A DNA stretch of 64,000 nucleotides from Prevotellamassilia timonensis (GTDB taxonomy: Bacteria; Bacteroidota; Bacteroidia; Bacteroidales; Bacteroidaceae), in assembly GCF_900106785.1 (NCBI RefSeq), contig NZ_LT629841.1, positions 119,266-183,265 on the forward strand, read 5' to 3'. Made by a program: the position numbers and the translations under genes. Numbering within the stretch: the stretch's first letter is position 1; every line of letters begins with the position of its first letter. This document shows positions 1 to 64,000 of this stretch, piece by piece. Below the pieces are notes generated by a model, which worked only from the letters and a program-made list of their open reading frames with translations, did not search any database and was not told the origin of the DNA.

Positions 1-224
1 AAATAGTTAAAACACAAAACAGCCTGCTTTCGCATGGCGGAAACAGGCAAGGCAGAACTCAGCTAAAATGTTTTGCAATTCGCGAGGTGTGTGCGCCAGC
101 GTTTGTAGCCCATAGCACCCATTGCGCAGCCCGCAGCCACACATCACGAGTTTTAGCATTGTTTTTGAGAGGTTGCAAGCAGCCAAATCTGTCCTCTGTT
201 GTTTCGCTAATAAAACTTAGTTAG
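1..224. other. Left edge without a recognised gene
   Basis: No convincing coding region is visible between the window edge and the tRNA. An imperfect CCTG..CAGG hairpin with a TTTCGC/GCGGAAA inner stem lies near position 23-49. Nothing else could be assigned. Confidence 0.4.
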
Positions 225-299
225 TAGGGACGATCGGGCTCGAACCGATGACCTCTGCAATGTGACTGCAGCGCTCTAAACCAACTGGGCTACGCCCCT
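225..299 (-). tRNA. tRNA-Val (anticodon CAC)
   Basis: On the minus strand the sequence folds as a cloverleaf. The acceptor arms AGGGGCG and CGTCCCT pair over seven positions with one G-U. The D-loop is AGTTGGTTTA, the anticodon stem is CTGCA/TGCAG around loop GTCACAT, and the T-arm is ATCGG-TTCGAGC-CCGAT. The anticodon read from the loop is CAC (valine, GUG codons). The D-stem has one C-A mismatch. CCA is not encoded, so it must be added enzymatically. The gene lies downstream of the lipoprotein gene on the same strand. Confidence 0.9.
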
Positions 300-424
300 A
301 ACTTTTGTTTTCGGGTGCAAAGTTACGCTTTACTATGAGAAAGGCAAAGCAAATGCCGACTTTTTTTGAGGGAAACAATTACAATGGCAAGGCAGAGCCA
401 AATGCAGCAGAACATGATGTCCCA

Positions 425-1054
425 TCAGTCCCAGCCATCTGTTTGAATAAAAAACCTCCATTTTATTGTGTCTTTTATTTGTGGTATACTAATGTCTACT
501 CTGTTTTTATTATCATCATATCCAACAAACCTTGTATAGGTAATAAAAGTCGTTACACTGGGATCCGCTTCACTCCGAATCACATCAAATGTTTTGATAT
601 CGCCTCCCATGGAGGGATATCCCATATTTTCCTTGTAAAATTTAGGGCAAATCATGAGACCACTCGGAGGCGTAACTACATTCAGAGTGTAGACCTTTGT
701 TGAAACATAATACTTCCTATTAGACTTTAAGCCATACTTCGAAGCCCATTCACCAAAGCGCACAATTCTCCACCTTGTATTAAAAGTTTGTGAGACTTTA
801 CTTATTGTGTAAGATTCACCTTCTTTATAGTTAATGACTTCCTTACTTCCAACTTGAATAGGAAGTTCTCCTGTTGCGAAGACAGACTGCTCAAATTGCG
901 CCTCGCTGCTATAGTAAGTTACATTCAGATTTCTGATAGTTATCTCATTCCCATCATTCATAGTGATGGTTGCGGTATGAGGTTCAGTATCACAAGCTAC
1001 CACCAACAGGACTATTACAAATACAATATAAATAAAGTTCTTGCCGTATCTCAT
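425..1054 (-). CDS. Hypothetical secreted lipoprotein, 209 aa
   Basis: The N-terminus has a short basic stretch, a hydrophobic run (FIYIVFVIVLLVV) and a cysteine directly after VVA at about residue 21. This is a typical lipoprotein signal, so the mature protein is probably lipid-anchored and outside the cytoplasm. The remaining ~185 residues are rich in Thr, Tyr and Val and look like a beta-rich domain. I recognise no family or catalytic motif. The gene is clearly more A+T-rich than the housekeeping genes nearby and sits alone between two tRNA genes, which suggests acquisition by transfer. The start was chosen because it places the signal peptide directly at the N-terminus. Confidence 0.75.
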   Translation of the reverse strand: MRYGKNFIYIVFVIVLLVVACDTEPHTATITMNDGNEITIRNLNVTYYSSEAQFEQSVFATGELPIQVGSKEVINYKEGESYTISKVSQTFNTRWRIVRFGEWASKYGLKSNRKYYVSTKVYTLNVVTPPSGLMICPKFYKENMGYPSMGGDIKTFDVIRSEADPSVTTFITYTRFVGYDDNKNRVDISIPQIKDTIKWRFFIQTDGWD

Positions 1055-1367
1055 AGCTAATATTCTAATAGTGTTTTACGATGCGAATATAAGGAAAATC
1101 TCCACACTAATACATCTATTCGGCTACATTAACCAGAGTTTATACTACTTCACCAAAAAACATCAGCCGCAAGTCGTTAACTTACAAAACAAATAACCAT
1201 TAATGCGCAATAAGAACAAACAGAAATGCAGAGAGTTATATACCACAGAGTTCCTATCCACCACCCCTTGCGCACATACACAAAAAAAGCAGTGTCGTAT
1301 AGACACTGCTGAGGAAAAAGAGCCTTGCAAGCAGGGAAAGACTGCAAGACTCTGGGGGAAGGGGAAG
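1055..1367. other. Intergenic region upstream of the lipoprotein gene
   Basis: This stretch presumably carries the lipoprotein promoter. A near-match to the Bacteroidetes -7 box (TATATTCG on the minus strand, near 1107-1114) is the only candidate seen. The rest, towards the tRNA-Gln gene, holds nothing I can assign. Small open frames here overlap the tRNA and are not credible. Confidence 0.35.
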
Positions 1368-1438
1368 TTGTTCCACTCCGATTCGAACGGGGACTGAGAG
1401 AACCAAAAACTCTAGTGCTGCCATTACACCATGGAACA
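1368..1438 (-). tRNA. tRNA-Gln (anticodon TTG)
   Basis: The minus strand gives acceptor arms TGTTCCA/TGGAACA with perfect seven-base pairing and discriminator A. The D-arm is GTG..TAATGG..CAC. The anticodon stem AGAGT/TCTCT (last pair T-T) surrounds loop TTTTGGT, and the T-arm has loop TTCGAAT with one stem mismatch. The starting TGTTCCATGGTGTAATGG block is characteristic of bacterial glutamine tRNAs, and the anticodon reads TTG. No CCA is encoded. Confidence 0.88.
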
Positions 1439-1599
1439 TCCACAAAAGGGCATTTCTGCTCTTTGCAGTGCAAAAGTACGACAAGTTTTCCGAACAACCA
1501 AATTTTGGTGCATAAAAAGTGCATCGTACAGATAAAAGTGGACACAAAAGTGGCCTACATGCCCTTCCGCGAGCACAAAACTCGCACAAAACGCTAGCT

Positions 1600-1731
1600 C
1601 TAATGGGGGCGACGCGTCTCGCGTCGGGGAAAAATAGCACTAAATAAAGGCTCACAGATAGTACTAATTTCACCACTATCTGTGAGCCTTTGCTTTAATT
1701 TTCCCGACGCGAGACGCGTCGCCCCCATTAG
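1600..1731. repeat. Family A inverted-repeat element, copy 1
   Basis: Two inverted ~30 bp arms (1602-1629 and 1703-1731) each contain the palindrome CGACGCG-TCT-CGCGTCG next to TAATGGGGG. They enclose a core with a second, perfect 17 bp stem (AAAGGCTCACAGATAGT and its complement, 1647-1690). The element lies just downstream of the S41 protease gene. The inner stem followed by TTTATTT on the minus strand could terminate that operon. Confidence 0.85.
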
Positions 1732-1845
1732 TGCTTGCGTTTGAAGCTTGCGTTGGGTGTTAGCGTTTGGTGTTAGCGCTTGGTGTTAGCGCTTGGTGTT
1801 AGCGTTTGGTACTTGCGTTGGGCACTTGCGTTTTATGCTTATGAC
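1732..1845. repeat. Degenerate 12-bp direct repeats beside family A copy 1
   Basis: About nine consecutive variants of GTGTTAGCGTTTG / GTGCTTGCGTTTG run from the right arm of the family A element to within a few bases of the protease stop codon. The same units, in the same or opposite orientation, flank every other family A copy in the window. Confidence 0.8.
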
Positions 1846-1846
1846 C

Positions 1847-3427
1847 TTACTTGCCCTCGCTCAAGAACTGGAGCGCACGCTTTACAATGTCGCTGCGCTT
1901 GTTCACCAGGCGGAAGTACTCATTGCGGTCCCAGAGATCGTAGGCAATGGTGGTTTTGAGCGTAAACTGCAAATCCTTGAGTGCCGACTCGCGCTCCTTG
2001 TCGTCCTTAGGCTCCACCTTTTTGCGCTTGCCCTCGGCCATGATAGAATCGGTGAGTGAGGCGGGCACCTCAAAGTTCTTGTCAAAATCCTCAAACTTGC
2101 GATATTTGCGCTTCAGCTCCTTGCGGTGGTCGTCCACATAGCGCAGTGTCCACTCGTTAATGAGGTTGTAGCGGCGCAGCGCGCGGTAGTAGGGCGTGTA
2201 AGTGGTTGTGTCGAGCGGCACAAATATGTCGGGCATAATGCCACCGCCACCATACACGGTACGCCCCTTTACCAGGGTTTTGTACACCTTGGCCGAGTCA
2301 AGGTGTATGCTGTCAATGCAAGTCAGCTCGCCACGGGTGTAGCGCTTTTCAAGGTCCTGGTCGTACTCACTCTTCTCGCCCTTGGTGTAGGGCTTTTGAA
2401 TGCAGCGACCCGAGGGCGTGTAATAGTGCGACACGGTGAGGCGTATCATCGAACCGTCGGGCAAGTCGATGGGGCGCTGTACGAGCCCCTTTCCAAATGT
2501 GCGTCGGCCAATAATGGTGCCACGGTCGTGATCCTGTACGGCACCGCTCACAATTTCGGCTGCCGAGGCGGTAAACTCGTCAACGAGTATGACCACGCGG
2601 CCCTCAGTCTGCATCAGTCCGTTGCCCTCTGAGCGCAATTCCTGACGCGGCATCACGCGGCCGTCGGTATACACTATCATCGAGCCATTGGGCAGGAACT
2701 CACTGGCCACCTCCTGCGCTGCGTTAAGGTAGCCACCGCCATTCATACCGAGGTCAAGAATGAGGTCCTTCATGCCCTGCTTCCGCAGTTCGGCTATCTT
2801 GTCGTGCACCTCCTTGCCCGATGTGGCACCAAAACTGTCAAGGTGTATGTAGCCGGCAGTAGGCGTTATCATGTAAGCAGCATCAACCGTGTTGACGGGT
2901 ATCTTGTCGCGCACCACCTTAAAGTGCAGCACACTGTTTGTGCCACGGCGCACAATGTCAAGGTTGGCAACGGTGCCCTTCGGCCCGCGCAGTTTGGTCA
3001 TGATGCTGTCGCGGTCCATCTTCACACCGGCTATGGTCACGCCATTAACGGCAATGATGCGGTCGCCGGCCAGCACCCCCGCACGCTCGCAAGGGCCTTT
3101 GCTTATAACCTGCAACACCACGAGGGTATCCTTCACCATGTTAAAGCTCACGCCGATACCCTCAAAGTTGCCACTGAGCGGTTCGTTCAGTTTTTTGGTG
3201 TCCTTGGCATTGGTGTACGACGAGTGCGGGTCGAGTTTGCTGAGCATGCCGTTAATGGCGTCCTCGGCCAGTTTCTTTTGGTCCACACTGTCAACGTAGA
3301 GGCTGGTGATGGCCACCTGTGCCATTTGCAGTTTTTTGATTTGCTCAAAGTCCACATCGCCAAAGCGCGATTGTGCGCAGGCGGGCAGTGTGAGCAAGAT
3401 GGCTAAAAGCAGATAGATATGTTTCAT
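1847..3427 (-). CDS. ctp: C-terminal processing peptidase, S41 family, PDZ-containing
   Basis: This is a 526-residue exported serine protease that acts in the periplasm on the C-termini of target proteins. A signal peptide covers about residues 1-19 (hydrophobic LLLAILLTLPACA). A PDZ domain (about 88-170) contains GIGVSF and GVLAGDRIIAVNG. The S41 catalytic domain follows, with the nucleophile Ser288 in DEFTASAAE and the general base Lys313 in TFGKG, the Ser-Lys dyad of the family. The C-terminal ~110 residues are charged. The start overlaps the coaD stop by four bases (ATGA), so it is translationally coupled to coaD and parE. This order is common in Bacteroidales. A family A repeat follows the stop codon. 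Confidence 0.93.
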   Translation of the reverse strand: MKHIYLLLAILLTLPACAQSRFGDVDFEQIKKLQMAQVAITSLYVDSVDQKKLAEDAINGMLSKLDPHSSYTNAKDTKKLNEPLSGNFEGIGVSFNMVKDTLVVLQVISKGPCERAGVLAGDRIIAVNGVTIAGVKMDRDSIMTKLRGPKGTVANLDIVRRGTNSVLHFKVVRDKIPVNTVDAAYMITPTAGYIHLDSFGATSGKEVHDKIAELRKQGMKDLILDLGMNGGGYLNAAQEVASEFLPNGSMIVYTDGRVMPRQELRSEGNGLMQTEGRVVILVDEFTASAAEIVSGAVQDHDRGTIIGRRTFGKGLVQRPIDLPDGSMIRLTVSHYYTPSGRCIQKPYTKGEKSEYDQDLEKRYTRGELTCIDSIHLDSAKVYKTLVKGRTVYGGGGIMPDIFVPLDTTTYTPYYRALRRYNLINEWTLRYVDDHRKELKRKYRKFEDFDKNFEVPASLTDSIMAEGKRKKVEPKDDKERESALKDLQFTLKTTIAYDLWDRNEYFRLVNKRSDIVKRALQFLSEGK

Positions 3428-3894
3428 TTCAGTAAGTTGGTTTCGGTTTGTGCCGGCTGCGGCAAAAACGCGCTCACGTCCTTGCCATAGGCAATAAGTT
3501 CGCGCACCACGCTCGACGATATGTCGGAATAATGTGCTTCGGTAAAGAGCATGACGGTTTCGACGCCCGCCAGCCGCTTGTTCATGGCAGCAATGTCGCG
3601 TTCGTACTCAAAGTCCTTTACAGAGCGCAAGCCGCGCAATATGAATTGTGCGCCCTCGCGCCGCACCAGGTCGATGGTCAAGTCGTTGTAAGCCACCACC
3701 TTGATGCGCGGCTCATTGGCATACACGCGGCGTATGGCCTCCACACGCTGTTCGGGGTCATAGAACGAGCGCTTTTTATCGTTTACGCCCACCCCTATCA
3801 CGATGCGGTCGAACATGGGCAACCCGCGCTCCACTATGCTGGCATGTCCCACCGTAAAGGGGTCGAACGAGCCGGGAAATATAGCTACTTTCAT
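3424..3894 (-). CDS. coaD: Pantetheine-phosphate adenylyltransferase
   Basis: This 156-residue cytoplasmic enzyme transfers AMP from ATP to 4'-phosphopantetheine, giving dephospho-CoA in the penultimate step of CoA synthesis. The N-terminus reads [10 protein letters not shown], which contains the (T/H)xGH nucleotidyltransferase signature at residues 14-17. The second signature ISSSVVRE, which contacts ATP phosphates, is near residue 127. [14 protein letters not shown] is the conserved substrate-binding stretch. Length is normal for the family (about 160). Both ends overlap neighbours by four bases (ctp downstream, parE upstream), so the three genes form a tightly coupled operon read on the minus strand. 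Confidence 0.96.
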
Positions 3895-5930
3895 AAGTCG
3901 TTGGTATCTTCGTCGGCCAAGTCTTCCTCAACCACCAGATTGTCTATTATAAAACCTTGGCGCTCCATGGTGTTTTTACCCATATAGTACTCGAGCAGCT
4001 TGCCCACATTGTCGCTCTTGTGCAGCGTAACGGGGTCGAGGCGCATGTCGGGACCTATAAAGTTTTTGAACTCGTCGGGATCTATCTCGCCCAAACCTTT
4101 GAAACGGGTTATTTCGGGGTTCGGACTGAGCTTTTCGATAGCTGCCAGACGCTCCTCGTCGCTGTAGCAATAAATGGTTTCATACTCTGAGCGGTCGCTC
4201 ACCTGCGTCTTTTTCAGTATGGCAGCCCCCGCGCTGGCATCGGTCACCGTTTTGGGCTTGTTTGCCCCGCGCACCTTCTTCTTTTTGTTACGCACACGGA
4301 AGAGGGGCGTTTGCAGTATGTACACGTGCCCCTTCTTGATAAGGTCGGGGAAGAACTGCAGGAAGAAGGTGATAATGAGCAGCCTGATGTGCATACCGTC
4401 CACATCGGCATCAGTGGCCACAATCACCTTGTTGTAGCGCAGCCCGTCGAGTCCGTCCTCTATGTTGAGGGCTGCTTGCAACAGGTTGAACTCCTCGTTT
4501 TCGTACACCACCTTTTTGGTCAGACCATAACAGTTGAGCGGCTTGCCGCGCAGCGAGAACACGGCTTGCGTCTGCGCATTACGTGTTTTGGTTATCGAGC
4601 CGCTGGCCGAGTCACCCTCGGTAATGAATATAGACGACTCTTGTCGCGGGTCTTCTTGGTCGTCGTCGCCCTTTTTGCGCGACTTTGGAGCGGGGTCGTT
4701 AAGGTGTATGCGGCAGTCGCGCAACTTGCGGTTGTGCAGGTTGGCCTTTTTGGCGCGCTCGCGTGCCAATTTGGTCACACCGGCTATGGCCTTGCGCTCC
4801 TTCTCGCTCTCCTCTATTTTTTGCTTGATAACCTCGGCCACATCGGTGTGCTTGTGCAGGAAGTTATCTACATTTTCCTTTATAAAGTCGCCCACGAACT
4901 TGTTCACGCTCACGCCAGACAGTGGGAAGGGTTTCCCGTTCGAGTCCTTGTCGGGGGCCATGGTGAGCGAGCCGAGCTTGATTTTTGTCTGACTCTCAAA
5001 CAATGGCTCTATCACACGTATGGCTATGGCGGCCACCAAACCGTTGCGCACGTCCTGCACATCGTAGTTCTTGCCGAAATACTCCTTTATGGCCTTGGCT
5101 ATGTGCTCCTTAAAGGCACTTTGGTGCGTACCGCCCTGGGTGGTATGTTGTCCGTTAACAAACGAGTAATACTCCTCGCCATACTGCGAGGTGTGGGTAA
5201 AGGCTATATCGATGTTTGGCCCTGTCAGGTGTACGATGGGGTACAGGCCCGGCGCAGTCATGTTGTCGTTGAGCAAGTCCTCAAGTCCGTTGCGGCTCAA
5301 TATGCGCCGCCCGTTGTAAAAGATGGCAAGTCCGGTGTTGAGGTAGGTATAGTTGCGGAGCATGTTCTCAACAAACTCTCCGTGGAATCGGTAGTGCTGA
5401 AACAGCGTGCTGTCTGGCTCAAAAAATATGTAAGTGCCGTTTTCCTCCTCGCAAGGGCCTTGTTCGTCGCTCACGAGCACACCTTTCTCAAATATGGCCT
5501 CATGCATCTGGCCATCGCGCACACTGCGTGCAATAAAGCGGCTCGACAGGGCATTAACAGCCTTCAAGCCCACACCATTCATACCCACCGAGGCGGTAAA
5601 CACAGCGGTGTCGTACTTGCCGCCCGTGTTGAGTTTCGACACAGCATCTACCAAGGCACCAAGGGGTATGCCACGGCCATAGTCGCGTATTTCGGCAGTG
5701 AGGTTGTCGTGTATGTTCACCTCAATGCGTTTGCCAAACCCCTCGTTAAACTCGTCGATACTATTGTCTATACTCTCCTTGAGCAGCACATATATACCAT
5801 CTTCGGCATGTGAGCCATCGCCCAAGCGACCAATGTACATGCCGGGACGCGTACGTATGTGCTCGGTATCCTCAAGATGTCGTATTTTGCTCTCGTCATA
5901 AACGACGGTCGAAGTATTCTCGTTCTCCAT
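3891..5930 (-). CDS. parE: DNA topoisomerase IV subunit B (type IIA)
   Basis: This 679-residue ATPase/TOPRIM subunit decatenates and relaxes DNA together with ParC, which is not in the window. The N-terminal GHKL ATPase has [10 protein letters not shown], DYGRGIP and [14 protein letters not shown]. The TOPRIM part has [11 protein letters not shown] and [12 protein letters not shown], with the conserved Glu and Asp residues that bind Mg2+. The C-terminus has RFKGLGE. ParE rather than GyrB is preferred because the sequence is diverged from the clear GyrB at 29.0-31.0 kb, and [21 protein letters not shown] follows the ParE pattern. It is the first gene of the parE-coaD-ctp operon. A 54-base gap separates it from the acetyltransferase upstream, and no TAnnTTTG box is seen there, so it may also be read from that promoter. 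Confidence 0.93.
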
Positions 5931-5984
5931 TGTCTTGTTATGTTTATGGCAGACCCGTTAACTCGTTAACCCTGTCACGCCCCA

Positions 5985-7118
5985 TCAAATGTCCGCTTTG
6001 AAGCAGCGGCGGCGCTTGTGTTGTTCCGTTTTGAAATACTGCCATTGGTTCTGCACCTTCTCGTTCATTTCGAGTTCGGGGTTACTCTCGGCATATTCAA
6101 AGCCCAATTCCTTGTAAACGGGAATAAGGTCGGTAAATAGCAGTGCATTCACCCCCTTGCCCTGGTAGTCGGGACGTACAGCCACGAGCAACAAGTCGAG
6201 CACTTTGGGGCGTTTCCACATCAAGGCTTTCAGCAGGTGGTACCACCCAAAGGGCAACAAGCGGCCCTTGGCCTTTTGCAGCGCACGCGACAGCGAGGCC
6301 ATCGATATGCCCACGGCCACTATCTCGTTCTGTTCATTCTCCACAATGCTCACCATGCGCAGGTCGAGCACCGGCACATACATCTTGACATACTGGTCTA
6401 TCTGCCGTTCGGTCATGCGCGAGTAGCCAAACAGTGGTGTATAGGCATCGTTTATAAGGCGGAATATATCATGTGCCACACCACTCTGTCGCACCTCTTT
6501 CTTACTCTTGAGCTTGCGGATATGCAGATTATAGCGCTTGGCTATAATATCCGATATGCGGCGGTGCTTTTCGGGTATGGCATCGGGCACATATATCTTC
6601 ATCTCCACCCAGTCGGCACTCTTGCTCAGCCCGAGGCGTTCCATGTGCTGCGGGTAGTAGGGATAGTTGTAGATGGTGGCCATGGTCGAGAGCTGGTCAA
6701 AACCCTCCACAAGCATACCCTCAGCGTCCATGTCGGTAAAGCCAAGGGGGCCTTCTATCTCGGTCATGCCGCGCTCCTTGCCCCATTGTTTTACGGTGTC
6801 GATAAGGGCTGTGCTCACCTCCATGTCGTCAATAAAGTCTATCCAGCCAAAGCGCACCGTCTTGCGGTTCCACTTCTCGTTGGCACGACGGTTGATAATA
6901 GCAGCCACGCGGCCCACTATTTTACCATCGCGCAGAGCCAGAAAGTAGTCGGCTTCACAAAACTCGAAGGCGGCATTCTTCTTGGGTGAGAAGGTGTTGA
7001 GCATATCATCGTACAAGTCGGGCACCGAATAGGGGTTGTCCTTGTAAAACTCGTAGTTGAAGCGTATGAAGCGTTTAAGCTCGCTTTTGGTTGTTACTTT
7101 CTTTATCTCGACAGACAT
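5985..7118 (-). CDS. GNAT-like N-acetyltransferase, 377 aa, substrate unknown
   Basis: The protein resembles the large GNAT-like proteins common in Bacteroidales. An N-terminal segment (about 50-130) has FFLALRDGKIVGRVAAIINRR, a typical beta4 acetyl-CoA fold strand. EGPLGFTDMDAEGMLVEGFD follows at about 125-145. A second acyltransferase-like region (about 245-350) contains DLLLVAVRPDYQGKGVNALL, the acetyl-CoA pyrophosphate-binding loop (Q-x-x-G-x-G/A). Two half-domains in one chain would fit a tandem GNAT. No signal peptide is present, so it is cytoplasmic. The substrate cannot be read from the sequence. It may be transcribed together with parE, which follows 54 bases downstream. Confidence 0.8.
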   Translation of the reverse strand: MSVEIKKVTTKSELKRFIRFNYEFYKDNPYSVPDLYDDMLNTFSPKKNAAFEFCEADYFLALRDGKIVGRVAAIINRRANEKWNRKTVRFGWIDFIDDMEVSTALIDTVKQWGKERGMTEIEGPLGFTDMDAEGMLVEGFDQLSTMATIYNYPYYPQHMERLGLSKSADWVEMKIYVPDAIPEKHRRISDIIAKRYNLHIRKLKSKKEVRQSGVAHDIFRLINDAYTPLFGYSRMTERQIDQYVKMYVPVLDLRMVSIVENEQNEIVAVGISMASLSRALQKAKGRLLPFGWYHLLKALMWKRPKVLDLLLVAVRPDYQGKGVNALLFTDLIPVYKELGFEYAESNPELEMNEKVQNQWQYFKTEQHKRRRCFKADI

Positions 7119-7151
7119 GTAGCGTTATGTTTTGTTTGTGAATGTAGCTTG

Positions 7152-7159
7152 CAAAATTA
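7152..7159 (-). promoter_or_regulatory. Bacteroidetes -7 box for the acetyltransferase gene
   Basis: Minus-strand TAATTTTG matches TAnnTTTG exactly and lies 34 bases before the start codon at 7118. A CTTG about 18 bases further upstream is a possible weak -33 element. Confidence 0.6.
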
Positions 7160-7283
7160 CTCATTTTTTATCAGTAACAAGGCTTTATGCTTCAATAACC
7201 CGCCCTCTGGCGATTATTTTGCCGCAAAATATCACTGTCTGATAAAACTCCGATGCACATAGTAATGCTTTTGCACTTACAGG

Positions 7284-7594
7284 TAGGGTGTTCAAAATCG
7301 GCATCAAAAATGAAATCGTTTTTGGGAATTCTATTCGTTGTTGTTGCTATTCGGTGAAAAGTAAACATGCGAACGGACTCAAGCACAAAACGCTACCTCT
7401 AATGGGGGCGACGCGTCTCGCGTCGGGAAAAGATGCAGCTATTATTTAGTAGAGGTTAGTATTTCCCTCCCTTCTCTATTCCGACGCGGGACGCGTCGCC
7501 CCCATTAGTGCTAGCGTTTTTTACAGCGCGTTTCAGGCAACTTAAAATGCCTCAAAAACAGTCGCGTTTTTGATGCCGATTTTGAACACCCTAC
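7284..7594. repeat. Nested inverted repeat enclosing family A copy 2
   Basis: A 28-base sequence at 7284-7311 (GTAGGGTGTTCAAAATCGGC...) has a perfect reverse complement at 7567-7594. The family A element (7400-7507) and its flanks sit between the two arms. The outer arms connect to family B-like sequence on the right. The arrangement reads as one element inserted into another. Confidence 0.8.
7400..7507. repeat. Family A inverted-repeat element, copy 2
   Basis: The arms TAATGGGGGCGACGCG... at 7400-7426 and its complement at 7481-7507 (one base change in the central triplet) surround a ~54 bp core. The core AAAAGATGCAGCTATT..TTCTCTATTC is homologous to the cores of the copies at 23.7 and 31.1 kb. 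The whole element, not only the ends, is therefore conserved. Confidence 0.88.
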
Positions 7595-7778
7595 CTTACA
7601 GGGCGCGACAGCTCCAACACGCGATTACCCAGGGTGTCGCTACGCTTGCCCTGGGCTATGGATTACATTGGGCTTTTATTGACATCATCGGCTGCGGCTC
7701 AGCAATTCAAGCAAGCTTGATTGCATTCGCCTTGCACGATGATTCAGCCCGCACTTGCTAAATCCGAAACTCAAATTA
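7593..7778. repeat. Partial family B repeat with an internal insertion
   Basis: CAGGGCGCGAC, the CCCAGGG..CCCTGGG palindrome and the terminal GCTAAATCCGAAACT match the right arm of the family B elements at 41.1 and 63.0 kb. A block of about 67 bases (near 7680-7746) interrupts the match between ATTGGGCTTT and CAGCCCGC. No left arm of full length is present. Confidence 0.7.
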
Positions 7779-7810
7779 CTACACGCATTGGTGGTATTAG
7801 CAAACAAATT

Positions 7811-7863
7811 GACGGGTTAACGGGTAAGTTTGCCAATATAGCATACTTACGCGTCAACCCGTC
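7811..7863 (-). terminator. Hairpin downstream of the giant surface-protein gene
   Basis: GACGGGTTAACGGGTAAG pairs imperfectly with CTTACGCGTCAACCCGTC over about 18 positions with a 17-base loop, ending 25 bases after the stop codon. No strong U-tract follows. It could be a terminator or an mRNA 3'-end stabiliser. The same GGGTAAGTTTGCCAA string recurs near 43.02 kb. Confidence 0.5.
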
Positions 7864-7887
7864 AACAGGTTAATCAATATTTCGTTC

Positions 7888-10800
7888 CTACTTCATCAAC
7901 TTGGCAGTATGGCTCTTGCCGTCTGCCGTCTGTACGGTGATGTAGTACACACCCTCGGCATAGCGCGACATGTCAATGCGCTCTGTGTCGGGTGCGGGGT
8001 TCTGGTTGATGTACAACAGCTGGCCATTGGTGGCGTGAATGGTGATAAGACGCATGGCCGGACCATTGGTGCTTGCTGTCACGTGCGTCTTGACGCGACG
8101 TGGCATAATGTTCACCTGAGGAGCCTCAGCATCTGTCACACCTGTCGCAGTGAGCAGCTCTATGGCAAACGGCTCGTTGAGCGTACCAATCATGGCATTG
8201 TCAACATAAGTCAGAGCAGCGTTGGTTGAACGCACCTGCCCATTGTGTGCCACGCGCACATCAAGTTGCGGTCCATTGCCATCGCCACTGATGGTTATGA
8301 AATACAAACCATCAATTTCGACCGATGTACCACGGCACTCGTCGTCAGCAAACACGCCTATCTCGGCACCACTTACGGGTTGGCCGCCTTGCGTGATGCG
8401 TGCTATCACCGTCATGTTGTTGGGATAAGCATGGCGGTCAACAGGCGGGAAGGCCGACTGCACCTCGTCACTATTGGCAGCCTTGCCACCGTACGCCTCG
8501 CCATCATTGGCTACCATGCGGCGCGCCTTGCTGGCAGGAGCGGCAGTAGGATAACCAAACTGGCGGCTGTCATCAGCTGCGCTGAAGTATATGTAGCCCT
8601 GTCCGGGTTCCATAACCTCGAGCGAACCTATCCACTCATAGTCCTGATACATGGCAAATCCGTTTTGGCCCTTCACAATATCACCCGTAACGGGTGCCGC
8701 AGGTGCCAGGGCATAGAGCGGCGATGCGGCGTAAGTGGGCGTGTAGCCGAGCCATGTCCAGCCCTTGTTCAGTGTAACAGGCGTGGTGGCAGTATTCACC
8801 TGCTCGCCCTTCACGCTGAAGTCAGCGGGCTGCTCCATATAGAGCATGTACATTTCCTTCACATTGAGCTTGTCAAGGCCACCCGTCCAGACCAGACTGT
8901 CGGCAGCGGGCACTGCAAACTGCGTCTGGTTCTTGAGCATGCGGGCTGTTGCAGCCACGGGGGCAAAGGTGCCGGCCACGGTGGCATCAACTGGCGTCAC
9001 GCTGAACGACAGCCACTGCCAGCCCTGATGCAGACTGAACTGCTGCTCTACGGCGTTCGTAGCATTAAGCACATACGGCTTCGTTACGCTGCCGTACACA
9101 GCATTGGCGCTGAAGGTCACCTTGTCAGCGGTTGCAACCACCGGGTGTACCTTGCCCGTAGCGGCATGCCATGCCTTGAAGCTCACAGGCGAGCCTGGCT
9201 CGTCGGAGTTGCCATAAATGGTAAGCATGGCAAAGTAGCAGTCGTAGCGCTTGTTGTAGACGGGCGAAGCCACACCCACACAAGTGCCCTTGGCATTGAA
9301 TGCTGCCACAAGGTCGGCGCCATTCTCCGACGGCACACCGTTGAATTGCAACTGGGCCACCATGCTCATGTTCATGTCATACTTAGCAGCATCAACACGC
9401 CAGTCAGGCTGCTGTCCTGTCACAGTGAGCTGCACGTGCAGCGGCTGTGCCACACCCTGGTTGCCAGTGAGGTAGAGCGTTGCCTCATAGCGGCCTGCTG
9501 CCACCGACGCGGGCACTGTCAGGCGCAACTTGGCTGTGCCAAGGGGCTTGAGCTGTCCGCTCTCGGTATTGAGCGTGAGCCATGAGGGCAATCCGCTGAT
9601 AGTCCATGCCTCGGCGGCGCTGCTGTTGTTCACAATCTCAACCTCGGTGGTGAGTTTGTCGGCCTGTTGCTTGGCAAGCGTCAACTGGCTGTCGCCCCAG
9701 AGCAACTGGTTCTGCTGCACATAAGCCGTCCAGCTGATGGGGTCGGCCAAGTTGTTGTTCACATCGCGTATGCCACGCAGCGTAAAGTTGACGGTGCAAC
9801 CCTCGAGCGCAGCGGCCGATTCGTTAAGGGTGATAACCACCTTGCGCTCCGATGCGGTAAAGTTGAATGCCACATTGCTGAGCTTGGGAGCAGCCTTCAA
9901 CCCGGGAGCCTCATCGCCAATGGCAGCCGAGCCATAGAGCTTGGCCTCGTGCGGCTTGGGCAGCGTGGTGGTGGCATGGTCAGCCATGTCGGCCACCACT
10001 TCGGCCTGACTGTACTGGTTGAGCTGTATCTTCTCAAACGGATAGTAGGCCACCAGTCCGCTCTCGGTGCCTTCGAGGCGCTGCAAGCGTGCGGCGCGCA
10101 GCACATCAGCAGTAAGGCGGGCATTCCACAGGCGCAACTCGTCAAGCTGACCGTTGAAGTAATTGCTGTACACAAAGTCGGCAGCCCCCGCAGTCTGTGC
10201 GCGGCGCATCACGCCAAGCATCAGGCTGTCGCTCTGCAAGCGGAGCGGAGCGCTGGGTGTAAACTGTGCCACATTGTTACCGTCAACGTAGACAGCTGCC
10301 GTGCCATCGTGCAGCACGTTCAGTGCAAAGTGGTGCCATTGGTTGTCAAGGCAGTCAGCTGTGCCAGTGGCCAGCATCTGGTCGTTCTGGCTCAGTTGCA
10401 GCTGGCCTTGGGCATTGAAAGCAGCCATCACGCCATCGACATGGGTGCTGAAAAGCGTAGCCTGCTTGCCTGCCTCGGGCTTGCTGCCCTTAAACCACAG
10501 TTCGAGGGCATAATCCTCGTCGGTGGCGGGTGAGCATGAGGTCAGGTCAATGGCAGCATAATCGGTTGTACCGTTCAGGCTGATGGCCTTGTTGGGCGTA
10601 GCCATATACCACGAGGCGGCAGGCAGCGTGATGTGGCGCGAGCGGGCCACATCGTTGGCTGTAGTGCCAGTGCCCTCGTTGAGCGGCCAGTAGCCAGCTA
10701 TGTCGGCAGAGTTGGCCTGCTTGGTCGTGTACATGTCGGCCTTGGCCTCGGCGTATGAGCGGGCAGCGTTCCACAGGGTGAGTTCCTGCATGGCGCCCTT

Positions 10801-13800
10801 CATTCCGCCACCTATGCGCAGCGGGCCATTGCCGTTGTAGGCGGGCACGGGCTGCGATGCAAACAGACTGGCGTCGGTGTCATCGTAAGCACAGTCGGCA
10901 GTGAGTGTGCCGCCCTGGCTGGCGGGCGCATAGCTGAGTGCGAGGTAGGTCCACTTGTCCTTGGGCAGTGTGCCTTCCGACGTCACCTTGGTGCCGGCCA
11001 CATCGGCCGTGAGGTGACCCTCGTCGTCAACCGACAGGGTAAACTTGGTAGCTGCTGCGCCATGGCTCAGTATCTGGCCGGCGCCAGTGTAGTTGAGCCA
11101 CATGTTAAGGGCGAACGGACGTGCGGCCAAGTCGATGTCGGCCTCGGTTTGTGCACCCTCGGCACCTGTGAGTTGCAGGGCCACATCGTGGTCAACCTTC
11201 GAGCCGTTGAGCTTGCTGGTCACCACAAAGTTCTCGGTCCTGATAAGGCTTGATGCCTTGATGTCCTCGTTGAAGGTGATTGACACTTCACCTTCGGGGG
11301 TGAGCACACCGTTGGCGGGCGACGGGTTGCCCAACAGTTTGGGGCGCGCCACGTCTTTCACCACTTCAATGGTCTCACTCTCATTGTTCACCTCGCCACT
11401 GCCAAAGTCGCACATGGTGATGGCGCGCAGTTCGTAGGTCTGGTCGGGGAAGAGTGCGTTGTTGCCCATGTCGAGCACATAGGTGGTCGATGCACCGCTG
11501 ATAAGCTGGTTGTTGTCGGTAAGGTCGGCCTCATCGTTGACAAACTCCTTGGCCAACTGCCAGTCTACATCGCGGGCGCCCTTGTACTGTATGCGGAAGC
11601 CCTTGAACGAACGGAAGTTGCGGTCGTAGCGGCTTACCACCATCTTGAGCTGGCTGCCGGTGTTGCAGTTCACCACGCGGTCGGGCACGCTGAGCATGAT
11701 GTCGGAACAGCTGGGCACAAACTGGGCCGAAATGGCCACGGTGTCGGCTATTACCGGGAATGACCCTGTGGGGTCGCTCTGACACTGCGAGCGCAGGGCG
11801 AGCTTGATGTTGTTGTACTCCAGCACGCTCTGGTCGGTTTGTGTGAGTTGCAGCTGCTTGCGCAGGGTGTTGCCAGCCGGCACCAGGAACACGCGGCCGT
11901 CGGTCAGTGCCTGGCCGTCGATGCTGAGCTTGGCGCCATTGGGGTTGGTTTCGTCGAGCATAGAGAGCTGGAACCACACGTCCTCACCCGTCTCGCTGTC
12001 GTTCTGCATGAGCAGGGTAAAGTTAGCGGTACCGCCTGAGGGCACATCGGTGGCATAGTTATTCTCCACATTGAGTTTGGGCACTTCTATCTGCATGGTA
12101 GCGGCCGATATCTCGGTGCCTGGCTCATAGTACTTGCTCACATACTTGTCCTCATAGGGGCAGCAGGTTTGTCCGCCACGGGTTATGAAGATGGGGCCGA
12201 AACCGTCGGGGGCATTGAACACGTCTACCGACAGGGCATCGTCGTCGCCATTCTCCTTGAGCGTATAGCCAATGGTCTTGGCGTTCTCCGAGCTTGAGCC
12301 TTGCACAAAGGTGTTGCGGGTGCCTGTGGTGGTCTTCACCGTGAGGTCGACACCTGTGCCGTTTATCTCAAATCCGGTAGTCACACCGCCCACTATCATC
12401 ACCTCAAACTCCTCGCTGGTTTCGTGGCTCTTGGCCTCGATGGTGCCTACCGAGTTCTCGATGGTGGCACCGGCGTCGAACGAGTAGTTGCTTATGAGGT
12501 ATTCTGTGCGGCTGCTCTTGGCCTCAATTTTGGCCTTCTCGTTGTTGGCCAGGGTCTGTGTCCAAAGCGCCATTTGCGAATTGTACCACTTCACCTTGTC
12601 CTCAAAGGCTATGGGCTTGCCATTGCTGTCGGTGGTCTTGGCGGGGAGCATCATGGTGTAGCTCGGCCCATCAAGCTTGTCGCCCGACACGGCGGCAGCG
12701 CCCCACACGTCCTTGTCGTTGTTGTTCGAACCAAAGCGCGGATCGTCCTTGCTCACCTTCGACACATACACCACCTCGTTGGTCGTGTTGCTGGTAATGC
12801 CCTCTGAGGGGTCGTGCAGCAAACTGTTGCGCACGCTTTCGAGGTTGGGCAGCAGGGTGTTCTCCACATAGTTCTGCGAGTAGTTGAACCCTGTGCCAAA
12901 CTCCATGCCGGTTGATATAACGTTCTCGCGGGTCACGCCAAAGCCGCCCTTGCCGTCGGGACGTATGTCCACGCTGCGGGCATTGCCAAACAAAATGTTG
13001 GTGGCGGTACCTATAAACACGTCGCCGTTGGCGCCCACATAGTCCTCCTCGTCAGACGTGCTCACGCGGTTGGTCGTAGTGGTGGTGGTAGAGCTTGCCT
13101 GACTGTCGGTAATGTCGAGGTTGACCTCGGCACCCACTTCAAGGTCGGCCTTGGTCGATGCTTCGGTTATGACACCTGCACCCACGCCCACCCAAGTGGC
13201 GGCCTCGAAACCGAGCTTGGTGAGGGTGCTCACCTCGTTATTGGTTACAAACGAACCGGCGTACGAGGTGCTTTCGGTCACAGAGGTGGCTGTCTCATAA
13301 TAGGCGTTTGAGTTTGAACCCGGGGGGTCGCGCAGCACCATGAGCACCTTGTCGGGGCCTGATGTCACAAAGTTGTTGCCCGACGGCAGTTCGCCAAGCA
13401 CAATGGCCTTGAAAGTGCCGTTGCCGCTCCACTGCTTTTGTGCGCCATTCACGTCGAACACCATGTTAAGCCCCAGAGTGTACGGTTCTGTGATGTTGGG
13501 GAAACCTGCCATAAAGGTGTATTCGGCATGGCCGAGCGAGTCGAGCTGCAACTGGTTGGTGGCCAAGTTGTTCTCGTCCTTAAACTTGCCGTCATCGGCA
13601 CCTTCAAAGTTCACCACCTGTCCGGCAGCAAACTGGTTGGTGATGGTGACAGTTGACTGCTGCAACGGTACACGGTCGGTGACGGGATTTTGGGCATCGT
13701 CCTGGTTGACGTACTGCTCGTAGCCGTCGAGGGTGAAGGTGTAGCGGCGCAACTGGGTGAACACCGGGGCACCCATGGCATAGGTCACTGTGCCCTGCTC

Positions 13801-16800
13801 GTCGGTGGTGTAGAGCGGCACTTCCTGGCCCTTGGGGTCGCTGAGTGTCACGTACTTGAAGGTGGCGTCGCCAAAGGCCGGAGCACCCTTCTGCTTGACA
13901 TCGAATGTCGGCTCCACGCGGTGGGCCAAGTTGAGCGATGCCACATAGCTGAAGCGTTGCACAATGCCCTTGTCGGTGGTGACGGAGTCGGTCTTGACGG
14001 CCAGCGGATTGCTGGCGTCGATGCCAGGAATGGTGGCGCGGTCGAACACAATCTCGGCGTTTGACGGCACCTCGACACTGGTCACCTTGTACTGCACGGG
14101 GGGCACCAGGGCGGCAAACTCGCCTGTGGCGGGGTCGGTGGTGATGGTGATGGTTTTTACGGCATCGTCATCGCCGCCACCCACCTGGGCGGTGCTCTTC
14201 ACCTGCTTGCTTGCTGCTTCATAGTTGCGGGCGTCGGTGGCGTTTTCGTAGGTGTAAGCACCACCATTGTCTTTGCGCACCACATTCATGCGATAGGCAT
14301 CGCCTGCGCTGAGCTTTATCACGGCCTGGCCAATGTTGGCCTTGCTCTGTGCCAAACCAAGGGGCTTGCCCTTTTCAACGTCGCCACCTGCCACACGGCC
14401 GGCTATTACGACTTTGGTCACATCGGTAAAGTTCACCGCCTCTTCCTTCACAAAGGTGTAGCGTGTGCCAACGCCCTTGTCGTCGGCGGGGAAACGGCCT
14501 GCCGAGGCAAACTCGTGGCCCTGCTTCTTTATCTGTATAAAGTGGTCGCCAATGGGCACACTGATGCTGAAGCGGCCCTCGCTGTCGCTGGTGATGGGTT
14601 CGCCGTCCTTATAGCAAATGTTGCCGTCTACATAGAAGTTGCAACCCTCCACCGGATAGGTGGTGCCTTCGTACAACACCTGGCCTGTGACGGGGAAGCT
14701 TGAGGTATCCTCAAAGTCAACGCCATTGTGGTTGATTGAGTTCTGGCTGACGTAGCGCGAGAGCTTCTGTGGTGTAAAGCTGTGTACGCCCTTGCTTGGC
14801 ACAACCGAGTAGTTGGTGCCGCTGCCGGTAAATGGCACACCTTTTATCACATAGTTGCCCTCGGCATCGGTGCGGCCGTAAATGCTGAATGCATCGTCGG
14901 GGGGCACAATGGTGCTGATGCTGTTCGACGACTTGATGGTGCCGTGATGGCCATTGGCCACGCCGCCAGTCTTGCTGTAGTCGTAAGCGGTGGTCTGATT
15001 GGTAATGCCCTCGTCGAGCGGCCAGTACAGATAGAGGTCTTTCTCGTCGCCCGAGAGCTGGTGGTCGTAGGTGGCTGTCAACTCGGCATCGGCAAGGACT
15101 TTGTTCCACAAGCGCACCTCGTCGATGTAGCCGTTGAAGTTGTAACTTGCCAAATCGCTCACATTCGTACCAAAGGCCAGGTTGTAAAGCTTCTTTCTGT
15201 TTTCCTTGGGCATGCCCGTGGCCTTGGTCTCAAACTTCTGCATCTTGCCCTTGGTGTCGATGGCGCGCAGGGTCCAATTAGCGGCGCCGTCGGTTGACAG
15301 GGCTATGGCATAATAGTTGTTGGGCTCGAGCATCACCGTGGTGGGTGTGTCGGCATACTTGTTAGGTGTAGGCAGGCGCAACGTCAGCTGGTAGGCACCG
15401 CTGCTGGTACGCTTGCCAAACAGTGAGAAGTTGTCGTAAGTGTCAATCAGCATGGGCGTTGCATCTTTGGTTGCATTGCCCGACTCCTTGATGTTGTCGT
15501 CGAGGCGGAACCATGCCTGCATGGTGAGGGGTACACTGTCCATAAACAGGGCACCGGCCTCCTCACGGTCGAGGGGCAGCACAAGGCCACCGCCCACATT
15601 GTCTACACGCAATGAGTAGAACTGCGATTTGGCCTCGGCATCGTCCTTGGCCTGCACCAAATTGACACGCACGCCCTCAACGGCCGTACCTGTGCCATAG
15701 GCTATGCGGCCGGCTATGGTGCCGGTGGCCTGGCAAAAGCCGTTGTCGGTGGCCTCGGCGGTTTGAGTGCTGTTGCCATTACAGTTTATGTACGACGACA
15801 CGCGGTATTCGTAGTACTGGCCGGGGGCCACATTGTTGTCGTCGAAAGTGTACATCTCCGAGGTGCCCGACACGGTGTGTATGTCGCTCCAGTTGCCCTT
15901 GCTGCCAAGCATACGACGTGCCACCACATAACGGGTGTTGCCCTCAGATATTTGCTGGGCGTTCCAGGTGAGCTTGACACTGTTGCTGTACAGGCCCTTG
16001 CTCACGTTTAACGATGCCACACGGCTGCTGCCGCTGATGGAGCCTACGGCAATGGGCGACTCAAAGGTCTTGCCAAAGGCTTTCAGCGCAACCTTGAACT
16101 CGTAAGAGTCGCACACATTCTTGATGCCAGTGTACTCGTATTCGCCCGAGGTGGCATTCACATCGGTGCGGGGCACGCTCACGGGGTTGCTCCACTGGGT
16201 TGTGCCGGCCAAACGGCTGTACACAAGGAAACTCTGCTCGCTGTTTCTGAAAGCACCATAGTTCCAAGTCACCACCACGCTCTGCTCTTCAGAACGGGTG
16301 TCCACCTTGTCAAATACGAACGACGGCACTATCTTGGTCGTCACTGTGGCCTTGAGGTCGTCTACTATGCCTTCCTTCCACCCGTCCTTTTGGTAGGTGA
16401 CGATATACACATATTCGGTTTCAAGGCTCGGCACTTCCACCTCGCAGTTGTTGGTGTTATAGTCAACGGTAGCGATGAGCTTGGCCGAACTTGCCGACTC
16501 GCCTTGCTTGTAGCGGTACACCAGCCACTTGTCTTTATCGCTGCTCAAGCGGGTGTCACCCTTGGTGTTCCAAGTCAGCTTTACGGTTTTGGTCCACTGT
16601 TTGGGTTCTGCACTCAAATTGCCCGGGTACGGACAACCGGGCACGGTGACTGACCAAATGGTGCCGTTGTTGTAACGCTGGAACACACTGTTCTTGTTGT
16701 CGTGGATGGGATCTACCACACTACCCTCGCCAATATTCATCACGGCACTCCATGCGCCCCAATAGTAGATGGTGACGGCATCGCGGTTGCTGAACGTGCC

Positions 16801-17628
16801 GTCGAGCGTCTTGGTCACGCTGGTGGCATTGTCGGCCGCATACACCGAACCATACTTGAGGGAAGTATACGACCTTGAATTGTTGAAATAGTAGGTGGGC
16901 GCGAAACCCCAGGCTTTCTTATTCGGCAGCTTCGAAGCATTGAATGTAATTTTGCCTGCGGCACTGCGCACAAAACTGCCCTTATTGGTTTGGGACTCGT
17001 TGATGGCCGAGCCGGCAGTGAAGTTCAAGTACACGTCTATGTTGTCGGGGTCGTCGCCATTGTCATTGTTGTCCCAACAACCCACGAACCTGATGCCACG
17101 CAACTTGCCCTTGCCGTCAGGGGTGCCTTCACCCTCGAGCAATTTCTTTGAAGGGTAAAAGCGGGCGTAGACAGTACGCTTTTTGCCGTTCATCACGTCC
17201 TTTACAATGGTAAGGCGGCCATACGCTTCGTTGTGACGCACCAGCTTGTCATGACAACGGGGCATTTCGCCCACCAATATGTCATTGTAAACGGGGAAAT
17301 TTTTTATAAGCGGCGAAATAGTTCTGTACTCAACGAATTCATTCGCATATATTCTGATTCTACGCATGGCATCAGGCTTGCTGTTATCCTTGTCGTAGTC
17401 CATGTAACGGAATTCGATGTACGGACGTGCCTCGCTCAAGGCAATATTGTCAATACATATTGTCTTGGCTACATCTTTGGGGTCGGTGTTTGCCCTCACC
17501 ACCTGCGGCACAAGACCCCAGGTCATGAGCAACACGCCCAACATGAGCAGCCACCGGCCCAATAGGGGCGGAGGAGGCACTTTCTTCGCTACCCGCTGAT
17601 GGGGTAATCGTGTAAAGTGTGTGTGCAT
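7888..17628 (-). CDS. Giant secreted LamG/FnIII multidomain surface protein, 3246 aa
   Basis: This is a very large exported protein, probably carried to the cell surface by the type IX secretion system. The first ~46 residues (basic start, GRWLLMLGVLLMTWGLVPQVVRA) form the signal peptide. Three fibronectin type III-like repeats span about 334-630. A LamG/concanavalin-like fold lies at 695-875 (IDEVRLWNKVL), and a carboxypeptidase-regulatory-like domain at 976-1045. A bacterial Ig-like segment lies near 2093-2145, and two more LamG domains at about 2153-2310 and 2346-2506 (LDELRLWNARL). The last ~75 residues (MRLITIHATNGQLLY..VYYITVQTADGKS..LMK) are a T9SS type A sorting domain. The central ~1200-1900 region is of unknown fold. 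The role is probably adhesion or binding of glycans or host proteins; the ligand is unknown. The frame is intact over 9.7 kb, and a strong promoter lies upstream. Confidence 0.9.
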   Translation of the reverse strand: MHTHFTRLPHQRVAKKVPPPPLLGRWLLMLGVLLMTWGLVPQVVRANTDPKDVAKTICIDNIALSEARPYIEFRYMDYDKDNSKPDAMRRIRIYANEFVEYRTISPLIKNFPVYNDILVGEMPRCHDKLVRHNEAYGRLTIVKDVMNGKKRTVYARFYPSKKLLEGEGTPDGKGKLRGIRFVGCWDNNDNGDDPDNIDVYLNFTAGSAINESQTNKGSFVRSAAGKITFNASKLPNKKAWGFAPTYYFNNSRSYTSLKYGSVYAADNATSVTKTLDGTFSNRDAVTIYYWGAWSAVMNIGEGSVVDPIHDNKNSVFQRYNNGTIWSVTVPGCPYPGNLSAEPKQWTKTVKLTWNTKGDTRLSSDKDKWLVYRYKQGESASSAKLIATVDYNTNNCEVEVPSLETEYVYIVTYQKDGWKEGIVDDLKATVTTKIVPSFVFDKVDTRSEEQSVVVTWNYGAFRNSEQSFLVYSRLAGTTQWSNPVSVPRTDVNATSGEYEYTGIKNVCDSYEFKVALKAFGKTFESPIAVGSISGSSRVASLNVSKGLYSNSVKLTWNAQQISEGNTRYVVARRMLGSKGNWSDIHTVSGTSEMYTFDDNNVAPGQYYEYRVSSYINCNGNSTQTAEATDNGFCQATGTIAGRIAYGTGTAVEGVRVNLVQAKDDAEAKSQFYSLRVDNVGGGLVLPLDREEAGALFMDSVPLTMQAWFRLDDNIKESGNATKDATPMLIDTYDNFSLFGKRTSSGAYQLTLRLPTPNKYADTPTTVMLEPNNYYAIALSTDGAANWTLRAIDTKGKMQKFETKATGMPKENRKKLYNLAFGTNVSDLASYNFNGYIDEVRLWNKVLADAELTATYDHQLSGDEKDLYLYWPLDEGITNQTTAYDYSKTGGVANGHHGTIKSSNSISTIVPPDDAFSIYGRTDAEGNYVIKGVPFTGSGTNYSVVPSKGVHSFTPQKLSRYVSQNSINHNGVDFEDTSSFPVTGQVLYEGTTYPVEGCNFYVDGNICYKDGEPITSDSEGRFSISVPIGDHFIQIKKQGHEFASAGRFPADDKGVGTRYTFVKEEAVNFTDVTKVVIAGRVAGGDVEKGKPLGLAQSKANIGQAVIKLSAGDAYRMNVVRKDNGGAYTYENATDARNYEAASKQVKSTAQVGGGDDDAVKTITITTDPATGEFAALVPPVQYKVTSVEVPSNAEIVFDRATIPGIDASNPLAVKTDSVTTDKGIVQRFSYVASLNLAHRVEPTFDVKQKGAPAFGDATFKYVTLSDPKGQEVPLYTTDEQGTVTYAMGAPVFTQLRRYTFTLDGYEQYVNQDDAQNPVTDRVPLQQSTVTITNQFAAGQVVNFEGADDGKFKDENNLATNQLQLDSLGHAEYTFMAGFPNITEPYTLGLNMVFDVNGAQKQWSGNGTFKAIVLGELPSGNNFVTSGPDKVLMVLRDPPGSNSNAYYETATSVTESTSYAGSFVTNNEVSTLTKLGFEAATWVGVGAGVITEASTKADLEVGAEVNLDITDSQASSTTTTTTNRVSTSDEEDYVGANGDVFIGTATNILFGNARSVDIRPDGKGGFGVTRENVISTGMEFGTGFNYSQNYVENTLLPNLESVRNSLLHDPSEGITSNTTNEVVYVSKVSKDDPRFGSNNNDKDVWGAAAVSGDKLDGPSYTMMLPAKTTDSNGKPIAFEDKVKWYNSQMALWTQTLANNEKAKIEAKSSRTEYLISNYSFDAGATIENSVGTIEAKSHETSEEFEVMIVGGVTTGFEINGTGVDLTVKTTTGTRNTFVQGSSSENAKTIGYTLKENGDDDALSVDVFNAPDGFGPIFITRGGQTCCPYEDKYVSKYYEPGTEISAATMQIEVPKLNVENNYATDVPSGGTANFTLLMQNDSETGEDVWFQLSMLDETNPNGAKLSIDGQALTDGRVFLVPAGNTLRKQLQLTQTDQSVLEYNNIKLALRSQCQSDPTGSFPVIADTVAISAQFVPSCSDIMLSVPDRVVNCNTGSQLKMVVSRYDRNFRSFKGFRIQYKGARDVDWQLAKEFVNDEADLTDNNQLISGASTTYVLDMGNNALFPDQTYELRAITMCDFGSGEVNNESETIEVVKDVARPKLLGNPSPANGVLTPEGEVSITFNEDIKASSLIRTENFVVTSKLNGSKVDHDVALQLTGAEGAQTEADIDLAARPFALNMWLNYTGAGQILSHGAAATKFTLSVDDEGHLTADVAGTKVTSEGTLPKDKWTYLALSYAPASQGGTLTADCAYDDTDASLFASQPVPAYNGNGPLRIGGGMKGAMQELTLWNAARSYAEAKADMYTTKQANSADIAGYWPLNEGTGTTANDVARSRHITLPAASWYMATPNKAISLNGTTDYAAIDLTSCSPATDEDYALELWFKGSKPEAGKQATLFSTHVDGVMAAFNAQGQLQLSQNDQMLATGTADCLDNQWHHFALNVLHDGTAAVYVDGNNVAQFTPSAPLRLQSDSLMLGVMRRAQTAGAADFVYSNYFNGQLDELRLWNARLTADVLRAARLQRLEGTESGLVAYYPFEKIQLNQYSQAEVVADMADHATTTLPKPHEAKLYGSAAIGDEAPGLKAAPKLSNVAFNFTASERKVVITLNESAAALEGCTVNFTLRGIRDVNNNLADPISWTAYVQQNQLLWGDSQLTLAKQQADKLTTEVEIVNNSSAAEAWTISGLPSWLTLNTESGQLKPLGTAKLRLTVPASVAAGRYEATLYLTGNQGVAQPLHVQLTVTGQQPDWRVDAAKYDMNMSMVAQLQFNGVPSENGADLVAAFNAKGTCVGVASPVYNKRYDCYFAMLTIYGNSDEPGSPVSFKAWHAATGKVHPVVATADKVTFSANAVYGSVTKPYVLNATNAVEQQFSLHQGWQWLSFSVTPVDATVAGTFAPVAATARMLKNQTQFAVPAADSLVWTGGLDKLNVKEMYMLYMEQPADFSVKGEQVNTATTPVTLNKGWTWLGYTPTYAASPLYALAPAAPVTGDIVKGQNGFAMYQDYEWIGSLEVMEPGQGYIYFSAADDSRQFGYPTAAPASKARRMVANDGEAYGGKAANSDEVQSAFPPVDRHAYPNNMTVIARITQGGQPVSGAEIGVFADDECRGTSVEIDGLYFITISGDGNGPQLDVRVAHNGQVRSTNAALTYVDNAMIGTLNEPFAIELLTATGVTDAEAPQVNIMPRRVKTHVTASTNGPAMRLITIHATNGQLLYINQNPAPDTERIDMSRYAEGVYYITVQTADGKSHTAKLMK

Positions 17629-17664
17629 AATGATAAATGTTTATGAAATTAGTGAATTTGTTTA

Positions 17665-17697
17665 CAAATTTAAGTATTGCCATCGTTTCGATGCAAA
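17665..17697 (-). promoter_or_regulatory. Promoter of the giant surface-protein gene
   Basis: On the minus strand TTTG (17694-17697), 21 bases, then TAAATTTG (17665-17672) match the Bacteroidetes sigma factor consensus TTTG-N19-21-TAnnTTTG exactly. The box is 36 bases before the start codon. Confidence 0.75.
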
Positions 17698-17835
17698 CGA
17701 TTGCCCTGTCTTGTTGTCCGATTGCTCATAAGTAGTTGTCCGATTGGTACCAATCGGACACTTTACCCGTTTTTTGCACCGGAATGGCCGTTTTTACGAT
17801 GAAATGGGGCATTTCTGCGATGAAATGGGCCATTT

Positions 17836-18345
17836 TTGCACTTTGCACCCCTCATCAGCACGTTTACACGCTTTTTACCTACATCTTACACTTTTTGCCT
17901 GCACTGCGCTGATTTTCAATGCTTTACGGAGTGTATGTTACGCTGCACTGTGCCTACACCCCCTTTGCACACTACCTACACACCCTTTGCACTGCCTGCA
18001 CGGCGGTTGTTCACGCCTTGCACTGATTGTTTTTTCGACAATGGTGGGCAGCAAAAACGCTTGCGGCAGGTAGAATCACCAGTCGGAGCAACTGATAATT
18101 CTACCTGCCGCAAGCGTTATAACGCGCTGGCACAGGTGCCAATATGTTGGGTGCAGACAATGCCGTGCTGTCAGTGCAGGGGGGTGTGCAAGATGCACAT
18201 AGAGCGTGTGGGTAGTGTGTAGGTGGTGTGCAGATAGTGTGTAGGTAGTGTGCAGTTTTACCTACACTCTGTAACGCGCTGATAATCAGCGCAGTGCAGG
18301 CAAAAAGTGTAAGATGCAGGCAAAAACGTCACTTTTCACTTTATA
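17836..18345. repeat. Family C long inverted repeat, copy 1
   Basis: The left arm (about 17858-17960, CTTACACTTTTTGCCTGCACTGCGCTGATT...) is matched in inverted orientation by the right arm (about 18245-18345, with GCTGATTATCAGC and TGCAGGCAAAAAGTGTAAG). The space between holds TAGTGTGTAGGTAGTGTGCAG tandem units and the CGGAGC-loop hairpin at 18056-18118. A second copy is at 36.1-36.6 kb. Confidence 0.8.
18056..18118. repeat. Hairpin with conserved CGGAGC loop (family E), copy 1
   Basis: AACGCTTGCGGCAGGTAGAAT (18056-18076) pairs perfectly with its complement at 18098-18118. Inside, AGT/ACT pairs close an apical loop CGGAGCA. A second hairpin at 55.97 kb shares GGTAGAA/TTCTACC and the CGGAGC loop, but its outer stem has a different sequence that is equally well paired. 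Confidence 0.8.
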
Positions 18346-18368
18346 GGGGGGTACACAAACGCTACCTC

Positions 18369-18920
18369 TAATGGGGGCGACGCGTCCCGCGTCGGTGCAA
18401 CTCAAGCGCTAACCGCTAACGCGGAAAACATAAGAACAGAAGGACATAAGAACAGAAGATATCGCGTTCGTGTTAGCCGCTTACCGCGGGAAACATAAGA
18501 ACAGAAGTTTACATAAGAAACATATAAGGCCGCTGCGCGGCTGACGGCCACGGACTAACGTCCGGGTGGCCTCAAAAAACATAAGGGCTGACGCCGTAGC
18601 GGGGCGGGGCAGCCGCTAACGCGGGAAACAGAAGGACAGAAGAACATAAGGACATAAGGGCTGACGCCGTAGCGTTACAAGTAGTAACGCTACGGCGTCA
18701 GCCCTTATGTTTCTTGAGGCCACCCGGACGTTAGTCCGTGGCCTTCAGCCGCGCAGCGGCCTTATGTGTTTCTTATGTAAACCTATGTTCCTTATGTTTT
18801 CCGCGCTAAGCGGCTAACACGAACGTTATCTTCTGTTCTTATGTCCTTATGTTCTTATGTTTTCCGCGTTAGCGGTTAGCGCTTGAGTTGCACCGACGCG
18901 AGACGCGTCGCCCCCATTAG
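18369..18920. repeat. Family A arms around a family D long palindrome, copy 1
   Basis: The family A arms (18369-18395 and 18894-18920) lie at the ends of a ~550 bp imperfect palindrome. Its modules mirror each other: CCGCTAACGCGG, tandem ACATAAGA/ACATAAGG octamers, GGCCGCTGCGCGGC, GGCCACGGACTAACGTCC, and a perfect 21 bp central hairpin starting GGGCTGACGCCGTAGCGTTAC (18658-18704). The left half is about 70 bp longer because it carries an extra module set. No open reading frame is credible here. Confidence 0.85.
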
Positions 18921-18991
18921 AGCTTGCGTTTCTTCAAGCGCAAAAGCTTGCGTCTCTTCAAGCACAAAACACCACCAACAAACGCTACCTC

Positions 18992-19019
18992 TAATGGGGG
19001 CGACGCGTCCCGCGTCGGA
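18992..19019. repeat. Solitary family A arm
   Basis: One TAATGGGGGCGACGCGTCCC..CGCGTCGG arm without an inverted partner nearby, between the family D palindrome and the 3' end of the AraC-type gene. It is preceded by AAACGCTACC, as in other copies. Confidence 0.8.
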
Positions 19020-19057
19020 AAAATAAAAAGAAAATGCTCACCACCGGACACAGCTCG

Positions 19058-20197
19058 CTACGCTATCTGCCCGTCACGCCACTCGCGGGGCGTCATGCCC
19101 GTGCGGTCGCTGAATATCTTGTACAACTGGCTGCGCGATGTAAAGCCACAGGCCGACGACACACTCTCGTTGGTGTACTCGGGGTGCGCCTTGATGTAGT
19201 CCTGCGCCTCCTTAAAACGTATGTCGCTCAACCAAATGCGGAAGGTGGTGTGCAAATGCTGGTCGAAATAGATGCTGAGGGTGCGGCGCACCACACCTAT
19301 GCTCTGCGAGAGTTTGACCATGTTGACGGTAGTGTCGCGAAAGTTCTTTTCGGCACACCACGCAGCAAGGGCGGCCTCGACAACACACACCATTTCGGGT
19401 GACAACCGCTCGGGGACGGCATTGCCTGATGCCAGCTCATCGGCGTCACCATCGGCCATTGACTGTGCGTCGTCGGCCTCGTCGTCGGCCACATCGGTCA
19501 GCACCTCGTCGATGGGGGCAAGGTTGTAGCCCATGGCCACAAAACTCATGTTGAAGATGACGGCGGAGAGCAACACGGCCGGCCCTACAACAAAGAGCAG
19601 CGGACGCCACATGATGGCACCCACAAGGGCAAGCGAGGTGCAGCTAAACAGCAGGTAGCCCGCCCACGTGTAGCGCACATAGGGCATGATGTCGCCACCC
19701 GTTTCGGCCTCTACCCTACTCCTGTTACGGTGTATCACGCTAATGGGTATGAAAATGCTCGCGATCATGGACACCAAATAGAGGGTGTGCAACACCATTT
19801 GCTCATAGGGCATGTACAGACTGTTGCATGTAAGCCACCCGCTGCCAAACGCAACGAGTGTGGCCACAAACAATGTGACGAACAACAGGTCGTAGCGACG
19901 GCGCCGACGCTTTTCGCACTCGAGGTTGAGTATGGAATGGGACACCAGGAAGGCGACGGGGGTGTAGAACAGTATGTTTACTATCACACCGGCATCGTCG
20001 CTGTGAGCTCTGAAGCCGTAGACCATTTGCAAGCCATAGTGTATCACCAGCAGCAGGGCGGCAGTCACGAGCGACCAGCGCGACTTTTCGTACTGGCGGT
20101 TGACTACGGACACCTGAAAGCGTGACACGACAAGCACGAGTGTTTGCATGGCAAACACTAACAGACAGGTGTATTGTAATAGAAATAATGATGACAT
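19058..20197 (-). CDS. Membrane-anchored AraC-family transcriptional regulator
   Basis: This 379-residue protein joins an integral-membrane sensor to a DNA-binding domain. Seven hydrophobic segments are visible at about residues 3-25, 42-62, 70-90, 104-122, 133-153, 174-195 and 197-223. A very acidic linker (DEVLTDVADDEADDAQ...) follows. The C-terminal ~105 residues are an AraC helix-turn-helix pair: FRIWLSDIRFKEAQDYI and ACGFTSRSQLYKIFSDRTGMTPREWR, which fits the family signature. Such 7TM-AraC proteins are frequent in Bacteroidales. The signal sensed is unknown. The promoter overlaps a 30-bp direct repeat (20279-20340), so self-regulation is plausible. Its target could include the adjacent small-peptide/secreted-protein pair, but that is inference from position. 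Confidence 0.88.
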   Translation of the reverse strand: MSSLFLLQYTCLLVFAMQTLVLVVSRFQVSVVNRQYEKSRWSLVTAALLLVIHYGLQMVYGFRAHSDDAGVIVNILFYTPVAFLVSHSILNLECEKRRRRRYDLLFVTLFVATLVAFGSGWLTCNSLYMPYEQMVLHTLYLVSMIASIFIPISVIHRNRSRVEAETGGDIMPYVRYTWAGYLLFSCTSLALVGAIMWRPLLFVVGPAVLLSAVIFNMSFVAMGYNLAPIDEVLTDVADDEADDAQSMADGDADELASGNAVPERLSPEMVCVVEAALAAWCAEKNFRDTTVNMVKLSQSIGVVRRTLSIYFDQHLHTTFRIWLSDIRFKEAQDYIKAHPEYTNESVSSACGFTSRSQLYKIFSDRTGMTPREWRDGQIA

Positions 20198-20252
20198 TTA
20201 TTGATTGTTAAGTAGTGCCCGACAAAAGGAGGCACTATCCTTTCGGACTCTG

Positions 20253-20285
20253 CAAAGTTAAACACATTTTTGCCGCTATTCCAAA
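20253..20285 (-). promoter_or_regulatory. Promoter of the AraC-type regulator gene
   Basis: Minus-strand TTTG (20282-20285), 21 bases, TAACTTTG (20253-20260) is an exact Bacteroidetes promoter, 55 bases before the start codon. The -33 element lies inside the first copy of the 30-bp direct repeat. Confidence 0.75.
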
Positions 20286-20340
20286 AATATTTAGATATTT
20301 GCGGAATTAATTCCAAGAATATTTAGATATTTGCGGAATT
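20279..20340. promoter_or_regulatory. Two 30-bp direct repeats, candidate operator
   Basis: TTCCAAAAATATTTAGATAT...GGAATT occurs at 20279-20308 and, with a single base change, at 20311-20340, so the period is 32 bp (three helical turns). The copies cover and extend upstream of the -33 element of the regulator gene. Direct repeats next to -33 are the usual arrangement for AraC-family activators. Confidence 0.65.
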
Positions 20341-20453
20341 GGGGTTTGTGAGCGGACCCATCAGAATGGGGAGATTAGAGCCGGTTATTGGCGTTCGGTG
20401 AGACTCTAAAACGCACATTTAATGCTTTGGATTTTTACCGGACTGCAATAATT

Positions 20454-20640
20454 CTAAACGCTAACACAAAACGCTAATTCTAAACACAAGTACAAAACGC
20501 AAGCACTAAACGCAAACACAAAACGCAAGCTCTAATGGGGGCGACGCGTCTCGCGTCGGGAAAATTAAAGCAAAAGCTCACAGATAGAAGCCTAATTAGT
20601 GCTCATTTTTCCCGACGCGAGACGCGTCGCCCCCATTAGA
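20454..20640. repeat. Family A inverted-repeat element, copy 3, with direct repeats
   Basis: Direct repeats of AAACGCAAGCAC/AAACGCTAACAC type (20454-20531) precede the arms at 20532-20559 and 20611-20639. The core AAAATTAAAGCAAAAGCTCACAG... matches the reverse complement of the copy 1 core with an internal deletion. Copies 1 and 3 are therefore one subfamily. Confidence 0.85.
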
Positions 20641-20662
20641 GTTTGAGTTACTTACGGCACTA

Positions 20663-20700
20663 AAAATGGGGTTGGCTAACCTCACGGTCTGCCAACCCCC
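20663..20700 (-). terminator. Rho-independent terminator after the small-peptide gene
   Basis: On the minus strand GGGGTTGGC/GCCAACCCC form a perfect 9 bp stem (20668-20676 with 20691-20699) followed by CATTTTTAG. It lies 41 bases after the 57-residue reading frame, which supports that frame being transcribed. Confidence 0.7.
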
Positions 20701-20740
20701 CATGTATAATAAATCTAACCTAATATTTTCAAGTTGTAGC

Positions 20741-20914
20741 TTAGTCCTCGTCAGACCAAGACTCGCTGCTCCAGCCCTTCTCACCAGAGAAAGAGGTGCC
20801 TGCGTCAACTTCCTTGTCGCTCACCTTCAGTTCGTTTGAGGCGGCGAGCATGGTCATGGCGTCGAATGTGATAGCCTGGGCTGTGGGAGCCATATATGTC
20901 TTTTTCATTGTCAT
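20741..20914 (-). CDS. Small conserved-type protein, 57 aa
   Basis: A short frame starts MTMKKTYMAPTAQAITFDAM and continues MLAASNELKVSDKEVDAG to an acidic, Ser/Trp-rich tail (GWSSESWSDED). The pattern MKKTY-x-AP-x(8-10)-M-x-AAS is, from memory, a recurring one among small uncharacterised Bacteroidales/Prevotella proteins. No function is known to me. It lacks a hydrophobic signal segment. The gene is 37 bases downstream of the 682-residue secreted protein gene and is followed by a good terminator. The two are probably co-transcribed. The start could also be the third codon (MKKTY). Confidence 0.65.
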   Translation of the reverse strand: MTMKKTYMAPTAQAITFDAMTMLAASNELKVSDKEVDAGTSFSGEKGWSSESWSDED

Positions 20915-20951
20915 TATCTGTTTTGATGGTTTAATACTACTGTCAATTTAA

Positions 20952-23000
20952 TTAGCGTGCAATGAACTTGTTGCCACCCTTGATGTAGAGGCCACCCTTA
21001 ACGGTGCGCACTACGCGACGGCCGGTGAGGTCGTAAACGGGGGCGTTGTTCTGCTCGGCATTGACGATTTGGTTGATACCAGTTACGTTGCCACCAAAGT
21101 TCATAGAGATGGCTTCGGGAGCGCCAGCTGCATCGAGAGTCAAATATGCCTTGTTGGCCTTGAGTGTTGTACCAATTTTACCCTTGTAGAATGCTGTGCC
21201 GTTAGCACCCTTAGCAAGAATGTAGGCATTGTCGCCTTCGGCGATTGTCTTGTCTGCACCAGCAGAGTTGCCGAGCTTGTTGTTCTCGATTGTAGCAAGA
21301 GTTTCATCAGTAGCGGGAACCATGGTTACAGCATCAGCGCTTTCAGAGGTCAAAAGAACGCCTGTCTTTGCGGGGATAGCCTTGCCTGCCTCGATGGCCT
21401 TCATTGTAGCCTTGGTATTGTCGGCAGTGCTTACATAGTAGGCTGTAACACCCTCGGGGATAACAGTGGCAAATGGTGCGCTGAATGTGGCGAGGTTGCT
21501 CACGCCCTCAACGTCGCTAACAGCGTTGAAAGTAACGGTGTTGGGGTAAGTGGTTTCTTCAATCTTGATGAGTGAAGAGTGTTTGTCACCTCCACTTGTT
21601 TTATAGAAAGGCGCATTAGCCTGGTTATAAGAATAAGTTGAACCATTCACCGTGAATATAAAATAATCCTGTTCTGGGTTTTTGCCTGAAGGTTTACGAT
21701 AACCCATCACGCCTACGTAACCTAAAAGGTCTTCGTTTTCTTTGTCTACTACATAGCCACCCTTTACTATTTTGGCAACAGTTACGGCATATTCTGCGTT
21801 GTAAGTATCAACATAGCCCTTGTTGCTATTGGCTCCGTCTGTGCCACCCTTCCACACAAAATGCTTGCCTGCATTATTTGCGAAGGTAAACTTATTGTCA
21901 CCCACTTTGCGGCAAATCAACTTTGCTGTCTCAGGATAGTTGGCATTAGTTTCGTCTGAAGTAGGCACGAGCGAGTAACCACTCTCTGCATAATCCATAT
22001 ATCTCTTTGCACCATCATAAAATATAGCTGTAAAGGTATAAGCCTTACCATCTTCAGGCATTTGAATATCCGATGAAGCAAGATATGCCGTGTAAGCCGA
22101 GCTAAGTGCACTATAATTGGCTAAAGTTTTTGAGGTCTTGGCATTGGTTAAAGCTGTACTAAGATTGGTACGCACCGTCGATGTAGCGGTAGGATAACCT
22201 ATGCCTGTTTTGCCCAATACATTCTCTGCCTTAGTAATAAGAGACTCGTCAAGCGTGTAATTCACTGTCAGAGTTTTTGCAGAAGCGTCAAAGGCAACTG
22301 TCTTGGTACAACCAGCCACATCGGGAATGGTGAAGTCGCTCTCGCTAATTGAGGTGCCGGCTGTAAAGAAGTAACTACCGCCATTGTACACTGTTTTCGT
22401 ACCCTTATTGGCAGTATTAGTGCTGGTAACCGAGACCGTTGTTGCATCACCTGTAATACTTACAGTATAAACATCATAAGCAGCAAGAGCGGTCTCACCG
22501 ACCTTTGAGAACTCGAAACGGGCGGCTTTAGTTTGCGCACTTGAAGCACCTCCCATATAGTTCCAACCCGTCCAATCGTCCCAAGTTGCGCCTACTTGAT
22601 ACTGAGTATTGTTACTTGCATCCTGAGTGATTGCATATGAGGGTTCCGCATTACCCTCAATATATTTAGCCATGTTACTACCCCACTTGCCATTGATGTT
22701 CATAATGGCATAATTGCTGCCATTTTTGTGCACATACACAAAAGCAGTGGCATCAGTTTTCTGCGAAGCATCGGTACCGAACCACGTATAATTCTTGCCC
22801 AAAGCATCTGCCGAATACACATAACGAGGTGCAGTGGCAGAAATATCATTTCTTGAAACGCCCACCACCTGGCGCATCTGATACCAACCAGATTCGAGAG
22901 TTGCCGTCGAAACCGGTTCAAAAGTTACCTGTGCCGAAGCGGGCATAGACAGGCTGCCCATGGCAATGAGTGCCAAGGCAAGAGTAGAAATTTTCTTCAT
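20952..23000 (-). CDS. Secreted protein with T9SS-like C-terminal tail, 682 aa
   Basis: The chosen start (ATG at 23000) gives MKKISTLALALIAMGSLSMPASAQ, a clean signal peptide. A longer frame beginning at 23060 adds 20 residues with no signal character. The body has repeated beta-rich segments (KAYTFTAIFYDGAKRYMD, FVWKGGTDGANSNKGYVDTYN) and a Ser/Thr-rich middle. The last ~45 residues (VYDLTGRRVVRT..GGLYIKGGNKFIAR) resemble the C-terminal module of exported Bacteroidales surface proteins. It probably ends up at or outside the outer membrane. No enzymatic motif is recognised. It shares domain style with the 1232-residue protein at 32-36 kb. The 57-residue protein follows directly. Confidence 0.82.
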   Translation of the reverse strand: MKKISTLALALIAMGSLSMPASAQVTFEPVSTATLESGWYQMRQVVGVSRNDISATAPRYVYSADALGKNYTWFGTDASQKTDATAFVYVHKNGSNYAIMNINGKWGSNMAKYIEGNAEPSYAITQDASNNTQYQVGATWDDWTGWNYMGGASSAQTKAARFEFSKVGETALAAYDVYTVSITGDATTVSVTSTNTANKGTKTVYNGGSYFFTAGTSISESDFTIPDVAGCTKTVAFDASAKTLTVNYTLDESLITKAENVLGKTGIGYPTATSTVRTNLSTALTNAKTSKTLANYSALSSAYTAYLASSDIQMPEDGKAYTFTAIFYDGAKRYMDYAESGYSLVPTSDETNANYPETAKLICRKVGDNKFTFANNAGKHFVWKGGTDGANSNKGYVDTYNAEYAVTVAKIVKGGYVVDKENEDLLGYVGVMGYRKPSGKNPEQDYFIFTVNGSTYSYNQANAPFYKTSGGDKHSSLIKIEETTYPNTVTFNAVSDVEGVSNLATFSAPFATVIPEGVTAYYVSTADNTKATMKAIEAGKAIPAKTGVLLTSESADAVTMVPATDETLATIENNKLGNSAGADKTIAEGDNAYILAKGANGTAFYKGKIGTTLKANKAYLTLDAAGAPEAISMNFGGNVTGINQIVNAEQNNAPVYDLTGRRVVRTVKGGLYIKGGNKFIAR

Positions 23001-23640
23001 AGGTTGTGATATTTGTTGATATTTAGTTATAAGTGCAGCGTCGGACAACGTACAACACAACTATCGCCGCGCTATGGACTGGCAATGCAGGCCATGGCGC
23101 GGCGATGACACTACGGCACAAAGGGGGCTTGCACCATAGCGTGTGTACGTTGCTGATGTTAAATGTCTATAACAAATGGGGGGGGGGTAAATAGCAGCAT
23201 ATTGCTGGCGTACAATGCCACGTGCTTTACCTTACGACCAAACTCGGAGGAAAGTACATAATACGCGTTGCGTGTCATAATTTGTTGCTAAATAATTTTG
23301 TGTAAAATTACGCTGCCGCATTTGTAAACGCACAACTGCGGCGTGACAGCCTCATCGCTCTGCTCTGCTTTTATCAACAACACTTAATGCAATGGCTGTA
23401 TCTTGCGTTTTCATTATAAATTCGGCGCAAAAATAAAACCTTTTTAGGTATTGCGCAACACTTCTGTCACACTTTGTGTCACTTTTATGCTTAAAAACAT
23501 ATTCTGAAAACTGTGCGGCAAAGTTCCAAGACTCATAGTGATGCTTTTGCCCTTACAAGCAGGGTGTACGAAATAGACTTTTAGCGAGACAGGTTTTTTG
23601 GAGGATTATAAGTTGTATGAAACGCGCCGCAAAGGAACGC
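23001..23640. other. Upstream region of the 682-aa gene
   Basis: There is no credible reading frame. It contains a run of ten G (23178-23187) and A+T-rich stretches likely to hold a promoter, but no exact TAnnTTTG box at a usual distance. Near 23537-23570 a fragment (AGTGATGCTTTTGCCCTTACAAGCAGGGTGT) resembles the outer arm of the nested repeat at 7.26-7.30 kb. Confidence 0.4.
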
Positions 23641-23840
23641 AAGCACAGAACGCAAGCACAGAACGCAAGCACACAACGCAAGCACACAACGCAAGCACTA
23701 ATGGGGGCGACGCGTCTCGCGTCGGGAAAAGATGTGGCTATTTATTTAGTAGAGTTTGTATCTTCCTCCTTTCTCTATCCCGACGCGAGACGCGTCGCCC
23801 CCATTAGTGCTTGCGTTGGGTGCTTGAGTCCATTCGTATG
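23634..23840. repeat. Family A inverted-repeat element, copy 4, with direct repeats
   Basis: Six AACGCAAGCACA-type direct repeats (23636-23698) lead into arms at 23699-23725 and 23779-23806. The core GATGTGGCTATTTATTTAG...TTCTCTATCC is homologous to the cores of copies 2 and 5. The right flank TTGAGTCCATTCGTATGTTTACG also recurs beside copies 2, 5 and 6, so the conserved unit is wider than the arms. Confidence 0.87.
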
Positions 23841-23939
23841 TTTACGTTTCACCGGACTGCAATAAGATGAAAACATATTCTGAAAGCCATACACGCAAAT
23901 GGGCTGACAGGAAGATGTGCTGATGATGCGCACGCGCAC

Positions 23940-23993
23940 AAAAAAAGGGCTGACGCCGTAGCGTTACAATTTGCAACGCTGCGGCATCAGCCC
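23940..23993 (-). terminator. Terminator of the GH2 gene built from a family D hairpin
   Basis: On the minus strand GGGCTGATGCCGCAGCGTT pairs with AACGCTACGGCGTCAGCCC (two compensable changes), directly followed by TTTTTTTGTG. The stem is the same module that forms the centres of the family D palindromes at 18.68 and 28.77 kb. It lies 79 bases after the GH2 stop codon. Confidence 0.8.
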
Positions 23994-24071
23994 ATTATTA
24001 TATTAGCATATTGCGCATCTGCTCACATTTGTACATTTGCACATCTGCGAGCGAGGCGCCCTGCGTGTTCG

Positions 24072-28166
<4,095 letters not shown>

Positions 28167-28177
28167 TCAACACTGCG

Positions 28178-28199
28178 GGCAGACTGTATGTGGTCTGCC
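28178..28199 (-). promoter_or_regulatory. Small hairpin in the GH2 leader
   Basis: GGCAGAC/GTCTGCC form a perfect 7 bp stem with an 8-base loop between the predicted promoter and the GH2 start codon. It may affect translation or stability. There is no known riboswitch resemblance. Confidence 0.35.
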
Positions 28200-28210
28200 T
28201 CAACGCGTTA

Positions 28211-28218
28211 CAAAGGTA
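28211..28218 (-). promoter_or_regulatory. -7 box of the GH2 gene
   Basis: Minus-strand TACCTTTG matches TAnnTTTG. It implies a leader of about 65 bases. No clear TTTG is seen at -33. Confidence 0.55.
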
Positions 28219-28330
28219 AGTATTTGTTTTAATAAACTGACGCCCGTACAGCACATTGTGGGGCGCAACAAACAAAAAAAGGATAATTCATTGAGCCTCG
28301 TGCTCAAATCATTATCCTTTAAGAATAGCG

Positions 28331-28412
28331 TACCCAGAGCCGGGGTCGAACCGGCACGGGTTGCCCCACTGGTGTTTGAGACCAGCGCGTCTACCGATTC
28401 CGCCATCTGGGC
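28331..28412 (-). tRNA. tRNA-Leu (anticodon CAA)
   Basis: The minus strand forms acceptor arms GCCCAGA/TCTGGGT, a D-arm with GGCGGAATCGGTAGACGC, anticodon stem CTGGT/ACCAG around loop CTCAAAC, a long variable arm (TGGGGCAACCCGT) and T-arm GCCGG-TTCGACC-CCGGC. The class II shape and anticodon CAA identify tRNA-Leu for UUG codons. CCA is not encoded. It is upstream of the GH2 gene in the same direction. Confidence 0.95.
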
Positions 28413-28540
28413 TGCTTGCCATACCCCTTTGGGGCTTTAAGCGGTGCAAAGATAGGCACTTATTTGTAAACTGCCAAATTTTTTGGAGAAAAACTGATGT
28501 GGTAATGTGGTAATGGCTAATATGGTAATGGGCTAATATT

Positions 28541-28985
28541 TTAATGGGCTAACGCCGTAGCGGGGCTTGGCAGCCGCTAACGCGGGAGACAGAAGAACAT
28601 AAGAACATAAGGACATAAGGGCTGACGCCGAGGCTTTTGAAGCGCTTACCGCGGGAACATAAGGACATAAGGACATAAGAACATAAGGACATAAGGCCGC
28701 TGCGCGGCTGACGGCCACGGACTGACGTCCGGGTGGCCTCAAGAAACATAAGGGCTGACGCCGTAGCGGTACTATATGTAACGCTACGGCGTCAGCCCTT
28801 ATGTCCTTATGTTCTTATGTTCTTTTGTTTACCGCGTTAGCGGCTGCCAAGCCACGCTACGGCGTCAGCCCTTATGTTTCTTGAGGCCACCCGGACGTAG
28901 TCCGTGGCCGTCCGCCGCGCAGCGGCCTTATATGTTTCTTATGTAGCTTATGTTCTTATGTTCCCGCGGTAAGCGTTACAAAGCC
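28541..28985. repeat. Family D long palindrome, copy 2
   Basis: A palindrome of about 440 bp is centred near 28775, where GGGCTGACGCCGTAGCG (28752-28768) faces its complement (28782-28798). Outward on both sides are ACATAAGG/ACATAAGA octamers, GGCCGCTGCGCGGC, GGCCACGGACT..GTCCGGGTGGCC and CCGCTAACGCGG modules. Order and spacing on the two sides are not identical, so several alternative folds are possible. It sits between gyrB (3' side) and the tRNA-Leu gene. Confidence 0.85.
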
Positions 28986-29015
28986 GCGCAGCGGCGTCAG
29001 CGCACGCGCAGCCCG

Positions 29016-30992
<1,977 letters not shown>

Positions 30993-31041
30993 TTAGCATG
31001 TTGGAGTGCGCAGCGTGTGTACACCTGCACATATTAGCGTA

Positions 31042-31049
31042 CAAATATA
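31042..31049 (-). promoter_or_regulatory. -7 box of gyrB
   Basis: Minus-strand TATATTTG matches TAnnTTTG and lies 68 bases upstream of the start codon. No TTTG is evident at the -33 position. Confidence 0.55.
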
Positions 31050-31122
31050 CTCATTTATTTTGAGTTACAGGGCATAGATGCGGCTGATAAACGCATTGAT
31101 CGCTACCACCAAACACAAGCAC

Positions 31123-31285
31123 TAATGGGGGCGACGCGTCCCGCGTCGGAAAAAGATGCAGCTACTTATTTCGCAGAGCTTGTTTTCACCTTTCTCTGTC
31201 CCCGACGCGAGACGCATCGCCCCCATTAGTGCTTGCGTTTGGTGCTTGCGTTTAGTGCTTGCGTTTGGTGATTGCGTTTATCGCA
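31123..31285. repeat. Family A inverted-repeat element, copy 5, with direct repeats
   Basis: The arms (31123-31149; 31202-31230 with one changed base, GACGCATCG) surround a core GATGCAGCTACTTATTTCG..TTCTCTGTCC homologous to copies 2 and 4. TTGGTGCTTGCG-type direct repeats follow (31231-31280). The flank CATTCGCATGTCTACGTTTAAC at about 31347-31368 matches the outer flank of the other copies. Confidence 0.87.
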
Positions 31286-31407
31286 GAGTGGCATCATTAG
31301 GAAGCACAAAACGCTAGCACTTATAGGTAGTCGCGTTTGACGCTCCATTCGCATGTCTACGTTTAACTAAAACAGCAATAATTGCCATTAAGTAGGCGCA
31401 CTGAAGA

Positions 31408-31752
31408 CTATAACATGGCTGCTATTTGCCTGTCAATTGCTTGCCTGACAAACGCATTGATTGATATGCCTGCTTGTGCTGCAATTTGCGCTATTTTAGT
31501 GTATGCATCGGGCGATATACGAATATTCAACGCACCCTTGCAACTCTTGCACGGCTGCACACCCTTACTCTCACAGTATGCTATATAGTCGTCTACAGCA
31601 TTCATAAAGTCCTCCTTTAGTTGGGCCACAGTTTCGCCCTCGTATGTTATTTCTGTTTCGTGAGGCAAATCAAGCACATGCCCGTAAAGACAATTATCTT
31701 CTTCACTCATCTCCACACTGCCTACATACCCTTTATATCTCAACTTATTCAT
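31408..31752 (-). CDS. hicB: HicB-family antitoxin
   Basis: The 114-residue protein has an N-terminal partial RNase H-like HicB fold (YVGSVEMSEEDNCLYGHVLDLPHETEITYEGETVAQL, residues 9-45). Its C-terminus (NIRISPDAYTKIAQIAAQAGISINAFVRQAIDRQIA) is a ribbon-helix-helix/Arc-type DNA-binding segment. It should neutralise HicA and repress the operon. The gene overlaps hicA by four bases and lies downstream of it, the usual toxin-first order. The Cys-x-x-Cys in the linker (PCKSCKG) is unremarkable without structural data. Confidence 0.88.
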   Translation of the reverse strand: MNKLRYKGYVGSVEMSEEDNCLYGHVLDLPHETEITYEGETVAQLKEDFMNAVDDYIAYCESKGVQPCKSCKGALNIRISPDAYTKIAQIAAQAGISINAFVRQAIDRQIAAML

Positions 31753-32000
31753 AGCAAACCATTATTTTGTAAAAAATCCATTACTTGTTTCATCACATAG
31801 GCTTTTATAAAACGCTCTGGGTGAGGTTTATGAGCCATATAGGCCATGTCGCCGTTCTCGAAAATGACTCTCGAACCGCTTGTACGTCCTTTGTTACTGA
31901 CTTCAAAACCCAATAGAGCAAAAAGTCTTACCAACTCTTGCCATGTAAAATCCTTTGGCTGGAGCTTAAAGCGTTGTATTAGTTTGTCTTTTGTTCCCAT
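31749..32000 (-). CDS. hicA: HicA-family mRNA interferase toxin
   Basis: This 83-residue double-stranded-RNA-binding-fold toxin cleaves mRNA when freed from HicB. The family pattern is visible as FTWQELVRLFALLGFEVSNKGRTSGSRVIFENG followed by a MAHKPHP segment containing the catalytic-type histidine, and a C-terminal helix VMKQVMDFLQNNGLL. The GSRVIF motif replaces the commoner GSHxxF, so one conserved histidine position is arginine here. The gene pair is A+T-rich compared with gyrB, as is usual for mobile toxin-antitoxin modules. The promoter box is at 32019-32026. Confidence 0.85.
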   Translation of the reverse strand: MGTKDKLIQRFKLQPKDFTWQELVRLFALLGFEVSNKGRTSGSRVIFENGDMAYMAHKPHPERFIKAYVMKQVMDFLQNNGLL

Positions 32001-32018
32001 TTATGCACTATAATGCTG

Positions 32019-32026
32019 CAAATGTA
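32019..32026 (-). promoter_or_regulatory. -7 box of hicAB
   Basis: Minus-strand TACATTTG matches TAnnTTTG, 19 bases before the hicA start codon. It falls where HicB repression would be expected. Confidence 0.5.
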
Positions 32027-32062
32027 ATTATTATTTTGTTACGCTGAAAGCGACAGGGCATG

Positions 32063-32100
32063 AAAAAAGGTGCGCCCCGTGTTGGGGGACGCACCTTATT
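32063..32100 (-). terminator. Rho-independent terminator of the 1232-aa protein gene
   Basis: Minus-strand AAGGTGCGTCCCC/GGGGCGCACCTT form a ~12 bp stem with a short loop and are followed by TTTTTT. It is 48 bases after the stop codon and just upstream of the hicAB promoter. Confidence 0.85.
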
Positions 32101-32147
32101 AAATTATTGCATGTCAGCTGAACGGGTCAGCTGTGATGCGGGCTTTG

Positions 32148-35100
32148 TTACTTAACAAGCACCTTCTGACCACCGATTACGTAAACACCAGCGGGGAGGT
32201 TCTTGGCAGCGTTGCTGCTCTTAACACCCTGACGGAGGAGCTTGCCATCGATGCTGTAAACGTCAACCTTGGCAGGAAGTACGATTACCTTAGTAGCGTC
32301 GATGCCAGTGAGGGCATTGCCAACCATCTTGCCGAGTTCGAGTGTTTCGTCACCCTTCTCAGAAGTAGTTGAAGCGTCACCGTTGAAGTAAGCGCCGTTG
32401 GCAGCGATGTCAGCACCAGCTTCAGGAGCTACAGCTACAGCACCATTGTTGTTGATGTAAGCCTTGCCTGCGGGGATCTTGACAGCTTCGGTCAGTACAC
32501 CCTGGAGGCCGTTTACGTTCTTAGTTTCGTAAGTGTAGTTACCTTCAGTCAAGTCGTTGGCTGTTACTACCTGAGTAAAGCCTAATGTAGTAACTTGACC
32601 AGCAGCAGTAGAGTTAACCATGTCTACAGAGTAGATGAACGGTGTACCGGCTTCAACTACATCATCGTATGCGCCAAGCACAAGCTTGTCACCGTTTACA
32701 CCAATTACCTTGTACGGTGTGATGTAACCGTCGCCTGCGGCGATGTCTACTGCGAATGTACCAGCATAGAACTGGCCTTCCTTCACGTTAGCAAGATAGA
32801 ATGACTGAGTGGCGATCTTATCCTTTGCCACCTCTTCGATGAAGAAGTTAGAGTTAACGTCGGCAGTATCGCTCCATGTTACAATGGTGTTGAATGCAGC
32901 CTTTGCATTCATATACTGGGTTACACCATTCTCGTCCTTGCCTGCGTTGAAGCGGAATGTTTCGGGTGCGATACCCTCTACATTGATAGGAGTAGCCTCG
33001 ATGCTCTGGTAGATCTTACCGTTAGCACCAGTGAGGTACATACCTGTAGCGAGGTTGCGGAAAGTAACCTGACCATTGGCAGAAGCCTCAGCCTTCCAAA
33101 TGAGGCGAGCATCTTCTGCAATGTTGATAGTATCCTGCAACTTGGTGAAGTCAGCATCAGCAAATGAGGCAGAGTCCTTAATGGCAGAAGAGCCATTCAT
33201 ACGGTAGAAGCGAACTGGAGTAAAGCTGCCAGTTACTTCGGTAGTAGCATTGTTGCTCTCTGAGTAGATGATAGCACGGTAAGTAACACCCTTTGAATCG
33301 TTGCCAGCCTTGTTCTCAAACTTCTTAGCAGCACTACGGAGTGTGTAGAACTTGCCAGCTTCGGGCAACTTGATAGAAGCCTTGAACTCGGCTACAGCAG
33401 CATTGATTTCGTTAACAGCAGCATTGATGTCAGCGAGCTTAACGCTGTTGAAGCTCTGATACTTGGTTATAACATTAGCGAGTTTTTCGGCAACCTTAGT
33501 AGGATACTGAGCAAGCTTGTCACCAATCAAGTTCTTAGAGCTTGCAGCGTTGTAAACGCTTGAGGCTTCAGCCAAAGCAGTTGTTACGCGGCTGGGATCG
33601 GGGTAGTTGTTGTTGAAAGCATCGAGCGCAGCCTGCAATGAAGCAATCTGAGCGTCGGTAGCTGAGCTGTCAGCCACCTGCTTGCCAGCAGCTTCAATCT
33701 GGGCCTGGAGTTCTGTAATTACAGCCTCATTGGTGTTCTGCACGTCCTGAAGCTCGGGAGTGTAGCTCTTCACTACGGGTTCGGCAGCCTCCCAAATGTT
33801 GAGCTTGGCTATAGCAAAGTAACCACGGTTAGTCTGGGGGTTAGATGCATTGAAGAGTGTCTTAGTGGCAGCGAGCTTGATGTAAGCGTATGAACCATCG
33901 AGGTGCATAGCAGCAACACCTACTGCATCGGGAATGGTTTTGGTTTGGCCTTCAGCCTTGTGACCCTTTTCATCTACATCAGTGTAAGTTACAGCAACAG
34001 AGTCAGTGTAGTTGATGTCGGCCAATCCCTGGAACTTCCATTCGGTAGCATTGGGATTTTCCTTGTTAAACTTGTTAGCGCCATAAACGGCGAACTGAGT
34101 GGGGAAGTCGTTGCCAGTAGCACGCTTAGCCACCTTAACGAGGATGTCGCCAGTAGCGTCTTGTTCGAGTTCGGCTACGAGGTAGTGGTTCTTGCTGATG
34201 CTGGGCTCGAAAGCGCCACCTGACCATGAAGAGTGGAAGTAAGTAGTACCATCCCAGCCTTCGCCTGTAAGGGCTTCGTAAGTATTAACTTCGTTAGTTT
34301 CCTTTTTGTTGCAATACCAAGGAGTGTTATCCTCATCGCCAGTGTGACGTACGAGGGCACCTTCGGCAGAGAAGTCGTTGTCGAGCACATAGTCGGCAGC
34401 GGGAGCGTAAGAGATGCCCTTGTTAAGAGCATATACTGCATCGCCATAAAGGCTTGCAAGCTTTTCGTTGCGCACATCCTGCTTGGCTTCTTCCAACACA
34501 GCGTTAAGTTCGTCTTCGGTAACTGACTCAAATACGAACTGGTTGCCCGGATCATTGTCGTAGTTCCAATTCAACACCCCATGTGAATCAGGGTTGGTGC
34601 AAGCACGCTCGTTGTTCTTGGTATTCTTGATGTAGAATGATGCGTGGTTGAACATGTTGCCAGTCTCAGCACCCTTGCGCAACATCACGATGTTTTCGCT
34701 CTGGCTCAAACCATAGTGGTTGGCTACAGCAATCTTGTGAGTGAAGTAGAGGCCAGTCAGCACATTTTGGACAGTGGCAGAGTCGCCCTTTACCACCTTC
34801 ACACGCCACAAGTACTTCACAGCATCGGCGTCGAGCTTGGCAGGCTTGGTGTAGTTGCCATTGGCGCTGATGTAGTCCTTACCATTGCCCTTGTCGCCAT
34901 AAAGGAACATGGTGTTGCCCGCATTGAACATACCACGGCTATCGTGAATGAAGTAAATGCCATCGGCCATGGGGAAGGTAGAAGTCTTCAGCTTTTCGAT
35001 AGTAGCTTCGATACGGTTGCAGAGGTCGTTCACCTGCTCGTCAGTGAGTGTGAATTCGTCGGCATTGAGTGCGGCGTTAGCCTCAGTGTAAGCTGCGTGG

Positions 35101-35846
35101 GCAGCTTCTACGAGTTCGGCAGGACAAGCACCAGGATTGGTACCTGCAGGATAAGTTACTGCAGGATCGGTGTTGTTGGCAAAGTATGCGTCCATGTACG
35201 CCTGGAGCTTCTCCTTACCCTGGGGCTCGTCTACAGCATGAATCTGCCAAGCATTGGTATCTACATAAATTGCGTAGAAGGGTGAGTAGTAGTGACCAAG
35301 GAACTGGATAGCACCATTAGCCGAGGGCTGCTTTGTAGCAAGCACAAAGCTGGGCTGGCTCAAGTCCTGAGCCTGACCCTGAGTGGTTTTAGAACGAGGA
35401 TCTGTACCATTTTCAACAGCCAAAGACACGGTGAACTGCATGGCCTCAGCCTTGTCTGCAGTTACAGCGATCATCTTGCCGTTGAAGGGGCCGTAAGAAG
35501 TATCCTCTTCAGAGTCATCTCCGCTGGTTGTCTGCAAAGTGTAATCCTTTACATAAAGACCGGTTGATACTTGTTTCAGGACGTAGAGGTTGAGTCCGTC
35601 AACTTGACCCGACACTTGTTCGAGGCGGTAACGGCAGTCCTTGGTTACAGTGCTCGAATAGCCCTGTCCGCAAAGGTACTGACCACCACCCATGTTACCC
35701 GTACCGTTGAGGAGGATATCCTGGCTTGTCACAGCTTCCACTGTTTCAAGGAGGTTACCCTCTCTGTACGCCTGGGCCATAGCGCCGGAGATTCCTACTG
35801 CCATGAGCAGGAACAATGAAAGGAAATAGTTGTAAAACCTTTTCAT
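32148..35846 (-). CDS. Large secreted protein with T9SS-like C-terminal tail, 1232 aa
   Basis: The signal peptide is MKRFYNYFLSLFLLMAVGISGAMA. The mature part alternates beta-rich modules that mention aromatic/Gly patterns typical of ricin- or discoidin-like folds (YLCGQGYSSTV, MADGIYFIHDSRGMFN, LTGLYFTHK, LATGMYLTGANGKIYQS) with alanine-rich helical linkers (ALNADEFTLTDEQVNDLCNRIE; LQAQIEAAGKQVADSSATDAQIASLQAAL). The C-terminal ~40 residues (VDVYSIDGKLLRQ..LPAGVYVIGGQKVLVK) match the short sorting-type tail of secreted Bacteroidales proteins. No catalytic residues are recognised. The architecture suggests a surface or secreted binding protein. It is transcribed alone from a consensus promoter with a ~106-base leader. 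Confidence 0.85.
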   Translation of the reverse strand: MKRFYNYFLSLFLLMAVGISGAMAQAYREGNLLETVEAVTSQDILLNGTGNMGGGQYLCGQGYSSTVTKDCRYRLEQVSGQVDGLNLYVLKQVSTGLYVKDYTLQTTSGDDSEEDTSYGPFNGKMIAVTADKAEAMQFTVSLAVENGTDPRSKTTQGQAQDLSQPSFVLATKQPSANGAIQFLGHYYSPFYAIYVDTNAWQIHAVDEPQGKEKLQAYMDAYFANNTDPAVTYPAGTNPGACPAELVEAAHAAYTEANAALNADEFTLTDEQVNDLCNRIEATIEKLKTSTFPMADGIYFIHDSRGMFNAGNTMFLYGDKGNGKDYISANGNYTKPAKLDADAVKYLWRVKVVKGDSATVQNVLTGLYFTHKIAVANHYGLSQSENIVMLRKGAETGNMFNHASFYIKNTKNNERACTNPDSHGVLNWNYDNDPGNQFVFESVTEDELNAVLEEAKQDVRNEKLASLYGDAVYALNKGISYAPAADYVLDNDFSAEGALVRHTGDEDNTPWYCNKKETNEVNTYEALTGEGWDGTTYFHSSWSGGAFEPSISKNHYLVAELEQDATGDILVKVAKRATGNDFPTQFAVYGANKFNKENPNATEWKFQGLADINYTDSVAVTYTDVDEKGHKAEGQTKTIPDAVGVAAMHLDGSYAYIKLAATKTLFNASNPQTNRGYFAIAKLNIWEAAEPVVKSYTPELQDVQNTNEAVITELQAQIEAAGKQVADSSATDAQIASLQAALDAFNNNYPDPSRVTTALAEASSVYNAASSKNLIGDKLAQYPTKVAEKLANVITKYQSFNSVKLADINAAVNEINAAVAEFKASIKLPEAGKFYTLRSAAKKFENKAGNDSKGVTYRAIIYSESNNATTEVTGSFTPVRFYRMNGSSAIKDSASFADADFTKLQDTINIAEDARLIWKAEASANGQVTFRNLATGMYLTGANGKIYQSIEATPINVEGIAPETFRFNAGKDENGVTQYMNAKAAFNTIVTWSDTADVNSNFFIEEVAKDKIATQSFYLANVKEGQFYAGTFAVDIAAGDGYITPYKVIGVNGDKLVLGAYDDVVEAGTPFIYSVDMVNSTAAGQVTTLGFTQVVTANDLTEGNYTYETKNVNGLQGVLTEAVKIPAGKAYINNNGAVAVAPEAGADIAANGAYFNGDASTTSEKGDETLELGKMVGNALTGIDATKVIVLPAKVDVYSIDGKLLRQGVKSSNAAKNLPAGVYVIGGQKVLVK

Positions 35847-35956
35847 TTGCGTAAGTGATTTATAAAGTTAAACATAGAATTGAGTTTCAACAGATTTAAG
35901 GAGCGTTTTTGCACCCCCGATGTGGTGCAATGTGCGCACCATACCATATTACGTGG

Positions 35957-35989
35957 CAAAGATAGTGAAATGTTTTTCAATGTAACAAA
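35957..35989 (-). promoter_or_regulatory. Promoter of the 1232-aa secreted protein gene
   Basis: Minus-strand TTTG (35986-35989), 21 bases, TATCTTTG (35957-35964) is an exact consensus promoter. The leader to the start codon at 35846 is about 106 bases and contains a TGGTGC/GCACCA hairpin (near 35917-35942). Leader-level control is possible. Confidence 0.75.
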
Positions 35990-36115
35990 GTTTTCACGCA
36001 TCTTTTTTCAGATTTAATAGAACTTAGTGTTTGATGTTGCTAAGAGCGGTGTGCAATTTGGGGTGTTTGTGCAGGCTGCGAAATGGTGTAGTTTCCCTCA
36101 CAGCACTTTTTGGTT

Positions 36116-36615
36116 GTTTTGCTTGCATCTTGCACTTTTTACCTGCACTGAGCTGATAATCAGCACTTTGCGTAGTGTAGGTATACTTGCACTCTGCCTG
36201 CACTGTCACTTGCACTTGTCTGCACTGGGGGTTACACGTGCGTGCACTGGGTGCCACACTTGTCGGCACTGGCAACGGGTGTTGTGTGTCATGGCAGGGG
36301 CGTGTGCCGGCATAGGGGGACAGGCGCGGCGGGTGCTCCTATCGGGTTTTTGCGCTCCCTATACTGACATGAGCGGGTGGCGTGATTGTGGTGCTGCGTG
36401 CATGACTCGGGTTTTTTGTAGTGCAGGTGGTGTGTAGTTGGGTGTGTAGTTTAGTGTAGGTAGTGTGTAGTTTAGTGTAGGTAGTGTGTAGTTTAGTGTA
36501 GGCAGTGTGTAGTTTAGTGTAGTTTAGTGTAGGCAGTGTGCAGGTGTACCTACACTGCGCAAAGTGCTGATTATCAGCTTAGTGCAGGTAAAAAGTGCAA
36601 GATGTAGGTAGAATG
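36116..36615. repeat. Family C long inverted repeat, copy 2, with 21-bp tandem repeats
   Basis: The left arm (36120-36190: CTTGCACTTTTTACCTGCACT, then GCTGATAATCAGC and ACTTTGCGTAGTGTAGGT) is matched inverted at 36540-36612. Inside, three perfect or near-perfect copies of a 21-bp unit (GTGTGTAGTTTAGTGTAGGTA at 36442, 36463 and 36484) plus partial units are present. No coding frame is supported. Confidence 0.82.
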
Positions 36616-36679
36616 GCTATTTCCTATTTTTAGGGGTATATGGTGGCATGTTGGCTTGCTGCAATAGTTTGACGCAAGC

Positions 36680-36870
36680 ACTAAACGCTAACACTAATGG
36701 GGGCGACGCGTCTCGCGTCGGGGAAATGCAAGAGCACTAACTCCACGCCTGTTTGGGTGCCTTTGCCTTAATGCCCGACGCGAGACGCGTCGCCCCCATT
36801 AGTGGTAGCGTTTGGTGCTTGCGTATAGTGCTTGCATTTGGTGGTAGCGTTTAGTGCTTGCGTATAGTGC
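36680..36870. repeat. Family A inverted-repeat element, copy 6, with direct repeats
   Basis: The arms at 36695-36722 and 36774-36802 enclose a ~50 bp core (GGAAATGCAAGAGCACTAACTCC...) unlike the other two core types. Direct repeats of CGTTTGGTGCTTG type follow (36803-36868), and then the common flank TCGTTCGCATATTTACATTT. Confidence 0.85.
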
Positions 36871-36960
36871 TTGAAGTCGTTCGCATATTTACATTTACCT
36901 GTCAACAATGGTTTGATAAGTTGGTATTAAAAAGACTTTGAGCACTTGCATAGTACAAAC

Positions 36961-36988
36961 GAGGCTGTACAGCGCTCTGTACAGCCTC
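36961..36988 (-). terminator. Hairpin downstream of the outer-membrane barrel gene
   Basis: GAGGCTGTACAG and CTGTACAGCCTC form a perfect 12 bp stem with loop CGCT. A short CGTTTGT follows on the minus strand. It is 137 bases after the barrel stop codon. Confidence 0.6.
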
Positions 36989-37124
36989 ATTTAGGACAAG
37001 AACATAACAATCTATGTATTCTACTTAACTCGATGCAAAGGTACGCTGTGTTTGTGGCCTTGGCAATACCTAATTGTGGGTATTTGGCTTTTTCGTACCT
37101 CGCAATGGTGCGATGGAGGGAGTG

Positions 37125-37781
37125 TCAGAATTTGTAGCCTAAGGCTATGAGGGCTGACACATTGCGGCGACCCGCGGTGTTGAATTTGGCTATTCCCCAA
37201 TCGGCTTCGAGACCTACGCTGACTGATGAGGGGAATTGGTAGCCGAGGTAGGTTTGCACGCCGTAGTCGAAACGGTGTGTGCCTGGCTCGTTGAAGGTTT
37301 TGTGCTCGTAGTAGTAGCGCTGCGAACCGCTCTGCTGGGTGTCGCCTTTGGTTTTTTGTTTACCGCTGAGGCCGTAGGCCAGATAGGGGCCTGCGCTGAC
37401 GATGATGTAGCTTGAGGGTGCTGTGCGGAGGTAGTAACTGATGAGGAGGGGTACTTCGAGGTAGTTTTGGGTGGCGGAGCGGTTGATGACGCCTGTGAGG
37501 GGCTGGCCGGTGTCGGGGTTGTAGAGCTGGTTGTGGTCGGGGTCGAACACGTAGGCGGTTTGGTTGGGATTTTTGGCGCCTTTGCCGTATACTTCGATGC
37601 CTGGGGTGAAGCTCCAGTGTTGGGTGAGTTCTACTTCGTAGCCGATGCCTATTTTGAAGGCGCCTATCACTTGGTCGGAACCGTAGTGTGAACTGAGGCC
37701 GCCGCCGAACTTGAGGTGTATGCCTTGGGCGGTGGCGGTGAGGGGGAGAAGGAGGAGGAGGGGGAGAATGTGGTGTTTCAT
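37125..37781 (-). CDS. Outer-membrane beta-barrel protein (porin-like), 218 aa
   Basis: A signal peptide (MKHHILPLLLLLPLTATAQG) is followed by alternating amphipathic strands rich in Gly and aromatics (LKFGGGLSSHYG, FKIGIGYEVELTQHWSFTPGIEVYGKG, YLEVPLLISYYLR, YIIVSAGPYLAYGLSG, FDYGVQTYLGYQFPSSVSVGLEADWGIAKF). It ends in a C-terminal aromatic (LGYKF), as outer-membrane barrels do. The size suits an 8-10 strand barrel of the PorT/OmpW-like class seen in Bacteroidales. Ligand or role is unknown. The promoter region is occupied by AATATTTGCCGCTAAT repeats that grade into the family D palindrome. A copy of its start region recurs at 38.04 kb. Confidence 0.85.
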   Translation of the reverse strand: MKHHILPLLLLLPLTATAQGIHLKFGGGLSSHYGSDQVIGAFKIGIGYEVELTQHWSFTPGIEVYGKGAKNPNQTAYVFDPDHNQLYNPDTGQPLTGVINRSATQNYLEVPLLISYYLRTAPSSYIIVSAGPYLAYGLSGKQKTKGDTQQSGSQRYYYEHKTFNEPGTHRFDYGVQTYLGYQFPSSVSVGLEADWGIAKFNTAGRRNVSALIALGYKF

Positions 37782-38430
37782 TGTTGGAGAGTTGTGATAT
37801 TTGCCGATAATATTCGCCGCTAATATTTGCTGCTAATATTTGCCGCTAACGCGGAAAACATAAGAACATAAGGACATAAGAACATAAGACCAAATGTGCT
37901 TCAAGACGTACGGGCATGGACTGCGTCCATATGCCCTCAAGAACATAAGAGCTACGCCGTAGCGTTTCATGCAGTAGATCTTATGTTCTTTTGTTCTTAT
38001 GGTTCCGCGTTAGCGGATAAAGCCTGTATGGGGAAAAGTGGTGTTTCATTGTTCGTGAGTTGTGATATTTGCCGCTAACATTTGCCGCTAACGCGGGAAA
38101 CATAAGAACATAAGGACATAAGAACATAAGTGATGCAAGACATACGGGCATGGACTCCGTCCATATGCCCTCAAGAACATAAGGGCTACGCCGTTAAGAC
38201 CTTGAGCGATATATAAGGAAGCAATAGCATGAAACGCTACGGCGTAGCCCTTATGTTCTTGAGGGCACATGGACGCAGTCCATGCCCGTACGTCTTGAAG
38301 CACATTTGGTCTTATGTTCTTATGTCCTTATGTTCTTATGTTTTCCGCGTTAGCGGATTGTTATAAACAGGGCTACGCCGTAGCGTTTAATGCTATTGGT
38401 CTTTTGTTCTTATGGTTCCGCGTTAGCGGA
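37774..38430. repeat. Family D long palindrome, copy 3, with internal duplication
   Basis: The block CCGCTAACGCGGAAAACATA... continuing through TACGGGCATGGACTGCGTCC (about 37846-37953) has an almost exact inverted copy at about 38248-38358. A direct, diverged copy runs from 38037. That direct copy begins with GTGGTGTTTCATTG, the same as the start of the barrel gene at 37772, so gene-start sequence was duplicated together with the repeat. CCGCTAACGCGG modules and ACATAAGA octamers are as in copies 1 and 2, but the GGCATGGAC arm module is specific to this copy. Confidence 0.82.
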
Positions 38431-38441
38431 TAACTATAGAC

Positions 38442-38846
38442 CTATAAACTATATTTGTCATAAGTGCCACGTGACAAGCCCTGGCGATATTTGCGCTTTA
38501 TTTTTATCTTTTCGCCCCAGAAATTTATCAATAGGCCGGTATCTAATCGTGATGCTTTCAAATAATTGACTAATTGCATTTCATGTCGTTCTGTCAAATC
38601 GCCAACTGTTTTTAACTCAAGTATCAAACAGTCCTCGACTAACACATCCACCTTAAACAGACCAATCTCACTGCCATCATCATAAATTACCCTTATGGGA
38701 ACTTCTTTCTCCGCACTGAGACCAACTTTGCGCAACTCTATAAGAAGAGCTTCCTGATAGACGCTCTCTAAAAAGCCCTCACCAAGATAACGACGCACTT
38801 TAACAGCACAATTTACAGTTTCTTTGACAATTTCCTCAATGTCCAT
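38442..38846 (-). CDS. GxxExxY family protein, 134 aa
   Basis: The defining motif appears as GEGFLESVYQEAL (residues 22-34). It is followed by a PD-(D/E)xK-like core: LFKVDVLVEDCLILELKTV, with Asp, Glu and Lys in the expected spacing, and a C-terminal LLINFWGEKIKIKR. Proteins of this family are small nuclease-fold proteins of unproven function. They occur as stand-alone genes and in rRNA intervening sequences. The gene is A+T-rich and starts eight bases after the DEAD-box helicase stop, so it is probably on the same transcript. A family D palindrome follows directly. It looks like an acquired cassette inserted between the helicase gene and the repeats. Confidence 0.88.
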   Translation of the reverse strand: MDIEEIVKETVNCAVKVRRYLGEGFLESVYQEALLIELRKVGLSAEKEVPIRVIYDDGSEIGLFKVDVLVEDCLILELKTVGDLTERHEMQLVNYLKASRLDTGLLINFWGEKIKIKRKYRQGLSRGTYDKYSL

Positions 38847-38854
38847 ATATTATT

Positions 38855-40747
38855 CTACTCGAAGAACTGCTTCCAATCGTCCTTGGTGATCTTCTTCTTG
38901 GCTGGGGCGTACTCGGGCTGGGAGTTGGACTTGCGCTTGGCTTTCTTGTCGGCCTTTTTGTCGGCTTTCCACTGCTGCTTCATGCTGCGGGCATCGGCTA
39001 CCTCGGCATAGGTGCGGCGCTGGCCACGCTGCTTGCGCTCGGGACGGGCATTGCGCTCACTGGCATGCGGGGCAGACTGACCGTCGGTGCGCTCGGCATG
39101 GTCGACCACGACCTTGCGGTCGCCTACCTTGACGCGCTTCATCTTGCTGAGCACAAGGGGGGCGTCGGCGTCGGGCACCTCGAAGAATGAACAGTTGTTG
39201 GTGAGGTCGATGCGGCCTATCTCTACCTTGGCACCACGCACATGGCGGTTGACAAGGTTGATTATCTCGCGGGCATAGAAGTTGTCACGCTTGCCAAGGT
39301 TGATGAACAGACGGGTGTAGCCCTCCTCGGCCTGGTGGGTACCTTCTGCCCCACCCTTGCGGCGCTCGCGGCGTGAACGGCCGTCAGCCTTGCCGCTGCC
39401 GTCCTTGGCGTCGCGGCCGGTGGGCTGCTCTATGACGGGGGCATCGGCATAGTAGCGCAGGAAGTGGCCAAACTCGCGACTAACGATGCGCTTGATGAGG
39501 TCCTCCTTGGTGAGCCAGTCGAGCTTGCGGAATATCTCGGGCATGAAGGGGGCTATCTCGGTGTCGTTTACCTCGATGCGCTCAAGCTCGTCCATCACCT
39601 TGTAGAGCTGCTTGGTGCATATCTCTTGAGGCTCGGGCAGGGTGCCGACCTCGAATTTCTTGCCTATCACCTTTTCGATGATGCGCACCTTGCCCTTCTC
39701 GCGCAGGTGGATGATGGAGATGCTTGTGCCTCGCTTGCCGGCACGGCCGGTGCGGCCCGAACGGTGGGTGTAGTTCTCAACATCGTCGGGCAGGCCGTAG
39801 TTGATGACATGGGTGAGGTCCTCGACATCAAGGCCGCGGGCTGCCACGTCGGTGGCCACGAGCAGCTGGGTGTGGTGCTGGCGGAACTTTTGCATGGTGA
39901 GGTCGCGCTGGGCCTGCGAGAGGTCGCCGTGCAGGGCTTCGGCATTGTAGCCGTCGCGAATGAGGTGGTCGGCCACCTCCTGTGTTTCGAGACGGGTGCG
40001 GCAGAAGATGATGCCGTAGATGCGGGGATAGTAGTCGACCACGCGCTTGAGGGCGGCATACTTGTCTTTGGCGTGGACAAGGTAGTAGATGTGGTTGACG
40101 TTTTCGGCACCTTCGTTGCGCGAACCTACCACAATTTCTTTGTAGTCGTGGAGGTAGCTCTTGGCTATGCGCTCAATTTCCTTGCCCATGGTGGCCGAAA
40201 AGAGCAGGGTGTTGCGCTCGGCAGGCACACCGGCCAGTATTTCGTTGATGCTCTCGGTGAAGCCCATGTTGAGCATTTCGTCGGCTTCGTCGAGCACCAC
40301 ATTCTCAACGGCGTCGAGACGGGCCACGCCACGGTGCATGAGGTCGATGAGGCGGCCGGGGGTGGCTACTATCACTTGGGCGCCCTTGCGCAGGGAGCGT
40401 ATCTGGCTCTCGATGCTCGACCCGCCATATACGGCGAGCACGTGCAGATTGTCGATGTAGCGTGAGTACTCTTTGAGGTCGCCAGCTATTTGCAGACAGA
40501 GTTCGCGTGTGGGACTGAGTATGACGGCCTGTGTGGCACGGTTGTCGGGGTTGACCTTTTGCAACACGGGCAGTCCAAAGGCGGCTGTCTTGCCTGTGCC
40601 GGTCTGGGCAAGGGCTATGACATCGTTGCCTACGCCAAGGAGGTAGGGTATTACTTCTTCTTGTACGGGCATGGGGTGCTCGTAGCCCATTTCGCTGATG
40701 GCGCGGCGTATCTCGGCCGAAACGCCTAACTCTTCAAATGTTTTCAA
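38855..40747 (-). CDS. deaD: DEAD-box ATP-dependent RNA helicase, DeaD/CsdA-like
   Basis: This 630-residue RNA helicase remodels ribosome-assembly intermediates or mRNA. Motifs are in order: Q-motif region (GYEHPMPVQ), motif I AQTGTGKT (about 46-53), PTRELCLQ, TPGRLIDL, DEAD (VLDEADEMLN), SAT (LLFSATMG), then the C-terminal helicase lobe with ATDVAARGLDV and HRSGRTGRAGKRG. A DbpA-type RNA-binding domain lies at about 475-555 (RLFINLGKRDNFYAREIINLVNR), followed by a lysine/arginine-rich tail. The domain order matches CsdA/DeaD. The 5' leader contains a GAGCCGTTC/GAACGGCTC hairpin (40791-40830). Confidence 0.94.
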   Translation of the reverse strand: MKTFEELGVSAEIRRAISEMGYEHPMPVQEEVIPYLLGVGNDVIALAQTGTGKTAAFGLPVLQKVNPDNRATQAVILSPTRELCLQIAGDLKEYSRYIDNLHVLAVYGGSSIESQIRSLRKGAQVIVATPGRLIDLMHRGVARLDAVENVVLDEADEMLNMGFTESINEILAGVPAERNTLLFSATMGKEIERIAKSYLHDYKEIVVGSRNEGAENVNHIYYLVHAKDKYAALKRVVDYYPRIYGIIFCRTRLETQEVADHLIRDGYNAEALHGDLSQAQRDLTMQKFRQHHTQLLVATDVAARGLDVEDLTHVINYGLPDDVENYTHRSGRTGRAGKRGTSISIIHLREKGKVRIIEKVIGKKFEVGTLPEPQEICTKQLYKVMDELERIEVNDTEIAPFMPEIFRKLDWLTKEDLIKRIVSREFGHFLRYYADAPVIEQPTGRDAKDGSGKADGRSRRERRKGGAEGTHQAEEGYTRLFINLGKRDNFYAREIINLVNRHVRGAKVEIGRIDLTNNCSFFEVPDADAPLVLSKMKRVKVGDRKVVVDHAERTDGQSAPHASERNARPERKQRGQRRTYAEVADARSMKQQWKADKKADKKAKRKSNSQPEYAPAKKKITKDDWKQFFE

Positions 40748-40790
40748 TGTGGGTGGGGTATGTTTAGTTGTTGCTTTGCTTGTGCTAACA

Positions 40791-40831
40791 GAAGAGCCGT
40801 TCTAATCGCGGCTTCGGCAATCGAACGGCTC
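40791..40831 (-). promoter_or_regulatory. Hairpin between dprA and deaD
   Basis: GAGCCGTTC and GAACGGCTC pair perfectly over 9 bp around a 22-base region that has its own GCCGAAGCCGC fold. It is 44 bases upstream of the helicase start codon. It could be a leader structure of the helicase mRNA or a terminator remnant. No U-tract is visible. Confidence 0.4.
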
Positions 40832-40898
40832 AGATAATGCTTTACTCAACTTTCGAATTTAGCAAATGCGGGCTAAAACCGAAAGTTTAATGCTTTAC

Positions 40899-41247
40899 TG
40901 AAGTTTCGGATTTAACAAGGGCGGGCTGAAAGCCCAATGGAGCACATAGCCCAGGGCAAGCGAAGCGACACCCTGGGTTTCACGTGTTGGAGCTGTCGCG
41001 CCCTGTAAGGGCAAAAGCTTTAACCCTTTAATCCTTTATATTGCCTTAGCTGATAGCTGGATTTGCGGTCATAATATGAAGCACCAAGCGTATGTATATC
41101 TTGTTCAAGAACTGCGCCATAGCTTAAAGCTTTTGCCCTTACAGGGCGCGACTGCTCCAACGCGTGATACCCAGGGTGCCGCTTCGCTTGCCCTGGGCTA
41201 TGTGCTGTTGGCCTTTCAGGCCGTACCCGCCTAAATCCGAAACTTGA
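40899..41247. repeat. Family B long inverted repeat, copy 2
   Basis: Arms of about 120 bp (40899-41023 and 41124-41247) start GAAGTTTCGGATTTA and contain CCCAGGGCAAGCGAAGCG...CACCCTGGG and GCGCCCTGTAAGGGCAAAAGC. The core is a ~100 bp unique sequence with CTTAGCTGATAGCTGGATTTGCGG. The same core and arms recur at 62.8-63.1 kb, so this is a complete element. There are no reading frames of note. Confidence 0.88.
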
Positions 41248-41355
41248 GTGCTTTATATCTATGTGCTGATTAGCGGTTTGCAGTATTACGGTGCAAAATT
41301 ACTGAAAATCAGCAACGTGTACAAGTAAATGACGTTACTTTCGGAGGGAGGGGCT

Positions 41356-42486
41356 TCAGTTCTTCAGCCTGAAGCGGTTGCCGGGCAGGCGCTTGATGGC
41401 GTTGAGGTCTTCGAGGTCGAAGAGCACGTCGGTGAGGGCTGCGGGGGCAAGGCCTGTTTGGTAGGATATTTGGTCGGAACTGAGGGAGTCGGCGGTGCCG
41501 AGTGCATCGACTACTAACTGCTCGAGCGGCTTGTAGGAGGTGAAGAGCTGTGGCTCGGCGGGCGCGGGGGCGGGCTGCCACTTGAGCAGGCGCACAATGT
41601 CGGACGCGGAGGTGACGAGTTCGGCCTGGCGGTCGGCTATGAGGCGGTTGCAGCCCTCGGAGGCGGGGTCGGTGGTGCGGCCGGGCACTGCCATGACGGG
41701 GCGGCCGTAGCTGCGGGCTATGCGGGCTGTGACAAGGGAGCCGCCATGGTGGGCACTCTCAACAACGAGTGTGGCAGAGGAGAGGCCGGCTACTATGCGG
41801 TTGCGCTGTATGAAACGGCCACGGTCGGGCGAGGTGCCGGTAAAGTACTCGGTAATGAGACCGCCATTGTGGGTCATCTGGCTGGCGGTGTCGCGGTGCA
41901 AACGGGGGTAGATGCGGTCGAGGCCGTGGGCCAGAACGGCGGCGGTGGGGAGGTGGCTATCAAGAGCCGCACGATGGGCATGTATGTCTACGCCATAGGC
42001 TAACCCGCTGATTATCAACACATCCGGAATGAGCAGCGCGAGGTCGCGAAGGAGGCTTTCGCACATCTGCTTGCCGTATTCGGTGACGTGGCGGGTGCCT
42101 ACCACGCTGAGTATGTGGCGGCGGTTGAGGGTGCCTGTGCCGCAGTAGAATAGCTGCAGCGGGCGGTCGGTGACTTTGGGCTCGAGCAGACGCGTGGGGT
42201 AATTGGCGCTGGTGGTGGGTATGACTTGTATGTGATGTTGCTGGCAGAAGTCCATTTCGGCCTCGGCACGGGCTTGGGCTTGGTGCAGGGCGGCAGTGTC
42301 GGCACGCAGGGCGGCCCACTGGCTGTGGGTGGGACGGGTGTCGGCAAGGGCGGCGGTGGCGGTGCCATAGTGTGCCACAAGGGCAAGGGCTTGCGACTGG
42401 CTCAGACCTCGCAGGGCGCTGAGGATGAGTGTGGCAAGGGCTTCGGCGGACTCGTCGGGGTGTGGGGCGATGGGGGCTGAGGGCAT
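41356..42486 (-). CDS. dprA: DNA-processing protein DprA
   Basis: The protein binds incoming single-stranded DNA and loads RecA during transformation. An N-terminal SAM-like segment (ALRGLSQSQALALVAHYGTATAAL) precedes the Rossmann-like core: LSVVGTRHVTEYGK, ISGLAYGVDIHAHRAAL, AHGLDRIYPRLHR, FIQRNRIVAGLSSATLVVESAHHGGSLVTARIA and VPGRTTDPASEGCNRLI. A C-terminal winged-helix (DML1-type) follows at about 320-376. The start at 42486 is preferred over the longer frame from 42552 because it begins eight bases after the upstream stop codon and the extra 22 residues are Arg/Pro-rich and overlap the thioesterase. The coding strand is unusually C-rich. A family B repeat lies downstream. Confidence 0.93.
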   Translation of the reverse strand: MPSAPIAPHPDESAEALATLILSALRGLSQSQALALVAHYGTATAALADTRPTHSQWAALRADTAALHQAQARAEAEMDFCQQHHIQVIPTTSANYPTRLLEPKVTDRPLQLFYCGTGTLNRRHILSVVGTRHVTEYGKQMCESLLRDLALLIPDVLIISGLAYGVDIHAHRAALDSHLPTAAVLAHGLDRIYPRLHRDTASQMTHNGGLITEYFTGTSPDRGRFIQRNRIVAGLSSATLVVESAHHGGSLVTARIARSYGRPVMAVPGRTTDPASEGCNRLIADRQAELVTSASDIVRLLKWQPAPAPAEPQLFTSYKPLEQLVVDALGTADSLSSDQISYQTGLAPAALTDVLFDLEDLNAIKRLPGNRFRLKN

Positions 42487-42494
42487 GGCGGCGC

Positions 42495-42908
42495 TTACTT
42501 TGCGGGGGTTGTAACGTGGGGGTCGGGCACTATGAGGTCGAGCTCGGGGCATTGGCTGAGACGGCCGTTGACCAGGCAGACGGCTTCGACGGTTGACTTG
42601 AACACGGGGCGCATGTCGGGCAAGCGGTAGAGGTCTTGCACGAATACGTATTTTATGCCTTCTTTTTTCAGGCCGAGCTTGCTCACAAATTCGTCGCCGC
42701 TGCGCAGGGGGGTCTTGAAGCGCATTTGCATGCCGGCCACCACGGCGTCGATGCCGCGCTCGTGCAGCTCGGCAAAACTGACGCCGCGCGAATGCAGAAA
42801 CTCGTGACGGGTGTGCTCGGTGTAGTGTTGGTAGTTGGCATTATTGACAATGCCCTGGAGGTCGCACTCGTAGTCGCGTACCTTGAAGTTGAGGCTATAG
42901 ATGTACAT
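42495..42908 (-). CDS. Acyl-CoA/acyl-ACP thioesterase, hotdog fold (4HBT)
   Basis: The 137-residue protein has the 4HBT signature VRDYECDLQGIVNNANYQHYTEHTRHEFL, with Asp at residue 16 in the position of the family's catalytic or activating acid before GIVNNANY. GMQMRFKTPLRSGDEF and TVEAVCLVNGRLSQCP are the following strands. It hydrolyses acyl thioesters, but the exact substrate (acyl-CoA, hydroxybenzoyl-type or others) is not determined. It precedes dprA by eight bases, so the two are co-transcribed. The upstream gap to DUF2851 (240 bp) carries tandem repeats. Confidence 0.88.
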   Translation of the reverse strand: MYIYSLNFKVRDYECDLQGIVNNANYQHYTEHTRHEFLHSRGVSFAELHERGIDAVVAGMQMRFKTPLRSGDEFVSKLGLKKEGIKYVFVQDLYRLPDMRPVFKSTVEAVCLVNGRLSQCPELDLIVPDPHVTTPAK

Positions 42909-42917
42909 TTGAATTTT

Positions 42918-43140
42918 AGTTGAAGAGTTGAGGAGTTGAGGAGTTGGTGAAGAGTTGAAAAGTTGAAGAGTTGAAGAGTTAAGGAGTTAGTTTATGAGTT
43001 GATGGGGTGACGGGTAAGTTTGCCAAGTTATTTCACTCAAGTTTCTTATCAATTCAACGTTAACACAACAAGCAGTGTAGCGCATGGCATGCTTACTCGC
43101 TAACTTCTCAACTCATCAACTTTTCAACTTGTTAACTCCC
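42918..43140. repeat. Inverted clusters of GAGTTGA-type short repeats
   Basis: About nine GTTGAAGA/GTTGAGGA units run from 42918 to 42990. The complementary pattern (CTTCTCAACTCATCAACTTTTCAACTT) is at about 43101-43130, so the two clusters can pair. A GGGTAAGTTTGCCAAG string between them also occurs at 7.82 kb, and related GTTAAC..GTTGAC strings flank family B copy 3. Confidence 0.7.
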
Positions 43141-43148
43141 CCCACAAT

Positions 43149-44450
43149 TCAGCTCCTGCCTTGCTTGAGATAGAGTGCGCCGAACTGGCAACGCAGGCAG
43201 TCCTTGCCATCGCAGTAGTGCTGGCGCAACTGTATGAGGGCCTGGCTGTCGGCAGCGTGGGCGGCCTTGATGCCGGCGCGCTCCCAGCAGCGGGTTATGT
43301 AGTTGCGCTCGGCGGGCAACTGCTCGAGCAGGGTGAAGGCGCGCTCGGCCAGGTCTTCGTCCATGCGCTGGCGGCCACAGGCAAAGAGCAAGGGCGACAC
43401 GGTGTTGATGAGCAGCAGGTTGAGCGAGGAGGTTTGCAGGGTTTTGTCACTCTCGCGACTTTCCTCGCCAAAGGCGTAATGGGTGCGCCAGTAGTTGGTG
43501 ACGCCTATTCTGAACAGGGCACGCAGAGCATCGAGGCTTGACGTTTCGGTCAGCAATGAAAAGTCGGCACGGCGCTCGCTGTAAAGGCGGGCCAGTTGCG
43601 ACAGGCGCACATGCGGAAAGTTCTGCGGACGCAACCGCCCGAAACGCCACTGTGCATGGCTGATGGGGGTGAGGCCGAACTTGTGCTGCAAAAATGCGTA
43701 CTCCGACTTGAGACGCATATAATAGCTGTCGCGACGCTCGGCCTTGACGAGGGTGTCGTCGAGCAGTCCGGCCTGGCCCATGAAGAAGGCTTCGACCTGG
43801 AACACGTCGTCGCGGTGCTTGCCTATCTGCTGCGGGTCGATGGTGAGGGCCCACTGCTCAAAGGCTTGGGCATTGGTGCCGAACCCGAAATTGCGCGCAA
43901 GGGTGATGAAAAAGGCACGCTCCCAGTCGCCGCCCGTGCGGTGCAAATATTGCTGCACACGGTCGGTTTTGCTCTCGAGCCGCTCTACCGTGAGGCGACT
44001 GAGCCAATTATGTACGGTGAGGGGAGGCACATGGGGTATGATGCGGTAGCAGGGCGGATAGGTTTCCTCATCTATCAGTGCCTGATAGTTGTGTTGCAGA
44101 TAGTCGGGCACGCTGAGCACCATTTGCGGCAACTGCTTGCCGTCGGCTGTGTGCACCTCGGCATCGGCTGCCGACACAATGTGTAATACGACATTGTTGT
44201 AGGCCGCATCGGTGTCGTGATGGTGGCGGAACCAGTCGCTCGAACGCTCGTGCACCTCGACATTGCCGGCCCACAGCATGCCGTTTATTTTTACTTTTGC
44301 GTTGAAAAAGTCTGGGCCGGAGTTGACCAGGTTGTGCACGCCGGGGTCTATCACATCTACTGCTTGCCCGTCGGTGGTGGCAAGAGGCGCAAGGCCGTAC
44401 AGGCGATGCTGCCAAACGTAATGGAGCAGGTATTCCATGAGTCGTTCCAT
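43149..44450 (-). CDS. DUF2851 family protein, 433 aa
   Basis: This is an uncharacterised protein typical of Bacteroidetes. The start at 44450 (MERLMEYLLHYVWQHRL) is preferred because it follows a consensus promoter by 15 bases; the longer frame reaches back through the promoter. Conserved-looking N-terminal features are GPDFFNAKVKINGMLWAGNVEVHERSSDW followed by HHHDTDAAYNNVVLHIV. The Cys-x-x-Cys-x-x-C-like C-terminus (CDGKDCLRCQFGALYL) could bind a metal or an Fe-S cluster. No signal peptide, so it is cytoplasmic. Function is unknown. The acidic/His positions would suit a nuclease, but that is speculative. It is divergent from mnmG, with 111 bases between start codons. Confidence 0.85.
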   Translation of the reverse strand: MERLMEYLLHYVWQHRLYGLAPLATTDGQAVDVIDPGVHNLVNSGPDFFNAKVKINGMLWAGNVEVHERSSDWFRHHHDTDAAYNNVVLHIVSAADAEVHTADGKQLPQMVLSVPDYLQHNYQALIDEETYPPCYRIIPHVPPLTVHNWLSRLTVERLESKTDRVQQYLHRTGGDWERAFFITLARNFGFGTNAQAFEQWALTIDPQQIGKHRDDVFQVEAFFMGQAGLLDDTLVKAERRDSYYMRLKSEYAFLQHKFGLTPISHAQWRFGRLRPQNFPHVRLSQLARLYSERRADFSLLTETSSLDALRALFRIGVTNYWRTHYAFGEESRESDKTLQTSSLNLLLINTVSPLLFACGRQRMDEDLAERAFTLLEQLPAERNYITRCWERAGIKAAHAADSQALIQLRQHYCDGKDCLRCQFGALYLKQGRS

Positions 44451-44464
44451 ATTGGTTAAACCAA

Positions 44465-44495
44465 CAAAGGTAGGCTTTTTTTGAAATCCCGCAAA
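44465..44495 (-). promoter_or_regulatory. Promoter of the DUF2851 gene
   Basis: Minus-strand TTTG (44492-44495), 19 bases, TACCTTTG (44465-44472): an exact Bacteroidetes consensus, only 15 bases before the chosen start codon. Confidence 0.72.
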
Positions 44496-44526
44496 CGGGG
44501 GAATGAGATAAATCAATAAAAACTCG

Positions 44527-44534
44527 TAATTTTG
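44527..44534 (+). promoter_or_regulatory. -7 box of mnmG
   Basis: TAATTTTG matches TAnnTTTG and lies 27 bases before the mnmG start. With the divergent box at 44465 it marks the point where gene orientation in the window switches. Confidence 0.6.
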
Positions 44535-44561
44535 CCACAAATAATAATACAATCACAATAC

Positions 44562-46439
44562 ATGGAAACTGTATTTCACTACGACGTCGTTGTTGTCGGT
44601 GCAGGCCATGCCGGTTGCGAGGCGGCAAGTGCCGCTGCACGCATGGGGGCCAAAACGTGCCTGGTGACAATGGACATGAACAAAATAGCGCAGATGAGCT
44701 GCAACCCTGCCGTGGGCGGTATTGCCAAAGGGCAGATTGTACGCGAAATTGATGCGCTCGGCGGACAAATGGGTGAGGTGACTGATGCCACGGCTATCCA
44801 GTTCCGCATGCTTAACCGCTCTAAAGGCCCCGCCATGTGGAGCCCAAGGGCACAGTGCGACCGCGCACGCTTTATTACTGAATGGCGACACCGGCTCGAA
44901 AATACGCCTAACCTGAACATTTGGCAGGACGAGGTGACGGAGGTGATTGCCGAACAGGGCGTGGTGAAAGGTGTGCGCACCATTTGGGGTGCCACGCTCA
45001 TGGCACGTGCCGTGGTGATTACTGCGGGCACTTTTCTGCGCGGCTTGATGCACATTGGTCGCAAACAGGTGAGCGGCGGACGATGCGCCGAACCTGCTGC
45101 GGCTTTCCTGACCGAAAGTATCAACAGTCTGGGCATTCGCTCGGCACGCATGAAGACGGGAACGCCTGTGCGCATTGACAAACGTTCGGTGCATCTCGAC
45201 GAAATGACCGTGCAGCCGGGCGAGACGGATTACCACCGCTTTTCGTACATCAGTCCGATGCGCCCGCTGCCGCAACTGCCTTGCTGGACGACCGACACCA
45301 ACGCCGAGGTGCACGAGGTGCTGCGTTCAGGATTGGCCGATTCCCCACTCTACAATGGCCAAATCAAGAGTATCGGTCCGCGTTACTGCCCGAGCATCGA
45401 AACCAAGCTTGTAACCTTCCCCGACCGTGACCACCACCCTTTGTTTCTTGAACCCGAGGGAGTGGAAACTAACGAGCTTTACCTGAATGGCTTTTCGTCG
45501 AGTCTGCCGATGAATGTGCAGATTGAGGCACTCAAGCGCATACCGTGTTTCCGCGACATTGTGGTGTACCGTCCGGGCTATGCCATCGAATACGACTTTT
45601 TCGACCCCACACAGTTGCACCACTCTCTCGAGACGAAGGCTGTCAGCGGCTTGTTCTTTGCAGGACAGGTTAACGGCACCACCGGATATGAGGAGGCGGC
45701 GGGCCAAGGCTTGATGGCGGGTATCAATGCCGCACTCAAGTGCGCTGGAAGCGAGCCTTTCGTGCTTCACCGCGACGAGGCGTATATTGGCGTGCTCATC
45801 GACGACCTTGTGACAAAAGGCGTGGACGAACCCTATCGTATGTTTACCTCGCGAGCCGAATACCGCATACTGCTGCGCCAGGACAATGCCGACATTCGCC
45901 TCACGCCTTATGCCGAAAAGTTTGGATTGGCCACAGCGGAACGTTTGCAGCGTTTTCACGCAAAGAAAAACAAGATTGGCGAAATCATCGATTTCTGCAA
46001 GCAGTACCCCATCAAGCCAAACGACATCAACGCCTTTCTTGAAGCGGTGGGCACTACCCCACTCCAGCGCGGCTGCAAATTGTTCGACCTCATCAACCGT
46101 CCGCAGTTGTCGCTGCTAAAATTGGCTGATGTCATCGCACCATTCAAGGAATTTCTCAACGCCATCACTTCTGACGCTGAAGAAACGATTGAGGCGGCCG
46201 AAATAGAAATGAAATACCACGGCTACATAGCTCGCGAGCGTGCCATGGCCGACAAGATGCAGCGCCTTGAGAATATCAAAATCCGCGGGCACTTCGACTA
46301 CGACAGTATCACGCAGTTGAGCACTGAAGCACGCCAAAAGCTTACTTCAATCGACCCCGAGACGCTTGCACAGGCCAGCCGCATTCCGGGCGTTTCGCCA
46401 AGCGACATCAGCGTACTGCTTGTTTTGATGGGACGATAG
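44562..46439 (+). CDS. mnmG: tRNA U34 5-carboxymethylaminomethyl modification enzyme MnmG (GidA)
   Basis: This 625-residue FAD protein works with MnmE (not in the window) to modify wobble U34 in certain tRNAs. The start at 44562 gives METVFHYDVVVVGAGHAGCEAA, placing the FAD dinucleotide-binding GxGxxG (VVGAGHAG) near the N-terminus. Signature motifs are SCNPAVGGIAKGQ, AMWSPRAQCDR and GLFFAGQVNGTTGYEEAAGQG. A C-terminal helical domain ends in IPGVSPSDISVLL. Length is normal. It is first on the plus strand, next to parS-like sites. In many bacteria this gene is near the replication origin. Confidence 0.97.
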   Translation: METVFHYDVVVVGAGHAGCEAASAAARMGAKTCLVTMDMNKIAQMSCNPAVGGIAKGQIVREIDALGGQMGEVTDATAIQFRMLNRSKGPAMWSPRAQCDRARFITEWRHRLENTPNLNIWQDEVTEVIAEQGVVKGVRTIWGATLMARAVVITAGTFLRGLMHIGRKQVSGGRCAEPAAAFLTESINSLGIRSARMKTGTPVRIDKRSVHLDEMTVQPGETDYHRFSYISPMRPLPQLPCWTTDTNAEVHEVLRSGLADSPLYNGQIKSIGPRYCPSIETKLVTFPDRDHHPLFLEPEGVETNELYLNGFSSSLPMNVQIEALKRIPCFRDIVVYRPGYAIEYDFFDPTQLHHSLETKAVSGLFFAGQVNGTTGYEEAAGQGLMAGINAALKCAGSEPFVLHRDEAYIGVLIDDLVTKGVDEPYRMFTSRAEYRILLRQDNADIRLTPYAEKFGLATAERLQRFHAKKNKIGEIIDFCKQYPIKPNDINAFLEAVGTTPLQRGCKLFDLINRPQLSLLKLADVIAPFKEFLNAITSDAEETIEAAEIEMKYHGYIARERAMADKMQRLENIKIRGHFDYDSITQLSTEARQKLTSIDPETLAQASRIPGVSPSDISVLLVLMGR

Positions 46440-46455
46440 GCGGTGCTTGACAGGA

Positions 46456-46500
46456 CGGCGAACGGCGCACTTTTATTTCAAGGCCGTTCGCCGCTTGTTT
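46456..46500 (+). terminator. Rho-independent terminator of mnmG
   Basis: CGGCGAACGGC and GCCGTTCGCCG form a perfect 11 bp stem with a 16-base loop, followed by CTTGTTT, 17 bases after the stop codon. Confidence 0.7.
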
Positions 46501-46578
46501 AAAGTAACGCTCTAACAGAATATCCCCGCATAGGCGTTCAAACAGCCAAATACGGCCATTTTACCGCCGTTTAGTTCG

Positions 46579-46594
46579 CGTTCCACGTGAAACA
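46579..46594. promoter_or_regulatory. parS-like site 1
   Basis: CGTTCCACGTGAAACA differs from the classical parS palindrome TGTTCCACGTGAAACA at one end base (15 of 16). It lies between mnmG and apt, where ParB/Spo0J-type centromere sites often occur in bacteria. The palindrome is too specific to be likely by chance. Confidence 0.75.
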
Positions 46595-46628
46595 AACAGC
46601 ACTAAAGCATATCAAAATCAGGAATTTC

Positions 46629-47165
46629 ATGAATACAAAACTGCTTTTAGACAATCTCCGCACGGTATACGACTTTCCGAAACCTGGCATACACTTCAAG
46701 GACGTTACCACACTGTTCAAAAATCCCGCGTGCATCGAAGAAATGGCGCAAGAGTTGGTGCGCATTTACCAAGACAAGGGCATTACAAAGGTAGTGGGCA
46801 TTGAGAGCCGCGGCTTTGTAATGGGCGCCATTTTGGCCCAGAAACTCGGTGCCGGCTTTGTGATGGCGCGCAAACCCGGAAAGCTGCCAGCCGAAACGCG
46901 CAAAGCCACCTACCTTAAAGAGTACGGCTACGACACCATCGAAATACACGCCGACGCCATCACCGCCGACGATGTGGTGTTGATACACGACGACCTACTC
47001 GCCACCGGCGGTTCGATGCAAGCCGCATACGACCTTGTACAAGCGTTCAAACCGAAGCATACGTACATAAATTTCCTTATAGAATTGCAAATGGAAGGCC
47101 TTGAAGGACGCAAAGCCCTTGGCAAAGACCTTGACATTACAACACTACTCACCATCAGCGAATGA
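46629..47165 (+). CDS. apt: Adenine phosphoribosyltransferase
   Basis: This 178-residue salvage enzyme converts adenine and PRPP to AMP. The start at 46629 (MNTKLLLDNLRTVYDFPKPG) fits the usual Apt N-terminus; an upstream in-frame ATG would overlap the parS-like site. Motifs are DFPKPGIHFKDVT, GIESRGFVMGA and the PRPP-binding VVLIHDDLLATGGS with adjacent acidic residues. The stop overlaps the uvrC start by four bases, so the two are coupled. Length is typical (about 175). Confidence 0.96.
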   Translation: MNTKLLLDNLRTVYDFPKPGIHFKDVTTLFKNPACIEEMAQELVRIYQDKGITKVVGIESRGFVMGAILAQKLGAGFVMARKPGKLPAETRKATYLKEYGYDTIEIHADAITADDVVLIHDDLLATGGSMQAAYDLVQAFKPKHTYINFLIELQMEGLEGRKALGKDLDITTLLTISE

Positions 47166-48979
47166 ATGCCGAGTTACAAACCTACCTCAAAGGCATCGTA
47201 AATAATCTGCCCGAAACACCGGGGTGCTACCAGTACCTCGATGATTCGGGCACTATCATTTACGTTGGAAAGGCCAAGAACCTGAAACGACGCGTCAGCT
47301 CATACTTCAACAAAGAGCAGCAGACGCGCAAAACCCGATTGCTCGTCACACACATACGCGACATTCGCTATGTGGTTGTAAAGACGGAGGCCGACGCCTT
47401 GTTGCTTGAAAACAACCTCATCAAGCGTTACAAGCCGCACTACAACGTTCTGCTCAAAGACGATAAAACCTACCCTTCCATCGCTATCACCACCGAATAT
47501 CTGCCTCGCATATTCAAAACACGACAACGCGGCAAACGCGGTGCAATATACTTTGGCCCCTACAGCCATGTGCCCACTCTCTATGCACTGCTCGACTTGT
47601 GCCGCGAGCTGTACCAACCGCGCCCGTGCCACACTCCCATGACCCGCGAGGGCGTTGAAAACGGCAAATACGACGTCTGCCTCGACTACCACATACACCG
47701 CTGCAAGGCTCCATGCGTGGGCAAGCAAAGCCACGACGACTATATGCGCTGCATTGAAGCCTGCAAGGAAATACTGAAGGGCAACACCGCCGATGTGGCC
47801 CGCAAAATGCGCGAAGAAATGATAGCCCTGGCCAACGAACTGCGTTTTGAGGAGGCACAAGAAATCAAGCGGCGGTACGACTTGATAGAGAGTTACCGCG
47901 CAAAGAGCGAGGTGGTGTCGAACGTGTTGCACAATATTGACGTATTCAACATCGAGACCGAGGAAAAAACGGCCTACATCAACTATCTGCACGTAACCAA
48001 CGGCTGCATCAACCAGGCATTCACCTTTGAATACAAGAAAAAACTCGACGAAACCGACGAGGAGTTGCTCACGCTGAGCATTATCGAGATGCGCGAGCGC
48101 TACGCCAGCCAGTCGAAAGAGATAGTTGTGCCGTTCCACGTCGACCTGCCCGATGGCATGGTGGAACAGACCGTGCCCCAGAAGGGCGACAAGAAGAAGC
48201 TGCTCGAACTGTCAAAGCTCAATGTCAAGCAATACAAATTCGACCGTCTGAAGCAAGCTGACAAGCTCAATCCCGAACAAAAGCAGACACGATTGATGAA
48301 GGAGATACAGCGCGACTTAGGTTTGCCCAAATTGCCCCTTCACATCGAACTTTTCGACAACTCCAACATCAGCGGCGCCGATGCCGTGGCCGCTTGCGTC
48401 GTGTTTGAAAAGCTCAAACCCGCCAAAAGCGAATACCGCAAGTTCAACATCAAAACCGTGACCGGCCCCGACGATTACGCCTCAATGAAAGAAGTGGTGC
48501 GCCGCCGCTACACCCGCCTGAGCCAGGAAGGGCGCCCCCTGCCCGACCTCATCATAGCCGACGGCGGACGCGGACAAATGGAAATGATACGCGAGGTGGT
48601 TGAGGACGAGTTGGGACTCGAAATCCCCATAGCCGGTCTGGCCAAGGACGACCGCCACCGCACCCGTGAGATGCTCTACGGCTTTCCGCCCGCCATCATC
48701 GGCATCAAACCCGAGAGCCAGCTGTTCCGCACCCTCACACAGATGCAGGACGAGGTACACCGCTTCGCCATAAGTTTTCACCGCGACAAGCGTTCTAAGC
48801 GCCAGACAGCCTCCGAACTCGACACCATAGCAGGCATAGGCCCCGCCACCAAGCAAACCCTGCTCAAGCAGTTCAAGAGCGTCAAACGCATAAAGGAAGC
48901 CACTCTGCCCGAGCTGCAAGCCCTGTTAGGCACAGCCCGAGGCGAAAAAATATACCACAATCTGCACACCAACGGATAA
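47162..48979 (+). CDS. uvrC: UvrABC excinuclease subunit C
   Basis: This 605-residue nuclease makes both incisions in nucleotide-excision repair. The N-terminal GIY-YIG domain (about 16-95) has PGCYQYLDDSGTIIYVGKAKNLKRRV. Then follow the Cys-rich segment CLDYHIHRCKAPCVG, the UVR coiled-coil (about 208-243, MREEMIALANELRFEEAQEIKRR), the RNase H-like endonuclease with LFDNSNISGADAVAACVVF and LIIADGGRGQMEM (Asp residues), and a helix-hairpin-helix C-terminus (IAGIGPATKQTLLKQF). The domain order is complete. It is translationally coupled to apt by ATGA overlap. Confidence 0.97.
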   Translation: MNAELQTYLKGIVNNLPETPGCYQYLDDSGTIIYVGKAKNLKRRVSSYFNKEQQTRKTRLLVTHIRDIRYVVVKTEADALLLENNLIKRYKPHYNVLLKDDKTYPSIAITTEYLPRIFKTRQRGKRGAIYFGPYSHVPTLYALLDLCRELYQPRPCHTPMTREGVENGKYDVCLDYHIHRCKAPCVGKQSHDDYMRCIEACKEILKGNTADVARKMREEMIALANELRFEEAQEIKRRYDLIESYRAKSEVVSNVLHNIDVFNIETEEKTAYINYLHVTNGCINQAFTFEYKKKLDETDEELLTLSIIEMRERYASQSKEIVVPFHVDLPDGMVEQTVPQKGDKKKLLELSKLNVKQYKFDRLKQADKLNPEQKQTRLMKEIQRDLGLPKLPLHIELFDNSNISGADAVAACVVFEKLKPAKSEYRKFNIKTVTGPDDYASMKEVVRRRYTRLSQEGRPLPDLIIADGGRGQMEMIREVVEDELGLEIPIAGLAKDDRHRTREMLYGFPPAIIGIKPESQLFRTLTQMQDEVHRFAISFHRDKRSKRQTASELDTIAGIGPATKQTLLKQFKSVKRIKEATLPELQALLGTARGEKIYHNLHTNG

Positions 48980-48986
48980 ATAGACG

Positions 48987-48994
48987 TAACTTTG
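48987..48994 (+). promoter_or_regulatory. -7 box of dtd, candidate leaderless promoter
   Basis: TAACTTTG matches TAnnTTTG and ends five bases before the dtd start codon at 49000. Transcription starting 4-7 bases after the box would give an mRNA with essentially no leader. Confidence 0.55.
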
Positions 48995-48999
48995 CCCAC

Positions 49000-49452
49000 A
49001 TGAGAGCAGTAATACAACGCGTGCAACACGCATCAGTCACCATCAACGGCCAAATAAAATCGGCCATACACCAAGGTTTCCTCATTCTGTTAGGCATTGA
49101 AGAGGCCGACAACCGCGACGACGCCGACTGGCTATGCCGCAAAATAAGCGCTCTGCGCGTGTTTGACGATGAAGACGGGGTGATGAACCGCAGCCTGCAA
49201 GACATTGGCGGAGAAGCGCTCGTAGTAAGCCAATTCACCCTCATGGCCTCATACAAGAAGGGCAACCGCCCGTCGTACATACGCGCCGCCGGCCATGAGC
49301 ACGCCATACCCCTTTACGAATACTTTTGCCAAGCTCTCGAGCAAGCCCTCGGCCGCCCCATCGGCACAGGCCAGTTTGGGGCCGACATGAAAGTCGAGCT
49401 GCTCAACGACGGCCCGGTAACCATCTGCATGGACACCAAAAACAAAGAATAA
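49000..49452 (+). CDS. dtd: D-aminoacyl-tRNA deacylase
   Basis: This 150-residue homodimeric enzyme hydrolyses D-aminoacyl-tRNA (and Gly-tRNA-Ala), protecting translation. Hallmarks are VIQRVQHASVTING at the N-terminus, VVSQFTLMA (the SQxT active-site motif) and LLNDGPVTICMDT with the cross-subunit Gly-cisPro pair (GP). Length is typical (about 145-150). Its stop codon overlaps the start of the MazG-like gene by one base. It probably heads a dtd-mazG-deoC transcript. Confidence 0.96.
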   Translation: MRAVIQRVQHASVTINGQIKSAIHQGFLILLGIEEADNRDDADWLCRKISALRVFDDEDGVMNRSLQDIGGEALVVSQFTLMASYKKGNRPSYIRAAGHEHAIPLYEYFCQALEQALGRPIGTGQFGADMKVELLNDGPVTICMDTKNKE

Positions 49453-49796
49453 TGCCCCAAACCTTAGCCGACCTACAAAGGCGTGTAGACAACTGGATAC
49501 ACACCTATGGCGTACGCTATTTCAGCGAACTCACCAACATGGCCTGCCTCACTGAGGAGGTGGGCGAACTGGCCCGTGTGATGGCCCGAAAGTATGGCGA
49601 CCAATCGTTCAAAAAAGGCGAGACACACGACCCTTCTGAAGAAATGGCCGACGTGCTATGGGTACTCATCTGCCTGGCCAACCAAACCGGTGTAGACCTT
49701 ACCAAGGCCATGGAGCAGAGTTTTGAAAAGAAGACCAAGCGCGACGCCACACGCCACCTCAACAACCCAAAACTGGCACCCCGCGAGCAGCCCTGA
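49452..49796 (+). CDS. MazG-like nucleotide pyrophosphohydrolase
   Basis: This 114-residue all-alpha NTP pyrophosphohydrolase-type protein has the MazG EExxE...ExxD metal-binding signature, visible as LTEEVGELARVMARK and EEMADVLWVLICLAN. It probably hydrolyses non-canonical or surplus (d)NTPs to NMPs. The start at 49452 overlaps the dtd stop by one base (TAATG) and gives a protein of normal length. The longer frame from 49326 adds an Arg/Pro-rich, non-homologous N-terminus inside dtd. The gene is followed by deoC after a 43-base gap. Confidence 0.9.
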   Translation: MPQTLADLQRRVDNWIHTYGVRYFSELTNMACLTEEVGELARVMARKYGDQSFKKGETHDPSEEMADVLWVLICLANQTGVDLTKAMEQSFEKKTKRDATRHLNNPKLAPREQP

Positions 49797-49839
49797 GCCG
49801 CCCGCGCACACAACACAATAACACACATATCAAGAGACT

Positions 49840-50757
49840 ATGCCCGAATTACACATCAACCGCAACGATGCTCAAAAGAGCAAATACGAACAAGCATTCG
49901 ACAAGTTCAATCTTCACCTCGACGACGCCCAGGTTAGCACCCAAGTACACAAACTCGTGGCCGACAACCGCAGCAAATACAACACCCCCGAGGTGCTCAA
50001 GCAGCTGCTCAGCACCGTCGAACTGACCACCCTCAAGGTGACCGACTCACAAGAGAGCGTGCTCCAGCTCACCGAGCGCGTCAACGAGTTCTCTGATGCG
50101 CACCCCGACCTCCCACCCCTGGCCACCATCTGCGTATATCCCAACTTTGCAAAGATAGTAAGCGAGAGCCTCGAAGCCGACGGCGTCAAGGTAGCCTGCG
50201 TGGTAGGCGGTTTCCCATCGTCACAAACATTCATCGAAATCAAGACCGCCGAGACTGCCCTTGCCGTACACGACGGAGCCGACGAGTGCGACTGTGTGCT
50301 CAACGTGGGCGCCTTCCTCAGCGACGACTACGAAACCTGTGCCGACGAAATTGAAGAGATAAAAGCCGCCTGTGCCGACAAGCCCCTCAAGGTCATACTC
50401 GAAACGGGAGCCCTCAAGTCTGCCATCAACATCAAGCGCGCCGCAATACTCGCCATGTACGCCGGTGCCGACTTTATAAAGACCTCTACAGGCAAAATAG
50501 AGGTCGCTGCCACGCTCGAGGCAGCCTACGTGATGTGCACCGCCATCAAGGAATATTACGACCTCACAGGCACGTTTATAGGCTTCAAGGCTGCCGGTGG
50601 CATCAAAACCACAGCCGAAGCCATAGACTTCTATACCGTGGTACGCGAAATCCTTGGCGAGGACTACATCAAGCAGGGCCTCTTCCGCATCGGCACAAGC
50701 CGTCTGGCCAACCTGCTCGTCAGCGACATCTTGGGCGAGGACGCAAAGCCCTTCTAA
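49840..50757 (+). CDS. deoC: Deoxyribose-phosphate aldolase
   Basis: This 305-residue class I aldolase cleaves 2-deoxyribose 5-phosphate to glyceraldehyde 3-phosphate and acetaldehyde in deoxynucleoside catabolism. The Schiff-base lysine lies in AGADFIKTSTGK, with a second catalytic lysine in GFKAAGGIKT. ECDCVLNVGAFLSDDY is the conserved strand with the catalytic Asp. The protein has an N-terminal extension of about 50 residues compared with the ~225-260 residue family members, as in many Bacteroidetes. It follows the mazG-like gene by 43 bases. Confidence 0.95.
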   Translation: MPELHINRNDAQKSKYEQAFDKFNLHLDDAQVSTQVHKLVADNRSKYNTPEVLKQLLSTVELTTLKVTDSQESVLQLTERVNEFSDAHPDLPPLATICVYPNFAKIVSESLEADGVKVACVVGGFPSSQTFIEIKTAETALAVHDGADECDCVLNVGAFLSDDYETCADEIEEIKAACADKPLKVILETGALKSAINIKRAAILAMYAGADFIKTSTGKIEVAATLEAAYVMCTAIKEYYDLTGTFIGFKAAGGIKTTAEAIDFYTVVREILGEDYIKQGLFRIGTSRLANLLVSDILGEDAKPF

Positions 50758-50777
50758 AGCCGCCCCCACACACCAAC

Positions 50778-50826
50778 AAACCGGGCTGCATTCTGCCATA
50801 CATTGGCAAAATGCAGCCCGGTTTTT
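50778..50826. terminator. Bidirectional terminator between deoC and the prenyl synthase gene
   Basis: AAACCGGGCTGCATT pairs with AATGCAGCCCGGTTT over 15 bp with a 17-base loop. T5 follows on the plus strand, and an A-run on the other side gives U on the minus strand. The two convergent genes end 21 bases (deoC) and 52 bases (prenyl synthase) away. Confidence 0.9.
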
Positions 50827-50877
50827 GTATCTTTGAAAAACGGCCCTACCATGGGCGTTTCACAGCATCACATATCG

Positions 50878-51852
50878 TTACAAAGAGCGTTCCACTACAA
50901 AGTCGATGTAGCCTCTGAGCGCCTCACGCACCTCAGCGTTATGCCAAGTGTCGAGCAGCGACAAAGCCTGTGCGTGAAACTCCTCCATGCGCCGCTGCGC
51001 ATATTCAATGCCGCCATGCGCTTTGGTATAATCCACCAGCGCTGCAATGTCGTCGGCCGTGGCCTCGCCATTTTTTACACGCATGGCGAGTGCTCTAACT
51101 TCCTGGTTATCAGCGTTATTGATAGCATATATAGCCGGCAGGGTAAGCTTACCCTCGCGCATGTCATTGCCCGTAGGCTTGCCAATGCGGTTGTCGGCAT
51201 AATAGTCAAAAATGTCGTCCCTGATTTGGAAACACAGGCCCACAATCTCGCCAAAACGCTTGGCGCGCGCCACATACTCAGCATCGGCACCAGCCGATAT
51301 GGCCCCTAATTCGGCACAAGCCGCAAAGAGCGCCGCCGTTTTGTGGTGAATGATATGAAAATAAGCCTCCTCGGTGATAGCCTCGTTGCGGATATTAGCC
51401 AACTGGCAAATCTCGCCCTCCGAAAGCGTGCCACCCAGGCGCGAAATAATCTCCACCACCCCGATGTTGCCCGTCATGGCAGCCTGCAGCAGCGAAGTCG
51501 ACAGCAGGTAGTCGCCCACCAGCACTGCCACTTTGTTGTCATACACAGCATTCACCGAGCGTTGTCCGCGTCGTTCGCCACTCTCGTCCACCACATCGTC
51601 GTGCACAAGCGAGGCTGTGTGCAGCAGTTCGAGCGTCACCGCCGAGCGTAGCGAGTCAACCGAAACGTCCCCCAGCTCACGAGCCATCAGCACCACCAGT
51701 AAGGGGCGCATCATTTTGCCCTGACGCCGGCGCACATAGTCGAGCGCCTGGCCCAGGAAATCATCATCGTGAGTCAGTGCGTTGTCAAACAAAGCCTTGT
51801 ACTGAGCCATCTCCTGCAACACAGGTTGGCGAATTGCTGCTAATTTGTCCAT
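50878..51852 (-). CDS. ispB: Polyprenyl diphosphate synthase (octaprenyl-type)
   Basis: This 324-residue trans-prenyltransferase elongates farnesyl diphosphate with IPP to make the quinone side chain. The first Asp-rich motif is LVHDDVVDESGERRG (DDxxD), and the second is QIRDDIFDY (DDxxD-like). Other family features are GKMMRPLLVVLMARE and LLSTSLLQAAMTG. Length fits long-chain synthases. Product chain length cannot be read from sequence, so the symbol is by similarity. It is the only minus-strand gene right of 44.5 kb. It is divergent from polA, with 94 bases between start codons. Confidence 0.88.
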   Translation of the reverse strand: MDKLAAIRQPVLQEMAQYKALFDNALTHDDDFLGQALDYVRRRQGKMMRPLLVVLMARELGDVSVDSLRSAVTLELLHTASLVHDDVVDESGERRGQRSVNAVYDNKVAVLVGDYLLSTSLLQAAMTGNIGVVEIISRLGGTLSEGEICQLANIRNEAITEEAYFHIIHHKTAALFAACAELGAISAGADAEYVARAKRFGEIVGLCFQIRDDIFDYYADNRIGKPTGNDMREGKLTLPAIYAINNADNQEVRALAMRVKNGEATADDIAALVDYTKAHGGIEYAQRRMEEFHAQALSLLDTWHNAEVREALRGYIDFVVERSL

Positions 51853-51871
51853 ACGTTTCGGTTTCAGCTTA

Positions 51872-51879
51872 CAAAAGTA
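51872..51879 (-). promoter_or_regulatory. -7 box of the prenyl synthase gene
   Basis: Minus-strand TACTTTTG is followed by TAAGC, the same 13 bases that occur on the plus strand in the divergent polA promoter (51914-51926). It is 19 bases before the start codon. Confidence 0.6.
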
Positions 51880-51913
51880 GTAAAAACTAACTTATTGTAC
51901 GAGAGTATTTGCG

Positions 51914-51921
51914 TACTTTTG
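51914..51921 (+). promoter_or_regulatory. -7 box of polA
   Basis: TACTTTTG followed by TAAGC, identical to the box on the other strand at 51872-51879. The leader is about 25 bases. Confidence 0.6.
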
Positions 51922-51946
51922 TAAGCATAATAACAATATATAAGCT

Positions 51947-54715
51947 ATGCAAACCCTCTATCTGCTCGACGCCTACGCGCTCATATACCGCGCTTACTAT
52001 GCACTGATACGCTCGCCGCGCATCAACTCCAAAGGTCAGAACACCTCGGCCGTGTATGGTTTTGTCAACACACTCAACGATGTACTGAACACCGAAAAGC
52101 CCGATTTCATCGGCATTGCCTTCGACCCCGCCGGCGGCACCTTCCGCCACGAAGCCTACCCTGCCTACAAGGCCCAGCGCGAGGCCACGCCCGAAGACAT
52201 AAAGTGGGCCGTGCCCGTTATCAAGGACATCATACGCGCCTACAACATACCCATTCTCGAAGTGCCGGGCTACGAGGCCGACGATGTGATAGGCACACTG
52301 GCCATGAAGGGGCGTGAGGCCGGACTCGAAGTGCACATGGTCACCCCCGACAAGGACTATGCCCAACTGGTGAAACCGGGCATTTTTATGCGTCGTCCCG
52401 GCCATGGCGCCTCAGCCATGGAGAAACTCGGCCCCGACGAAGTCTGCCAAAAATACGGCATCAGCCACACCGACCAGGTGATTGACCTGCTCGGCCTCAT
52501 GGGCGACACCGCCGACAATGTGCCGGGTTGCCCCGGCGTAGGCGAGAAAACCGCCGTCAAGCTCATCACCCAGTTTGGCTCGATTGACAATCTGCTCAAC
52601 AGCACCGACCAACTCAAGGGAGCCATCAAGCGCAAGGTGGAAGAGAACAAAGAGCAAATCAGTTTTTCTAAATTCTTGGTCACCATCAAGACCGACGTGC
52701 CAATCGACCTCAACCTCGATACCTTGCACACCACCGAGCCCAACAAGGAGGCCTTGCGCCCGATTTACGAAAATCTGGAATTTCGGGCCTTCATCAAGAA
52801 ACTCGATGACAAACCTGCCGAAGTGCAAAAAAGTGTGAGCGAATGGGGCGCTCTCTTTGACGCGCAGCCCGACAACTGCGCAGACGAGCCAAAAGAAATC
52901 ACGCAAAAAACACTCAATGACGTGCCACACACTTACATTCTCGTTGATAATGAGAGTGATGCGCAGCAGCTTTGTGAGCATTTATTGACTTTCAGCACGG
53001 TAGCCATCGACACCGAAACCACCTCAATCGATGCCATCAGCGCCAAATTGGTAGGATTAAGCTTTGCCGTCGACGGCGGCAAGGCCTGGTACGTTGCCGT
53101 TCCACGTGAAACGGAGGAAGCGTGCCGCATGGTTGAGATTTTCCGTCCGTTGTACGAAAGCCCCGACACGCTCAAAGTAGGACAGAACCTCAAGTACGAC
53201 CTCACCGTGCTCCACACTTACGGCATTGCCCTCGCCCACCCCATGTTCGACACCATGCTGGCCCACTACCTGGTACAACCCGAGTTGCGACACAACATGG
53301 ATTATCTGGCCGAGATATACCTGGGCTACCAAACCATACACATCGATGAGCTGATTGGCCCCAAGGGCAAAAAGCAGAAAAACATGGCCGACCTCGAACC
53401 CGCACAAATTTGCGACTATGCCTGCGAGGACGCCGACATCACCCTGCAACTCATGCAACCGCTCAAGCAGGAACTTGAAAAATACCAGCTCACTCATGTG
53501 TTCAACGAGATAGAGATGCCACTCATGCCCGTGCTGGCACGCATGGAGATGAACGGCGTGTGCCTCGACACCAACACGCTGGCCCAAACCGGCCAACACT
53601 TTACGGAGCGCATGCAACAGCTCGAGGCCGACATCTACCAACTGGCAGGTCATGAATTTTTGCTCACCTCGCCGCGCCAGGTGGGCGAAGTGTTGTTTGA
53701 CGAACTCAAACTCAACGAAAAGGCCAAAAAGACCAAGAGCGGACAATACTCCACTGGCGAGGAGGTGCTCGAAGCCATCAAGCACAAGCACCCCATTGTA
53801 GAGAAAATTCTGGCACACCGCGCCTTGAAAAAGTTGCTGAGCACCTACATCGACGCGCTGCCCAAACTCATCAACCCCGCCACGGGCCACATTCACACCT
53901 CGTTCAACCAGGCTGTCACAGCCACGGGCCGACTGTCATCATCCAACCCCAACCTGCAAAACATACCGGTGCGCGGCGACGACGGCCGCGAAATACGCAA
54001 AGCCTTTGTGCCCGAACCGGGCTGCATATTCTTCTCGGCCGACTACTCGCAAATCGAGTTGCGCATCATGGCCCACATCAGCGGCGACGAACATTTGGTC
54101 AACGACTTCCGCGAGGGGCGCGACATACACGCCGCCACAGCAGCCCGCGTATTTCACAAGCCGCTCGACGAGGTGACGCGTGACGAGCGCCGCAAGGCCA
54201 AAACGGCCAATTTCGGCATCATCTACGGCATATCAGCCTTTGGCTTGGCCGAACGCATGGAGGTATCTCGCGCCGAGTCCAAAGAGCTCATTACCAACTA
54301 TTTCAGCACCTATCCAAAGGTGAAGGACTACATGGAACGCAGTGTGGCCGAAGCCAAAGAGCGCGGCTACATTGTCACCGCCTTTGGCCGTCGCCGCTAC
54401 CTGCCCGACATCAACTCACGCAACGCTGTGGTGCGCGGCTATGCCGAGCGCAATGCCGTCAACGCCCCCATTCAGGGCACCGCTGCCGACATCATCAAAG
54501 TAGCCATGATACGCATCGACGAGCGCTTCCGCCGCGAGGGCATACAGTCTAAAATGATACTCCAGGTGCACGACGAACTCAACTTTTCGGTTGTCCCCTC
54601 CGAGCTCGACACGGTCAAGCGCATCGTCATCGACGAGATGGAGCAAGCCTACCAAATGAGCGTGCCATTAGTGGCCGACTGCGGCGAAGGCCACAACTGG
54701 CTCGAAGCGCACTGA
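51947..54715 (+). CDS. polA: DNA polymerase I
   Basis: This 922-residue replication and repair polymerase has all three domains. The 5'-3' exonuclease (about 1-300) has LLDAYALIYRAYYALI, GYEADDVIG and GLMGDTADNVPGCPGVGEKTA. The 3'-5' proofreading domain (about 345-530) keeps the metal-binding pattern (VAIDTETTSID, NLKYDLTVL and YACEDADITLQL), so it is probably active, unlike in some Gram-positive PolA. The polymerase domain has SADYSQIELRIMAHI (motif A), RRKAKTANFGIIYG (motif B, O-helix) and ILQVHDELNF (motif C). A parS-like palindrome is embedded at 53098-53113 within codons for VPRET. Confidence 0.97.
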   Translation: MQTLYLLDAYALIYRAYYALIRSPRINSKGQNTSAVYGFVNTLNDVLNTEKPDFIGIAFDPAGGTFRHEAYPAYKAQREATPEDIKWAVPVIKDIIRAYNIPILEVPGYEADDVIGTLAMKGREAGLEVHMVTPDKDYAQLVKPGIFMRRPGHGASAMEKLGPDEVCQKYGISHTDQVIDLLGLMGDTADNVPGCPGVGEKTAVKLITQFGSIDNLLNSTDQLKGAIKRKVEENKEQISFSKFLVTIKTDVPIDLNLDTLHTTEPNKEALRPIYENLEFRAFIKKLDDKPAEVQKSVSEWGALFDAQPDNCADEPKEITQKTLNDVPHTYILVDNESDAQQLCEHLLTFSTVAIDTETTSIDAISAKLVGLSFAVDGGKAWYVAVPRETEEACRMVEIFRPLYESPDTLKVGQNLKYDLTVLHTYGIALAHPMFDTMLAHYLVQPELRHNMDYLAEIYLGYQTIHIDELIGPKGKKQKNMADLEPAQICDYACEDADITLQLMQPLKQELEKYQLTHVFNEIEMPLMPVLARMEMNGVCLDTNTLAQTGQHFTERMQQLEADIYQLAGHEFLLTSPRQVGEVLFDELKLNEKAKKTKSGQYSTGEEVLEAIKHKHPIVEKILAHRALKKLLSTYIDALPKLINPATGHIHTSFNQAVTATGRLSSSNPNLQNIPVRGDDGREIRKAFVPEPGCIFFSADYSQIELRIMAHISGDEHLVNDFREGRDIHAATAARVFHKPLDEVTRDERRKAKTANFGIIYGISAFGLAERMEVSRAESKELITNYFSTYPKVKDYMERSVAEAKERGYIVTAFGRRRYLPDINSRNAVVRGYAERNAVNAPIQGTAADIIKVAMIRIDERFRREGIQSKMILQVHDELNFSVVPSELDTVKRIVIDEMEQAYQMSVPLVADCGEGHNWLEAH
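53098..53113. promoter_or_regulatory. parS-like site 2, inside polA
   Basis: CGTTCCACGTGAAACG is a perfect 16-bp palindrome and matches the classical parS at 14 of 16 positions (both differences at the ends). It lies in coding sequence 6.5 kb from site 1, as parS sites in coding sequences commonly do. Confidence 0.7.
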
Positions 54716-54730
54716 TAGGAGATAAGCCAG

Positions 54731-54885
54731 ATGGGTCTAATGAGCCTATTGAGCCTAATATGCCTATTGAGCCTAATATGCCTATTAAGCCTAATATGCC
54801 TATTAAGCCTAATATGCCTATTAAGCCTAATATGCCTATTAAGCCTAATATGCCTATTGGGTCTAATATGCCCATTATGCCCAAT
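54731..54885 (+). repeat. 18-bp tandem repeat array upstream of the four-helix-bundle gene
   Basis: About eight copies of CCTAATATGCCTATTAAG (variants with TTGAG or TTGGGT) run in tandem. The period is 18 bp, so unit gain or loss keeps the reading frame. An ATG at 54731 is in frame through the whole array into the downstream gene and would encode repeated SLICLL hydrophobic units. Confidence 0.9.
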
Positions 54886-54943
54886 AGGCACCCCCAAACA
54901 ACAAACCAACCAAACCCAACCAAACAACAAAAAAGAAACTACC

Positions 54944-55525
54944 ATGGAAAAGCGCCCAGTTGACAAGCAATTCCTTCGGCAAGGCAAGGACTACACCACG
55001 CTCATTTGCTACAAAAAGGCGGTGATAAACTACGACATCACCTACCACTTTGCCCACAAGTATCTGGAGCGTGGCGACCGCACCATCGACCAAATGATAC
55101 AGGCGGCGCGCTCGGGCAAGCAAAACATTGTGGAGGGCAACATCGACGGCATCACATCAACCGAGATGGAAATAAAGCTCACAAATGTCAACCGTGCCAG
55201 TCTGCATGAGTTGTTGGAGGATTACAAAGACTACCTGCGCGTACACGGCCTTGAACAATGGCCTGTCAATTCGCCCAAGGCGGAGCAAACGCGACGCTAC
55301 TGCGCCACCCACAATGCCCCCGAGGACTATACACAGAAAATAGCGGAGCGGTCGGCAGAAACGATATGCAACATTGCCATCACGCTAATTCTGCAAACCG
55401 ATGTCATGATAAAGGGACTGATAGAGTGGCAAAAGAACCATTTCAAAGATAAAGGCGGCATAAAAGAGCAATTGTATAATGAGCGACGCAAACAGAGGGG
55501 GGTATTAAAGAGAGAGGAGCAATAA
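54944..55525 (+). CDS. Four-helix-bundle protein (S23/Avd-like, suffix-domain type)
   Basis: This 193-residue, basic, mostly helical protein starts MEKRPVDKQFLRQG and continues with ICYKKAVINYDITYHFAHKYL. Its central helices (RTIDQMIQAARSGKQNIVEGNIDGITSTEMEIKLTNVNRASLHELLEDYKDYLR) show the aromatic/basic pattern of the four-helix-bundle family, whose members occur in 23S rRNA intervening sequences and as accessory proteins of diversity-generating retroelements. A second helical pair follows (AETICNIAITLILQTDVMIKGLIEWQK). No reverse transcriptase is nearby. Start choice: 54944 gives the family N-terminus. The in-frame ATG at 54731 would add 71 residues from the tandem repeat. It probably binds nucleic acid; function unknown. 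Confidence 0.85.
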   Translation: MEKRPVDKQFLRQGKDYTTLICYKKAVINYDITYHFAHKYLERGDRTIDQMIQAARSGKQNIVEGNIDGITSTEMEIKLTNVNRASLHELLEDYKDYLRVHGLEQWPVNSPKAEQTRRYCATHNAPEDYTQKIAERSAETICNIAITLILQTDVMIKGLIEWQKNHFKDKGGIKEQLYNERRKQRGVLKREEQ

Positions 55526-55620
55526 ACCATCTAATACATTGTATAAAACACTTTAAGCACACCGGCAAGCAACAATGCCACAAAGAAAAGAATTTTAATA
55601 ATAATATAAACCATTCAACT

Positions 55621-55893
55621 ATGACGACACACACCACCATTATGCGCGCAGTGCACAACAACCGCAGCACCCTGAGGCTCTGCATATTCATTGCGCTATC
55701 CATCACCCTGACTGTCAAGCCGCAACCCTTGGGCGCATACACCGGTCTGCTGTTTGCACTGTCAGTCATTGTTGGCGCATGCCACATCAGCCAGCTTGCG
55801 CGCAACAAACAAAACTTGTTGCAACTGTTGCAAAAGAGCATATACAGCATACTGTTCAGCCTTGCGCTGCTTGCCATCTGGCTGCTGTCGTAA
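55621..55893 (+). CDS. Small putative membrane protein, 90 aa
   Basis: A short frame begins in a basic region (MRAVHNNRSTLR) and has two or three hydrophobic segments: LCIFIALSITLTV, YTGLLFALSVIVGACHI and SIYSILFSLALLAIWLL. This is a typical small inner-membrane protein layout. I recognise no family. The start may also be the internal Met at residue 8. There is no clear promoter box. The gene lies between the four-helix-bundle gene and a strong hairpin. Confidence 0.5.
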   Translation: MTTHTTIMRAVHNNRSTLRLCIFIALSITLTVKPQPLGAYTGLLFALSVIVGACHISQLARNKQNLLQLLQKSIYSILFSLALLAIWLLS

Positions 55894-55968
55894 GCGACCA
55901 ATGCGCTCTGCGCCCAACGTTGCACGCCACCCCATAAGGCGTGCACACAGCAATGGCAGAGCGATGTT

Positions 55969-56029
55969 ACGGCAACGGGAGGTAGAAAATTCAATCGGAG
56001 CGTTTGAATTTTCTACCTCCCGTTGCCGT
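55969..56029. repeat. 26-bp perfect hairpin with conserved CGGAGC loop (family E), copy 2
   Basis: ACGGCAACGGGAGGTAGAAA...(55969-55994) pairs perfectly over 26 bp with 56004-56029, with loop TCGGAGCGT, then TTTTT. Shared features with 18056-18118 are GGTAGAA/TTCTACC and the CGGAGC loop; the outer stem bases differ. It could act as a terminator for the 90-residue gene. The strand is unknown. Confidence 0.8.
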
Positions 56030-56171
56030 TTTTACGTCCTCCCGTTACCGTTGTTACACCCTCGCGCAACCCGAAAGCCAGCACCCCGTGGCACAAAGCG
56101 GGGTGTGGTGCGAGGCACGCGTGGTAACGAGTTCTTAACAACAACGTTACATCACGTTCATATAGCACACC

Positions 56172-56179
56172 TAACTTTG
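56172..56179 (+). promoter_or_regulatory. -7 box of the phosphatase/TonB receptor locus
   Basis: TAACTTTG matches TAnnTTTG, 43 bases before the metallophosphoesterase start. No clear -33 element. Confidence 0.55.
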
Positions 56180-56221
56180 CAGCGTAAAACAAACGTATAT
56201 ACTACTTAACACAAAGGCTCA

Positions 56222-57184
56222 ATGAAAAAGAACCTGTTCAGTACCACACTGACCATGCTGTGCACAGTGGCCATGCTGCTGGCGGCCACACTGAAAATGC
56301 AAGCCCAAACGCCTGCCGAATGGAAAGCCATGAAGGGCAATGTTACCATGTACATGACCAACGACATGGGGCGCAACGGCTATTACGACCAAAAGCCCAT
56401 AGCCGAACTCATGGGGCACATGGGCGAAACACTCGGCCCCAAATGCGTGCTGGCCGTGGGCGACATACACCACTTTAATGGTGTGGCCTCGGTAAACGAC
56501 CCCCTGTGGACAACCAACTACGAGCAAGTGTACTCCCACCCCGAACTCATGCTCAACTGGTTTCCCGTGCTGGGCAACCACGAGTACCGCGGCAACACAC
56601 AGGCCGTGCTCAACTATGGCACAGTGAGCCGCCGTTGGGTGATGCCCTCGCGCTACTACACCAAGGTAATCACAGGCAAAGGCACAAGCGTGCGTGTGGT
56701 GTTCATTGACACCACGCCCCTCATCGACCGCTACCGCGCCGACAGCATCACCTACCCCGACGCCCACAAGCAGGACATGCAAGCCCAGCTCAACTGGCTG
56801 GACAACACACTCAAGACGGCCCGCGAGGACTGGGTGATTGTAGTGGGCCACCACCCCATTTATGCCCAAACCCCCAAGGCCGAAAGCGAGCGCACCGACA
56901 TGCAAAAGCGCGTGCTGCCCATACTCAAGCGCTACCACAATGTAGCCATCTACGCCTGCGGCCACATTCACAACTTTCAGCACATCAAAATGCCGGCCGA
57001 CGACATTGACTATGTGGTCAACTCCTCGTCATCGCTGGCACGTCCCGTGCAAGCTGTTCAAGGCACCGTGTTCTGCAGTCCGGCCGACGGCTTTTCAGTC
57101 ATTTCGGCCACCAAGGAGCAACTCAACATGTACATGATAGACAAAGACGGCAAGGCCATTCACACCATCAGCCGCCGCAAATAA
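56222..57184 (+). CDS. Secreted metallophosphoesterase, purple-acid-phosphatase type
   Basis: This 320-residue exported hydrolase has signal peptide MKKNLFSTTLTMLCTVAMLLAATLKMQAQ. The calcineurin-like dimetal site is visible as TNDMGRNG (first Asp), VGDIHHFNG (Asp, His), GNHEYRG (Asn, His), VVGHHPIY (His) and ACGHIHNFQH (His-x-His). The NDMGRNGYYDQ start and YGTVSRRWVMPSRYY favour purple acid phosphatases/ACP5-like enzymes over nucleases. It should release phosphate from monoesters in the periplasm or on the surface. The TonB-receptor gene begins 23 bases downstream, so the two are co-transcribed. Confidence 0.9.
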   Translation: MKKNLFSTTLTMLCTVAMLLAATLKMQAQTPAEWKAMKGNVTMYMTNDMGRNGYYDQKPIAELMGHMGETLGPKCVLAVGDIHHFNGVASVNDPLWTTNYEQVYSHPELMLNWFPVLGNHEYRGNTQAVLNYGTVSRRWVMPSRYYTKVITGKGTSVRVVFIDTTPLIDRYRADSITYPDAHKQDMQAQLNWLDNTLKTAREDWVIVVGHHPIYAQTPKAESERTDMQKRVLPILKRYHNVAIYACGHIHNFQHIKMPADDIDYVVNSSSSLARPVQAVQGTVFCSPADGFSVISATKEQLNMYMIDKDGKAIHTISRRK

Positions 57185-57207
57185 CAGCACAGGCAGCATA
57201 CCACATA

Positions 57208-60003
57208 ATGAAAAAGTATTTACTCAGCACAGCACTCATGGCCGCCATAGCCACCGCGGCCGGGGCGCACACCATCGACGGCATAGTCAAGGACCAAAAG
57301 ACGGGCGAGCCGCTCATTGGTTCGGTGGTCGAAGTAAAGGAATTGCCAGGCGTCAAGACCACCACCGGCCTTGACGGCTCATTCCGCCTGCACGAACTGC
57401 CCGACAGAGGGCGTTACACGCTGGTGGTAAGATACCTGGCCTATAAAACCCGCGAGGTGCCAGTTGAGGTGTCGGACACGGGCACCGTGACCATTACGCT
57501 CGACGAGGACGTCCGCCGCTTTGGCGAGGCCGTAGTGACAGGCCACCGCAACAGCCGCACCGACATCAGTGCCATCAGTCTTGAAAAGAATGCCGGCAAT
57601 GTGCTCAACGTGATGAGCCAGCAGAGCATACAGCTGTCGCCCGACGTCAATGTGGCAGCCGTGCTGCAACGCGTGTCGGGCGTAACGCTTGAGCAAAGTG
57701 CATCGGGCGAGGCATCGTACGCCATACTGCGCGGCATGGACAAGCGCTACAACTACACGCTGGTGAACGGCGTAAAAATACCCTCGCCCGACGACAAAAA
57801 CCGCTACATACCGCTCAACATATTCCCCTCCGACCTGATGGACCGCATTGTGGTGTCGAAATCACTCACGGCCGACATGGAGGGCGATGCTGCTGGCGGC
57901 GTGGTGGACATGGTTATGAAGGACGCTCCGGCACGCTTTGAGCTGCAGGCCAACGGCGCTGTGGGCATGAGCGACTACTTTTGGAACGGCAACCGCCATT
58001 ACCTGTCAACCGACCGCGGCCATGCCACTGCCAAGGCACCCTACGAGGCTTTCGGCAAAGATTATGCCGCCACCGCAGCCGACTTTAAGCACGGCCCCGC
58101 ACAGGTCAAGAGCCACTCGGTGCCCGCACCCAACTTTGTGGGCGGCCTGTCGGTGGGCAACCGCTTTTTCAACGACCACCTGGGCGTGATGCTGGCCGGC
58201 AGTGTGCAGAACACCTACCGCGGCACAGAGCGCACATACAATGCCGTAAAGATGGCATCGGGTGAGCAGGCCATGTACATATCGAGCCTCAAGCACCGCT
58301 ACTACTCCATGCACGACCTGACCACAGGCGTGCACGGCAAGCTTGACTTTGCCATTGGCGGGCAAAAGCTGGAGTGGTACAACATGTACGTGCGCACCAA
58401 CTCCGACGCCACGCGCTACAACAACAGCGTCAGCACCGAATACCTCAGTTCGCAATCGTACACACAGGACGACGAGTTGCGCTCCTCTACACAGACGCAG
58501 AGCATCTTTGCCTCACACCTCAAGGGCACGCATCACATTCTGCCCGACCTCACCTTCGACTGGGCCGGCATCTTTTCGCGTGCCAAGGAGGAGGAACCCG
58601 ACCGCACCTACATCACACTGACCAATGAGGTGCAGACACCTGCCAACGGACTGGACGGCTCGCTGTGGGACGGACAAAAAACGCTGCTCAAAACACGCCC
58701 CAAGGAGATGGAACGACGCTTTCAGCACAACAAGGACACCGACTGGGCTGGCTATGCCAACCTGAGCTACAACACCCATCTGGGCAACGCTGTGGAAGCG
58801 CTGTGGAAGGCTGGCGCACAGTATCGCCGCAAGGAGCGCAGCAACCGCTATTATTCCTACCAGTTTAACCCGGCCGACATACAGCAGCAGCTCGACGGCA
58901 ACGGCTTCGACCAGTTTGCCGCGCCCAACTGGGTGTGCCGCACCCCCTACACACAGGCCTCGCAGCTCAACTACAACTCGAAGGAGCACGTGGGCGGCAC
59001 CTACGCCATGGTGACCCTCAAGAGCCACTTTGGCGAGTTGTATGCCGGCTTCCGCGCCGAGCATACCAACCAGATTTACACCATGCTGCAACACTTTGAC
59101 AACCTGGGCCCTGTGGGCGAGCAGAGTTATTGGGACTATCTGCCCTCGGCCTCGCTTAAATGGAAGCCTAACAGCAAGATGAATGTGCGTCTGTCGTACT
59201 ACCGCAGCATCAACCGCCCTGGCTTTTACGAGATTGTGCCATACCAAATCATGGGCGAGGAGTATCAGGAAAAGGGTAACCCCAACCTCAAGCGCGCCCG
59301 CATTGACAATGTGGACCTGCGCTGGGAGTGGTTTCCCTCGGCCAATGAGCAGGTGCTTGTGGGCGTGTTCTACAAATACCTGAAGGACCCTATCGAACAA
59401 GTGTTTGTAGCATCAGATGGCAAGATGGGCAGCGGAGCCGATGCTTACTACATGCCGGCCAACTTGGGCAATGCCAAGAACTATGGTTTTGAAATAGACG
59501 TGGTAAAGTACATACGTCACTTTGGTGTAAAGGCCAACTACACCTACACCCACTCGGCCATCACCACCACCAAGCGCCAATACAAGCTCAATGGCAACGG
59601 TGAGTACGAGAGCGGTGTGACGCAGAAGCGTCCGCTGGTGAACCAGGCCCCGCACACGGCAAACCTGTCGCTGCTCTACAAGGACACCAACCATGGTTGG
59701 AACGCACAGTTGGCGGCATCGTACACTGGCACCAAGCTGGCTCTCGTGTCGCCCTTCAAGGACGCCGACCAGTGGGACAAGGCTTTGTTTGGCCTTGACT
59801 TCAGCGCCGAGAAAAAGTTTGACAACGGCCTGTCTGTCTTCTTCAAGGCCAACAATCTGCTCGACGCCAAGCGCGAGCGCTACATCAAGACGGTTAATGA
59901 ATCGAACCTGGAATATGAGGGGCAACGCACCGACCGCACTGTGGTGGGCACTTACCGCTACGGACGCACCTTCCTGCTGGGTGTAAGATACACGCTTAAG
60001 TAA
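57208..60003 (+). CDS. TonB-dependent receptor with N-terminal carboxypeptidase-like domain
   Basis: This 931-residue outer-membrane transporter has signal peptide MKKYLLSTALMAAIATAAGAH. A CarboxypepD_reg-like domain (about 20-110: IDGIVKDQKTGEPLIGSVVEV..TTTGLDGSFRLHELP) is followed by the plug (about 115-245: VAAVLQRVSGVTLEQ..GEASYAILRGMDKRYNYTLVNGV). A 22-strand barrel with many aromatic strands follows, and the last strand ends FLLGVRYTLK. There is no SusD partner and no SusC-type length (above 1000), so it is more like a siderophore or small-ligand receptor. With a phosphatase before it and a lipoprotein after it, import of a phosphorylated compound or its product is plausible; the ligand is unknown. 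Confidence 0.93.
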   Translation: MKKYLLSTALMAAIATAAGAHTIDGIVKDQKTGEPLIGSVVEVKELPGVKTTTGLDGSFRLHELPDRGRYTLVVRYLAYKTREVPVEVSDTGTVTITLDEDVRRFGEAVVTGHRNSRTDISAISLEKNAGNVLNVMSQQSIQLSPDVNVAAVLQRVSGVTLEQSASGEASYAILRGMDKRYNYTLVNGVKIPSPDDKNRYIPLNIFPSDLMDRIVVSKSLTADMEGDAAGGVVDMVMKDAPARFELQANGAVGMSDYFWNGNRHYLSTDRGHATAKAPYEAFGKDYAATAADFKHGPAQVKSHSVPAPNFVGGLSVGNRFFNDHLGVMLAGSVQNTYRGTERTYNAVKMASGEQAMYISSLKHRYYSMHDLTTGVHGKLDFAIGGQKLEWYNMYVRTNSDATRYNNSVSTEYLSSQSYTQDDELRSSTQTQSIFASHLKGTHHILPDLTFDWAGIFSRAKEEEPDRTYITLTNEVQTPANGLDGSLWDGQKTLLKTRPKEMERRFQHNKDTDWAGYANLSYNTHLGNAVEALWKAGAQYRRKERSNRYYSYQFNPADIQQQLDGNGFDQFAAPNWVCRTPYTQASQLNYNSKEHVGGTYAMVTLKSHFGELYAGFRAEHTNQIYTMLQHFDNLGPVGEQSYWDYLPSASLKWKPNSKMNVRLSYYRSINRPGFYEIVPYQIMGEEYQEKGNPNLKRARIDNVDLRWEWFPSANEQVLVGVFYKYLKDPIEQVFVASDGKMGSGADAYYMPANLGNAKNYGFEIDVVKYIRHFGVKANYTYTHSAITTTKRQYKLNGNGEYESGVTQKRPLVNQAPHTANLSLLYKDTNHGWNAQLAASYTGTKLALVSPFKDADQWDKALFGLDFSAEKKFDNGLSVFFKANNLLDAKRERYIKTVNESNLEYEGQRTDRTVVGTYRYGRTFLLGVRYTLK

Positions 60004-60015
60004 CAACACCTTAGC

Positions 60016-60042
60016 CGGTGGCACCAACTGGCAGTGCCACCG
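60016..60042 (+). terminator. Hairpin between the TonB receptor and lipoprotein genes
   Basis: CGGTGGCAC/GTGCCACCG form a perfect 9 bp stem with a 9-base loop, 13 bases after the receptor stop codon, with no U-tract. It probably stabilises the 3' end of the upstream message or lowers read-through into the lipoprotein gene. Confidence 0.55.
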
Positions 60043-60152
60043 CACAATAACACTAATCAGACTTCAAGATGATGCAAACCGGGCGCAATATGCCAAACCC
60101 GCGTGGGGCTGTGTGCCGAGGTGCAACTTATCGCTTAAATGAAAAGAGCTAT

Positions 60153-61538
60153 ATGAAAAAGTTCAGCACATACGCTTGCCTGGCAGCCATGGCTACCGCA
60201 GCAATATTCGCCACCTCGTGCGAAAATGACAACATCAACCCCTACGACTACACTGCAGGCGGCTCAAACAACAATACCAACCAAGGCTCGACCGAAGTAG
60301 TCAAGACGCAACTGGCCGAATACCCCGTTGGCTCGCTGGTGTGGACCAAGGACACCACGCTCACCGAGAGTGTGAAGATACCCGAGGGCACCTCGCTCTA
60401 CATTGAGCCTGGGGTGACGGTCACCTGTAAGTCGGGCACACAGGTGCCCATCGAGATTGTGGTGTTGGGCAATCTCTACTGCATGGGCACAAAGGAGAAG
60501 CCCGTGGCCATTGTGTCGGACACGCGCAAGCCCAACGACTGGGGCGGTATCATCTGCGGCTTTAAGTGTGAGGAGGTGGTGCTCAGCCACACCGAGGTGG
60601 CCTACGCCGGAGCCACTCCCACGGAGTCGTCATTGTCGTACCAGAACGCCCTGTTCAAAACACCCATCGACGGTGGTGTGCCAGCCTTCCACTTTTGCAA
60701 CGTCAATGGCAAGTTTGCCATGGCCGACTGCTACTTCCACGACATTCAGAACGATGCCACCTATTTTACCGGCGGCCAGGGCGTCATATACAACAGCATA
60801 TTTGCCAACACGGGCAATGCGGCCGATGGCGGCGAGGCCATCAACGTGAAGGCGGGCTGCAAGCTCGATGTGGCCAACAACGTGATATACGATGCCTGTA
60901 CCAATGCCTTCAAACTGTCGAACAGTGGCAACAGCGAGACGATTCCGCTCACACAAATCACGGTGTACAACAACACCATGGTAAACTGCGGCTGGCGCCG
61001 TACAAAGAACAAGAAGGGGGGCAGCGTTTGGCTTGAAAAGGCCAGCGCACCGGTGTTTGCCAACAACCTGGTGTACGACTGCCGCTACGGCATGAAACAG
61101 CCTAAGAAGGACGGGGCCAACCTGAAGGACGCCTGTGTGGCGCCTAACTACTACTACGCCTCAACACAAACGGGCGTGGACCAAATGGCCAAGACTGCCG
61201 ACCTCATTATTTGGAATGATAATGACATTAAGAGCCAGGTGCCCGGCCAACTCGACCCGCTGTTCAAAGCCTTTACGCAGAACCCGGCCATGAACATCAA
61301 CTGCGAGGTGGACGATGCCTCAAAGGGTGCTCCCCTGCCCTACGACCGCAACTGGAACTTCAATGTGCAGGCGGGCAGTCCGACACTCAGCGGCGGCAAG
61401 GCTGACATTGCACGCATCTTTGAATACGGCTTGGCCTTCTTTGGCATGAAACGCATTCAGTTTGCCAACTCGGCCAACGACCAGAACTATTACTTTGCGG
61501 CACCTGCACCGAGCACGCGCTTTGGCGCACAGCTCTAA
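60153..61538 (+). CDS. Surface lipoprotein with right-handed beta-helix, 461 aa
   Basis: The start at 60153 (MKKFSTYACLAAMATAAIFATSC) gives a lipoprotein signal with the lipobox before Cys23. The longer frame from 60069 lacks this. A Gly/Asn/Thr-rich spacer (YTAGGSNNNTNQGST) follows. The mature domain has parallel beta-helix-like repeats (GTSLYIEPGVTVTCKSG, ADCYFHDIQNDATYFTGGQGVIYNSIFANTGNAADG, NVIYDACTNAFKLSNSG, TVYNNTMVNCGWRR), as in pectate-lyase-like surface proteins. No catalytic residues of a known lyase are recognised. Its place behind the TonB receptor suggests a surface-exposed accessory that binds the substrate, but this is inferred from order only. Confidence 0.85.
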   Translation: MKKFSTYACLAAMATAAIFATSCENDNINPYDYTAGGSNNNTNQGSTEVVKTQLAEYPVGSLVWTKDTTLTESVKIPEGTSLYIEPGVTVTCKSGTQVPIEIVVLGNLYCMGTKEKPVAIVSDTRKPNDWGGIICGFKCEEVVLSHTEVAYAGATPTESSLSYQNALFKTPIDGGVPAFHFCNVNGKFAMADCYFHDIQNDATYFTGGQGVIYNSIFANTGNAADGGEAINVKAGCKLDVANNVIYDACTNAFKLSNSGNSETIPLTQITVYNNTMVNCGWRRTKNKKGGSVWLEKASAPVFANNLVYDCRYGMKQPKKDGANLKDACVAPNYYYASTQTGVDQMAKTADLIIWNDNDIKSQVPGQLDPLFKAFTQNPAMNINCEVDDASKGAPLPYDRNWNFNVQAGSPTLSGGKADIARIFEYGLAFFGMKRIQFANSANDQNYYFAAPAPSTRFGAQL

Positions 61539-61566
61539 ACGCTGGCCGCAGGAAAGCATTATTCAG

Positions 61567-61632
61567 ACACCAGGCTCAAGCACCGACGCGGAAACGACTC
61601 GCCCGCAGAAGTGCCAGAGCCTGGTGTTCTTA
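61567..61632 (+). terminator. Rho-independent-like terminator after the lipoprotein gene
   Basis: ACACCAGGCTC and GAGCCTGGTGT pair perfectly over 11 bp with a long loop and are followed by TCTTATTT, 28 bases after the stop codon. Confidence 0.65.
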
Positions 61633-61764
61633 TTTACTTGCCGGAGATACGGTGGTGATTATAGTTGTGTGATTATTAGTCGTTTGCACCCTAATTGTGT
61701 TCTGCAATGACCTGTAAACTACCACATGGCGCATTATGCGGCGGCGTTGTTAAGTATTTATTAG

Positions 61765-61772
61765 TAACTTTG
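61765..61772 (+). promoter_or_regulatory. -7 box of the PfkB-family kinase gene
   Basis: TAACTTTG matches TAnnTTTG and lies 28 bases before the start codon at 61800. No clear TTTG is seen at -33. Confidence 0.55.
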
Positions 61773-61799
61773 CACGCTTTTACAAACGTACTACAACAC

Positions 61800-62669
61800 A
61801 TGAACAAGATATGCTGCATCGGGCACATCACGCACGATAAAATCATTACCCCTACCACCGAGGCCGACATGCCGGGTGGCACATCATACTACTTTGCCCA
61901 CGCCATGTACCACCTTAATGGTGGGAAGAACTTTGAACTTGTCACATCGCTGGCACCCACCGACATGCAGCCGGTTGACGAACTGCGCCACATGGGGGTG
62001 AAGGTGACTGTAATACCCTCGCACCACACGGTGTACTTTGAAAACAAATATGGCGCAAACCAGAACAACCGCACACAGCGTGTGCTGGCCAAGGCCGACC
62101 CCTTTACGGCCGAGAGCCTGAAGGGGGTTGAGGCCGGCGTGTTCCACTTGGGCTCGCTGCTGGCCGACGATTTTGGTCTCGACGTGATACGCGCGCTCAA
62201 GGCACGTGGCGTGGTGAGTGTTGACTCGCAGGGCTACCTGCGCGAGGTGCGCGGCGAAAAGGTTTTTGCCGTTGACTGGCCCGACAAGCGCGAGGCACTG
62301 AAAATGATTGATGTGCTGAAGGTGAACGAGTATGAGATGGAGGTGCTCACGGGTCAGAAGGAGGCGCATGACGCTGCCCTGCAACTGGCCGAATGGGGGG
62401 TGAACGAGGTGTGTGTAACCCTGGGCGACTATGGTTCGGTGGTGCTTGAGAATGACCACTTTTACGACATTTGCGCCTATCCGCCCAAGCAGGTGGTTGA
62501 TGCCACGGGGTGTGGCGACACTTACTCTACCGGCTACCTGTATATGCGCTCGCGCGGAGCCGACCCCAGCGAGGCAGGACACTTTGCCGCAGCCATGTCG
62601 ACACTGAAACTCGAACACAGCGGCCCCTTTGCACGCACTGAGGAGGAGGTTTTCTCGCTGATAAAATAA
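61800..62669 (+). CDS. PfkB-family carbohydrate kinase, 289 aa
   Basis: This cytoplasmic sugar kinase of the ribokinase fold transfers the ATP gamma-phosphate to a sugar or nucleoside hydroxyl. The start at 61800 (MNKICCIGHITHDKII) follows a promoter box; the longer frame from 61695 overruns it. Features are the N-terminal substrate-binding beta-strand, GGTSYYFAHAMYHL, KVNEYEMEVLTG and the catalytic signature VVDATGCGDTYSTGYL (anion hole and catalytic Asp). The substrate is not fixed by sequence. The divergent middle region suggests a family not identical to fructokinase or ribokinase. Confidence 0.9.
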   Translation: MNKICCIGHITHDKIITPTTEADMPGGTSYYFAHAMYHLNGGKNFELVTSLAPTDMQPVDELRHMGVKVTVIPSHHTVYFENKYGANQNNRTQRVLAKADPFTAESLKGVEAGVFHLGSLLADDFGLDVIRALKARGVVSVDSQGYLREVRGEKVFAVDWPDKREALKMIDVLKVNEYEMEVLTGQKEAHDAALQLAEWGVNEVCVTLGDYGSVVLENDHFYDICAYPPKQVVDATGCGDTYSTGYLYMRSRGADPSEAGHFAAAMSTLKLEHSGPFARTEEEVFSLIK

Positions 62670-62679
62670 TGTCCGCTAC

Positions 62680-62731
62680 GCTCGCCATGCCCACGAATGT
62701 GCTGATGTGCACATTAGCGGGCATGGCGAGC
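62680..62731 (+). terminator. Extended hairpin after the PfkB gene
   Basis: GCTCGCCATGCCC and GGGCATGGCGAGC pair over 13 bp, and an inner AATGTGC/GCACATT stem adds 7 more. It starts 11 bases after the stop codon. No U-run follows, so it may act as a 3'-end stabiliser. Confidence 0.6.
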
Positions 62732-62801
62732 AACACTTAATACCCGTTGGCGGAGTTTCAGGCTTACGGGTTAACAAGTTGACAGGTTAACAAGTAAGTA
62801 T

Positions 62802-63143
62802 CTGAAGTTTCGGATTTAATAAGGGCGGGCTGAAAGCCCAATGTAGCACCCAGCCCAGGGCAAGCGAAGCGACACCCTGGGGCTTCCGCATAGTAGAGCC
62901 TCCGCGCCCTGTAAGGGCAAAAGCCTTAATCCTTTATTTGTTATTCTTACTTGATAGCTGAATTAGCGGTCTTAAAGTGAAACATCGTATGTATTTTTTC
63001 AATACCTGCGCCATGTCTTAAAGCTTTTGCCCTTACAGGGCGCGACTGCTCTGACACGCGATACCCAGGGTGTCGCTTCGCTTGCCCTGGGCTCCGTGCT
63101 CCATTGGGCTTTCAGCCCGCCCTTGCTAAATCAGAAACTTGAG
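62802..63143. repeat. Family B long inverted repeat, copy 3
   Basis: The arms (62802-62930 and about 63018-63143) match copy 2 at 40.9-41.2 kb in order and sequence, including GAAGTTTCGGATTTAA, CCCAGGGCAAGCGAAGCGACACCCTGGG-type palindrome pieces and GCCCTGTAAGGGCAAAAGC. The core (TTGATAGCTGAATTAGCGG...) is also shared. GTTAACAAGTTGACAGGTTAACAAG-like strings lie outside both ends (about 62769-62797 and 63213-63245) and are themselves mutually inverted. Confidence 0.87.
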
Positions 63144-63279
63144 TAAGTATGCTTTACACCACTTATTATGTTAGAGTCTGAATAGTGAGAAACTTAAAAA
63201 GCTTGGCAAACTTACCTGTTAACCCGTTAACTTGTCAACTTGTTTACTAATTCCACCAACGCGTTATTATACATTTTAT

Positions 63280-63287
63280 TATCTTTG
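63280..63287 (+). promoter_or_regulatory. -7 box of the GH3 gene
   Basis: TATCTTTG matches TAnnTTTG, nine bases before the start codon, implying a very short leader. Confidence 0.55.
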
Positions 63288-63296
63288 CACGTAGTT

Positions 63297-64000
63297 ATGA
63301 ACCTGACATCAATCATACGACCTGTGTTCAACAGCCGCTTGCACGCTATTGAACGCTACGAGAGTCACGCCGAGGACATTCAGCGCGACACGCTCGAACG
63401 ACTACTGCACGAAGCCGCACGCACCGAGTGGGGGCAACGCTATGGATATGACAACATGCACAGCTACGAGGAGTTTGCGGCCAAAGTGCCTGTAAGCACC
63501 TACGAGGAGCTGAAGGGATATATCGACCGCATGCGTCACGGCGAACGCGATGTGCTGTGGCCCGGCCAAGTAAAATGGTATGCCAAATCGTCGGGCACGA
63601 CCAACGACAAGAGCAAATTCATACCCGTAAGCCGCGACGGACTGCATGACACGCACTACCAAGGTGGCACCGACGCGGTGGCCCTGTACCTGCACAACAA
63701 CCCGCTGAGCCGCCTGTTCGACGGCAAAGCGCTGATATTGGGCGGCAGTCACGCACCTAACTATAATGTGGCTAACTCGCTGGTGGGCGATTTGAGCGCC
63801 ATACTCATCGAGAACATTAACCCGCTGGTTAACCTCGTGCGCATTCCGCCCAAAAAGATTGCCCTGCTGAGCGACTTTGAGGAGAAGCGCGACCGCATTG
63901 CCGAAATAGCCATTAAAAAGAATGTGACCAACATATCGGGGGTGCCGTCGTGGATGATGGCGGTCATTACACGTATGCTCGAACTGAGCGGCAAGCAGTA
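63297..64000 (+). CDS. GH3 auxin-responsive-promoter-family protein, 5' part
   Basis: The gene runs off the window, with 234 codons visible. The start MNLTSIIRPVFNSRLHAIERY is the family N-terminus. The adenylating core begins YGYDNMHSYEEFAAKVPVSTYEELKGYI, then WYAKSSGTTNDKSKFIPVS, which contains the P-loop-like SSGTT ATP-binding motif of acyl-adenylate-forming enzymes. ISGVPSWM is the next conserved block. In plants the family conjugates amino acids to hormones. In Bacteroidetes the role is unknown, but acyl-adenylate/amide formation is expected. The frame is intact where visible. Confidence 0.9.
   Translation, partial: MNLTSIIRPVFNSRLHAIERYESHAEDIQRDTLERLLHEAARTEWGQRYGYDNMHSYEEFAAKVPVSTYEELKGYIDRMRHGERDVLWPGQVKWYAKSSGTTNDKSKFIPVSRDGLHDTHYQGGTDAVALYLHNNPLSRLFDGKALILGGSHAPNYNVANSLVGDLSAILIENINPLVNLVRIPPKKIALLSDFEEKRDRIAEIAIKKNVTNISGVPSWMMAVITRMLELSGKQ

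Follow-up and report, generated by a model that had tools for sequence, protein, structure and literature searches.

A near-palindrome in Prevotellamassilia timonensis probably consists of two nested families of non-coding mobile-type repeats

Our results suggest that the near-palindrome of the window (the whole stretch of 64,000 nucleotides of Prevotellamassilia timonensis DNA that was analysed) is probably a nest of two non-coding mobile-type families, with a REPIN-type doublet of a repeat here called E on the outside and, on the inside, an element of about 457 bp made up of a long unit (L), a short unit (S), a centre and an inverted long unit (L'), which we refer to as the octamer element. 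For the caps, the inverted pairing, the copy number, the absence in 57 congeners and the presence of five doublets at a transposase gene are all observed. In the literature, bacterial REPINs are short doublets of hairpins whose spacers are small; the RAYT-linked family reported here, which has about 470 half-units and was found in one of the 58 genomes of the genus, has some loops that hold far longer palindromes.

The near-palindrome spans positions 18357-18931 of the window in the output of a repeat finder, which divides it into outer inverted arms (18357-18464/18824-18931; 108 nt, 95% complementary), middle arms (18465-18499/18791-18825; 94%) and inner arms (18499-18601/18688-18790; 95%), the two arms as a whole differing at about 5% of positions. 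The left cap (18355-18395, +) consists of the end of a 13-mer repeat and an E arm whose core, 18369-18395, is TAATGGGGGCGACGCGTCCCGCGTCGG. A 17-bp linker (18396-18412, +) leads from the E arm to the octamer element, which begins with L (18413-18601, +). The module order in L is a CCGCTAACGCGG hairpin, ACAKAAGR octamers, a second hairpin, GGCCGCTGCGCGGC, GGCCACGGAC..GTCCGGGTGGCC, an octamer and GGGCTGACGCCGTAGCG. There follow an 11-bp spacer with S (together 18602-18674, +; S is 18613-18674), a 13-bp centre (18675-18687), L' (18688-18875, -), the mirrored linker (18876-18892, -) and the right cap with the E' arm core (18893-18919, -). An earlier note on this DNA had described modules in mirrored order around a centre and a left half that is longer by an extra module set. 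Both observations are borne out, the extra set being the 11-bp spacer and the 62-bp unit S, and the arms extend slightly beyond the bounds given there. The central perfect hairpin, put at 21 bp in that note, is actually an inverted repeat of 27 bp with a 5-nt loop (18652-18710, no strand; arms 18652-18678/18684-18710). As in that note, the palindrome lies between a giant surface-protein gene and a regulator gene, in a 1429-bp intergenic gap flanked by ORF 7888-17628(-), of 3246 aa with Laminin_G_3 and a T9SS sorting domain, and by the AraC-type ORF 19058-20197(-). A sorting domain of the T9SS kind is in keeping with a host from the Bacteroidota. The same gap holds a further 28-nt inverted repeat at 18056-18118 (93% complementary, 7-nt loop) and a third E half-unit (18992-19018, +), and 18978-19018 is identical to 18355-18395 over 41 nt. 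We considered this direct repeat as an integration scar and rejected it, near-identical E variants being found elsewhere.

The core of the palindrome (18413-18875) is one of eight copies of the octamer element and not a singleton. Searched against its own genome, the 701-bp region gave 187 matches, with both strands matched at each site, and the octamer-pair pattern ACAKAAGRACAKAAGR gave 82 + 93 = 175 overlapping matches, against 0 for the reversed control; at least 43 distinct sites with the octamer-module family were tallied by hand. The arrays are unevenly spread, with hand tallies of at least 12 on the 164-kb contig C11 (2.0 expected, a six-fold excess), and they are scarce on the 1.23-Mb contig C17 (at least 4; 15.2 expected). 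Twenty-seven stretches, the window and 26 fetched ones, were cut into units running from CCGCTAACGCGG (module A) to GGGCTGACGCCGTAGCG (module B), which yielded 72 A-to-B units in 39 clusters. Where neighbouring units are inverted, 19 junctions converge at B and one diverges, with a gap of 185 bp. Eight clusters share the layout L - 11 bp - S - 13 bp - L' with fixed spacings, L being 178-190 bp long (shortened to 123 in one copy) and S 54 or 62 bp. These copies are spread over contigs C11, C13 and C15 and stand four in each orientation (the window, L020 and two in L026 versus L019, L022, L024 and L034); the L034 copy has one additional L' behind. When aligned, the eight copies have a mean column identity of 91%. 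Their outer flanks often carry additional mirrored layers composed of B, GCTAAT-type repeats and E caps, and the 900-bp flanks are, with the exception of one pair, unlike each other beyond E and octamer modules. A false foldback introduced by assembly is extremely improbable: arrays do lie within about 650 bp of three contig edges (the end of C13, that of C16 and the start of C6), but the element is present in eight collinear copies that are not identical, lie on three contigs and mostly have unlike flanks, and these copies, together with arms that differ from each other to the extent given above, argue against such an artefact.

The exception is formed by L019:2446-2902 and L026:7963-8357, whose right flanks are 83% identical over about 700 bp abutting the element (from L019:2903 and L026:8358). 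Relative to this common flank, S lies on opposite sides of the centre in the two copies. This could reflect duplication of the site together with an inversion of the core, or else two insertions beside copies of one repeat. The two copies may be a single duplicated site, and a core that inverts between its own arms could explain the two orientations of the element. Because the eight copies are collinear and occupy seven or eight unlike places, we infer dispersal as a unit: the octamer element, with its inverted arms, would have spread whole and then been truncated or recombined at many sites.

The earlier note had attributed the longer half to growth by unequal gain at the locus. The extra short unit is present in eight copies, four per orientation, with the same 11- and 13-bp spacings, and it therefore arrived with the element, which makes the longer half a trait of the family and no local gain. 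More generally, one could imagine a palindromic satellite that grew in place without transposition, slippage and template switching in hairpins extending one arm and the extension being copied to the other. This would be in keeping with the octamer number, which differs among copies, with the tandem short repeats in the outer arms of E and other palindromes here, and with the likeness of arms within an array: in 11 inverted pairs, same-array arms are more alike than long units generally (0.924 vs 0.878), and none of 20,000 label permutations gave a value as high. We nevertheless consider in-place growth quite unlikely, as one asymmetric layout of about 457 bp, with fixed spacings and in both orientations, could hardly have arisen by independent growth in eight copies, and as in three of the 11 pairs (L020, L026:2363 and L034:2159/2432) each arm comes no higher than 11th when the 37 units are ranked by likeness to the other arm. 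Arm homogenisation is partial. The closer arms on average fit some gene conversion, as invoked in the earlier note, but the likeness does not hold in every array. Under the preferred reading of dispersal as a unit, both arm-to-arm conversion and exchange among sites seem to operate.

Three other features of the window, none assigned a strand, belong to the same module set. A second octamer-element array (28546-28996) is separated by 20 bp from the end of gyrB (ORF 29016-30974, -), divergent octamer-type arrays of simpler units (37843-38429) lie 13 bp from ORF 38442-38846(-), and a solo B-B' palindrome (GGGCTGACGCCGTAGCGTTAC..., 23947-23993) is the simplest of the set. The B pattern has 54 + 45 matches in its own genome and none in 57 congeners. 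Exact octamer pairs occur in two of the 58 genomes of the genus, and octamer triples in seven of 301 sampled genomes of the family, this genome having 67 matches and the other six 1-3 apiece. When 84,980 species were scanned for three octamers matching exactly, 34 stretches were obtained, which indicates that the octamer by itself is more widespread than the element of about 457 bp; 21 of these stretches are titled Muribaculaceae, Prevotella, Prevotellaceae, Segatella, Bacteroidaceae or Bacteroidales. The region had no match in plasmid and phage collections. A string search of a literature collection found no match for ACATAAGAACATAAG, two E strings or the B string, and found the A string once, in an enterovirus paper. 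When the element was compared with MITEs, terminal inverted repeats were present, with arms of about 188 bp in seven copies and one arm shortened in the eighth; the outer linkers are mirrored, and hence the ends could not be fixed when target-site duplications were sought. The families searched genome-wide for an autonomous relative were Y1_Tnp and REP_Tyr_transpos.

The caps, called family A in the earlier note, are arms of E (TAATGGGGGCGACGCGTCYCGCGTCGG), which has 235 + 239 = 474 matches with up to three mismatches in its own genome. The reversed control gave 0 matches, as did E in the 57 congeners, in a genus in which only 19 of the 58 genomes combine a completeness of at least 90% with a contamination of at most 5%. 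In the stretches read, all 37 pairs of E neighbours within 200 bp are inverted (+- 27, -+ 10, same strand 0). The window has six further E-E' pairs, without assigned strand, at 1601-1730 (REPIN-type; 76-nt loop with an inner hairpin), 7400-7507 (54-nt loop), 20533-20638 (52 nt), 23699-23806 (54 nt), 31123-31228 (52 nt) and 36695-36801 (53 nt). Read by eye, the hairpin of E is CGACGCG-TCY-CGCGTCG. Its core contains no GTAG tag of classical REPs, and E also falls outside the definition of CGTC-tagged REPs (a terminal CGTC, a stem of 8-9 bp starting with AT pairs and a CCA-like tail). Judged by these sequence features, E would be REPIN-type and set apart from the classical GTAG REP; Bacteroidetes subclass 2.6 is reported to have 'atypical' structures. 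Its inverted doublets at high copy number are one of the features of a REPIN, and together with the E pairs around the transposase gene described below they make it most likely that the caps are a REPIN, which the genome's own RAYT-like transposase would replicate as a hairpin unit. Exact E was also present in two viral-classified contigs (L167 and L168) of one other IMG source, which means that E is not strictly limited to its own genome. At L168:1-150 (IMGVR_UViG_2788500337_000004) an E arm stands after about eight tandem 13-mers (AACGCTACAACTA).

A profile search of the genome found a single gene matching both the Y1_Tnp and the REP-associated transposase models, located at C15:260773-261390 (L079:1399-2019) on the minus strand and encoding 206 aa. 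The protein scores 69.5 bits with NCBIfam NF047646, under the curated cut-off of 80, 29.4 with the IS200 model, and 32.2 with Pfam Y1_Tnp, over the cut-off of 23. It has the HUH motif NHVH and the tyrosine motif YIARNP (YIxxNP), and H112/H114 (HUH) and Y172, which we take to be the catalytic tyrosine, are invariant in four aligned homologues. An AlphaFold2 model (mean pLDDT 75.9, pTM 0.66) has as its best PDB match 4er8, a RAYT with a bound REP hairpin (Foldseek E 1.7e-6, with a TM of only 0.43/0.53); the sequence itself matched nothing among PDB chains at E 0.001. Five E-E' pairs flank the gene within about 1.5 kb, two on one side and three on the other. Counting the 474 matches as 237 pairs, 0.1 pairs are expected in 1.5 kb (Poisson P ~9e-8), but E pairs also cluster without a RAYT, with four at C6:73314-73985, which makes the clustering at the gene less special than this value implies. 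By analogy with RAYTs elsewhere, the E doublet would be copied by this single transposase through single-stranded hairpin intermediates. Homologues of the protein with 31-42% identity are found at six places in five other congeners, and strong inverted repeats with sequences other than E lie near all six, on both sides in L144, L146, L147 and L149 and mainly on one side in L145 and L148, a similar inverted repeat being present in both L146 and L148. Two congener sbcD loci used as a small control each have one weak inverted pair (18-19 nt, 79-89%). Such repeats are expected if RAYTs keep their own repeats. In two of these congeners a RAYT-like Y1_Tnp domain stands in frame within an MmeI-type restriction-modification ORF, L146:256-3048(-) in G054 and L148:589-3090(+) in G012, between the methyltransferase and target-recognition domains. 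L144 (G017) also has its RAYT-like domain within a long open frame. In the literature collection searched, no paper has both 'REP-associated tyrosine transposase' and 'MmeI'.

It might be asked whether this RAYT, or a related one, also gave rise to the octamer element as a REPIN-type product, which would make the element a long diverged relative of E; we regard this as unlikely. A TAATGGG..GACGC head is common to E and some B modules, but it is short and occurs in 8 of 92 exact B cores; such a short head does not support a claim of kinship between E and B. One congener, G003, has a RAYT-like gene (1456-1956, -) between inverted octamer repeats (L111:1240-2170), but other inverted repeats, GGACGCAC..GTGCGTCC, lie nearer to that gene. 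The 3.2-kb RAYT locus of the P. timonensis genome contains no octamer pair, so that nothing links the inner element to its RAYT. Among 43 RAYT/Y1_Tnp loci, including a few duplicates, octamer pairs adjoin only that of G003, which appears again as G084, the two being apparently one genome. The idea that octamers are a RAYT signature across genomes was dropped: an NF047646 match was present in 13 of 13 octamer genomes, but all of these had been chosen by their octamers, without a matched control, and only one of the 13 matches exceeded the cut-off.

The nesting of the two families is seen in the loops between E and E'. Loops of 38-122 nt separate 27 of 30 pairs and the other three are 390, 497 and 514 nt long, loop-type frequencies being biased by the set read, namely the window, 26 octamer-match stretches, the RAYT locus and five picked stretches. 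Several loops of 76-88 nt have an inner hairpin. The 497-nt loop is the window palindrome with its octamer element. In the 390-nt loop (L024:2141-2584) the cap junction is as in the window and collinear on both sides (91% and 88%), and the interior is different. The 514-nt loop (L150:269-836), in a stretch chosen for its long E spacing, contains an unrelated nested palindrome with layers of its own and arms 78 nt (90%) and 70 nt (97%) long, lying between recognisable ends of an ordinary E loop. Only two E-capped octamer arrays are known; the same cap junction at the second site suggests that the E-capped composite was probably copied whole, as one unit. The core of the octamer element occupies the position of the REPIN spacer, which is normally about 40-120 nt. 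No empty site for the composite was found, and the E-capped copies bear no trace of the usual REPIN spacer.

As RNA, the palindrome is predicted by folding to form the long hairpin proposed in the earlier note (-478.1 kcal/mol vs -189.4 +/- 6.5 for 100 dinucleotide shuffles, z = -44.6). This very strong predicted fold might suggest a structured RNA, such as a stabiliser of the 3' UTR, a terminator or a small RNA, kept by selection for the long hairpin. Each of the three repeat clusters of the window does end near the 3' end of an ORF, at distances of 51, 20 and 13 bp, and a co-directional setting is rarer for arrays (15 of 34 whose two neighbours were called) than for window gaps over 100 bp (15 of 20, with 3 between 3' ends and 2 between 5' ends). 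However, both-sided changes affect only 3 of 182 consensus pairs in the eight sequences, and the covariation term (+9.28) is a penalty; compensatory change was accordingly rejected as a sign of RNA structure, and selection on a long-hairpin RNA is not supported by the sequence comparison. Nor are the arrays confined to 3' ends: by a longest-ORF heuristic, which has 9 of the 37 arrays overlapping an ORF call (by no more than 91 bp in 7 of them), 15 lie between co-directional ORFs, 11 between 3' ends and 8 between 5' ends, and 3 have one side unknown. No Rfam family reaches its gathering score at the palindrome, the element is missing from congeners, and in G003 the octamer palindromes have T runs before and A runs after them, the opposite of an intrinsic terminator. 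We therefore consider a selected RNA very unlikely, and neither covariation nor gene context pointed to a cellular function of the element. In the window as a whole, only a SAM-II riboswitch (143-202, -) and two tRNAs, one at 225-299 (-), reach the Rfam gathering score, and no class is prominent among short perfect hairpins with 4-nt loops, in a list made without a shuffle control.

Insertion sequences encode a transposase, and Porphyromonas, the host of one of the systems compared here, belongs to the Bacteroidales. The closest likeness of E is to the REPINs or BIMEs of RAYTs (Bertels & Rainey 2011, PMC3116915; PMC6006769; PMC8049555), which share with E the inverted doublets, the hundreds of copies, the single-copy RAYT-like gene surrounded by repeats and the absence of the repeat from searched congeners; unlike them, E has no GTAG in its core, and some of its loops hold palindromes, including the element of about 460 bp. 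REPs inside larger palindromes (PMC3733652) resemble our case in that repeated palindromes of one family lie within those of another, but there REP dimers are guests in host palindromes of, for example, 41 bp, whereas here the REPIN-type doublet is the host and the guest is far longer. The BrickBuilt minisatellite of Porphyromonas gingivalis, which lies within a MITE and has 19 copies in one strain (PMC4596501), is likewise intergenic with tandem short repeats and inverted ends; it has a 23-nt tandem unit and small inverted ends, in contrast to the 8-nt tandems, GC-rich hairpins and inverted arms of about 188 bp of the octamer element. Finally, insertion sequences that target REPs (PMC1525189) are also second elements inserting in a REP, but the octamer element is non-coding.

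An SbcD gene lies at C11:44690-45463 (167.9 bits, above the cut-off), and SbcD is encoded in 44 of the 58 genomes of the genus. Proteins of the SbcD family act on palindromic hairpins in E. coli. The asymmetric S amounts to an 86-bp interruption between the long arms, which may make the long palindrome tolerable beside SbcD. Nine clusters have two facing full-length long units; S stands between them in seven and an interruption of 90 or 135 bp in two, and none of the nine is a plain L-13 bp-L' palindrome. These interruptions would fit the rule (PMC7999016) that spacers lessen the hazard of palindromes. We tentatively speculate, as a doubtful though conceivable extension, that REPINs serve as vehicles, the RAYT copying a REPIN with a palindrome-filled loop, loops being both landing sites and cargo bays, and the asymmetry of the cargo permitting survival beside SbcCD. 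The nests would then resemble nested dolls, with E around the octamer element, E around the L150 palindrome and B around A around B. Movement of the composites as units would mean that RAYTs are able to spread cargo other than REPs. Natural near-palindromes of about 460 bp with one conserved interruption also offer a system for studying cellular tolerance. The sbcD gene itself and a canonical copy of the octamer element, L020:2032-2474, are about 700 bp apart.
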